IMG/VR virus record: IMGVR_UViG_3300002835_000605
Span: 1 to 34,497 of that record
Origin: a virus
DNA length: 34,497 nucleotides
Direction: 5' to 3' (one strand)
Under the pieces are notes generated by a model. That model was given only the letters and a program-made list of their open reading frames with translations. It was not told where the DNA came from and did no database searches. How positions within the stretch are numbered: position 1 is the first letter of the stretch; each line of letters opens with the position of its first letter. A program made the position numbers and the translations under genes. This document shows, piece after piece, positions 1-34,497 of this stretch.

Positions 1-132
1 ACCTTCGATTACCAGAACCAGTCTGGTATCTCGATCGGTAAGATCTTCGGTCTCCGCAAGCCGAAGTACAACAGCGATGTCACTGCCAACGTCCAAGACT
101 TTGGCGTGATCGCGCTCGACACGGCCGTCTAA
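1..132 (+). CDS. Major capsid protein, C-terminal fragment (probable)
   Basis: The first 43 codons form an open frame that runs in from outside the window and ends at a TAA (130-132). The visible C-terminus reads through GISIGKIFGLRKPKY and ends in IALDTAV. I call it the major capsid protein because of position: it is followed at once by a very strong terminator, as is usual after the capsid gene, and then by head-completion and connector genes. The sequence alone is too short to prove the family. A minor head protein is the main alternative. Confidence 0.55.
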   Translation, partial: TFDYQNQSGISIGKIFGLRKPKYNSDVTANVQDFGVIALDTAV

Positions 133-139
133 GCTGTGA

Positions 140-179
140 GGGGGGCCCTCTCTTCGGAGGGGGCTCCCCGCTCTTTGTA
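140..179 (+). terminator. Intrinsic terminator after the capsid gene
   Basis: Bases 140-152 pair with 157-169 over 13 base pairs (two of them G-U), closed by a UUCG tetraloop (153-156), and are followed by GCTCTTTGT. UUCG-capped GC-rich hairpins are typical strong terminators. It sits 7 bases after the stop of the upstream gene and ahead of the GTG start at 192. It would let the capsid gene be expressed more strongly than the genes behind it, with partial read-through feeding the rest of the late operon. Confidence 0.85.
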
Positions 180-191
180 CCAGGAGGTTCT

Positions 192-584
192 GTGAAGGTC
201 ATTTCAGACCGAGAAATTCGGGTAGCTACTCTCAGCGGTGCTTGCGTTTTGTTTCTTCCGGGTGTTGAGCGAGAGGTATCTGATGAAATCGGATTACTAG
301 CTCTTCAGCAGGGAGCGAAACAGGTAACAACTGATAAAAAACCCGAACCAGCAGCAGAACCCTCAGGCATAACGATAGATAATGTCCCTTCCGTAGAAGA
401 GTTCGAGGAAGTCCATACGCTGGATGATGTTATTACTGGGATCGAAAAGCTCGTTGAGAGCGGCGACCCAGATGATTTCAAGTCTGACGGAGCGCCAAAG
501 GCAGCCGCATTGAACCGCGTTGTCGGGCGAACAGTCAGCACCGAAGATCGAGAAGCGGCTTGGGAGGCGTTCCTTCATTCGTGA
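192..584 (+). CDS. Small virion-region protein, head completion (hypothetical)
   Basis: A 130-residue acidic protein starting at GTG (192), with AGGAGG at 182-187 as ribosome-binding site. The N-terminal third is compact (ISDREIRVATLSGACVLF, then a PGVEREV turn). Residues 45-65 are a proline/alanine/glutamate linker. The C-terminal third carries FKSDGAPKAAALNRVVG followed by STEDREAAW, a pattern I associate with small phage proteins coded between capsid and connector genes. Its role is not established; a head-stabilising or head-completion function fits the position. The stop codon TGA (582-584) is the first part of the GAGGT Shine-Dalgarno of the next gene, so the two are probably translationally coupled. 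Confidence 0.8.
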   Translation: MKVISDREIRVATLSGACVLFLPGVEREVSDEIGLLALQQGAKQVTTDKKPEPAAEPSGITIDNVPSVEEFEEVHTLDDVITGIEKLVESGDPDDFKSDGAPKAAALNRVVGRTVSTEDREAAWEAFLHS

Positions 585-592
585 GGTAGACC

Positions 593-1303
593 ATGGCTGT
601 CACCGTACAAAGCGTTATTGACCGAGTTCAAAAGACCCTGCAGGACACCACGGGTGTTCGTTGGCCAGTGGTGGATGAACTCGTACTCTGGGTCAATGAT
701 GCCCAGCGTGAAATCGCCCTTTTAAAGCCGGACGCTTCGGCTAAGAACACTACTATTACCCTCGTAGCCGGTACCAAGCAGGAGATCCCTAGCGACGGTA
801 ATCGACTTCTTCGCGTTGTCCGAAATATGTCCGCCGCTACAAACGGCGTAGGCAAACGAGCTGTCCGTATTGTTTCGCGCGAAGTGCTCGATGCTCAGAC
901 TCCAGACTGGCACGATCCGCTCGTAGCCGGTGATGCTTCGCATGCTGCGGTTATCAAACATTACATCTACGACGAGGCAAACCCACGTAACTTTTACGTG
1001 TACCCCGGCGTTGCGTCGCCAGCAGCGTCGTACGTAGAGATTATTTATTCGGCTAATCCGACCACGGTTGCCCAGAACGGGAACTTAGATATCCCTGATA
1101 TCTTTGCAAACGCCGTGATGAACTACGTCCTCTATATGGCGTACATGAAGGACGCTGAGTATGCTGGTAACCAGCAGCGGGCTTCTTCGCACTTCCAGCT
1201 GTTTATGTCTTCCATCACCGGTAAGGCGCAGCTAGACGCTATTACTTCGCCTAACTTCGACGCTAGCCGACAAGTAACGTCTGTCCCAGCTGTAGCGGGG
1301 TAA
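593..1303 (+). CDS. Head-tail adaptor protein (DUF6682-like)
   Basis: A 236-residue protein starting at ATG 593 behind GAGGT. The beginning, VQSVIDRVQKTLQD then RWPVVDELVLWVNDAQREI, is the signature of phage adaptor proteins annotated as DUF6682. These occupy the place of the T7 tail tubular protein A or P22 gp4 and sit between portal and tail nozzle. The remainder is mixed alpha/beta with a Tyr-rich stretch (KHYIYDEANPRNFYVYP) and a helical C-terminal third (FANAVMNYVLYMAYMKDAEYA) typical of connector rings. The family is recognised from memory of its pattern. A paralogous-looking connector protein follows 6 bases later. Confidence 0.75.
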   Translation: MAVTVQSVIDRVQKTLQDTTGVRWPVVDELVLWVNDAQREIALLKPDASAKNTTITLVAGTKQEIPSDGNRLLRVVRNMSAATNGVGKRAVRIVSREVLDAQTPDWHDPLVAGDASHAAVIKHYIYDEANPRNFYVYPGVASPAASYVEIIYSANPTTVAQNGNLDIPDIFANAVMNYVLYMAYMKDAEYAGNQQRASSHFQLFMSSITGKAQLDAITSPNFDASRQVTSVPAVAG

Positions 1304-1309
1304 TAACTC

Positions 1310-1993
1310 ATGGCGCTCTATGAGTCGCTCCTGCCAGAGATCATCCCGATGGTGCCGGGTTGCCCCGACACGCTTATCGAGAACAATATCCGCGCAGCGG
1401 TTATTGAGCTTTGCGAAAAAGCAGCTGTGCTGCAAGCCGAATTAGACCCTGTTACCACAATTGCTGGCATCTACGAATATGATCTTGAGCCGCCTACCGA
1501 TACGGTAGTGCACAAGATCATGTGGGTAGTTCATGACGGCAAAGAGATTGAGCCAATCAGCACTAATCTCTTAGAGCAACGTAAGCAGAACTGGCGTGAC
1601 GCCGACAATCGTGGAACTCCGGAGTACTTCGTAAAGACCAGTCAGTCACTGTTCTGGATGGTACCGGTACCAAACGAAACTAAAGCGTCTAGTACCATTT
1701 TGCGGGTGCAGCTGAAACCCACTCAAACTTCTACCACCGCTGATGACGAGCTGATGTCGGAGTACCGCGACACCATCGTCAACGGTGCTCTGTTTCGTTT
1801 ATTGCGTTTGCCTAGCAAAGACTGGACTGACTTTGCTGGGGCACAGGTGTACGGGTCTTTGTTTGCTGAGGGCATAGCCCAAGCAGACAGACGCGCACGA
1901 AACGCTGATGCGGGAATTGCTAGGAAGGTAGCGTATGGCGGCATTCACTCCTCTTTCTCACGTCGTAGGAACCGGTACGGTAGCGGCGGTTGA
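1310..1993 (+). CDS. Head-tail connector / tail adaptor protein
   Basis: A 227-residue protein with the layout of a second connector-ring component. It has an N-terminal helical segment (LIENNIRAAVIELCEKAAVL), a central beta-rich part with YEYDLEPPTDTVVHKIMWV, and a C-terminal helical part (LMSEYRDTIVNGALFRLLRL then AQVYGSLFAEGIAQADRR) of the kind seen in adaptor proteins that form rings under the portal. The tail is basic and Gly/Ser/Arg-rich. The start at ATG 1310 follows GGGGT. The last 59 bases overlap the next gene in another frame, so the C-terminal 19 residues are doubly coded. The exact family is uncertain; a role in the portal-tail junction is inferred from fold pattern and position. 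Confidence 0.7.
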   Translation: MALYESLLPEIIPMVPGCPDTLIENNIRAAVIELCEKAAVLQAELDPVTTIAGIYEYDLEPPTDTVVHKIMWVVHDGKEIEPISTNLLEQRKQNWRDADNRGTPEYFVKTSQSLFWMVPVPNETKASSTILRVQLKPTQTSTTADDELMSEYRDTIVNGALFRLLRLPSKDWTDFAGAQVYGSLFAEGIAQADRRARNADAGIARKVAYGGIHSSFSRRRNRYGSGG

Positions 1994-2390
1994 GCCGATC
2001 GTATCTGACATACGTAGGGAGTGGGATTGGGTTAAACCAGGTGTAGAAGAGATCCTTCGTAACGCGAAGACTTTGACATACCGGGCCGAAGATGTGTACG
2101 CGGCGTGTGTAAATGGACAAGCCGTGTTGTGGGTTACAAGTGAAGGGTTCGTAGTCTCTACAACAGAGGTCGATAACTTCACCGGAAAGAAGACAATGTT
2201 TCTTTGGCTCGCGTGGGCCAAGGAGAAGGGGAATAGTTTGGTATCTAGGTACCAGTCGTTCTTCGAGCGCGTTGCCAGAGAAGCGGGGTATAGCTACTTA
2301 GAGACAAGATCCCCGTTTTTAGGTCTGATGTCGCACTTGGAAACGAACGGGTGGACTGTAGATACAGTTGTATATACGAGGGCACTATGA
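1935..2390 (+). CDS. GNAT-fold small protein (T7 gp13-like)
   Basis: A 151-residue protein whose ATG (1935) is preceded by AGGAAGG at 1922-1928, which supports this start despite the 59-base overlap with the upstream gene. The pattern matches the small phage proteins with a GNAT acetyltransferase-like fold, to which T7 internal virion protein A belongs: an IRREWDWVKPGVEEIL helix, then EDVYAACVNGQAVLWV, a second strand pair, a helix ending in FFERVAREAGYSYLETRS, and a final strand GWTVDTVVYTRAL. I see no convincing acetyl-CoA binding loop (Q/RxxGxG/A), so enzymatic activity is doubtful and an assembly role is as likely. The stop overlaps the next start (ATGA). Confidence 0.7.
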   Translation: MAAFTPLSHVVGTGTVAAVEPIVSDIRREWDWVKPGVEEILRNAKTLTYRAEDVYAACVNGQAVLWVTSEGFVVSTTEVDNFTGKKTMFLWLAWAKEKGNSLVSRYQSFFERVAREAGYSYLETRSPFLGLMSHLETNGWTVDTVVYTRAL

Positions 2391-3172
2391 GCAGCAAACC
2401 GAAGGCAGCAGACTATAAGCCAAGTGAAGCTGAAAAAGCTTCCGCCTCAGTTGCTATGGCGGAGTACGAGTACTTCAAACAGAAGTACGATCCGTTGCTG
2501 CAGGAGATGCGCGATAAATCGCTAACCGAAGACGTACAGTCCAGTCTTCGTGGCCGTGCTAACGCAGACGTTATGCAGGCAATCTCTACGCCTAGCCTTC
2601 AACAAGCCACTAGCAGCACTGCTGCTAGCGATATGGCGCAAGCACTGACTAGCCAACTTAACACCGCTAACGTTTCGGCCAAGCAAGTTCAGAATACTAT
2701 GCAGACAGGCGTACTCGGCACTGCTCGCGGGCAAGCTGCTGACGCTCAATCCGGCATGGCTCAAGCTAGTCGGCTAGCTACGTCCTCTGCACTGGAACGC
2801 GCTCGCGCCAATCAGCAGGTAGCTCAAGCTAAGCAAACTGCTGCTGCCCAGATAGCATCGACCGCTATTGCTCAGGCTGGCGAAAACATCGCTAGCGGCG
2901 GTAAATGGTACGCTCCAAAAGACGCTAAAACCGGCCAGTTAGTTACCGGCGTTGGCGATCGGTTACGCTACAGTACGTACGGAAGCACTACGTATGGGCA
3001 ACAAAACCAACCTCAGTCGTTAGGTGGTACGCCATTATTCGTACCTACTTCTCCGCTTGGGTTTTATTCTCCTACCGGAGGAGCTTCTGCTTTTAATGCA
3101 GCCACCCCAACTGTTAAAAAGTCTGATCTTGTTTCTACACCAGTAGTCGGCATGTTTGCTCCGCGAGGCTAA
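2387..3172 (+). CDS. Internal virion protein (T7 gp14-like position)
   Basis: A 261-residue protein. I place the start at ATG 2387, overlapping the previous stop as ATGA with GAGGGC 4 bases upstream, rather than at the in-frame GTG 2351. The first 70 residues are charged and helical (MAEYEYFKQKYDPLLQEMRD). Residues 75-180 are a long Ala/Gln/Ser/Thr-rich helix with almost no bulky residues. The last 80 residues are Gly/Pro/Tyr-rich and probably unstructured. This composition, together with two further Gln/Ala-rich proteins and a giant protein after it, matches the ejection-protein block of T7-like phages, whose products line the head core and form the trans-envelope channel. Family assignment is by position and composition only. 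Confidence 0.65.
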   Translation: MSSKPKAADYKPSEAEKASASVAMAEYEYFKQKYDPLLQEMRDKSLTEDVQSSLRGRANADVMQAISTPSLQQATSSTAASDMAQALTSQLNTANVSAKQVQNTMQTGVLGTARGQAADAQSGMAQASRLATSSALERARANQQVAQAKQTAAAQIASTAIAQAGENIASGGKWYAPKDAKTGQLVTGVGDRLRYSTYGSTTYGQQNQPQSLGGTPLFVPTSPLGFYSPTGGASAFNAATPTVKKSDLVSTPVVGMFAPRG

Positions 3173-3175
3173 GAA

Positions 3176-3781
3176 ATGATATCCACTTTGTCTCCTGAAG
3201 TTATGGAAGCTTTGCGGCAGCAACAAGCCGTATCTGGCGGCGGCGGATCTACTTACGTCTCGCTCCCAAACGTATCAGACCCGGAACAAGCGTACGCTAA
3301 CCTCACGCGTCAAGAGTACCTTGACTACGTAAAGAACTACCGTGGGTTTGAAGAAGAGCTTATTAATAAAGCGCGTACCGATAAAACTCTTATAGAGCAA
3401 GCCCGAAAAGACGTGGGAGCCGCTTCTGCGCTTACGCAAGGCGTAGCGTCTCGCAATGCTCAGCGTTACGGAGTTGCTCTAACGCCAGCGCAAATCCAGC
3501 AGCAGGAACTCCGTTTGCAGCGTGCTAATACGCTCGGCGGTATTCAGTCAGTTAATGACGCTAAAATTGCTCAACGTGAAGCTAACACGGCCTTGCTTGC
3601 TGACCTAATTAACATTGGCCAGGGCGTAAATCGCGCTTCGCAGCAGCAACTTGGTTCAGCAGCAGCGGACGCTACAGCTCGCAAAAATGCTTACACACAG
3701 GCAAAAGCAGCGTCTAAAGCCAATACTTATTCAACTATCGGTTCGCTCGCTTCAGCAGCGATCCTTGCGTTTGCATTCTGA
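3176..3781 (+). CDS. Internal virion protein, small, with hydrophobic C-terminus
   Basis: A 201-residue protein that starts at ATG 3176, behind GAGG at 3165-3168. After a short N-terminal helix and a SGGGGSTY linker it is almost entirely Ala/Gln/Arg-rich helix. It ends in a short hydrophobic stretch (IGSLASAAILAFAF) long enough to insert into or associate with a membrane. This fits a component of the ejected channel, since T7 gp14 is the outer-membrane member of that set. It lies between two other ejection-type genes with gaps of 3 and 8 bases. Its TGA stop is fused to the GAGGT ribosome-binding site of the next gene. Confidence 0.65.
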   Translation: MISTLSPEVMEALRQQQAVSGGGGSTYVSLPNVSDPEQAYANLTRQEYLDYVKNYRGFEEELINKARTDKTLIEQARKDVGAASALTQGVASRNAQRYGVALTPAQIQQQELRLQRANTLGGIQSVNDAKIAQREANTALLADLINIGQGVNRASQQQLGSAAADATARKNAYTQAKAASKANTYSTIGSLASAAILAFAF

Positions 3782-3789
3782 GGTAAGCC

Positions 3790-6075
3790 ATGGCTGACAA
3801 TATTGGTAGCGCAATCCTGGCTGGTATCCAAGGTGTGCAACAAAACGCACGCCAGCGGCAAGCTATGCTTTTGCAAGAACAAGAGCTAGATCTGGCGCGT
3901 CAGCGTTCAGCTCGAGAAGATGAACAGCTAAAGATTCAGCAAGAGCAGCTTGGCATCAACAAAGATGTAAATGCTAGAGCGCAACAGCAGCAGACTGAGT
4001 TGCTGCGTACAAACGCAAAGACTCGTCTAACGGAAGATTCCGACCGCGTGTTTGGCAGAGCGCAGAGCCTTGGCATCATCAAGCGCGATGGGAGCATCGA
4101 CCGTGAGGCTTTGGCCAAAGGTATTAAGAGCGGCGACCGTCAGTACATCGGCGTTGTCGCAGACATCCTGAACGTTAACAAAGCAGAAGAGAATTTAAAC
4201 CGTGGGAAGTTTGACCCTACAGACTTCCGATTTACTGGGGTAGATCCAGAAGCCTTGAAGCAAGGCAGACTAATTGCTACCGGGCAATATAGCGACGGTC
4301 GCCAGGGAGTGTTTACTGCACAGGGCGGATCTGAGCCAAACGAGAATGTGATTAATACGTCTGTCGACGAAGGCGTTGATCTTGCTATTGAAGCGCTTCA
4401 GATGCGCGTTATTCCTAATTCAAATATGGGCGCCACAAGCGCCGAGTCTCGTTTGAATGTTGGAAGAAACGTTGGCGGAACTATTGCCGACGCGTTTAGC
4501 AACGTGTCTCCGGTGTACGCGCGTCGAAGCGGCGCACGTACAGTGCTTAATGCCGTAGACGCCAGCGGGCTACCAGTAGAAGCAAGCCGCACGGTTATTG
4601 CGCAGCTTGCTGCTATTAAAGACCCTAAGCAGAAGCAGGAGTTTCTTTGGAACTTGTCCAGAGAACTCGGCGTAGAAGCAGAAGTTAAAACGCAAGGCGG
4701 TCTTTCTTCGTCAAGGTTGGGAGAAGACCGAGAAAGATTGCTGCCAGGCACTGGCGGAACACCCATTACTGTACCAGTAACTATAAAGGCAAGCGATAAG
4801 GTTCGTGGTCTAGATATTCAGTTGAGTAAAAAACGCGCTGAAGCAGACAAACTGCCAGTTGATTCCCCAGCAAGGGAACGTCTTGAATTGGAAATTACGG
4901 ATCTTAACACCCAACGCGGCGAGTTTATCCGTGGTGAAAACGAACGCGTTTGGACTGGTTTTGAAACAGAAAGCAAACGCATTAAAGAAGCCTCTGCTCG
5001 TCCAAATGCTACCGCAGAGACAAAGAGCTTTTGGTCTAAAAAGCAGCAAGACCTGGACGCAAAGAAACAAGCATTCATTAAGGCAGGCGGCTACACGCCT
5101 GTTATGCGTACCACTGACTATGCTGCGTTAGAACAAAATGTGCTGTCTAAAATTAAGCAGCTGTCGCCCGGCGAAATTGCTACGGCGGTTCAGAATGGGC
5201 AGCTTAAGTTCTCTGAGACAGACGTACGTGCCATGCGCGCAAGACTTTCTGAGTCTGGAGCTGGCTCGGTTAACGCGGTTGCAAAGGCGCACCCAAAAGA
5301 AGAGATCATTGGGTCATTTGCTATTGCTTATGCGCAGTCTACTAACCCAGCGCAGCAACAAAGTCTTCTTACTATGATTGCCAACACCGCTGAAACTGGT
5401 AGTCCGTTCTTGAGTGACGCAGCCCGTCGCGAAATGGACCTACAAGAACAGCGTATGGCAGTTGATCTTGAGACAGCTCGCCTTCGTGCGAGTACGTCTG
5501 CTAACGAAGTTAAGCTTGCGAATATACAGGCTTTAGACAGAACACTTGTTGAGAGCGGCAACAATCTCAATCGTACAGAAGATGGTAAGCCAGTAAAAAC
5601 AACTCTAGATGATGCTCGTAGATGGGCTATTGCATCTCAGCCTAGAAACCAATTTGTTATAGGACAAATGGCCCGACTAGATCCTGTTGCTGCCCAGCAA
5701 GCCTATAAAGTGCATATTGGGCAGGCTTCACAGGCAGCTGCTACCATATTTGACGAGATGCCTAGCGGCGGTTTTTTAGGCCCGGCTAAAGACGTCCTTT
5801 ATTCTTGGTTTGGCGATAAGCCTACAGTTGATACTATGGCGCAGCGTTTAGAAAACGTACGAGTTGTTAAAGAAAAAGGAAGCGACGGAGTAGAACGCGT
5901 AAAGTCGCTATACCTCGTTAATAGAAGTACTGGCCGACAACAGGGTAAAGAGCTGACAGCCTCTCAGATCCAGAACATGGATGGCGGTCCAGAGTTGTTT
6001 GCGATCCTTTCAACAGCCGGTGTGATCAACGATAACATAGCTTCATCTCGTGCCGCCGCTAACGCTAAGCAGTAA
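3790..6075 (+). CDS. Internal virion protein (T7 gp15-like position)
   Basis: A 761-residue protein, mostly helical. It opens with SAILAGIQGVQQNARQRQ and a Gln/Arg-rich coiled coil to about residue 75. A mixed region follows (120-260), then a long charged helical region with many Lys/Glu/Gln (330-470), and a C-terminal third with ATIFDEMPSGGFLGP before a final helical segment. Size and position directly ahead of the giant ejection protein match T7 gp15, the middle component of the ejected periplasmic tube. I see no enzymatic motif and no lytic transglycosylase signature. The start at ATG 3790 has GAGGT. The TAA stop is followed by a poor ribosome-binding site for the next gene. Confidence 0.65.
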   Translation: MADNIGSAILAGIQGVQQNARQRQAMLLQEQELDLARQRSAREDEQLKIQQEQLGINKDVNARAQQQQTELLRTNAKTRLTEDSDRVFGRAQSLGIIKRDGSIDREALAKGIKSGDRQYIGVVADILNVNKAEENLNRGKFDPTDFRFTGVDPEALKQGRLIATGQYSDGRQGVFTAQGGSEPNENVINTSVDEGVDLAIEALQMRVIPNSNMGATSAESRLNVGRNVGGTIADAFSNVSPVYARRSGARTVLNAVDASGLPVEASRTVIAQLAAIKDPKQKQEFLWNLSRELGVEAEVKTQGGLSSSRLGEDRERLLPGTGGTPITVPVTIKASDKVRGLDIQLSKKRAEADKLPVDSPARERLELEITDLNTQRGEFIRGENERVWTGFETESKRIKEASARPNATAETKSFWSKKQQDLDAKKQAFIKAGGYTPVMRTTDYAALEQNVLSKIKQLSPGEIATAVQNGQLKFSETDVRAMRARLSESGAGSVNAVAKAHPKEEIIGSFAIAYAQSTNPAQQQSLLTMIANTAETGSPFLSDAARREMDLQEQRMAVDLETARLRASTSANEVKLANIQALDRTLVESGNNLNRTEDGKPVKTTLDDARRWAIASQPRNQFVIGQMARLDPVAAQQAYKVHIGQASQAAATIFDEMPSGGFLGPAKDVLYSWFGDKPTVDTMAQRLENVRVVKEKGSDGVERVKSLYLVNRSTGRQQGKELTASQIQNMDGGPELFAILSTAGVINDNIASSRAAANAKQ

Positions 6076-6083
6076 CTAAACGC

Positions 6084-9000
6084 ATGGCCGAAAGAACACT
6101 AGTCCTTCCGGAGCAAGAGGATCAGTTCACGTCTTTTTTACGGGACGTGTACTCATCTACTCCAGAGGAAGATGCGCAGTTCCAAAGATTTGCTGCTGGG
6201 GAGAACGCTCCGCAGCTACCAACTGCGCCTGGCAACTTGCAAGAAGTATTTAGCGCCGGTATTGAGTCCGGTGTTCAAGGACTAACAGCAGATCTTGAAT
6301 ACTTTAAAGCGCTTGGCAACACCCTTATGGGGGACGAACAAGCCGCTGCTTTAAATATCCAAGAGGCTCGACTCCGTGAGGAGTTTGCTGCAGCGCCAGT
6401 ACAAGGTCTCGATACGTTTGAACAGTTCTTAGACCAGCCTACATTCGGCGGGTTTATTGAACAGGCAACCAAAAGTTTTGGCCAGGTTCTGCCATCAGCC
6501 GCGCTATCTATAGCGGGTGCCGGTACCGGTGCTATTACAGCCGCCGTCGGCCGTGGCGTACTTAATCAGGTCAACAAGCAGGTTGCCAAGCGAATCATAA
6601 AAGACTCCGTTGAGCGTACTGCCAACGGCGTTGCTGATCCTGTCGAACAACAAATTGCAGAGCTGGCTTATGGTTCTCTCCGCACGGCCGCTAAGCGTGG
6701 CGCTATAGGTGGTGCATTCGCTGCCGAATATGCGCCTATGTCGGGTAGCAATTTGTCCGAGGCTCTCGAAGCCGGACAGCCACTTGACCAGGCCAACGCG
6801 CTACGGGCCGCTGCTATCGGCATTCCGCAAGCAGCAATCGGCGTCGGTAGTGAGTACGCATTACTTAAGCTGATCGGCGAGCAAGCCACTAAGCGTGCCG
6901 CTGTTGAAGGCGGCGTATTTGCAAACTTTGCGAAGCGGTTAGGCACCGGTGCGCTCCAAGGCGGTGCTATCGAAGCCACCACTGAAGTAGCTCAAGAAGG
7001 CATTAGCGTCCTAAACCGCGCTGACCTAGACCCGCTATTTACTGCAGAAGACGCCAAGATGCGTCTCGCAGAAGCTGCGTTTGCTGGTTTCTTTGGCGGT
7101 GCTGCTCCTGGCGGTGCTGGTGGCGCTATAGGCGGAACGCTAGACGCTGTGTCGTCTATGAAGCCTGGCCAAGGAGTGCTTACTAATGTAGGCAACATTG
7201 TAGAAAAGGCTAAAGGCTTCCTAGAAACAGCTCGCGGGCAGCGCGTTGATCAGCAGATCAACAACGAGCAGTTCGGCGATGTGGCGGCTGGCTTAACAAC
7301 TCCCGAGTCTGAAGGCGACATCGACGCTCAGCTCCGTGCGATGGTTGATCCGTCTAGCGGCAAAAAAGCCGTGTGGATTGCTGGTGCCGCTCCAAAATTT
7401 AACGCTCCGCAAAACCGGGTTAAGACGGCTAGCATTAATGGAACACTGGCATATTCAGCATTTGTCCCAGGCCGAGGCACAATCGTCTCTACTGACGAAG
7501 ACGTAGTGCGCGAAGTTATTGCAGCCGGTGCATCAGATAAGGCCTTGCAGATCGCCCTTGGTTATAGCGCCGTAAAAGATTATTCCGCTCCCGGTGACAT
7601 TGTTGTTCAGGCACTCGACCGTAACGGTCGGGTCATCTCTGAAGAAGTCACGTCGCCAGAGGGGGTAAGTGCTGCTTTCGAAGCCGCTCGTAATCTGATG
7701 CCCGAAGGTGGCAGCATCCAACAGACTACTGTAGAAAAGGCGCTCGAAGATCGTAAGCGCCGCTTTGAGTCAGAGCAGCGAGTCGAGGTTCGTGACATTG
7801 ACTTGTCTGACGAACAGACCGACGAGACAGACGCTGACCAGGTAGAGATGTTCGGCCAAGGCGTGCAAGCCGTAGAGGGGCAACGCACAGTTGTTCGAGC
7901 GTATGGTCGTAAGACTGACCCGAACCGAGTGTTTGATAACACACAGTCCGCCCGTGCCTCTTACGACACGGTGTTCGGTGAGACTAACTGGGCTGACCCG
8001 CGTTTCGCGTCTATGACCGAAGCGATGCTTAACGCTGCTGTAAATGAGCAGCGCAGTAACCCAGACTCAGCGGTATCTATTGAAGACACGCCAGATGGTG
8101 GGTATCAAATCGTTCGCGATGATTTTGGCGATCTGTTCCGCTCAATTGATACGGCTGGCAACGAAGTACGTCTAAATCTCCCTGAGTTTTTACGTTCTGC
8201 CATACAGAGAGCACGCCGAAGCAAGTACGCTCAGAACTCTCGCGTTACTATTGTTGGCCCAGACGGAAAAAAGTCAGCCGTAAACCTTGTTGACCTTACT
8301 GCGGCTGGGCAGCGCTTACTAGAAGGCCGTGAAGGATCTGGGTTTCAGTTGCGCCAAGACCCACGTACCGGCGCTACATACGTATCTCCAGAAGCAGCCG
8401 CCAGGGCTGGTTTGCTTGAAGTCTTGGGCGATTTGGCTGTTGAAGGGTACGATGTACAGATCGATGGGCAGTCGCTTTTCCCTGGCTTCCAGCTGACGCC
8501 TGACCGTAATCAGGCTGCTGCTGGCCGTATCCCTGCTCGATTAGGCAACGTAACTGCGGCAGTTATTGGCGGCCGTCAGCGATCTTTGAACGATCTTCTG
8601 AACCCCGTCCAAGAGTCGGTGATGACGGCAGAAGAGCGCCAAGCTGCGCTTGCTGCTGAACCGCTCGGCCCGCCAAGAGATGATGTTTCAGACGGCCGTA
8701 CCGAAACAGAACGTATGATCGAGTCGAGCGTTACGGGCGGTGAGCTCCTAACGCCGATGAACATCGACACGCCGCGCTCAGCTATTGATCTGCGCGCTGG
8801 TCGTGCTCCTACTACTGTAAGCCCGTTGGCCGAAAGACGCTCGGCGCAAGAGCGTATCTCTAACGCCATCAACAGCATGGTCGGCGATATTGTTCGCGAC
8901 CTGTTTGACTCGCTCAAGTTTGCCGACCCGCCGCATATTTTTACGTTCGCTGAACTCATAGCTATGTCGGATGACCAGCTATTGCAGCTGTTTGGCGGCG

Positions 9001-11534
9001 CGTTGAATCCAGTACGCGAAGCAATCGCTAGCATGCAGAATAGCTCCACAAAGATGGGCATGCATATTTCTGGACAGTTTGGAAAGATAATTATCCTTCG
9101 AGAGTCCGGCAACGTACTGCAAGACGCTCTTGTTATTGCGCACGAAATTGGCCACAGCCTCTACAAAGAGGAGCGGAATAAAGCGCTTGAGAACTCCGCT
9201 ATTCGTAAGCGGCTGTTTAGAGCCTATCAGTCATCCCCATCGTTCAAAGACCTAAAGGACAAGTACGGGTTTGATCTCGGCTTTGAAGAGTGGTTCTCTG
9301 ACCAGGTGGCTTTGTGGGCTAACAAGCGGTACAGAAGCCGTCAGAAGGCTGATAGTCTCGTTAAGAAGTTCTTCAAGGACTTTGCGGCTCGCCTTGAGTC
9401 GCTCTGGAAGCAGACATCGGAGTCTTTCCGTAAACGGTTTGGCGGACGACTTGGAGCCGTCAACGAAGACTTCGAGACGTTCATGGACGCTGTCCTTGAG
9501 TCCAGAAAGTCACAAGTAAAGGAAAACGGCTTATCCTTTACTGAGCGAGCATTCGTATACGAGCTTAACGACCTTAATATTGCCAACGGCGGCGCAGCCC
9601 GAGCGGCGCACTGGCAGTCGAAGATCTCGCAGCTTAAGAAGAGCCCATACGTTAAACCTATCCTTCGGCTTGTATCGACGGCCGATGGCATCCTGCGTAT
9701 GTACGCCGGTAACGAAATAGCGGATATGTTTTACGTACGGGCCCAAGATCCGACCGGCAAAGGCCGTCTTGGTTTTGTACCGCAGTCGGCGCGTACGTTT
9801 GACTTGTATAAGAACCGACTTGATACGGAGTTAGGGTCATTTGATGATCCGGCTCTGGACGCAGAGTTCGATAAGGCAGCGTCAGACACGCCGACCGCAC
9901 AGTTGACCGGTAAGGCGCTGGCCATCCGCCAGTTCCTTGAGGACTTCTACTCAGAATACGTCAGCCCATCGAAGACTAAGATCGGCTTCCAGCGCGACTA
10001 CTTTCCGCGTCTGCTTGATCTTGTGGCTATCTCAAATGACCCGCAAGCATTTGTCGATTTGATTCTGCAGGCCGACCCAAGTGCAAACCGCGCAAAAATA
10101 ACTAGCAGAGTTCAGAAGCTCGTAGACCTTCAGCAGGCGGTAACTAACGGCGCCGACGTAGAAGGCAACCCGTTGGACCCGGCCGCTAGCGTTAACGAGG
10201 CGCTTGAGTTAACGAAGAACTTAACTCGCCAGCAGCTTCGAGATAACGGCTTTTTGCTCCCGCCAAAGCAGGCGTTTTCTGAGTACGTCCGCAAGGTAAT
10301 CAAGCGCGTCGAGTTCGACCGCGCTACCAAAGATGACCAGGGTAACGATCGCCTCAAGCCGCTGCTGGATGCTCTTGCACCAGAGGATCGCGAGCAGGCG
10401 CTGCAGGTTATCAACACCTACATGGGTTATCGCGCTCCGCTCAGTCCGTTCTGGCGAAAGCTGAACAGCTGGGGGCAGTTCATTCAGTTCGTGACTATCC
10501 TGCCGTTTGCTGCAATCTCGTCTGTGACAGACCTGGCTGGTCCGGTTATCGCGTCAAAAGAGTTTGGCGACCTGACGACTGGCATGAAAGAGGTAGTAGC
10601 GACTATCAAAAACCGCGAAGAGGCCAAACAGTTGGCTCGCGACATCGGTGTCGTTACGCCAGAAGCCGTGGCTAACGCGTGGATCACTGATGCGGACGCC
10701 GACTATATGGATCCGACCGCTCGTAAGTGGTCTGACCACTGGTTCTCGTTGACTGGTTTGAACTGGTTCACTCGGTTCACTCGTGAGTTTGCTACCGGCA
10801 TGGGCGTGCAGTTCATTACGAAACACGCACGTAATGAGTTCAATAACCCGCGATCGGATCGGTACCTCGAAGAGCTTGGTCTGACCCGAGCCGATGTAAC
10901 GAGCTGGCTCAACAGTGGGCGCAAGCTTTCGACGCCAGAAGGTAAGAAGGTTACTCAGGCGCTGCAGCGATTCGTTGAATCTTCGACGCTGCGTCCTAAT
11001 GCTGCAGAGCGACCGGTGTGGGCGTCTGATCCGCACTTCGCTTTGATATGGCAGCTGAAAGGTTACTTTTACTCCTACGGTAAGGTCATCCTAGGCGGTA
11101 TGTTCTCGGAGGCTGAAACCAGACTTCGTGAGCAGAATATTGGAACCCCGTGGCAGCGTGTTGGGTCCGCAGCCGGGCTGCTCGCGCTTACTGCGGTAGC
11201 GACTATGCCGCTGGCAATGCTTGGTATGGAACTTCGCGAGTACGCAAAGTTTGGCCTGGCAGCGTTCTTACCGTTCGTTGAGGCCGACCAGAAGTACTTC
11301 CGGACCGACCGTATGGACTGGTCTGAGTATCTCGGAACGGCCTTTGAGCGGTCAAACTTTAGCGGGCCATTTGGGCTAGCTACAGGGGCTTCAAATGCTG
11401 CTAACTTTGGCGACAGCCCACTGTTTACGCTTCTTGGACCCACGACAGAGACTATCGATACCGCTATGACTAATGGCTGGCGGATAGACCGGACGTTGAA
11501 AGACCGGCTGCTGCCAATTTATAACCAGCTGTAA
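6084..11534 (+). CDS. Giant internal virion/ejection protein with zinc-metallopeptidase motif
   Basis: An 1816-residue protein, the T7 gp16 counterpart by position. Residues 100-360 hold several glycine/alanine-rich hydrophobic helices and the segment GALQGGAIEATTEVAQEG, a pattern common in ejected membrane-active phage proteins. Near the middle lies H1020-E-I-G-H1024 inside VIAHEIGHSLYKEE, followed at 1068-1073 by EEWFSD, which could supply the third ligand of a gluzincin-type metallopeptidase. The C-terminal part (about 1440-1780) resembles the large polyvalent protein domains of phages, including RPNAAERPVWASDPHF near 1640 and two membrane-compatible stretches (about 1465-1485 and 1693-1715). 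I found no lytic transglycosylase motif in it. It is probably packaged in the head and ejected; the protease could act on virion or host proteins. The Shine-Dalgarno before ATG 6084 is weak. Confidence 0.8.
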   Translation: MAERTLVLPEQEDQFTSFLRDVYSSTPEEDAQFQRFAAGENAPQLPTAPGNLQEVFSAGIESGVQGLTADLEYFKALGNTLMGDEQAAALNIQEARLREEFAAAPVQGLDTFEQFLDQPTFGGFIEQATKSFGQVLPSAALSIAGAGTGAITAAVGRGVLNQVNKQVAKRIIKDSVERTANGVADPVEQQIAELAYGSLRTAAKRGAIGGAFAAEYAPMSGSNLSEALEAGQPLDQANALRAAAIGIPQAAIGVGSEYALLKLIGEQATKRAAVEGGVFANFAKRLGTGALQGGAIEATTEVAQEGISVLNRADLDPLFTAEDAKMRLAEAAFAGFFGGAAPGGAGGAIGGTLDAVSSMKPGQGVLTNVGNIVEKAKGFLETARGQRVDQQINNEQFGDVAAGLTTPESEGDIDAQLRAMVDPSSGKKAVWIAGAAPKFNAPQNRVKTASINGTLAYSAFVPGRGTIVSTDEDVVREVIAAGASDKALQIALGYSAVKDYSAPGDIVVQALDRNGRVISEEVTSPEGVSAAFEAARNLMPEGGSIQQTTVEKALEDRKRRFESEQRVEVRDIDLSDEQTDETDADQVEMFGQGVQAVEGQRTVVRAYGRKTDPNRVFDNTQSARASYDTVFGETNWADPRFASMTEAMLNAAVNEQRSNPDSAVSIEDTPDGGYQIVRDDFGDLFRSIDTAGNEVRLNLPEFLRSAIQRARRSKYAQNSRVTIVGPDGKKSAVNLVDLTAAGQRLLEGREGSGFQLRQDPRTGATYVSPEAAARAGLLEVLGDLAVEGYDVQIDGQSLFPGFQLTPDRNQAAAGRIPARLGNVTAAVIGGRQRSLNDLLNPVQESVMTAEERQAALAAEPLGPPRDDVSDGRTETERMIESSVTGGELLTPMNIDTPRSAIDLRAGRAPTTVSPLAERRSAQERISNAINSMVGDIVRDLFDSLKFADPPHIFTFAELIAMSDDQLLQLFGGALNPVREAIASMQNSSTKMGMHISGQFGKIIILRESGNVLQDALVIAHEIGHSLYKEERNKALENSAIRKRLFRAYQSSPSFKDLKDKYGFDLGFEEWFSDQVALWANKRYRSRQKADSLVKKFFKDFAARLESLWKQTSESFRKRFGGRLGAVNEDFETFMDAVLESRKSQVKENGLSFTERAFVYELNDLNIANGGAARAAHWQSKISQLKKSPYVKPILRLVSTADGILRMYAGNEIADMFYVRAQDPTGKGRLGFVPQSARTFDLYKNRLDTELGSFDDPALDAEFDKAASDTPTAQLTGKALAIRQFLEDFYSEYVSPSKTKIGFQRDYFPRLLDLVAISNDPQAFVDLILQADPSANRAKITSRVQKLVDLQQAVTNGADVEGNPLDPAASVNEALELTKNLTRQQLRDNGFLLPPKQAFSEYVRKVIKRVEFDRATKDDQGNDRLKPLLDALAPEDREQALQVINTYMGYRAPLSPFWRKLNSWGQFIQFVTILPFAAISSVTDLAGPVIASKEFGDLTTGMKEVVATIKNREEAKQLARDIGVVTPEAVANAWITDADADYMDPTARKWSDHWFSLTGLNWFTRFTREFATGMGVQFITKHARNEFNNPRSDRYLEELGLTRADVTSWLNSGRKLSTPEGKKVTQALQRFVESSTLRPNAAERPVWASDPHFALIWQLKGYFYSYGKVILGGMFSEAETRLREQNIGTPWQRVGSAAGLLALTAVATMPLAMLGMELREYAKFGLAAFLPFVEADQKYFRTDRMDWSEYLGTAFERSNFSGPFGLATGASNAANFGDSPLFTLLGPTTETIDTAMTNGWRIDRTLKDRLLPIYNQL

Positions 11535-11543
11535 GGGGTACCT

Positions 11544-11699
11544 ATGGAACTCTTTGAAATCTTTACTCGCGCATGGCCAGTTATTCTGGCGATGATCACC
11601 CTTATCATCGTGCTGTCTAAGCTGGATCTGCGGGTCGCGGTATTAGAGGATAAGATCAAGACCTTGTTTGATCTGCTTAACAAGAGGAACGAAAAATGA
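11544..11699 (+). CDS. Small single-TM protein, possible holin or holin partner
   Basis: A 51-residue open frame with ATG at 11544 behind AAGGGGT. It begins MELFEIFTRAWPVILAMI, continues as a hydrophobic helix (about residues 11-24), and ends in a charged coiled-coil tail (VAVLEDKIKTLFDLLNKRNEK). It lies 9 bases after the ejection protein and its TGA overlaps the start of the three-TM holin as ATGATGA, so the two are translationally coupled. Small single-TM proteins next to holins are often holins, antiholins or pinholins; the sequence does not distinguish these. An N-in topology with a cytoplasmic or periplasmic coiled coil is possible either way. It is a real gene by spacing and coupling despite its size. 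Confidence 0.7.
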   Translation: MELFEIFTRAWPVILAMITLIIVLSKLDLRVAVLEDKIKTLFDLLNKRNEK

Positions 11700-12181
11700 T
11701 GACTATGATTAGTACCTTCCTGTCATTTTTGGCAGGCGGTCTTCCTAAGATTTTGCAGATTTTTCAAGATCGACAGGACAAGAAACACGAGTTGGCCTTG
11801 GTTGCCGCGCAGAAGGAGCGTGAGTTGGCTTTGGCCGAGAAGGGCTTTCTTGCTCAGGCTCGGGTTGAAGAGATCAAACTGGAGCAAATCCAAACTCAAA
11901 CGGCAGGCGAAGAGCGCCAATCCCTGTATCAGCACGACATCGAGATCGGCAAAGGTGCATCCCAGTGGATGATTAACCTCCGGGCCTCCGTTCGCCCGGT
12001 CGTCACCTACATCTTCGTGTTGGAGCTTGTCGCCCTTAACATTACGGGCATCTGGTACGCCTGGAACCAAGGCGTACCGTTCGCCGTGGCTATGGAGAAC
12101 GTGTTTGGTGATGACGAGATGTTGATCCTCAGCAGCATAATCGCCTTCTGGTTTGGCACTCAGGCGTTCAACAAGAAGTGA
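11696..12181 (+). CDS. GTA-type three-TM holin
   Basis: A 161-residue protein closely matching the holin family first described from gene transfer agents (GTA_holin_3TM). It opens with ISTFLSFLAGGLPKILQIF, followed by QDRQDKKHELAL and a long charged amphipathic helix (to about residue 85). Then come the RASVRPVVTY motif and a membrane helix (about 101-122). The end is DEMLILSSIIAFWFGTQAF as the last membrane helix, including the family-typical SSIIAFWFG. Holins permeabilise the inner membrane at a set time and let the endolysin out. The endolysin gene follows with a GTGA overlap, and a small membrane protein precedes it with an ATGA overlap, so the three form a lysis cassette. Confidence 0.9.
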   Translation: MMTMISTFLSFLAGGLPKILQIFQDRQDKKHELALVAAQKERELALAEKGFLAQARVEEIKLEQIQTQTAGEERQSLYQHDIEIGKGASQWMINLRASVRPVVTYIFVLELVALNITGIWYAWNQGVPFAVAMENVFGDDEMLILSSIIAFWFGTQAFNKK

Positions 12182-12693
12182 AAGTCTCCCCCGCCGCCAT
12201 CCAGATGATCAAGCACCACGAAGGGGTGCGGACTAAGCCTTACCGCTGTCCTGCCCTTTTGTGGACGGTCGGCGTGGGCCACGTAATTGACCCAACCCAC
12301 ACGAGGATAAAGTATGAGGAGCGGCGTAATATATCGGTACCCCCTGGCTGGGACAGAGTCCTCTCCGTGGGAGAAGTTGACGCTCTTCTTGCTGAAGACC
12401 TTGGCCGTTTTGAGCGTGGTGTACTTAGACTGTGTCCTGCTGCTGCTGGCCGTCAGGGAGTTTTCGATTCTCTCGTCAGTTTTGCCTTCAACGTGGGCCT
12501 CGGCAATCTCCAGCGTTCTTCCCTTCGGATGAAGACCAACCGGGGCGAGTTTGAGGAAGCGGCTGATGAGTTCCTGAAGTGGACTAAGGCCGGTGGCCGG
12601 GTACTTCCTGGCCTGGTCAAACGGCGTATGGACGAGCGTTCCTTGTACTTGTCCGGCGTGCATTGTACAAACGATCCTGCTAATATCCGGTAG
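12178..12693 (+). CDS. Endolysin, GH24 lysozyme (muramidase)
   Basis: A 171-residue protein starting at GTG 12178, overlapping the holin stop as GTGA. It has the catalytic layout of phage lysozymes of glycoside hydrolase family 24, E-(8)-D/C-(5)-T: Glu15 (in IKHHEGVRTKPY), Cys24 and Thr30 (in LLWTVGVGH). The usual Asp is Cys, a known natural variant. Downstream are the family-typical segments GVFDSLVSFAFNVG and FLKWTKAGGRVLPGLVKRR. It cleaves the MurNAc-GlcNAc bond of peptidoglycan at lysis. No signal peptide or N-terminal membrane anchor is visible, so release should depend on the holin. Residues 45-58 form an unusual basic insert after GHVIDPTHTR. No spanin gene is recognisable nearby. Confidence 0.92.
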   Translation: MKVSPAAIQMIKHHEGVRTKPYRCPALLWTVGVGHVIDPTHTRIKYEERRNISVPPGWDRVLSVGEVDALLAEDLGRFERGVLRLCPAAAGRQGVFDSLVSFAFNVGLGNLQRSSLRMKTNRGEFEEAADEFLKWTKAGGRVLPGLVKRRMDERSLYLSGVHCTNDPANIR

Positions 12694-12724
12694 GGGATCT
12701 CTACCTCCACACGAAGGGTTTAAG

Positions 12725-13057
12725 ATGGCAGAGAAAATTAAACTCGTTCAAGGGGACACCCGCCCTCAGGTGCGCCTCACGCTTACCGACGAAAATACGG
12801 GTCAGGTCATAGACCTAACGGGTGCTACCGTTACCCTACACTTTCGCTCTGTCGGCGCTACTACTTCGTTGTTTTCACGGCAAGGCGTAGTTATTGACGC
12901 CCCAAACGGCATCGCTGTCGTTTCCTGGCAAGCCGGTGACCTTAACGTCCCGGCTGGTGAGTACGAGGGGGAGATCGAGGTCTACTGGTCCGCGACCAAC
13001 GCGCGCCAGACAGTTTACGACTTGTTGAAGTTTAAAGTCCGTGAGGACATCGCGTGA
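12725..13057 (+). CDS. Baseplate/fibre attachment protein, BppU N-terminal-like
   Basis: A 110-residue protein. I choose ATG 12725, which has GAAGGG 6 bases upstream, over the in-frame start at 12593, which would bury 100 bases in the endolysin gene. The pattern IKLVQGDTRPQVRLTL, then GQVIDLTGATVTLHFRS, VSWQAGDLNVPAGEYEGEIEVYW and a final strand is the single beta-sandwich domain found at the N-terminus of siphophage BppU proteins and in many short phage proteins. In baseplates this domain attaches receptor-binding fibres. Here it stands alone, directly before the 18-residue-repeat fibre gene (GTGA overlap), so it may be the adaptor that anchors that fibre. Confidence 0.7.
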   Translation: MAEKIKLVQGDTRPQVRLTLTDENTGQVIDLTGATVTLHFRSVGATTSLFSRQGVVIDAPNGIAVVSWQAGDLNVPAGEYEGEIEVYWSATNARQTVYDLLKFKVREDIA

Positions 13058-14559
13058 AACTGACTGCCGCTTGGACAGTCATAAAGAGCGCCATATCTTC
13101 CCAGGCGCTCTCTGCATCGGTTTCCGCCGTGCAGTTAGCCGCAGCTACTCAGGCAGCGGTCATTACGCTAGTCTATGAGCTGGGGCTGTTTTTACTCCTT
13201 GTCGATCGGGAAGACGGAGTTTCCGTAGACGAAAACCTGCAGCGTTCTTTTTCGAAGCGTTTAACTGACGCATTTAGGGCAGTCGATGCCCATGCTTTAG
13301 GTTTCCAGAAATCGGCCCAAGATGCAGTCGCCTTAACAGATGCCGAAACGCTGGCTATCTTTAAGAACAACTCAGACCTACTTCAACTTGTAGACATCCG
13401 AGCCGTAGCAGTGGCAAAGGCGCTGGCAGACGGCGCCTTGACGCAAGACAAATTGGTCAATGCGGTCTACAAGGCTCTCGTTGATCTTGCCGCTGTTATA
13501 GACAATAAGTCGCTCGCTACCGGCAAGGTGGTCGGAGACGCGCTAGCCATTGCCGATGAAGCGTTTGCCTCGGTCTCCAAATCGCTGACTGACACAGCAG
13601 TTCTGTCGGACTTGCATCAGTTCTCTGCCCAAAAGAGCCTCTCCGATGTCGTCGGAGTAACCGATGACATCGACGGTGCTTTGACTATTGAAGACGACCA
13701 AGAGGTCAACTTCTTTAAGTTTACTAGCAACGTTGCTGCAGCTACTGACAACTTTGTTCGTCAGGTTGACTACGTACGCCAGTTTGACGACGCCGGGTTT
13801 GTCGCTGACCAGAGTGTTCTGGCCAGCAATAAAGCCCTCGCCAATGATGCGGAACTGACTGACGCAGCAGCACGCGTGTTTGACAAAGGCCTCTTTGAGT
13901 TCCCGTCCGTTGCTGATGCGTTCGTAAGCTCGGTACAGAAGGCCGTCGATGATCTCATCCGTGCTACTGCTGAGGATCAGCACGAACTGCAGATCAACAA
14001 GATTGTAGCCCACGTTGCAACAGTCACGGATACTATCCTACTTGCGCTGACGTCGATACGTAACGCTGCTGACTCCGGTATTTTGTCTGACGTAGATGTC
14101 TTGGAGATATCTAAGGCGCTTAACGAAGCATTGTCAGTTGCTGACACAGCTGTAGTATCGTTGTCGAAGCCTTTATTTGACAGCGTTGATCTGTTTGACC
14201 TGGTATCACAAGAACTGTCTAAGCCTCGCGCAGACAGTTCGTTGGTATCAGACGATTCTGTCTTGGCTTTGTTTAAGGGGCTAGCAGACGAAACTCAGAT
14301 CTCTGATCAGTTTGTCTTGATTGCTACATACCTACGTAGCATTGATGATTCCTCTGTAGCAGTTGACCAGTTGGTACGCTTGCTATCAAAAGTCCTGTCT
14401 GACTCAACCACTGTCTCGGATTCGCCGTTCAAGCAACCGAACTTAGGTAAGTCGGATTCTGTGTCAGTAGGAAGTTCGGGAACGCTACTGATGCAAGGGT
14501 ACTGCGATATTACGTATTTCGCAGAAGACTTTGTCGGTAGTTCTCGGTCATTTACTTAG
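13054..14559 (+). CDS. Repeat-built fibre protein (18-residue repeats)
   Basis: A 501-residue protein starting at GTG 13054 with GAGGA upstream, overlapping the previous stop. Residues 1-67 form an Ala/Ser/Val-rich N-terminal region with a hydrophobic stretch (VITLVYELGLFLLLVD). From residue 68 to about 463 it is a near-continuous 18-residue repeat of the form KxLxDxxxxxDxxxxxxx, interrupted at about 92-residue intervals by 38-residue double units in which Lys is replaced by Arg. The C-terminus is a short separate motif, QGYCDITYFAEDFVG, of a kind I associate with structural proteins of marine phages. Such a strict period suggests an elongated fibrous or solenoid fold. It is likely a tail or capsid fibre; the family is not one I can name. 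Confidence 0.75.
   Translation: MKLTAAWTVIKSAISSQALSASVSAVQLAAATQAAVITLVYELGLFLLLVDREDGVSVDENLQRSFSKRLTDAFRAVDAHALGFQKSAQDAVALTDAETLAIFKNNSDLLQLVDIRAVAVAKALADGALTQDKLVNAVYKALVDLAAVIDNKSLATGKVVGDALAIADEAFASVSKSLTDTAVLSDLHQFSAQKSLSDVVGVTDDIDGALTIEDDQEVNFFKFTSNVAAATDNFVRQVDYVRQFDDAGFVADQSVLASNKALANDAELTDAAARVFDKGLFEFPSVADAFVSSVQKAVDDLIRATAEDQHELQINKIVAHVATVTDTILLALTSIRNAADSGILSDVDVLEISKALNEALSVADTAVVSLSKPLFDSVDLFDLVSQELSKPRADSSLVSDDSVLALFKGLADETQISDQFVLIATYLRSIDDSSVAVDQLVRLLSKVLSDSTTVSDSPFKQPNLGKSDSVSVGSSGTLLMQGYCDITYFAEDFVGSSRSFT
13255..14442 (+). repeat. 18-codon repeat array with ~92-codon superperiod
   Basis: Units start at Lys residues 68, 86, 104, 122, 140, 158, 176, 194, 222, 260, 278, 296, 316, 354, 372, 390, 408 and 446 of the encoded protein. 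Spacing is 18 residues except for units of 28 (at 194), 20 (at 296) and three of 38 (at 222, 316 and 408). The 38-residue units are 18+20 with Arg in place of the second Lys (YVRQFDD, SIRNAAD and YLRSIDD). The nucleotide sequence is diverged between units, so the array is old and stable rather than a recent slippage product. Confidence 0.8.
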
Positions 14560-14573
14560 TGAGGTCTTTTTAG

Positions 14574-15035
14574 ATGAATACGCTCGAAAGTTTGAAGGTG
14601 AAGGGTCGCCTGAACATTGTTCTGCGCGACAAAGACGGTAACGTCAAGGACGAGCGCGAGGTCGATAATCTCGTCGTCAGCTCGGGCTTGGCTTACATCA
14701 TTAGCCGTATGGTCGGCACGTCGAAGGCTGTCATGTCTCATATGGGTCTCGGCTCTGGTACCACGGCTGCTGCCGCTGGTCAGACCGATCTCGTGAGCGT
14801 GCTTGGCTCACGTGAGGCTCTTGATTCCAGCACGATCGCTGGCACGGACAACGAAAAGGTTGTTTACGTTGCCTCGTTTGAGCCGGGTGACGCGACTGGT
14901 GCTGTGACCGAAGCGGGCATTTTCAATGCCTCGACGGCTGGTGACATGCTCTGCCGCACCGTGTTTCCGGTTGTGAACAAGGGCGCAGATGACGCATTGT
15001 CCGTTACTTGGACGATCACGTTGTCAGCGGTCTAA
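14574..15035 (+). CDS. Conserved phage tail-region structural protein
   Basis: A 153-residue protein with ATG 14574 behind GAGG. It opens with LKVKGRLNIVLRDKDGNVKD, then NLVVSSGLAYIISRMVG, a GLGSGTTAAAAGQTDL loop, VVYVASFEPGDATGAVTEAG and a final strand VTWTITLSAV. This order (a beta hairpin, a short helix, then a jelly-roll-like beta half with a TEAGIF motif) is one I recognise from small structural proteins of podoviruses and cyanophages encoded among the fibre genes. Its role is unknown; a fibre collar or decoration protein is plausible. It lies between the repeat fibre and a series of short fibre-type genes, all in the same direction with gaps of 3-14 bases. Confidence 0.7.
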   Translation: MNTLESLKVKGRLNIVLRDKDGNVKDEREVDNLVVSSGLAYIISRMVGTSKAVMSHMGLGSGTTAAAAGQTDLVSVLGSREALDSSTIAGTDNEKVVYVASFEPGDATGAVTEAGIFNASTAGDMLCRTVFPVVNKGADDALSVTWTITLSAV

Positions 15036-15047
15036 CAGAGACCGTAA

Positions 15048-15260
15048 ATGTCAACGGTAACTCTTAGAAACGTAAAGGGATCGCCGCTGACTAATGCGGA
15101 GGTTGATGCTAACTTTTCGAACTTGAATAGCGACAAGTCGGAAAAAGCAGCCAACCTCAGCGACCTCACTAGCGCGAGTACCGCCCGGAGCAATCTGGGC
15201 GTGTACTCAAGCGCTGAGGTAGACAGCAAAGCGATTGCTATGGCTATCGCTCTGGGGTAA
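15048..15260 (+). CDS. Short tail-fibre-type protein
   Basis: A 70-residue protein that consists only of motifs normally found within longer tail fibres: TLRNVKGSPLTNAEVDANF, then NLSDLTSASTARSNLGVYS and a short Ala-rich helix. In many phages the RNVKGSPLTNAEVDxNF segment begins a long fibre and the NLSDLxSxxTARxNLG segment joins its shaft. Here they stand alone with a clean start (ATG 15048) and a stop 3 bases before the next gene, so the gene is either a genuine mini-fibre or a remnant of a longer fibre that became an independent subunit. No frameshift connects it with the following genes. Confidence 0.65.
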   Translation: MSTVTLRNVKGSPLTNAEVDANFSNLNSDKSEKAANLSDLTSASTARSNLGVYSSAEVDSKAIAMAIALG

Positions 15261-15263
15261 CAC

Positions 15264-15590
15264 ATGGCTTTTAAATCGATCGCATTGCCGAACATCGGCA
15301 CATCAGGATCGCCTTCGACTGTTACTACTACCGTACAGGCTGGGGAAACCCAGACCCTTATTGGGTTAGCTTTTGCCAACGCAAGCGGTACAAACGTGAC
15401 TATTTCGGCGAAACTGAACAAGAGTGGCGGCGCTTCTGCGTTCTTAATTAAGGACGCACTGGTTCTTCCAGGCGGAGCGTTGGCGGTGGTAGGCGGCGAT
15501 CAAAAAGTGGTGCTCGAAACGGGCGACACAATTACTGCGTACGCAAGTGCTAGTAATTCAGTCGACGCTACTCTGTCTTACCTCGTCTGA
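15264..15590 (+). CDS. Small beta-rich virion protein (hypothetical)
   Basis: A 108-residue protein with ATG 15264 behind GGGGT. It is almost all beta strand: KSIALPNIGTSG, VQAGETQTLIGLAFANASG, VTISAKLNKSGG, AFLIKDALVLPGGALAVVGG and a final strand rich in Ser/Ala. Proteins of this pattern occur between fibre genes in many marine and soil podoviruses and are annotated as neck or tail proteins without experimental evidence. A small beta-sandwich that decorates the tail or trimerises with fibres would fit. Its TGA is fused to the GAGGA ribosome-binding site of the following fibre gene, so their expression is probably coupled. Confidence 0.65.
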   Translation: MAFKSIALPNIGTSGSPSTVTTTVQAGETQTLIGLAFANASGTNVTISAKLNKSGGASAFLIKDALVLPGGALAVVGGDQKVVLETGDTITAYASASNSVDATLSYLV

Positions 15591-15600
15591 GGATTGAGCA

Positions 15601-17679
15601 ATGGGCTATATTGGTAACGCTCCGTTTGGCGGACAAATCACTGGTGACAACGTCCTTGACGGGTCAGTTGGCACAGCTGATATAACCAATGGAGCAGTTA
15701 CGGCTGCCAAACTTAGTTCTACTGCTATTACTGATAAGCTTGGATTCACGCCGTACAATTCCGCTAACCCTAGTGGGTACATAACTAGTTCTGCGCTCTC
15801 TCCGTACTTAACGATTGCTAGCGCAGCTAGTACGTATCAGACTATCCTTACCTACTCTGACGTTACTACAGCTCTCGGATTTACTCCGTATAACAGCACA
15901 AACCCTAGCGGGTATATATCCGGCAACCAGACGATTACCGTCTCCGGTGACGCCAGCGGTAGCGGTACTACTGCAATCTCTCTTACGCTGGCTAACAGCG
16001 GCGTTAGTGCTGGCACCTACGGTAACGCAACAAACATTCCTCAGATCGCGGTTGACGCTAAAGGTAGACTTACTTCTGTTAGTAACGTTGCTGTTAGCAT
16101 CCCGTCCGGGTCTTTGACGTTTACCGGTGATGTAACTGGAACCGGATCGACTGGATCCAGCACGGCATTGACGTTAGCCAACAGCGGCGTGTCTGCCGGT
16201 ACGTACACAAAAGTCACTGTTGATGCGAAAGGCCGCGTTACTACCGGAGCATCGCTAGCCTCGGGCGACCTGCCTACCTACACCGGCACGATCACCTCAA
16301 GCCAGGTGACGACCGCGCTCGGGTACACGCCTCCGCAGCCAACCGGTACTGGTGCAAGCGGAACGTGGGGCATCTCGATCAGCGGCAACGCTGCTACGGC
16401 AACCACGGCTTCCAACGTAAACAACGGCACGTTGACAATGAACGTGTCGGGTACGGGGTTGTCTGGTTCTCAGACTTTTACGGCTAACCAGTCGAGCAAC
16501 GCAACGTTCACAATAACGTCGAACGCAACAAGTGCAAATACAGCAAACGCTATTGTCGCGCGTGATGCTAATGGTGCTTTTGTTGCTCAAGACATTACCG
16601 CCACTCGTAGTAACGGCACCGGCGTTATTTTCTTTGGTAATACTGGAACGCGATACCTTTTCTGGGATGGGACTAACTACGCCATGCCCGGTGCCAATCT
16701 TTTTGTTAACGGTTCTCAGGCCGTCACAAATAACGGTGGTACGTGGGGCATCAATATCTCCGGCACGGCCGCGTACGCAACCAACACTACGCAGGGTTTT
16801 GCTAGTAACTGGAACACCGACTTCGCCAACACGCCTGCTGGGAGCACAAGGCTTTCTGGCGACACACCTACTGGTAGCTCAACAGGTGGCCCCGGTGGAG
16901 TGTGGTGGTTCCAGCAAAACATGCGTCATACCAACGCATCAAACGTCTGGGGCGTTCAGGTCGCGTGGGGGTGGGAAGACAATGCTAACGTTCTTCGCAC
17001 TCGCAACGTACAAGGCGGCAATTACGGTGCGTGGGTCACGTACCTTAATAGCGCTAATTACACTTCTTATGTAACGGGTAGCAAATTGCAGTCACAGACA
17101 TTTACAGGTTCGGGCACCTTTACTGTCCCGACAGGCGTTACATCCGTTTGGGTCACCATGGTTGGTGGCGGCTCAGGCGGAGGCGCAAGCGCATACGGCA
17201 ACGGTGCTGGCGGCGGCGGTGCTGGCGCATATATGATCAAAAGGGCCGTTAATGTTACGCCGGGATCAGGAGTTGCTGTCACTATCGGTGGAGGGGGTGC
17301 TGGTCACCCTCCTGACTCTCAAGGTAACGGGTCTCCTGGCGGTGCTACTTCGTTTGGCTCAATTAGCTGCTCTGGCGCGCTTGGTGGCGGTGGTATTGGC
17401 CAACAGCAAAATTCACAGGCAGGCGCTGGTGGAGCGGTTGGTGGCGCAAGGCAATACACTTTCGCAGCGGGTAGCCTTGGCGGGCTAGTGGGTAGAAACG
17501 TAACGGGTGGCGTCAATTGGGGCGGCGGTGCAGGCGGCCTGTATGGTAACGGCGGTAACGCTAGCGACGCTTACGGTGAGAGCGCGGTTGGAAACTCCGG
17601 CGGCGGTGGCGGTGCTGGTGGTTATGGCGGCGGCGGTAACGGTGGATCGGGAATGGTTATCGTCGAGTGGTTAGCATAA
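15601..17679 (+). CDS. Long tail fibre with glycine-rich tip domain
   Basis: A 692-residue fibre. The first residues MGYIGNAPFGG match the start of the other fibre at 18310 (MAYIGNAPGF), probably the virion attachment peptide. The shaft (about 15-330) has repeats of LGFTPYNSxNPSGYI and TLANSGVSAGTY, as in phage fibre shafts. Residues 390-490 resemble the knob-like fibre modules with NWGxW-type motifs (NGGTWGINISGTAAYAT, then GGVWWFQQNMRH). From residue 498 a separate domain begins with FTGSGTFTVPTGVTSVWVTM and runs as glycine-rich loops to IVEWLA; this is the Gly-rich adhesin tip seen in many fibres. It probably makes contact with the host. The stop TAA forms part of the next AAGGAG ribosome-binding site. 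Confidence 0.85.
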   Translation: MGYIGNAPFGGQITGDNVLDGSVGTADITNGAVTAAKLSSTAITDKLGFTPYNSANPSGYITSSALSPYLTIASAASTYQTILTYSDVTTALGFTPYNSTNPSGYISGNQTITVSGDASGSGTTAISLTLANSGVSAGTYGNATNIPQIAVDAKGRLTSVSNVAVSIPSGSLTFTGDVTGTGSTGSSTALTLANSGVSAGTYTKVTVDAKGRVTTGASLASGDLPTYTGTITSSQVTTALGYTPPQPTGTGASGTWGISISGNAATATTASNVNNGTLTMNVSGTGLSGSQTFTANQSSNATFTITSNATSANTANAIVARDANGAFVAQDITATRSNGTGVIFFGNTGTRYLFWDGTNYAMPGANLFVNGSQAVTNNGGTWGINISGTAAYATNTTQGFASNWNTDFANTPAGSTRLSGDTPTGSSTGGPGGVWWFQQNMRHTNASNVWGVQVAWGWEDNANVLRTRNVQGGNYGAWVTYLNSANYTSYVTGSKLQSQTFTGSGTFTVPTGVTSVWVTMVGGGSGGGASAYGNGAGGGGAGAYMIKRAVNVTPGSGVAVTIGGGGAGHPPDSQGNGSPGGATSFGSISCSGALGGGGIGQQQNSQAGAGGAVGGARQYTFAAGSLGGLVGRNVTGGVNWGGGAGGLYGNGGNASDAYGESAVGNSGGGGGAGGYGGGGNGGSGMVIVEWLA

Positions 17680-17691
17680 GGAGTATAAGAC

Positions 17692-18066
17692 GTGGCACAT
17701 TTTGCACAGCTTGATGAAGACAACGTGGTAATCAAAGTCGTAGTGATTGGCAACGAAGATATATGCGACGAAGACGGAAACGAGGTTGAAAGTATTGGCG
17801 TCGCCTTTTGCCAAAGTTTATTTGGCGAGGGCAATTGGGTGCAGACCTCGTATAACGGAACGTTTCGTAAACGATATGCTGGCGTAGGTTATACCTATGA
17901 CGCTGACTACGACGCGTTTATCCCACCGAAGCCATTTGCTTCTTGGGTTTTTGATGAAGTCAAACTGAACTGGGCACCACCGGTGCCATTTCCGTCTGAC
18001 GGTGGACGCTACGATTGGGACGAAGCATCAGGCTCTTGGGAAGCCATTGCTGGTTCAAACGGTTAA
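17692..18066 (+). CDS. Conserved phage protein of fibre regions (AHFAQLDEDN type)
   Basis: A 124-residue protein. GTG 17692 is chosen because AAGGAG lies 8 bases upstream and the protein then begins MAHFAQLDEDNVVIKVVVI, the conserved start of a common family in cyanophages and other marine phages. Further conserved parts are FCQSLFGEGNWVQTSYN, RKRYAGVGYTYDADYDAF and PKPFASWVFDE, ending in the WxxP...W pattern. The family is found beside tail-fibre genes, but its function has not been shown to my knowledge. An accessory or chaperone role for the preceding fibre is inferred from position. A 65-residue protein follows 10 bases on. Confidence 0.75.
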   Translation: MAHFAQLDEDNVVIKVVVIGNEDICDEDGNEVESIGVAFCQSLFGEGNWVQTSYNGTFRKRYAGVGYTYDADYDAFIPPKPFASWVFDEVKLNWAPPVPFPSDGGRYDWDEASGSWEAIAGSNG

Positions 18067-18076
18067 TAGGTGCTAA

Positions 18077-18274
18077 ATGGAAACGTATTCTTTTGTTCTT
18101 ACTGAGCAGGACGCCAACATTATTATTGGCGCGTTGGCAAAACAACCGTTTGAGGTGGTTGTGAACCTGATACAGAAACTTCAAACGCAAGCTGAGAAGC
18201 AAAGAAACGCTAAGGAAATGATGGAGGTAGCGGCAGGAGCGGCTTCCACCGAACTTCCTAGCCCAGCCAAATAA
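18077..18274 (+). CDS. Small helical fibre-region protein (hypothetical)
   Basis: A 65-residue protein with ATG 18077 behind AGGTG. It reads SFVLTEQDANIIIGALAKQP, then VVNLIQKLQTQAEKQRNA, two amphipathic helices followed by a short tail. Very similar short proteins beginning with LTxxDANxILxAL occur after fibre genes in cyanophages and other marine phages; their function is unknown. It closes the first fibre cluster; a perfect 8-bp hairpin follows before the next fibre gene. It might be a small chaperone, since two-helix proteins of this size often assist fibre trimerisation, but nothing in the sequence proves it. Confidence 0.65.
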   Translation: METYSFVLTEQDANIIIGALAKQPFEVVVNLIQKLQTQAEKQRNAKEMMEVAAGAASTELPSPAK

Positions 18275-18278
18275 AATC

Positions 18279-18298
18279 AGAGCAGCAAAAGCTGCTCT
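18279..18298 (+). promoter_or_regulatory. Intercistronic hairpin before fibre gene
   Basis: Bases 18279-18286 pair perfectly with 18291-18298 (8 bp, AAAA loop). There is no T-run after it; the GAGGT ribosome-binding site of the next gene begins right after the stem. It may be a weak terminator, an RNase processing site or an mRNA-stabilising element that sets off the second fibre cluster from the first. It is the only sizeable hairpin between 15.0 and 23.4 kb that I noticed. Confidence 0.5.
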
Positions 18299-18309
18299 TG
18301 AGGTAACGC

Positions 18310-19677
18310 ATGGCATACATCGGCAACGCACCAGGGTTCTCAACGCAGCGCATCGTGACTACGTTCACGGCGACTGCTGGTCAGACCTCGTTCTCGCCCA
18401 CCGGCGGGTACATACTTAATTACGTCGATGTGTACTACAACGGCGTTAAGTTGGTAGCGGGTGACGATTTCACTGCTACCGACATGAGCGCGGTTGTATT
18501 AACCATTCCTGCTTCTGCTGGTGACATGGTTGAAGTTGTCTCGTATGTACCGAGAGGCTTAACTGACGGTTACACCAAGGTTGAAGCCGACGCTCGCTAC
18601 GAACCAATTGATAGCGCGTATACAAAAGCTGAAGCTGATGCCCGTTACGAACCAATCGATAGCGCCTACACGAAAGCAGAATCTGACGCTCGTTACGAGC
18701 CTTTAGACAGCGCGTATACAAAAGCTGAGTCTGATGCGAAGTACGCGCTGTTAGGTGCGAACACTGACATTACTTCGCTAAATCCTGACTACATAACGTT
18801 TGACCAGACGGCAGTCGTCACCGACGCTGTTGGCCGCTTGACATGGGATTCTGCGACCGGCTCTTTGCGCATGCCGATGCTCGGCGGTAATGCCGTTGCG
18901 TCTCTCGGTCAAACAATGCATGCGTATGTAACTAACGCCGAGTCGTTTACAATCAATAAAGGGCAGCCTGTATATCTACACTCTGCTCAAGGCGATCGAG
19001 CGACGGTAAAGCTGGCGTTTAATACTTCTGATGCAACATCGGCAAAGACTTTTGGTCTTGCCGCTGAAAACATAGGCGCGAATCAGACAGGCTACGTTAT
19101 TTGCCAAGGCGTACTAAGTAATATAGATACATCCGCTTACACTGGCGGAGCAACTCTTTACCTTGGAAGCACTGCTGGGTCGCTAACAACGACTAAGCCA
19201 GTAGCGCCAAACCACTTGGTTTATATCGGCGTTGTCGAAAAAACCAATGCTGGCGGCGGTCAGATTTACGTTCGCCCACAGAATGGGTACGAGCTGGATG
19301 AGATTCACGACGTACTGATTACGTCTCCTGCCAATGGGCAGATACTGGTATACGACGGCTCCACTAACTTATGGAAAAATCAAGCCCCGGCTGGCGGTCT
19401 GCCAGATTTAGTAGTCGTCTCTGGCACTACGCAAGCAGCCGTCGCTAACAAGCACTACGTTTTGACTAACGCTGCTACCACGACCGTCACACTTCCGGCT
19501 TCTCCGGCGGCTGGCGACGTAGTGTGGGTCACTGTAGAGAACGGCCGCATCGACAACGTGATTGCCCGCAACGGCCAGAACATTGAAAGCATCGCGGATG
19601 ACTTACTGCTCGACGACACGCAAGCGTCGCTGCAGCTCCGCTACGTCAACGCAACTATTGGATGGGTTTTGATATGA
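18310..19677 (+). CDS. Tail fibre A (first cassette)
   Basis: A 455-residue fibre with GAGGT before ATG 18310. It begins with MAYIGNAPGF, shared with the fibre at 15601, then a beta-rich domain with FTATAGQTSFSPTGGY and VDVYYNGVKL, a domain widely seen at the N-terminus of phage fibres. Residues 88-151 are four 16-residue repeats of YTKAEADARYEPIDSA type, a coiled or spiral shaft. Residues 160-360 form a central beta-rich domain. Residues 364-455 are a 92-residue module also present at the end of the fibre at 20838. The stop overlaps the start of the tip gene as ATGA. Fibre and tip probably form one receptor-binding unit. Confidence 0.85.
   Translation: MAYIGNAPGFSTQRIVTTFTATAGQTSFSPTGGYILNYVDVYYNGVKLVAGDDFTATDMSAVVLTIPASAGDMVEVVSYVPRGLTDGYTKVEADARYEPIDSAYTKAEADARYEPIDSAYTKAESDARYEPLDSAYTKAESDAKYALLGANTDITSLNPDYITFDQTAVVTDAVGRLTWDSATGSLRMPMLGGNAVASLGQTMHAYVTNAESFTINKGQPVYLHSAQGDRATVKLAFNTSDATSAKTFGLAAENIGANQTGYVICQGVLSNIDTSAYTGGATLYLGSTAGSLTTTKPVAPNHLVYIGVVEKTNAGGGQIYVRPQNGYELDEIHDVLITSPANGQILVYDGSTNLWKNQAPAGGLPDLVVVSGTTQAAVANKHYVLTNAATTTVTLPASPAAGDVVWVTVENGRIDNVIARNGQNIESIADDLLLDDTQASLQLRYVNATIGWVLI
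18571..18762 (+). repeat. Four tandem 48-bp repeats in fibre A shaft
   Basis: Four in-frame 48-base units encode YTKVEADARYEPIDSA and three variants of it, the last degenerate (YTKAESDAKYALLGAN). The 16-residue YTKxExDxRY repeat is common in phage fibre shafts. Copy number here could change by slippage or recombination and so alter fibre length. Confidence 0.85.
19399..19674 (+). repeat. Fibre-end module, copy 1 (92 codons)
   Basis: The last 92 codons of fibre A align without gaps to the last 92 codons of the fibre at 20838 (copy 2, 21432-21707). By hand count 59 of 92 residues are identical, including VSGTTQ, GDVVWVTV, DNVIARNG, and QLRY. The modules end both fibres right where the tip gene begins, which suggests a docking or trimerisation function. 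The nucleotide sequences have diverged well beyond a recent duplication. Confidence 0.85.
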
Positions 19678-20186
19678 CCGCTCTTAGCAGCCTAAGGTCT
19701 GGCGGAAAGCCAAAACAAGTAACTACGTATACAAGTGGAACTGGAACATATACGCCTACCGCCGCTAATGCGTGGTGCTACGTCACTCTCGTCGGCGGAG
19801 GCGGAAATGGTGGCGGCGGCTCCGGTGACGGCGGGTCTGCTGCAGCTGTATGGACACAGTGGATAAAGTTGTCAGGGGCTACTTCTTATGCTGTTGGAGC
19901 TGGCGGCGGCGGCAACACTACGTTTGGCTCGTTAACCGCAGTTGGAGGTAGATCCGGCGGCGGCAACTTCTCTCAGGGTAGTGACGCTGGCGGAGGAGCT
20001 GGTGGTTTTAATGGACAGTCGTCGCAATATGGCGCAGGAGGTTCTGGATCTGGCTACGGGGGTGTAAACGGTGGTAACGCAACTGGCTACGGAGCCGGTG
20101 GGGGCGGCGCCGGGTACTACTACGGCGGGCGGGATGCTGGCAGCGGGTCTGGCGGTTTAATTATCATTGAGGATTTTGGACCATGA
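19674..20186 (+). CDS. Glycine-rich fibre tip protein (cassette A)
   Basis: A 170-residue protein starting at ATG 19674, which overlaps the stop of fibre A as ATGA; the in-frame ATG at 19662 is 12 bases upstream and would also be possible. After a short lead peptide (TALSSLRSGGKPKQ) the strand pattern YTSGTGTYTPTAANAWCYVTLV begins the same Gly-rich adhesin domain that is fused to the fibre at 15601. The rest is polyglycine-type loops with scattered aromatic residues, ending in GLIIIEDFGP. Such Gly-rich domains make sandwiches of polyglycine-II helices in T-even type adhesins and carry the receptor specificity in variable loops. It probably sits at the end of fibre A. The next gene overlaps it as ATGA. 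Confidence 0.8.
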   Translation: MTALSSLRSGGKPKQVTTYTSGTGTYTPTAANAWCYVTLVGGGGNGGGGSGDGGSAAAVWTQWIKLSGATSYAVGAGGGGNTTFGSLTAVGGRSGGGNFSQGSDAGGGAGGFNGQSSQYGAGGSGSGYGGVNGGNATGYGAGGGGAGYYYGGRDAGSGSGGLIIIEDFGP

Positions 20187-20602
20187 AGCGTTGGGCATTG
20201 ATTGAAGACGGAAAAGTAACAAATGTCGTCGAGCAGGCCACGCAGCCGGTATTGTTTGGTTCATGGGTTGAAACGCCGACGCACTATGTTAGCCCCGGTT
20301 GGAGTTATATAGATGGCGAATTCGTTGACCCACGTCCGCCGATCACTATTCCTAACATTATCACAAAGGTGTCGTTTCGTTTCCGCATGACCGACACTGA
20401 GTATGTCGGCGTTCTGACCGCTGCCAAGACCGACGTTGAGGTCCAGGCTTGGGTCGAGACCTTCAACATGGTGTCACAGGTCAACTTGTCGGACGAACGA
20501 ACCGTGGCCGGACTTAACGTCTTGGTCAGCAAAGGTCTGCTCACCCAAGAGCGGGCTACAGAAATACTGTCTACTACCGTACTAGAGGGGGAAAGGCCGT
20601 AA
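20183..20602 (+). CDS. Fibre cassette accessory protein A (possible chaperone)
   Basis: A 139-residue protein in two parts. Residues 1-53 (MKRWALIEDGKVTNVVEQ to GWSYIDGEF) form a small beta domain common in short phage tail proteins, including fibre-assembly proteins. Residues 60-139 are helical and align gap-free with the 80 C-terminal residues of the protein at 23184 (44 of 80 identical by hand count), including ETFNMVSQ, LLxxER and the ending ERP. It overlaps the tip gene upstream (ATGA) and the next gene downstream (TAATG). A chaperone or fibre-maturation role is inferred from its position after the tip gene in both cassettes. It is not proven. Confidence 0.75.
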   Translation: MKRWALIEDGKVTNVVEQATQPVLFGSWVETPTHYVSPGWSYIDGEFVDPRPPITIPNIITKVSFRFRMTDTEYVGVLTAAKTDVEVQAWVETFNMVSQVNLSDERTVAGLNVLVSKGLLTQERATEILSTTVLEGERP

Positions 20603-20823
20603 TGTCCAGAGCCAGAACACTAGCCAGCGCCATCGGTTCCGACGGTGCGCTTAACGTAGGCGACGTCGCGGGGCTGCATACGGTCGCGTCTACGGGTCTT
20701 TTTTCGGACCTTATGAGTAAACCCACAACCCTGGCCGGATATGGTATAACAGACGCGGCCACGCAACAGTACGTCGCTGATTCCATTGGAGAAGTAGAAG
20801 CGCTCGCGTTGGCGGGCATTTAG
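20602..20823 (+). CDS. Short tail-fibre-type protein
   Basis: A 73-residue protein whose ATG overlaps the upstream stop (TAATG). It contains ALNVGDVAGLHTVASTG and then FSDLMSKPTTLAGYGITDA, the KPTTLxGYGITDA motif being a hallmark of phage fibre shafts such as those of lambda-like and T4-like phages. Here it stands alone, and the protein ends with a short Ala-rich helix just as the small fibre protein at 15048 does. It precedes the second fibre cassette and may be its base or a detached shaft piece. The GAGGT ribosome-binding site for the next gene follows its stop. Confidence 0.65.
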   Translation: MSRARTLASAIGSDGALNVGDVAGLHTVASTGLFSDLMSKPTTLAGYGITDAATQQYVADSIGEVEALALAGI

Positions 20824-20837
20824 AGAGGTACGGCCAA

Positions 20838-21710
20838 ATGCCAGTCAATATATCGGTTTTTGAGTCCAGCCTTCAGTCAAAACTGAACGGTACTACTGGC
20901 TCAAGCAGTGGTACTGAGTTCTTACTCCTGTCCAAGTCGCTCAACGAGCTTAACACAGGTTTTACCGCTACCGTTGCTGCTGTTAACGATCTTCCTGCCG
21001 CAGCTGGAAATGCTGGGCGAATCATTTTTGTCACCGCAACCAACCTGCCGTACTACAGCAACGGCACGTCTTGGAACTCAATCAGCGGCACGGTTTCCAG
21101 CATCTCGGTGTCCGGTGGTACGACCGGTCTTACGACTACTGGTGGCCCGATCACTGCGAGTGGGACGATCACGCTTACCGGTACTCTTACGGTAGCTAAC
21201 GGTGGTACCGGCGCAACAACCGAGTCTGGTGCCCGAACGGCGCTTGGTGTACCCAGCCTGACAGGTACTGGAGCGACCGGCTCCTGGGACATCTCAGTCA
21301 CCGGCACCGCGTCCAACGTTACCGGTGTTGTTGCCGCTGCCAACGGTGGCACTGGCATTACATCTCCTGGCGTGGCTGGGAACGTCCTTACCTCTGACGG
21401 CACCGCATGGGTAAGCACGCCTGTTCAGGGGTTGCCCACCGCGAATATTGTAAGCGGCACGACTCAGCAGGCCGTAGCACTCAACCACTACATTCTGGTC
21501 AACGCAGCAGCGACCACGGTCACGCTGCCAGCGACCCCGTCGCTTGGCGATGTGGTGTGGGTGACGGTGGCTAACGGCAGAACAGACAACGTCATCGCAA
21601 GGAACGGATCAAATATCCAGTCCCTTGCAGAGAATCTTACGATTAACGCGGCCTACGCCGCTGTTCAACTTCGGTATGCAGACGCAACGAGAGGATGGGT
21701 TTTCACATGA
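20838..21710 (+). CDS. Tail fibre B (second cassette)
   Basis: A 290-residue fibre with GAGGT before ATG 20838. The N-terminus (PVNISVFESSLQSKLN) is a helix, followed by a beta domain with TATVAAVNDLPAAAGNAGR. Residues 85-190 are a Thr/Gly-rich shaft with VANGGTGATTESGARTALG and a second VAAANGGTGI turn, both typical fibre shaft motifs. Residues 199-290 are the 92-residue fibre-end module shared with fibre A. It lacks the YIGNAP start, so it may attach to the virion differently, perhaps through the 73-residue protein coded before it. The stop overlaps the next start as ATGA. Confidence 0.8.
   Translation: MPVNISVFESSLQSKLNGTTGSSSGTEFLLLSKSLNELNTGFTATVAAVNDLPAAAGNAGRIIFVTATNLPYYSNGTSWNSISGTVSSISVSGGTTGLTTTGGPITASGTITLTGTLTVANGGTGATTESGARTALGVPSLTGTGATGSWDISVTGTASNVTGVVAAANGGTGITSPGVAGNVLTSDGTAWVSTPVQGLPTANIVSGTTQQAVALNHYILVNAAATTVTLPATPSLGDVVWVTVANGRTDNVIARNGSNIQSLAENLTINAAYAAVQLRYADATRGWVFT
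21432..21707 (+). repeat. Fibre-end module, copy 2 (92 codons)
   Basis: The partner of the module at 19399-19674. Both end in GWV plus two residues, and both are followed by a tip gene that starts within the ATGA of the stop and begins with M(S/T)xL and a GG motif within 12 residues. This repeated layout is the basis for calling the two regions paralogous cassettes. Confidence 0.85.
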
Positions 21711-23173
21711 GTACGCTCACTCAATTTACTGGCGGCGGCGATTCGATACTCGGGGAAGTCGTCGAGTTTAACGCGCGAACCAAAGGGTTTAGCTTTACTG
21801 ACGGTACTCGCGAATACATGCAGACCGGCGTTATCAAAGAGTACTCCTCTGCGTACGCGCCTCTTGTTGCATCAAATACGCTGTGTGGAATCAGCGTGCC
21901 TACTGATCCCCTCCATAAGGATTGGTCGTTCTTGTCGTACTCAAACTACTGGAACCAAACTTCTAGTCATGCTGGCGCCAAATTTTTTCAGCTAGGAACA
22001 GATCAAGCAAGCGGACTTCCGTACAAGCATATATGCCTAATTGGCAGCAACTACGCAGGCGCAGGTTCTACTTGGTTCAAGCATAAGTACGGCGTCAACT
22101 TTGCAAACACCGTGACCGCCCAGCAGGACGACGACGGTGGCGGAGTTCATTCAGTTCATTTGTTCAATAACCGGCTCGTGTTTAGTGGCTACCGCTCCTC
22201 AATGGATACTGACGCCAACGGCTTCAGTATGTTTTGGTCGACGGGCGCTAATAGCCCTACACAAAATGCTACTCGTAACTATCAGACTACATGGAACTGG
22301 GGCTACACGCCGATCCCAGCGGAAAATCAGACTACTGCGCTTTTGTGGACTATTTATGAGTACGCCAGAAGCGGGTGGAGCGCTAACGCCTTTAAGACCA
22401 CAGACGGCGTTAACTTTACGTCGCTAAATATCACTTCAGATCTACGTTATCCGGGTCGGTTTACTTGGTCTACTGTGGGTAACTGTTGGATTATGGTGAC
22501 ATGGGACGGCCGTATCATGACGTCTGCTGACGGACAGACGTGGACTCAACGGACTGTTCCGGTTGGTATGCCGACCTCTATAGGCCATTCTATGTTGTTT
22601 GGCTCTTCGGGGTATCGCTTCTGCGTAGATCATCCGACCCAAGGCACCATTATTTGTCTCGATAGTAACGATACAACTAGTCTGTACTTCCTTAAGACTA
22701 CAGACGGTATCAACTACACCCTCTTAAACGCAGCGAGTGCAAACCCCCACCTGCGTAATTATTTTTGGGGTGCATCTGGCTATCAGCCGCGCCTTATGCG
22801 GGATGGCGATACGTTGATTATGTACAACGTATCAACTACTAACGGTGACACTGCAGGTTCTACCATTGCCACCTCTACGGACTTTGGTCAGACCTGGACG
22901 CTTCACCCATTAATTTTCAACAACAACCCGCCAAGCAATACGTTGCAGACTGCCGGTGGTATTTACTTAAACTTTATGGGGTTAGAGAAGTTTGATTCTA
23001 AGTGGTACGGAATTTTCATGGCTCGCAACCAATACGGCACTGTTGGTACAAAAGCCTATGAATTAACAAACCGTGGTGGTTATTTCTCAGGCACGCCAAC
23101 CCATATTGGCGTAACTCAGGGCCTTTCGTTTGCAACCGGCAGCAGTTTGTCGCCCTATGTTCGGATTAAGTGA
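21707..23173 (+). CDS. Fibre tip with Asp-box (BNR) beta-propeller (cassette B)
   Basis: A 488-residue protein. I place the start at ATG 21707 (ATGA overlap, GAGAGG 12 bases upstream) rather than 21695, where the ribosome-binding site would touch the start. After the lead peptide STLTQFTGGGDS it is rich in beta strands with Asp-box motifs of sialidase-like propellers: TTDGVNFTSLN, TSADGQTWTQRT, TTDGINYTLLN and TSTDFGQTWT. The catalytic Arg triad of true sialidases is not evident, so it is more likely a glycan-binding receptor-binding protein than an enzyme, though a depolymerase cannot be excluded. It takes the place held by the Gly-rich tip in cassette A. Confidence 0.75.
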   Translation: MSTLTQFTGGGDSILGEVVEFNARTKGFSFTDGTREYMQTGVIKEYSSAYAPLVASNTLCGISVPTDPLHKDWSFLSYSNYWNQTSSHAGAKFFQLGTDQASGLPYKHICLIGSNYAGAGSTWFKHKYGVNFANTVTAQQDDDGGGVHSVHLFNNRLVFSGYRSSMDTDANGFSMFWSTGANSPTQNATRNYQTTWNWGYTPIPAENQTTALLWTIYEYARSGWSANAFKTTDGVNFTSLNITSDLRYPGRFTWSTVGNCWIMVTWDGRIMTSADGQTWTQRTVPVGMPTSIGHSMLFGSSGYRFCVDHPTQGTIICLDSNDTTSLYFLKTTDGINYTLLNAASANPHLRNYFWGASGYQPRLMRDGDTLIMYNVSTTNGDTAGSTIATSTDFGQTWTLHPLIFNNNPPSNTLQTAGGIYLNFMGLEKFDSKWYGIFMARNQYGTVGTKAYELTNRGGYFSGTPTHIGVTQGLSFATGSSLSPYVRIK

Positions 23174-23183
23174 GGATTAGACA

Positions 23184-23471
23184 ATGTCAGAAGAGTTTAT
23201 CTTTATTCCTCAGGTCGAGCCAAAAATCGTCACTAAGCTGGCGTTCCGCTATCGACTGACCGACGAGGAGTTTGTCGGGATCATCGATGCGGCGCAGACC
23301 AGCGTGCCGGTGCGAGCATGGTTTGAGACGTTCAACATGGTTTCGCAGATTAACCTCGCCGACAAGCGAACTGCTGACGGACTTGACGCTTTGGTTGCGC
23401 TAGGACTGTTGGAAGAGGAGCGAGTCAAGGAGATTATTGAGGCCCCCATCCAGCCGGAAGAACGCCCCTAA
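23184..23471 (+). CDS. Fibre cassette accessory protein B
   Basis: A 95-residue helical protein whose last 80 residues are paralogous to the C-terminal 80 residues of the protein at 20183 (for example AWFETFNMVSQINLADKRT against AWVETFNMVSQVNLSDERT). It lacks the beta domain that begins the paralogue and instead opens with SEEFIFIPQVEPK. It follows the tip gene of cassette B exactly as its paralogue follows the tip of cassette A, with the TGA of the tip gene fused to its GAGGA ribosome-binding site. A shared role in folding or mounting the tip is inferred. A terminator hairpin follows directly and closes the cassette. Confidence 0.75.
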   Translation: MSEEFIFIPQVEPKIVTKLAFRYRLTDEEFVGIIDAAQTSVPVRAWFETFNMVSQINLADKRTADGLDALVALGLLEEERVKEIIEAPIQPEERP

Positions 23472-23475
23472 TTTC

Positions 23476-23506
23476 TACCACGGCTACCTGCCGTGGTAAT
23501 ATTTAG
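23476..23506 (+). terminator. Terminator-like hairpin closing the fibre region
   Basis: Bases 23476-23483 pair with 23491-23498 (8 bp, loop CTACCTG), followed by ATATTTAG. The T-tract is short and interrupted, so termination may be partial. The location, 5 bases after the stop of cassette B and before a group of small genes, supports a transcript boundary or processing site. Confidence 0.6.
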
Positions 23507-23534
23507 GGCAGGAAAGATCACTTAGGAAGAACCT

Positions 23535-23777
23535 ATGGCCGACGCTACGGTAACAATTGATGGTAAGCAGTATGAGCTGGACAAGATCTCAAACGAGGTC
23601 AAAGAGCTAATGTCCCTGCACGCTCAGGCTCAGGAGATGATGGTTGCTGCTCGCCGCCAAGCGGTTATCCATGAAGTTTCGGTAGTTAATTTGGCTAATC
23701 TAATTAAAGTTCGGGTGGAGGCTGAATCCGATGGCAGTAAGCCAGCTGAGCCACTTTCAGGCCATGTCGTCGAATAA
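23535..23777 (+). CDS. DUF6447-like small protein
   Basis: An 80-residue protein with AGGAAG before ATG 23535. The start ATVTIDGKQYELDKISNEVK matches small proteins annotated DUF6447, found near structural genes in cyanophages and other marine phages; the usual ending is a helix (here LHAQAQEMMVAARRQAV) that may form a coiled coil. Function is unknown. The last 47 bases overlap the following membrane-protein gene. Since the family is recognised from one short pattern, the name is tentative. Confidence 0.65.
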   Translation: MADATVTIDGKQYELDKISNEVKELMSLHAQAQEMMVAARRQAVIHEVSVVNLANLIKVRVEAESDGSKPAEPLSGHVVE

Positions 23778-23985
23778 CGGACACGATTTAGACGACCGCT
23801 ATTGGGAGGTGGCCTCCCGGTTAGCCGTCCACGAAGCTATGTGCGAGGAACGATCGAAGAACATCGACGATCGTCTCGTTAAGATCGAGTCCGGTATTGA
23901 GAAGATTAACCAATGGGGAATCCTGATTGGGTTCACACTGATCTGTAGCATGGCGGGAATCCTCGTTACCTTGCTACTCAAGTGA
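23731..23985 (+). CDS. Small membrane protein with coiled coil (XhlA-like topology)
   Basis: An 84-residue protein. ATG 23731 has GGTGGAG upstream, spaced 10; ATG 23764 is an alternative that would reduce overlap with the previous gene and give 73 residues. It has a charged N-terminal helix (RLAVHEAMCEERSKNID, DRLVKIESGIEKIN) and one C-terminal membrane helix (WGILIGFTLICSMAGILVTLLL). This is the topology of haemolysin XhlA-type holin partners, though short tail-associated membrane proteins look alike. It is far from the lysis cassette at 11.5-12.7 kb, so a second lysis-related protein or a superinfection-exclusion protein are both possible. Its TGA is fused to the GAGGT of the next gene. Confidence 0.7.
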   Translation: MAVSQLSHFQAMSSNNGHDLDDRYWEVASRLAVHEAMCEERSKNIDDRLVKIESGIEKINQWGILIGFTLICSMAGILVTLLLK

Positions 23986-23992
23986 GGTACGT

Positions 23993-25711
23993 ATGGCCTA
24001 TTTTAAGCTCGACCGGTTTAGCGGCATCGCACCGGGAGTCTCACCTAGACTTCTAGCAGACCAGTTTGGCCAGACGGCCGAGAACATTGATTTTGAGTCC
24101 GGGCGACTGACCCCGACAACTAACGACGTAGACGTATTCACGCTTCAGAGCGGTCTGCGACGGTCCATCTATTTCTACCGCGATACTAACTGGCTTGAGT
24201 GGAACCAGGATGGCGTTAAGGCCGTACCCGGTCCAATCCCTGGTGACACGCTGGCTCGCCTGTATTTTACCGGTGACGACTACCCGCGTATCGGTACCGT
24301 TAATACGATGATTGCTGGGTCGTCTGGATACCCGGCCAACAGTTATCGGTTAGGCGTTCCTGCCCCGGCAACTGCTCCGTCGATTACAAAGACGGGCACC
24401 CCTGACGAAGACCAGACGCCAGACGATGTCTCGTACGTCTATACCTTTGTAACCGCTTTTGGCGAGGAAGGTCCGCCTAGCCCTGCTACGGCTCCGATCG
24501 AGCGTACTGATACCGAAACCGTGACTATCACGATGCCGGTCAATCAGATCCCTAGCGGCAACTACAACTTTGGTGCAGGGTCGGTTAAGCGTATCTACCG
24601 TTCTAACACCGGTTCTACCAACACGGCTTTCCAGTTCTTGGCAGAAGTAGGACTTACGACCACTACCTATGCAGACACGACCCCGTCGGCAGGTTTGGGT
24701 GAAGTTATTCCGAGCGAGACCTGGATTGGCCCACCGGACGACAACACCAGCCTGTATCCAGATGGCCCTATGAAGGGCCTGATAGCCGTGGCCAACGGTG
24801 TGTTTGCAGGGTTCACCGGTAAACGGTTATGTCTCAGTGAACCGTTTTTACCGCACGCTTGGCCAATCGACTACAGAATTACCCTCGAAGAAAACATCGT
24901 AGCCATTGGAGCCGTGGCCAACGGCATCGTAGCCCTGACCAATGGCACCCCGTACTTTGTCACTGGCACCGATCCGAGCGCCATGACCGCTGTCCGTGTT
25001 GACCTGCCACAGGCCTGTGTCAACGTAAACAGCGTGGTCGATATGGGCAGCTATCTTCTGTACGCCGGGCCGGACGGCTTGGTAGCGGTCTCTGGCGGCG
25101 AGGGACGGGTAGTGACGCAGGGGTTGGTTAGCGCCAGCCAGTGGAACGCCAGCTTCAATCCTACGGGCTACCGAGCCTTCCGCCACGAGAACACTTACGT
25201 GGCGTTCTGGACTGAGGGCGGCGTGCACAAGGGTTTTTGCTTTGACCCTCGGGCCGAAGAGGCCGCGTTGTCGACGCTTACCACTGAGGCAGAGGTGCGC
25301 GGTGGTTACATGAATCCGAAGGATGGCGAGCTGTATCTGATCGTCGCCAACAAGATTCGTAAGTACCGGGGCGGTACGACCAAGCGCACGCTAACCTGGA
25401 AGTCAAAACAGGTGGTTATGCCGAAGCCGCTCAGCATGAGCTGGGTCTCGGTCCACGCACAGGCGTATCCGGTGACTGTTAAGGTTTGGGGCGACGGGGT
25501 ATTGTTTGCCGAGTACGGTCTGTCGTACGCCAGTGGCGTATACACCCAGACCGTTACTGTGCCAAACGGCGCAACGACAGGATCATTACGTGAGCCTGTG
25601 ATGCGTCTTCCACCGAAGGTGGCCCAGGTGTGGGAAGTACAGGTTTCTGGCGCGGTTGAGATCGACGAGGTCTGCCTTGCTCAGAGCATGGATGAGATCG
25701 CCAGCACATGA
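23993..25711 (+). CDS. Tail nozzle protein (T7 gp12 / tail tubular protein B-like)
   Basis: A 572-residue beta-rich protein with GAGGT before ATG 23993. Its start (YFKLDRFSGIAPGVSPRLL, then AENIDFESGRLTP) is typical of podovirus tail nozzle proteins, which form the distal tail tube below the adaptor ring. A fibronectin-like insert is visible around residues 140-240 (YVYTFVTAFGEEGPPSPA, then VKRIYRSNTG). From 250 the strands form a propeller-like body with GLIAVANGVFAGFTGKRL, GAVANGIVALTNGTPYF and LLYAGPDGLVAVSGG blades. The C-terminal part is a small beta domain. It is followed by a central fibre gene with ATGA overlap, so both probably make the tail tip together. Confidence 0.8.
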   Translation: MAYFKLDRFSGIAPGVSPRLLADQFGQTAENIDFESGRLTPTTNDVDVFTLQSGLRRSIYFYRDTNWLEWNQDGVKAVPGPIPGDTLARLYFTGDDYPRIGTVNTMIAGSSGYPANSYRLGVPAPATAPSITKTGTPDEDQTPDDVSYVYTFVTAFGEEGPPSPATAPIERTDTETVTITMPVNQIPSGNYNFGAGSVKRIYRSNTGSTNTAFQFLAEVGLTTTTYADTTPSAGLGEVIPSETWIGPPDDNTSLYPDGPMKGLIAVANGVFAGFTGKRLCLSEPFLPHAWPIDYRITLEENIVAIGAVANGIVALTNGTPYFVTGTDPSAMTAVRVDLPQACVNVNSVVDMGSYLLYAGPDGLVAVSGGEGRVVTQGLVSASQWNASFNPTGYRAFRHENTYVAFWTEGGVHKGFCFDPRAEEAALSTLTTEAEVRGGYMNPKDGELYLIVANKIRKYRGGTTKRTLTWKSKQVVMPKPLSMSWVSVHAQAYPVTVKVWGDGVLFAEYGLSYASGVYTQTVTVPNGATTGSLREPVMRLPPKVAQVWEVQVSGAVEIDEVCLAQSMDEIAST

Positions 25712-28443
25712 CGAAAGCTCGTACAGTCAAAGCAACGACGGTACCTGGTATTTCGAGCATACCGTCGAGCATTACGCCGGAGCTCCGTCGTTATTTAGAA
25801 AGCTTAGCTGAAGCGGTTGAGATTCGTCTTGGCCGTCGCGGTGACGAGCGTGATCGAGCGATTACACTTCGAGAACTGTTGGATTCCGGTCTGGCCGTTG
25901 AGCTAGGTAAGAATCCATATGTGATTGGGCCCCCTCCTCCACCACCGCCTCCGCCACCTCCGCCGAGTGCTACGCCTACCGCACCGACGAACTTTACCGC
26001 GACTGGCGGCTACTCGTTAATTACGTGTTTTTGGGATTACCCAAATTACGCTTATCACGGCCTGACCGAAATCTGGCGACACGACCAGGACATCATAGGC
26101 GACGCTCAGTTAGTTGGCGTCAGCTCAGGCATTTCGTTTGTTGACCCGGTTGGTGAAGGCGCGAGCTTTTATTATTGGGCGCGACACGTAAACGAGTTCG
26201 GTGTCGCCGGTCCGTATAACTCTATCAACGGTACGTTGGCCGAGACCGCGCTTGATGTTGAAGAGTTGCTAGACGTATTGACTGGTGCAATTACTGAGTC
26301 GCAGCTGTACGCAGATCTTAGGACTCGAATTGATCTGATTGACGCGAGTGCTGCGGTTACTAATTCTGTTGCTTGGCGTGTTGCGCAAGAGGCTGCAGCT
26401 CGTGCGGCTGCTATTTCAAACGAAGCGTCTACGCGAGCTGCGGCGTTGATTGCTGAAGCTGAGGCTCGTGGAACTGCGATTACCAATGAGGCTACTTTAC
26501 GCACCCAGGCGGACGATGCATTAGCTCAGCAGATAACTACATTGTCTGCTACAGCCGCCGGAACGTATGCAACGATTGCTGCGCTACAAGCTGAGCAGAC
26601 TGCTAGAGCCGATGGGGATAGTGCACAGGCGTCAGCTAGAGAGACTCTTGCTGCTCAATTGCGCGGTAACTATACCGGCACAGATGTAACGCAGCTTTCA
26701 GCTGGGCTGGTCTTTAGCGAAAGGCAGGCTCGTGTATCGGCTGATGGGGCGCTGTCTAGCCGTACTGATGCTTTAGAGTCTACGGTTAACAATCCTTCGA
26801 CTGGCGTAGTTGCTACTGCAAACGCAGTAACTAATCTTGAAACGCGTGTTTCAAACGCTGAAGGAGTTAACTCGACCCAAAGCTCCTCCATAACTACGCT
26901 GCAGAATACGATTAATGATCCGACAACCGGGCTTGCTACCAAGGCTACGGCGTCAGCGCTTACTGCGCTTGCGAATCGAGTTACGGCTACGGAAAACACT
27001 AACGATTCTCAGAGCGGGGCAATTACTTTACTTGAGAACACGGTCAATAGCCCCACGACTGGGCTCGCGACTAAGGCGTCTTCTTCAGCACTTAACGCGC
27101 TTGATAGTCGGGTTACATCTACTGAGAACACAAACTCGGCTCAGGCATCTGCAATTAGTGCGTTGGAGAGCACCGTTAACAACCCTACAACGGGTGTTAA
27201 TGCTAGTGCGACAAATATATCTAATCTGACTACTCGTGTGACTACGGCTGAAGGGACCATTAGTTCCCAAGCCAGCACGATTAACACCCTATCGACTACT
27301 GTCGGTAATAACACATCGGCGATACAAACAAACGCTTCGACTATCAACGGAATTCAAGCTAAGTATACCGTCAAGATTGACAACAACGGTCATGTGTCAG
27401 GCTTTGGTCTTATCTCTGAGCCTAACAACGGCTCTGTAGTATCTTCGTTCATCGTTAACGTTGACCGGTTTGCTATTGCATCACCTGGGCAGACGACAAT
27501 TATTCCGTTCATTGTTCAGGCTACTCCGACAACGATTAACGGTGTGTCGGTGCCTGCTGGCGTCTACATGAACGACGCTTACATTCGTAACGGCACGATT
27601 ACTAACGCTAAGATTGGTAACGCGGCAATTGATGACGCGAAGATTGCGAGCCTTAGCGCCGATAAGATTACGGCTGGTTCGATTGATGCGGCTAGACTGA
27701 CTATTGATAACGTTACGCTTGATACGTACTACGATGGAAGTATTGGTCGTAATCGGTTGCAGATTAGAGATCTTGGAGTTACTACCGCTAAGATCGGTAC
27801 TGCAGCTATTACTAGCGCCAAGATTGGTAACGCTGAAGTCGGCACGCTAAAAATTGCCGGAAACGCAATTACTCTTCCTGAGACATACGCTTCAGCAGAC
27901 GTGTATGTGACTACTGGTGTGTATGAGTCTGGCGGTAGTTATACGTACGTTGGCCCAGGTAATGGCGACTATGTGTATGTAGACGATCCGTTCTACGACT
28001 ATTTTTATGTCGGGGCCGGTAATGGAGACTACATAATTAGTGGTGGCGGTACGTTAACTGGTGGTCATTTGGCCATTGAAACGCCTCAGATTGACGTCGG
28101 CGTTGACTCAACGGCTGGTGTGCAGATTGTGTTTTACGCGTTCTGCGATGGAAGCGCAGTGAATGACGGTGGCCAGCTGCTTTACATGCAGGTGAATAAG
28201 TACGCTAACGGCTCGTGGTCTGGGTATCAGACTGTAGCTACCAGTAGAGTTGGTGCAAGAACTACTGGCGGTGACACACAGAGCGTGTTTTCTATTGCTA
28301 TGGCGCACACCGCTGTGAATTTGCAAAACGTTAGAGTGCGTGTGATTGTTGGATCTCAAGCGGTTCACTTGCCACTTGGTACTAATAGCCAGCCAACTTA
28401 CCTTCGTAACATTACGCTTTCTATTCTTGGTGCAAAACGATGA
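25708..28443 (+). CDS. Central tail fibre/tip protein with lambda J-like DUF1983 segment
   Basis: A 911-residue protein. Residues 1-70 are a helical head (ELRRYLESLAEAVEIRLG). Residues 74-85 are twelve prolines in a row, a rigid hinge. Residues 90-180 form a fibronectin type III-like domain. A long Ala/Thr/Asn-rich coiled region follows (180-545) with four 42-44 residue repeats. Around 553 the segment YTVKIDNNGHVSGFGLIS followed by VDRFAI is the DUF1983 pattern of the lambda host-specificity protein J. After it come TNAKIGNAAIDDAKI-type shaft turns and a C-terminal beta domain with SYTYVGPGNGDYVYV. It is probably the central fibre of the tail tip that contacts the cell surface. Confidence 0.8.
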   Translation: MTKARTVKATTVPGISSIPSSITPELRRYLESLAEAVEIRLGRRGDERDRAITLRELLDSGLAVELGKNPYVIGPPPPPPPPPPPPSATPTAPTNFTATGGYSLITCFWDYPNYAYHGLTEIWRHDQDIIGDAQLVGVSSGISFVDPVGEGASFYYWARHVNEFGVAGPYNSINGTLAETALDVEELLDVLTGAITESQLYADLRTRIDLIDASAAVTNSVAWRVAQEAAARAAAISNEASTRAAALIAEAEARGTAITNEATLRTQADDALAQQITTLSATAAGTYATIAALQAEQTARADGDSAQASARETLAAQLRGNYTGTDVTQLSAGLVFSERQARVSADGALSSRTDALESTVNNPSTGVVATANAVTNLETRVSNAEGVNSTQSSSITTLQNTINDPTTGLATKATASALTALANRVTATENTNDSQSGAITLLENTVNSPTTGLATKASSSALNALDSRVTSTENTNSAQASAISALESTVNNPTTGVNASATNISNLTTRVTTAEGTISSQASTINTLSTTVGNNTSAIQTNASTINGIQAKYTVKIDNNGHVSGFGLISEPNNGSVVSSFIVNVDRFAIASPGQTTIIPFIVQATPTTINGVSVPAGVYMNDAYIRNGTITNAKIGNAAIDDAKIASLSADKITAGSIDAARLTIDNVTLDTYYDGSIGRNRLQIRDLGVTTAKIGTAAITSAKIGNAEVGTLKIAGNAITLPETYASADVYVTTGVYESGGSYTYVGPGNGDYVYVDDPFYDYFYVGAGNGDYIISGGGTLTGGHLAIETPQIDVGVDSTAGVQIVFYAFCDGSAVNDGGQLLYMQVNKYANGSWSGYQTVATSRVGARTTGGDTQSVFSIAMAHTAVNLQNVRVRVIVGSQAVHLPLGTNSQPTYLRNITLSILGAKR
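26773..27288 (+). repeat. Four 42-44 codon repeats in the central fibre
   Basis: Units start at residues 356, 398, 442 and 486 of the central fibre and run L(E/Q)(S/N)T(V/I)N(N/D/S)P(S/T)TG, a variable helix, then R V (T/S) and a Ser/Asn-rich end. They differ at the nucleotide level. The heptad-like positions suggest a trimeric coiled-coil shaft with regular loops at the NPTTG turns. Confidence 0.8.
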
Positions 28444-28808
28444 TTACTTTTGCATTCGACGTAACCGGTAAGTGTATTTGCTCGGTTAATAAAGCAGTGG
28501 AAGCTAGTTTCTTTTCAGATGCTGCTTACGTTGTTCAGATGCCAGTTAACACTGATGTTAATTCGGTTTGGTACGACGTTGAAAACGGGCGGGTAGGATT
28601 CAAGAAACCGTTGCAAGTAACTGTTAGTACTAACCGTGTTAGTGGTTTGCCAGCCGGTAGCAAAGTAGCTGTTGATGGTGAACTACTAGACGTAGAAGGT
28701 GAGTCTATTGAGTTTGAAGTGGACTACCCACAACTGTTGAAGGTAGTTGTTTTTAATCTTAAGCATTTGGATACGGTTGTAGAGGTGCCTTGTGAAGTAC
28801 AAGGTTAA
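28440..28808 (+). CDS. Small beta-rich tail protein (hypothetical)
   Basis: A 122-residue protein with ATG overlapping the previous stop (ATGA). It has a beta domain at the start (TFAFDVTGKCICSVNKAVEA, then SVWYDVENGRVGFKKPL) and a second one from residue 58 (VTVSTNRVSGLPAGSKVAVD to VDYPQLLKVVVF) that looks like an Ig-like or carbohydrate-module sandwich. Strand order resembles small fibre-associated proteins such as those after J-type genes. The function is unknown. Its last 17 bases overlap the next gene. Confidence 0.65.
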   Translation: MITFAFDVTGKCICSVNKAVEASFFSDAAYVVQMPVNTDVNSVWYDVENGRVGFKKPLQVTVSTNRVSGLPAGSKVAVDGELLDVEGESIEFEVDYPQLLKVVVFNLKHLDTVVEVPCEVQG

Positions 28809-28974
28809 ACAGAGCTACGCTGCTTTAAGGCGTGATAGTTATCCTGACGTAAGGGATCAGCTTGACGCACTGTGGAAGGGCGGAGAGGCCCTTGAAGAGA
28901 TGCGTCGTAAGGTGTTGGAAGTTAAAGAAAAGTATCCGAAGCCGGTTACGGGAGACGGAAATGCACCAGGGTAA
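28792..28974 (+). CDS. Small conserved phage protein (hypothetical)
   Basis: A 60-residue protein starting at GTG 28792, with GAGG 7 bases upstream within the previous gene. The pattern SYAALRRDSYPDVRDQLDALW, then KGGEALEEMRRKVLEVKEKYPKP is one I recognise from short proteins downstream of tail genes in many podoviruses and siphoviruses (YPxxxDQLDALW...YPKP). The function is unknown. The following 34-residue gene starts 14 bases before its stop. Confidence 0.75.
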   Translation: MKYKVKQSYAALRRDSYPDVRDQLDALWKGGEALEEMRRKVLEVKEKYPKPVTGDGNAPG

Positions 28975-29065
28975 ACAGTGCCGCTTAAACGCCCCAACTA
29001 AGCCTATTAAGATGGAAAAGAAAAAACCGTCTAAGGGGTATTCTGCCCCTAAGAAGAAAAGTTAA
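28961..29065 (+). CDS. Small Lys-rich protein (hypothetical)
   Basis: A 34-residue open frame with GGAG at 28951-28954, 6 bases before ATG 28961. It contains MHQGKQCRLNAPTKPIK followed by a Lys/Pro/Ser-rich end (KKKPSKGYSAPKKKS). Small lysine-rich proteins of this size sit at the same place, between the tail genes and the end of the late operon, in other phages; their role is unknown. It might bind nucleic acid, given about a third of its residues are basic. The good ribosome-binding site and the tight fit between neighbours support a real gene. Confidence 0.55.
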   Translation: MHQGKQCRLNAPTKPIKMEKKKPSKGYSAPKKKS

Positions 29066-29068
29066 AAT

Positions 29069-29091
29069 CCCTTCCCAGCTACTTGGAGGGG
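29069..29091 (+). promoter_or_regulatory. Hairpin sequestering the metallopeptidase ribosome-binding site
   Basis: Bases 29069-29075 (CCCTTCC) pair with 29085-29091 (GGAGGGG) over 7 bp with one U-G pair and a 9-base loop. The 3' arm is the Shine-Dalgarno of the gene at 29098. When folded, the site would be hidden, so translation of the metallopeptidase may be kept low or depend on an event that opens the stem, such as translation of the preceding small gene or a binding protein. Confidence 0.55.
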
Positions 29092-29097
29092 TTCAGC

Positions 29098-29409
29098 ATG
29101 CCAGTTTCCAAGCGTATTGAAGATGGTATCCCGAAGCAGTTTAAGCTTGCCGGGCACACTATCTGTATAGCTAATATACCTGCTAAAAAATGGAAGCACG
29201 GCAAAGACTGTGTGGGCATGTGGATGCCCGACCAGTACCGGATAGAAATTATAGGTACGTTAAAAGGTACCAATAGGCAGCAGGTATTTTTGCACGAAGC
29301 TGTGCACGCTATTCTTGACGTGGCTGGATACTACGAACTATCGGAAGACGAGGCCCTGGTGGATAGGGTGTCTCATCTTTTGCAGCAGATGCTGACTACT
29401 ATGGAGTAA
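29098..29409 (+). CDS. Small zinc metallopeptidase-like protein
   Basis: A 103-residue protein. ATG 29098 is chosen over the upstream in-frame TTG (29083) because GGAGGGG lies 6 bases before it. The motif H66-E-A-V-H70 in VFLHEAVHAILDVAG is a gluzincin-type zinc-binding site, and E85 in LSEDEALVDRVSHLL is a likely third ligand or nearby helper. Small proteins with this pattern occur in many phages, in the ImmA/IrrE/SprT-like range, but have no known substrate. The first 60 residues are beta-rich (HTICIANIPAKKW, then YRIEIIGTL). It is the last + strand gene, ends 11 bases inside the convergent DUF3310 gene, and is followed by a hairpin. Confidence 0.8.
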   Translation: MPVSKRIEDGIPKQFKLAGHTICIANIPAKKWKHGKDCVGMWMPDQYRIEIIGTLKGTNRQQVFLHEAVHAILDVAGYYELSEDEALVDRVSHLLQQMLTTME

Positions 29410-29629
29410 AGTTGCGAGGGTCTTTACCCTGCAACCATGACAGATACCAGCTAGCTTTGTTTGCTTCTTGCACAGTGTCGTCTTTTTCCCCATGGCGCCA
29501 TAAGTATTTCATGACGTTGCCTTTGCAGTAACCACGAAATTCTTCCGGCGTTAAGCTAGCTCGCATTGCGTCAATGCATTCGATGTCGCCACGTTTATAG
29601 TGGGACGGGTTGACTGCATCTTTAGTCAT
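29399..29629 (-). CDS. DUF3310 protein (T7 gp1.7-like nucleotide kinase family)
   Basis: A 76-residue protein. The start at 29629 (MTKDAVNPSHYKRGD) is preferred over one 11 codons upstream because AAGGAAAA precedes it and the family begins here. Conserved parts are VNPSHYKRGDIECIDAM, EEFRGYCKGNVMKYLWRHG and KASWYLSWL, the DUF3310 signature. T7 gp1.7, a nucleotide kinase, is placed in the same family, so a role in nucleotide phosphorylation or metabolism is possible. This copy is short and consists of the core only, so activity is uncertain. It is the last gene of the - strand operon and overlaps the last + strand gene by 11 bases. It overlaps the upstream gene by 8. Confidence 0.88.
   Translation of the reverse strand: MTKDAVNPSHYKRGDIECIDAMRASLTPEEFRGYCKGNVMKYLWRHGEKDDTVQEANKASWYLSWLQGKDPRNFTP
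29411..29435. terminator. Bidirectional terminator at the convergent junction
   Basis: Bases 29411-29421 pair with 29426-29435: two 5-bp blocks (GTTGC/GCAAC and AGGGT/ACCCT) with one bulged G at 29416, loop CTTT. On the - strand TTTACT follows. It starts 1 base after the + strand stop and lies within the last codons of the - strand DUF3310 gene. It would stop late transcripts before they run into the opposed genes and could end the early transcript as well. It lacks a strong U-tract, so I rate it moderately. Confidence 0.5.
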
Positions 29630-29867
29630 TTGTATTTTCCTTTTGTCGGATAGCAGTAGCAAAGAACTTGGCTTCGTTGCTCCATGTTATACGGTCACAT
29701 ACTTGAGCACACGCCTCCCGCTCGGCTGCGGCAACGAGGGCGGCGAATCGTTCGATGTTTTCGTCACTACCAATAAAAGAGTGCTGAGGTTTGTAGTTAA
29801 ATGTGTCCTGCACCTCTACATCGAATCTCGCTTCTTGCGCCATTCGGATGATGTCGTCGCGGGTCAT
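29622..29867 (-). CDS. Hypothetical phage protein (MTRDDIIRMA type)
   Basis: An 81-residue protein with start at 29867, overlapping the upstream stop as ATGA. The beginning MTRDDIIRMAQEARFDV and the middle ERFAALVAAAEREACAQVCD are a pattern common in small proteins of phages and prophages of Proteobacteria. It has two Cys (CAQVCD) that hint at a metal site but no complete motif. No function is known to me. It overlaps the DUF3310 gene by 8 bases. Confidence 0.75.
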   Translation of the reverse strand: MTRDDIIRMAQEARFDVEVQDTFNYKPQHSFIGSDENIERFAALVAAAEREACAQVCDRITWSNEAKFFATAIRQKENTND

Positions 29868-30103
29868 TGCAGTTCACCCGCTTTCCATAGCAAATAGTCG
29901 TATTGTTTTATTCCACGGTTAACAGCAGTAGCCATGTAGTACTGTCTAACGCCCCATTTTTCTACTAAGTCTTTGTATTTGACACGTTCCAGGTTGGCAC
30001 GGGCATGTTTCTTTCGTTCGACAAGCACTTTGTATTGCTCGAACGTAAGTTTAGGGTTGAATCGAGAGAGCCTGGTGTAAGGCTGTTCTATGCGTCTAGT
30101 CAT
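29864..30103 (-). CDS. Hypothetical basic protein, possible helix-turn-helix
   Basis: A 79-residue basic protein (many Lys/Arg/Tyr), starting at 30103 with AAGGA about 11 bases upstream. Residues 40-70 read YKDLVEKWGVRQYYMATAV then NRGIKQYDY, spaced like a helix-turn-helix that would bind DNA. This is a guess from the pattern; no family was recognised. It overlaps the genes on both sides by a few bases and so belongs to the same transcript. A transcription regulator or a DNA-packing small protein are both possible. Confidence 0.65.
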   Translation of the reverse strand: MTRRIEQPYTRLSRFNPKLTFEQYKVLVERKKHARANLERVKYKDLVEKWGVRQYYMATAVNRGIKQYDYLLWKAGELQ

Positions 30104-30344
30104 AACTTAAAGCAATCCTTAGTTCTGAGATTTCACTTTCTAAAGATCTAATTCTAGATTTAAGTTCTAGGGTTTGATTCTTTAAGTCTTGGATTAGTGT
30201 TTCTTGGCTAGCAATAGTCTGAGCTTGGCTAGTTGCTAGTTGTGCTTGGACAGAGGCCAGATTATCAGCTCTGTCTACCGCTTCTCGTAGCACAGCAAGC
30301 TTTGTTTTTTCGTGGATGGCGCCAAAGTGCGATTCGTCAGTCAT
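30096..30344 (-). CDS. Small coiled-coil protein (hypothetical)
   Basis: An 82-residue protein. I place the start at 30344 (MTDESHFGAIHEKTKL), with GGAG 9 bases upstream and ATGA overlap with the stop of the 55-residue membrane protein. A further in-frame ATG at 30386 would overlap that gene more. From residue 15 on it is a continuous coiled coil (LREAVDRADNLASVQAQLA to LKSRIRSLESEISELR) with heptads of Leu/Ile/Val. Length and position suggest it may pair with the neighbouring coiled-coil proteins. The function is unknown. Confidence 0.65.
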   Translation of the reverse strand: MTDESHFGAIHEKTKLAVLREAVDRADNLASVQAQLATSQAQTIASQETLIQDLKNQTLELKSRIRSLESEISELRIALSYD

Positions 30345-30508
30345 TGGCTTGCTCCAATTAAGTAACCAAACCAAAGCCCAACGCAAACCCCAAATAGTAT
30401 GAGGGCTATTTCTGTAGCTGTTTTTTCTGAGTGGTAACTACGGTATGCAGCTATTTCTTTTTCTAATCTGGATATTTCCCGTTCTAGACGGTTTTTATTG
30501 CTTTCCAT
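30341..30508 (-). CDS. Small single-TM protein with coiled-coil head
   Basis: A 55-residue open frame on the - strand. It fills the gap between two coiled-coil genes: start 30508, stop TGA overlapping the next ATG as ATGA. It begins with a charged coiled coil (RLEREISRLEKEIAAYRS), then one membrane helix, ALILFGVCVGLWFGYLIGA. The ribosome-binding site is weak. It overlaps the 89-residue gene upstream by 25 bases, so coupling is probable. An inner-membrane anchor for the neighbouring coiled-coil proteins, or a small host-takeover or superinfection-exclusion protein, would fit; the sequence does not decide. Confidence 0.6.
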   Translation of the reverse strand: MESNKNRLEREISRLEKEIAAYRSYHSEKTATEIALILFGVCVGLWFGYLIGASQ

Positions 30509-30753
30509 ACTTCGCTTATCTCTTTTTTAAGGCGAGCGTTAGTAGCCAGTGTTTCCATTTCCCTGGCTATTGTTTCGGTCAACTGGTTCATTAGCTTAGA
30601 GTTCTGGTCTTTAAGACGTTCAGACTCTGCTTTGGATACCTTTAATGAATGCTTTAAGTCAGCTATTACTTCTCTTAGCTGGCTTACAGATGCTGGTCCT
30701 TTGAGAATCTCTTCTCTCCAGGAGTCGGGCGGACTTTCGTTATCGATAGTCAT
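30484..30753 (-). CDS. Coiled-coil protein (hypothetical)
   Basis: An 89-residue protein. The start at 30753 (MTIDNESPPDSWREEI) overlaps the nuclease stop as ATGA and has AGAGG 6 bases upstream, better than the in-frame start at 30786. Residues 22-85 form a long charged coiled coil (LREVIADLKHSLKVSKAES to ARLKKEISEVWKAI). No catalytic motif is seen. It is one of three consecutive small coiled-coil genes downstream of the nuclease. Confidence 0.65.
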   Translation of the reverse strand: MTIDNESPPDSWREEILKGPASVSQLREVIADLKHSLKVSKAESERLKDQNSKLMNQLTETIAREMETLATNARLKKEISEVWKAIKTV

Positions 30754-31151
30754 ATAGCCTCTATGCATGTCTTGTTGTGTATCCATTTGGATACATCTGC
30801 AAACTGTACGGCTTTGTTTAAGAAGTCTTGTTTTGGTATGTACTCTGACCAGGTTTTATCAGTAAGAACAACGGCTAACTTTTCACAGCCAATGACAACA
30901 GCTACGGGCTGGTTGAGGTCGTGTAGTCTATTTAGCCAATGGATCTGTTGTGGGCTGAGACTGGTACGTATTGGGCTGGTGTCTCGTTTGGGAAATGCTT
31001 TTACGTACTTGTATTCTACGAATAGAGTACTTACAGGTCCGGCGTAAAAAGCGTCAGGTACTCCGCCCGCAAACGTATCATGGATCTTCCACCGGAAAAC
31101 CTCCGATGGAAGATCCACATGTACAGCTCGTATGAAGCCGTGTTCGTTCAC
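30750..31151 (-). CDS. PD-(D/E)XK nuclease (VRR-NUC/resolvase-like)
   Basis: A 133-residue protein starting at GTG 31151. The catalytic pattern is complete: Asp33 in GGVPDAFYAG, Glu46 and Lys48 in LFVEYKYVK, then a QQxxWL motif (SPQQIHWLNRL) that is frequent in VRR-NUC type enzymes, and a final core strand VAVVIGCEKLAVVL. Members cut structured or damaged DNA with Mg2+; phage members are Holliday-junction resolvases or replication-linked nucleases. It lies 3 bases after the stop of a conserved protein of unknown role and in one operon with an SNF2-type helicase, so a recombination or branch-processing function is likely. The exact substrate cannot be told. Confidence 0.8.
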   Translation of the reverse strand: MNEHGFIRAVHVDLPSEVFRWKIHDTFAGGVPDAFYAGPVSTLFVEYKYVKAFPKRDTSPIRTSLSPQQIHWLNRLHDLNQPVAVVIGCEKLAVVLTDKTWSEYIPKQDFLNKAVQFADVSKWIHNKTCIEAI

Positions 31152-31154
31152 TGA

Positions 31155-31829
31155 TTAGTCAACGATCCGACCGGTATGTTGTCCATAAACGGACTTGGCA
31201 TACTCGTAGTCTTCTTCGGTGGCCCAACCTACAAAGTCAGCTTCCAGATTCATGAACTGGGCACCGGCTTTGTTAGTGACGGAGACGGACTTAAGTTTCC
31301 AAAGACCCGAGAAACGGTTACCGCCTTTCAAACCAATGACCGAATTCCAGTTACGCGAGATGCGCATCTTCGAACTCGAGAAGTCCATGATCACTGGCGT
31401 ACGGTCAAGTTCACCTGTTTCCGGGTTCTTGATCAAAAGCACATGTGAATGGGTATCAGTGATGGTGTAGTCCTGCGGCTTGTCTTGGGACTTGATGGCT
31501 TCTTGAGCTTCGGCCAACGAGTTGAATGATCCAAGGATGCCGCCGCCTGAATCGCGGTTACGCCATACAACGAACTCGTTGCGGAACAACAAGTTGATTA
31601 CGTACAGCTCTTCGCCATAGTTCTGGCCAGTCAAGGAGTTTAAGAAGTGACCAGGCTCAGCACCTTGAATGTATTTGGAGTTGTACTTGTCCACCTCGTC
31701 AGACATCTTTTGAAGAAGCTTGACGCGAGGGATAGTTACGTTTTGGCCGACATTCTCGTTACCAAGGCCAGTGCCTTGCATAACGTGGGCAGGAACGTTG
31801 GACGATACAAGAGCGATTGCATTAGACAT
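31155..31829 (-). CDS. Conserved phage replication-region protein, possible ssDNA-binding
   Basis: A 224-residue protein beginning MSNAIALVSSNVP with AGGAAT upstream. The middle has IPRVKLLQKMSDEV, then GAEPGHFLNSLTGQNYGEEL, VWRNRDSGGGILGSF and MDFSSSKMRISRNWNSVI, a layout I recognise from proteins next to recombination genes in marine phages. Beta strands dominate, with an acidic C-terminal end (WATEEDYEYAKSVYG). That combination recalls OB-fold single-strand DNA-binding proteins such as T7 gp2.5, but I see no decisive motif. The neighbours (nuclease and SNF2 helicase) fit such a role. Treat the function as inference. Confidence 0.7.
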   Translation of the reverse strand: MSNAIALVSSNVPAHVMQGTGLGNENVGQNVTIPRVKLLQKMSDEVDKYNSKYIQGAEPGHFLNSLTGQNYGEELYVINLLFRNEFVVWRNRDSGGGILGSFNSLAEAQEAIKSQDKPQDYTITDTHSHVLLIKNPETGELDRTPVIMDFSSSKMRISRNWNSVIGLKGGNRFSGLWKLKSVSVTNKAGAQFMNLEADFVGWATEEDYEYAKSVYGQHTGRIVD

Positions 31830-31849
31830 GTTTAGGTATATTCCTATGT

Positions 31850-32221
31850 TTAGAGTGAACGAAAATTGATCTTACGGATTGTCCTTGGTGAAAGGCCGGG
31901 GACTCCTTCCCCGAGTTTCAACAGCTCTTTATAAGCCGTTGAGCTTACCCGTCTTTGGATCAAGCTAAAGTCACGGGTAGAAATAACGTGATTGTACAAA
32001 GCGTCCCAATCTTCTACTTCCGGTACCGTGTCTTCATTGATGGATACCGAGTAATCGCCATTCGCAGTGCGAGACAATCCCTCAGCGTCCATTTTCTTTA
32101 AAAGCGCCAGGTCGATTTCGTCCTGAGCGGTTTTCAAATCTTTCAGCCGGTTGTTCAGCTGTTCGGTTTCGCGCTTGATTTCGGCGCGACGTTCTATAAG
32201 GTCGTTGATGCTTACGGTCAT
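31850..32221 (-). CDS. Conserved coiled-coil phage protein (hypothetical)
   Basis: A 123-residue protein whose start overlaps the helicase stop (ATGA at 32221-32218). The first 45 residues form a coiled coil (LIERRAEIKRETEQLNNRL). They are followed by a conserved-looking part DYSVSINEDTVPEVEDWD, then LIQRRVSSTAYKELLKLGEG and VPGLSPRTIRKINF. The order coiled coil, VSINE, DWD, QRR, VPG is one I recognise in uncharacterised phage proteins next to helicases and recombination genes. Function unknown; it could be a helicase partner. Confidence 0.75.
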   Translation of the reverse strand: MTVSINDLIERRAEIKRETEQLNNRLKDLKTAQDEIDLALLKKMDAEGLSRTANGDYSVSINEDTVPEVEDWDALYNHVISTRDFSLIQRRVSSTAYKELLKLGEGVPGLSPRTIRKINFRSL

Positions 32222-33567
32222 GCTATTTTCCTTGCTGGAGTGAGTTGATTAAGAATCTGTAATAGGTCGTCCATACGTTCAAGTTTGGTTTGTAGTTTGG
32301 TATATACATCAGGTTCCCACGTATTGTCTGCTGCAATGTGGATGATTTCTGTTTTTTGGGTTTGGCCAGCACGGTAGATCCGGCGGTTGAACTGCTGATA
32401 GTGTTCAGCGTTGTACGTTGGCGACGCCCAGATGACTGTTGTTGCAGTGGTTAGCGTCAAACCGTGGCCTGCTGACTGCGGGTGGGCAAATACGACTTTG
32501 AGCTGACCAGCCTGCATCCGATCGACGATGTCCTTACGCTTATTGGCAGGCGTGTCGCCGTCGATAACACCGTATTCAAGGCCCATTTCTTGAGCAAGAC
32601 GAACAAGATGTTCACGTTCGTGTCGCCAGTTGAACGCTACTAACGAGTGTTTGCGCTCGGATACCAGCTGCATTACAAGTTCGTAACGTTCGGAGTGTAT
32701 CCCACAGGCTACACCGTCTTCGGTATAGACAGCGCCGGTGCATAACTGCAGAAGCTTCTTGACGCGTGCGCCTGCGTTGATGGCGTTGATGGTTTCTTTA
32801 CCGGTGTAAAGAACGGAGTCGGCAGCCAAGAGCTCGTACTGTTTCATGATGTCAGGTGTCAGTTGTACACACATTGTGTGTACAGACTGTTCTGGCATGT
32901 CGATGCAATCTTCTAGCTGGTAACGGATGTTGATGTCTTTAATAGACGCTGCAACGATTTCCTGGGCGTTGGGCTTGTCTACCCACTCGTTGGCAAAGCC
33001 GTTGAACCGTGAAGTACAGACAGCTGATCGGAAGCCGTAGAAACGTTTACCGAGCCGTTCACCGTCGTCCACGATTAGTGTTGGATGCCAGATGTCCAGG
33101 ATTGTGTTGCTGTTTGGAGTACCAGACATGGCGATGCGGTACTTAAACTTGGCAGCTAGCTTAAGCACTGCTTTGCTACGCTGACTGTCTTTGTTTTTGA
33201 ATGCCGTGAATTCGTCGATGCAAATGGTGTCGAATCCTTGGAGTAGCTTTTCGTTCTTAGCTATCCACTTTACTGCATCGTGGTTGGTAATAACGATGTC
33301 AGCTTTGGACTTGAACGCGGCTTCGCGGTTTTTAGCGTAAGCAACGATGTAGGTCAGCTTGGGTTGGAACTTCTTAATGTCGTCTCCCCATGAGGCAGAG
33401 AGAATCGACAAAGGCGCAAGTACGAGCATGCGTCCTTCTTTCCGCTGAGCATAAGCGTCGATGACGCTGCGGGTTTTACCAGTTCCTGGGTCGGAAGTGA
33501 TAAGTGCTCGGGGAGTTTTTAGAAGGAAATTAGTAGTTTTAACTTGGTGATCAAAAGGTTTAAGCAT
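32218..33567 (-). CDS. SNF2-type DNA helicase/translocase
   Basis: A 449-residue superfamily 2 ATPase of the SNF2 group with the motifs in order: FDHQVKTTNFLL (Q-like motif), Walker A SDPGTGKT (25-32), motif Ia LVLAPLSIL, Walker B IDEF (117-120), motif III SGTP (148-151), motif IV region SLVAFNW, motif V SAGHGLTLT (365-373) and motif VI QFNRRIYRAGQ (392-402) with both Arg present. Phage members remodel protein-DNA complexes or drive branch migration during replication and recombination. The 449-residue length is the compact phage size without accessory domains. It lies downstream of the GP88-like gene and is coupled to a coiled-coil protein, then the presumed DNA-binding protein and nuclease. 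Confidence 0.92.
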   Translation of the reverse strand: MLKPFDHQVKTTNFLLKTPRALITSDPGTGKTRSVIDAYAQRKEGRMLVLAPLSILSASWGDDIKKFQPKLTYIVAYAKNREAAFKSKADIVITNHDAVKWIAKNEKLLQGFDTICIDEFTAFKNKDSQRSKAVLKLAAKFKYRIAMSGTPNSNTILDIWHPTLIVDDGERLGKRFYGFRSAVCTSRFNGFANEWVDKPNAQEIVAASIKDINIRYQLEDCIDMPEQSVHTMCVQLTPDIMKQYELLAADSVLYTGKETINAINAGARVKKLLQLCTGAVYTEDGVACGIHSERYELVMQLVSERKHSLVAFNWRHEREHLVRLAQEMGLEYGVIDGDTPANKRKDIVDRMQAGQLKVVFAHPQSAGHGLTLTTATTVIWASPTYNAEHYQQFNRRIYRAGQTQKTEIIHIAADNTWEPDVYTKLQTKLERMDDLLQILNQLTPARKIA

Positions 33568-33580
33568 TGATTAGTTCTCA

Positions 33581-33607
33581 GTAAAGATCAGATACTAACT
33601 CGAGTTT
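33581..33607 (-). promoter_or_regulatory. Possible sigma70-like promoter before the helicase
   Basis: On the - strand a perfect TTGACA (at 33607-33602) overlaps the stop of the GP88-like gene. A weak TCTGAT (4 of 6 matches to TATAAT) follows after 15 bases, shorter than the preferred 17. The helicase start is 14 bases further on. One perfect -35 box could be chance; the poor spacing keeps confidence low. Confidence 0.2.
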
Positions 33608-33609
33608 TG

Positions 33610-34287
33610 TCAATGTTCAACAAAGAATACAGGTTTTTCACTGTGCCAACAGTACGCACAGTCGCCACATGAGGCGGCTTTGCCCAATTGTTCAGGGCAT
33701 ACGACTCCGGTAGCTTGTTGCAAAGAAGCAACAACTTGTGACCGGAACTCGATGTTTGGGTCATCTGAAAACCGTACACGCCAACGGTCTGGGAAGGTAA
33801 CGTTTAAGTTACCTATTAGTTGTCCAACTGGGGTGTTGTGCCGATGATGTGTATACCCAAACACTCGTAGTCCAGGTAGGACTAGCAGCATAGTCATCCA
33901 GAAGCGGACGTAATCTACAGAGTAGAAATCGCCAAGTACGTGCAAACGGACAACGAATCCTTGTTCGTGGCGCTTTGACAGTTGCAAGAGGTCCGTGGTC
34001 AGTGCTTCTTCGAAATGAGGGTGGGTGTGGTCATATCTGTGAGCAAACGGCATGTTGTTGCCGTAACAGTTGGTCCATTGCTCACAGGTAGATGGGCAAG
34101 AAGCTCGTTCTTCAAGCGTCAGGGAAAAAATCGGGAGCCCCTTCCACATTCCTTTGCGGACGGAGCCCCCTAGCTTTTTGTTAGCTTTGCCGGATTTCAG
34201 CATTGTTAGCGTCGGTTCCTTGACGCTTTTTCTGAACCGGGTTCTTGATAACGGTATAGCTATTTGAGTTTGAAGTAGAGGTTTCAT
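33610..34287 (-). CDS. GP88-like protein with two Cys clusters
   Basis: A 225-residue protein of the family called gene product 88 in mycobacteriophages, also common in Proteobacteria. Typical parts are MLKSGKANKKLGGSV, IFSLTLEERASC, CYGNNMPFAHRY, VVRLHVLGDFYSVDYVRFW, VFGYTHHRHN and CGDCAYCW. Seven Cys lie in two groups: C64, C68, C74, and C197, C207, C210, C213. They could bind iron-sulphur clusters, and the first group resembles a variant of the radical-SAM CxxxCxxC motif. Function is not known to me. The start at 34287 gives a long overlap (107 bases) with a 58-residue gene; ATG 34203 would shorten it to 23 but lose the first 28 residues, part of which seems conserved in the family. Confidence 0.8.
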   Translation of the reverse strand: MKPLLQTQIAIPLSRTRFRKSVKEPTLTMLKSGKANKKLGGSVRKGMWKGLPIFSLTLEERASCPSTCEQWTNCYGNNMPFAHRYDHTHPHFEEALTTDLLQLSKRHEQGFVVRLHVLGDFYSVDYVRFWMTMLLVLPGLRVFGYTHHRHNTPVGQLIGNLNVTFPDRWRVRFSDDPNIEFRSQVVASLQQATGVVCPEQLGKAASCGDCAYCWHSEKPVFFVEH

Positions 34288-34357
34288 TTTGTTCTCGTAA
34301 CTTTTTAAGAAGTAAGATTATTTCTAGAGCTGTTACCAGCTTCAAGAAAAGGGACAT
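34181..34357 (-). CDS. Small protein with hydrophobic N-terminus (hypothetical)
   Basis: A 58-residue open frame with a near-ideal ribosome-binding site, AAGGAGGACTC before ATG (34357). It begins MSLFLKLVTALEIILLLKK, one membrane helix or a signal anchor, and continues with a Ser/Asn/Lys-rich tail (TSTSNSNSYTVIKNPVQKK). It overlaps the start of the GP88-like gene in another frame. It is the first gene after the structured leader at 34365-34439 and is therefore the direct target of any control by that structure. No family recognised. Confidence 0.65.
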   Translation of the reverse strand: MSLFLKLVTALEIILLLKKLREQNETSTSNSNSYTVIKNPVQKKRQGTDANNAEIRQS

Positions 34358-34364
34358 GAGTCCT

Positions 34365-34439
34365 CCTTAGGTTACGACGAGCTTTTAATGCTCACAAAAA
34401 AACCCCTCACTAGGAGGGGTTTAAGTCGTAGCCCTAAGG
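34365..34439 (-). ncRNA. Structured leader RNA, three-way junction (candidate regulatory element)
   Basis: Read on the - strand, 34439-34433 (CCTTAGG) pairs with 34371-34365 (CCTAAGG), and 34430-34425 (TACGAC) pairs with 34378-34373 (GTCGTA). Together they form a 13-bp closing stem P1 with a small internal loop. Inside are the terminator hairpin P3 (34422-34400, 9 bp) and a 4-bp hairpin P2 (34393-34379, GAGC/GCTC) that abuts P1. The 3' strand of P1 ends in CCTAAGG, whose AAGG is the start of the AAGGAGG ribosome-binding site of the 58-residue gene, so folding would hide part of that site. It may be a riboswitch-like element, a processing site for RNase III or a leader with a read-through terminator. 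Confidence 0.5.
34396..34422 (-). terminator. Intrinsic terminator, - strand
   Basis: On the - strand, bases 34422-34414 pair with 34408-34400 (9 bp, AAACCCCTC against GAGGGGTTT) around a 5-base loop, CTAGT, followed by a run of seven T in total (34402-34396, three of them in the stem). It is a textbook intrinsic terminator. It ends a transcript arriving from beyond the right edge of the window and lies just before the 58-residue gene, so the downstream operon needs read-through or its own promoter. Confidence 0.85.
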
Positions 34440-34446
34440 TAGTAGG

Positions 34447-34497
34447 CTATGAAAATTTGTTTAAGTTGCGCGGGTGGGTGTCTTTTTGCAGTTGTTT
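34447..34497 (-). CDS. C-terminal fragment of an upstream gene (uncertain frame)
   Basis: On the - strand, 16 codons enter from the right edge and end at TAG (34449-34447), reading KQLQKDTHPRNLNKFS. A stop at this point would lie 25 bases before the terminator at 34422, normal spacing for the last gene of a transcript. Another frame stays open further, to a TAA at the terminator stem (TTAKRHPPAQLKQIF at its start). The sequence is too short to choose with confidence or to name a product. Confidence 0.3.
   Translation of the reverse strand, partial: KQLQKDTHPRNLNKFS

Follow-up and report, generated by a model that had tools for sequence, protein, structure and literature searches.

A recurrent joint in viral contigs at which phage tail fibres may exchange separately encoded receptor-binding tips

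We analysed IMG/VR virus record IMGVR_UViG_3300002835_000605 (34,497 nt, hereafter the window), in which two tandem cassettes, A and B (positions 18310-23471), each encode a fibre, a tip and an accessory protein. Both fibres end in a 92-residue module, here called the dock, and each tip gene starts in the fibre stop. This architecture is recurrent among close relatives in viral contigs. The relatives are mosaic at the DNA level: the first seven residues of the tip, the lead peptide, track the dock, whereas the N-terminal domain of the accessory protein tracks the tip body. We consider it probable that the tip is a separate polypeptide held by an XD1 socket through its lead peptide, and that it is exchanged together with the N-domain of a chaperone.

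All genes described here lie on the + strand. In cassette A, fibre A (18310-19677, 455 aa), with a Phage_cement_2-like middle part (PF09956, E 2.6e-5), ends in dock A (19399-19674), of a subtype ending NATIGWVLI. Tip A (19674-20186) is a Gly-rich protein of 170 aa (phrog_863, E 1e-8) with the lead MTALSSL (19674-19694), and accessory A (20183-20602) has 139 aa. Cassette B opens with a 73-aa fibre piece (20602-20823), whose start MSRARTLASAIGSDG is resembled by the start MSRARLLAAAFGAD of a one-piece dock fibre in 3300042388_000089. Fibre B (20838-21710, 290 aa) ends in dock B (21432-21707) and is followed by tip B (21707-23173, 488 aa), with the lead MSTLTQF (21707-21727), and by accessory B (23184-23471, 95 aa). 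A third fibre with its own accessory gene, absent from the first-pass annotation, lies upstream of cassette A. This fibre U (15601-17679, 692 aa) has a fused C-terminal Gly-rich tip (PF21722, E 7e-14) and stands outside the dock-lead joint; its start, MGYIGNAP, resembles the MAYIGNAP of fibre A, and its accessory gene (17692-18066) encodes 124 aa (phrog_7759, E 1.6e-44). A megablast search of positions 1-24000 of the window against phages gave no match.

The two fibre ends had been reported as identical in 59 of 92 residues, and we obtained the same gap-free count (19399-19674 against 21432-21707). Their DNA is identical at 166 of 276 positions, distributed as 61, 75 and 30 of 92 over codon positions 1, 2 and 3. 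This pattern implies an old relationship conserved as protein, not a recent copy. The AF2 model of dock B (pLDDT 97.5) is a beta structure that aligned over 92 of 92 residues with residues 79-175 of CBA120 TSP4 (Z 15.4, 1.4 A). Dock B thus models as the XD1 fold of CBA120 TSP4, T4 gp10 and gp9, and dock A presumably shares it, judging from the dock B model. The dock is not invariant, as it had been called. It has subtypes, each with its own lead (MTALSSL or MSxxxQF), so that a tip of one cassette may be unable to dock on the fibre of the other within a virion.

In both cassettes the dock occupies the free C-terminal end of the fibre. Among close relatives in viral contigs, 98 C-terminal modules are followed by 200 nt or more of sequence, and after 92 of them a tip gene begins at ATGA; these 98 include the window's own two, cover the nearest relatives (the best 80 of 155 being kept) and are not independent copies, near-identical contigs inflating the counts. 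In two non-ATGA cases (L212 and L213), a lead-bearing gene starts on the final stop base; the gene that follows in Roseobacter phage CRP-2 has a lead-like start, MSNLSDF, and begins 21 nt past the first stop base. One gene in L032 and two genes in L118 are inserted between the dock and a tip that retains its lead, and no tip was found among the next four ORFs after the L116 module. The two dock loci in genome contigs, both MAG contigs, have ATGA and MSxFxQF starts. Of the iterated module profile, the first round was used; rounds 2 and 3 drifted to internal repeats (from 86 to 120 and 124 matches) and were discarded. Homology of the C-terminus of Rheinheimera Barba gp123 to the dock was not supported (hhalign probability 1.8).

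The module was present in 303 cultured-phage records, of which we examined CRP-2, HTVC023P and Vibrio 234P1, as well as the annotation of Vibrio PG11. In the distant phages HTVC023P and Vibrio 234P1 it is internal to longer proteins and needs no tip gene; HTVC023P has the dock and a Gly-rich tip in a single chain four times. We read these as fused versions. A module without a following tip gene, the case that the first-pass annotation had set against its own reading, is therefore not typical of close relatives but does occur farther away. A second type of joint was also seen, in which the fibre ends ..AQDYIVQSYGIV and a connector of 127-128 residues follows; the dock profile was significant in 2 of its 22 distinct fibre ends and not in the other 20.

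Both tip genes start within ATGA, as claimed, their ATG lying one base before the fibre stop at 19674 and 21707. A 34-nt junction pattern (dock Gly-Trp, part of the next two codons, ATGAG and lead) had 49 matches in viral contigs, and all 49 upstream ORFs ended in the dock at E <1e-5. Such an overlap might be the site of a programmed -1 shift, yielding a covalent fibre-tip fusion with the free tip as a by-product or minor form. By eye, no stop interrupts the tip frame in the five codons upstream of the ATG in 30 distinct junctions, and the fused dock-tip proteins of HTVC023P would fit this explanation. However, the openness follows from conserved dock residues, and a recurrent slippery heptamer was not evident in the same 30 junctions (by eye, unscored). 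The lead is retained across whole intervening genes in L032 and L118, and the 21-nt spacing in CRP-2 also argues against a shift. We regard a covalent fusion as very improbable and favour a tip made as a separate chain.

The tip bodies of A and B are unrelated, as first noted, and fall in different blastp clusters. Several unlike tip families follow the docks of close relatives, and stricter blastp clustering gave 8 clusters from 32 distinct tips. Single-linkage clustering was rejected, because it put the Gly-rich tips, the short tips and an Asp-box tip (C60) in a single family. It was replaced by hand classes based on terminal motifs. By this rule G1 includes C35 and C54, whose starts resemble those of G2, and CRP-2 (C61) was also counted there, although it fits none of the classes; the Mantel tests below are independent of these classes. 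Tip B carries four relaxed Asp-boxes (at 231, 273, 331 and 390), compared with a mean of 0.05 and a maximum of 2 in 1000 shuffles. The repeated Asp-box motif of its earlier description as an Asp-box propeller thus stands, and the motif suggests a propeller-like fold. Tip B had no Pfam hit and no match among phages, and its PDB sequence matches were three weak ones, the best (E 0.013) to a dirigent protein; tip A and the tip of L065 had none. PF21722 was not found in tip A even at E 5. Among the tips scanned, L065 and L010 passed its cut-off, L034 fell short, and L063, L078, L012, L212 and tip B lacked it.

The lead is conserved at the protein level. Tips A and B start MTALSSLRSGG and MSTLTQFTGGG, and otherwise unlike tip families have the common lead M-S-x-[LF]-[ST]-Q-F. 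In 1503 pairs of tips of different hand class, the agreement is 85, 86 and 88% at positions 2, 6 and 7 and 4-15% at positions 12-24. The conserved start could serve translation by stop-start coupling and not docking, the tips attaching in some other way. First codons affect initiation, ATGA coupling is near universal in the close relatives (92/98), and L032 keeps the coupling to its inserted gene. The codons themselves point the other way: where residues 2, 6 and 7 are the same in such a pair, the codon differs in 40, 47 and 38%. For example, cassette A (represented by L005, whose tip is identical) and L044 have docks that are 98% identical over 180 nt and unlike tips, and MTALSSL is unchanged though five of the six codons 2-7 carry silent changes and none any other change. 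This example concerns a single dock subtype. A role in translation, with the tips attached by other means, thus seems quite unlikely to us, and we prefer a lead conserved as a peptide that would contact the dock.

The accessory proteins share a gap-free domain that is identical at 46 of 86 positions (20342-20599 against 23211-23468, counted as invariant columns), and the earlier count of 44 of 80 was about right. In the predicted model of accessory A this C-terminal domain is helical. Accessory A also has a separate N-domain (residues 1-53, 20183-20341), absent from accessory B, which is helical domain and nothing else; the first-pass annotation had overlooked it. The N-domain resembles residues 3-60 of Pam3 gp25 (VIA Z 7.4, 52 residues aligned, 2.2 A, 29% identity), a middling score followed in the next row by Mu Tfa at 3.5. 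The structure comparison listed no match of the helical domain to the gp25 C-domain, and the accessory profile found nothing significant among PDB sequences. Accessory A is a probable chaperone for the tip, built of two domains in the manner of Pam3 gp25. An accessory domain away from fibre genes was the other case set against the earlier reading; where the flanking sequence sufficed, none of the 66 accessory ORFs was seen away from fibre or tip genes.

Accessory genes occur with both domains together, with the N-domain alone (13 of 62 cassettes, assigned by eye from the starts without a profile) or with the C-terminal domain alone. The helical domain also occurs in phages of Rheinheimera sp. 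BAL341, whose genes run in the order fibre, small gene, accessory. In 21 of the 62 cassettes no gene with the helical domain starts within 400 nt of the tip, although in C29 one comes after an inserted gene. The helical domain is so often missing that it appears dispensable for docking as such. The N-domain is absent with all five Asp-box tips of this set; contrary to this, L032, which is outside the set, has an Asp-box tip whose 148-aa accessory has an N-terminal part. The accessories of C48 and C39 have 130 and 129 residues, 47 of which precede the helical domain.

Across 56 cassettes, lead similarity correlated with dock similarity (r 0.44; partial Mantel 0.43 given the body, p 0.0002) and not with the tip body given the dock (-0.03). 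The accessory N-domain correlated with the tip body in 38 cassettes (r 0.76; 0.79 given the dock), similarities involving accessories that lack it having been set by hand, and with the dock at 0.20 (p 0.019 before correction; -0.39 given the tip). The shared domain had been seen as the matching part of the accessory. It is the N-domain that matches the tip best; the shared domain is more constant and also occurs with the different joint. That domain correlated with the tip body at 0.30 (38 cassettes), and at 0.47 (0.32 given the N-domain) once the Asp-box tips were removed, so it is not simply constant.

These correlations might be ordinary linkage, with dock, lead, tip and accessory recombining as neighbours without functional matching. 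Neighbouring segments do correlate by descent, as in the dock-body value of 0.31 (p 0.0002) and the helical domain-tip values above, and since lead and dock adjoin in the DNA, part of their correlation can be linkage. Yet the lead, which also adjoins the body, does not track it given the dock, and once the tip is accounted for, the N-domain no longer tracks the dock. Moreover, in 16 of 16 pairs with docks at least 80% alike in DNA and tips of different class, 0-3 of 6 lead residues changed against 9-11 of the next 12. Breakpoints are consistent with a joint at these places: by blastn against L055 they fall inside the dock (19583) and at the start of the helical domain (20349), and in L057 the dock and first bases of the lead sit on another stem. 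Linkage as the whole explanation is therefore unlikely in our judgement, and functional matching of lead to dock and of N-domain to tip is preferred. The proposed modular system with interchangeable tips agrees with the arrangement among close relatives; its exchange is not free, given the dock-body correlation.

Under the socket-and-plug model, each cassette would make one tail fibre of two polypeptides. The stem would end in an XD1-like dock, trimeric and open on its distal face because the chain stops there. The tip gene would be translated by stop-start coupling after the fibre gene, and the receptor-binding tip would sit non-covalently on the distal face, with residues 1-7 as its plug (M-S-x-[LF]-[ST]-Q-F; MTALSSL with an A-type dock). 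The product of the third gene would be a Tfa/Pam3 gp25-type chaperone for the tip; its variable N-domain would recognise the tip body, and its more constant helical domain would aid trimer assembly. Since conserved parts, dock and plug on one side and the helical domain on the other, flank the tip body and the N-domain, this intervening unit could be traded between phages. We infer the trimers, the physical docking, the lead as plug, the chaperone activity, the receptor binding and the occurrence of the two fibres together on a virion. As first suggested, a virion could plausibly have two receptor specificities. It is less probable, though possible, that the seven-residue peptide is a sufficient, coded plug, with orthogonal pairs of MTALSSL with the A dock and MSxxxQF with the B dock. 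If it is, the tips of the two fibres of a virion would be unmixable, phages would trade tips within a pair type, and one tip standard would hold across the aquatic phage pool.

These results point to a natural joint where phages exchange receptor-binding tips, and they supply candidates for its plug, for its socket and for the part of the chaperone that matches. The layout may let phages alter their binding target by trading one part. A change of receptor specificity without breaking the fibre becomes directly testable with three small genes, and the joint offers a means of searching metagenomes for tip repertoires.

We found no description of this dock-lead joint in the literature covered, with most subscription papers and all preprints outside its scope. 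Detachable tips and Tfa chaperones are already known (T2 gp37-gp38, Tfa), and the present joint would be a variant of them. As in T2, PP01 and S16 gp37-gp38, the tip would be a separate protein, and its gene comes immediately behind that of the distal fibre protein. The gp38 proteins have a Gly-rich receptor-binding body and attach to the fibre N-terminally; tip A is Gly-rich too, but without a PF21722 match. PP01 gp38 did not serve T2, a failure attributed to incompatibility with T2 gp37; to get round this, a chimera was built that carries residues 1-113 of T2 gp38 (PMC12892980). The N-terminal part of S16 gp38 consists of three short helices resting on a platform of gp37 (PMC9608196), whereas the only common start of unlike tips here is a seven-residue lead. 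The present system also differs from gp37-gp38 in its XD1-like dock, in including Asp-box and short tip bodies, and in the separate accessory gene that usually follows.

In Pam3 gp25 and Mu Tfa, the distal fibre, TNF-like and Gly-rich, is bound by a variable N-terminal beta domain, and the helical C-domain is conserved (PMC9608196). Accessory A resembles them in its N-domain fold. Unlike here, Pam3 gp24 is a one-piece fibre; in our set an accessory may have both domains, the C-domain by itself or, judged by eye, the N-domain by itself. In CBA120 TSP4, XD2 and XD3 bind partner receptor-binding proteins and XD1, before residue 181, is described as a spacer (PMC8825819). The dock shares the XD1 fold of TSP4, T4 gp10 and gp9, where it is internal, whereas here the chain ends with it; as XD1 is described as a spacer in TSP4 and the module is internal in distant phages, the fold alone does not imply a socket. 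Alteromonas phages A5, V22 and P24 have a fibre and chaperone common to distantly related marine phages (PMC10579305). The whole host-recognition module is shared there, while the break here is between the stem and tip of one fibre. In the system of PMC10684548, the N-terminal part is the same and the C-terminal receptor-binding domain unrelated within one polypeptide, in contrast to the conserved joint between polypeptides described here.

The 34,497-base virus record contains three consecutive fibre units, fibre U, cassette A and cassette B, and no deposited phage gave a megablast match to its first 24,000 bases. A Gly-rich domain (PF21722) is fused to the C-terminus of fibre U (15601-17679), and the next gene, accessory U (17692-18066), belongs to phrog_7759. 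Cassette A (18310-20602) consists of fibre A, tip A and accessory A, and cassette B (20602-23471) of a 73-residue piece, fibre B, tip B and accessory B. The first-pass annotation had proposed that the two cassettes share a fibre-end module, here called the dock, and an accessory domain, and that both tips start within the fibre stop. All of this was confirmed: the docks (19399-19674 and 21432-21707) are identical at 59 of 92 residues, the accessory domains at 46 of 86, and each tip begins inside the ATGA of the preceding fibre stop. The phrog_7759 type of accessory may accompany fused tips and the helical type split tips, as seen in two cases only.

Elsewhere in the window, a 911-residue protein (25708-28443) has lambda J-like tail-tip matches (PF09327, phrog_31) and adjoins structural genes of different types (phrog_399, phrog_511). 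Minus-strand genes resembling Pam3 gp34 (31155-31829; PF23977, E 1.7e-53) and Pam3 gp33 (31850-32221) are also present. These genes mark a partial resemblance to cyanophage Pam3; the structure nearest to that of accessory A, a fibre chaperone, likewise comes from Pam3.

Viral contigs were scanned with the two modules and two accessory domains, and then with enlarged alignments. With the window and two named phages added, and with the best 80 of 155 used in one scan, they gave at least 220 loci on at least 131 contigs; the module was counted at least 112 times on at least 99 contigs under the same limit. At least 98 C-terminal copies had at least 200 nt downstream (again best 80 of 155 in one scan), and in 92 of these 98 a gene started in the ATGA of the dock stop. 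The copies are not independent, since several contigs nearly duplicate the window or each other. Among the six exceptions, the final base of the stop was also the start of a lead-bearing gene (L212, L213), or a gene starting MSNLSDF began 21 nt beyond the stop's first base (CRP-2). One intervening gene preceded an MSTLTQF tip in L032 and two preceded MSLFTQF in L118; in L116 no tip was found among the next four ORFs. In L032 (3912-6804) the intervening gene reads by eye like a glycosyltransferase at its start, and the tip after it is a lead-bearing Asp-box protein of 736 residues. A 34-nt junction pattern, built from Gly-Trp, a portion of the two dock codons that follow, ATGAG and the lead, had 49 matches in viral contigs, and the upstream ORF ended in a dock in all 49; 13 were on contigs new by name, with E 4e-19 for the weakest dock match. 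Two MAG contigs with the labels Paceibacterota and Burkholderiales (L227, L228) also carry docks with ATGA and MSxFxQF leads, and either may be a wrongly binned phage contig.

On the sequence evidence, the lead, the first seven residues of the tip, is a protein-level feature. Ser2, Gln6 and Phe7 were each present in 28 of 30 distinct junctions. For 62 cassettes with distinct complete tips, 1503 pairs across different hand classes (tips sorted by terminal motifs) agreed in 85, 86 and 88% at positions 2, 6 and 7, and in 4-15% at positions 12-24. Where the residue was the same at positions 2, 6 and 7, the codons differed in 38-47%. The strongest individual example compares L044 with L005, which represents cassette A and has a tip identical to tip A. 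The last 180 nt of their docks are 98% identical and their tips fall in different clusters; both leads read MTALSSL, and five of six lead codons differ, every change being silent. Simple hitch-hiking with the dock DNA therefore does not account for the lead, which was also kept where other genes lie between dock and tip.

Among 56 cassettes, a set thinned to remove similar tips, the similarity of leads followed that of docks (Mantel r 0.44; 0.43 given tip body, p 0.0002) and not that of bodies (0.11, p 0.056; -0.03 given dock). Dock and body also correlated (0.31), which means that the exchange of tips is not random. In the 38 cassettes having an accessory domain, the accessory N-domain followed the tip body (0.76; 0.79 given dock; 0.74 without Asp-box tips) and had little relation to the dock (0.20; -0.39 given tip). 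For the helical domain the correlation with the tip was lower, 0.30, yet 0.47 without Asp-box tips. Both domains were present in 35 of the 62 cassettes, the helical domain alone in five, exactly those with Asp-box tips, and an N-domain-only gene of 54-66 residues, assigned by eye, in 13; the other nine had other content or too little sequence. L032, which is not among the 62, is an exception to this Asp-box pattern: its 148-residue accessory does have an N-terminal part. DNA breakpoints were also seen. The window and L055 are 92.6% identical as far as 19583, within dock A, have no blastn match across the tip, and are similar again from 20349, where the helical domain starts. The dock together with the opening bases of the lead (19423-19681, 93%) stands on a different stem in L057.

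A second type of joint was seen in L029, L011, L025, L077 and 20 further instances: a fibre ending like GGAQDYIVQSYGIV, a conserved connector of 127-128 residues, a tip starting MN and, where the sequence extends, the same accessory domain. The connector starts M(A/S)xxAQYA or similar and resembles the lead in having Q, then Y or F, at positions 6-7. The cultured Rheinheimera phage Barba21A (L223:2585-5279) has the same order of fibre, 141-residue gene and helical-domain accessory; dock homology was not demonstrated for its fibre. The accessory matched 87 records of cultured Rheinheimera phages, in one of which the gene order was read.

The dock B model (pLDDT 97.5; Foldseek E 1.8e-7) superposed over all 92 residues on residues 79-175 of CBA120 TSP4 (Z 15.4, 1.4 A), followed by T4 gp10 and gp9. 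This region of TSP4 is XD1, because the TSP4 fragment to residue 181 stops before XD2. In the description of TSP4, XD1 is called a spacer and argued to be unable to hold a trimeric partner because linkers leave both faces (PMC8825819). The fibre chain here ends at the dock, which by that argument would leave the distal face free. In more distant phages the module is also found internally, in four tandem HTVC023P proteins and in a long fibre gene of Vibrio 234P1. The HTVC023P docks run on into Gly-rich tips within one chain, which looks like the same joint closed covalently. The last gene of that row starts MAHFAKLG, similar to the start of accessory U.

The accessory A model (pLDDT 95.6) has a beta domain, for which Pam3 gp25 is the better match (Z 7.4) and Mu Tfa a weak one (3.5), and a helical domain. 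According to PMC9608196, the variable N-domain of Pam3 gp25 binds a TNF-like and Gly-rich fibre end and its conserved helical domain trimerises; the co-variation within cassettes suggests that the accessory shares this division of labour.

Physical contact of tip and dock, a trimeric stoichiometry, receptor binding and the co-occurrence of fibres A and B on a single virion are all putative. In the literature searched, as far as its text was available, we found no description of an XD1 dock in terminal position paired with a seven-residue lead common to unlike tips, or of an accessory with two domains coming and going with the tip. Separate tip proteins such as T2 gp38, tip chaperones and the swapping of receptor-binding domains are already known, and PP01 gp38 had to be given a fitting N-terminal part before T2 could use it (PMC12892980).
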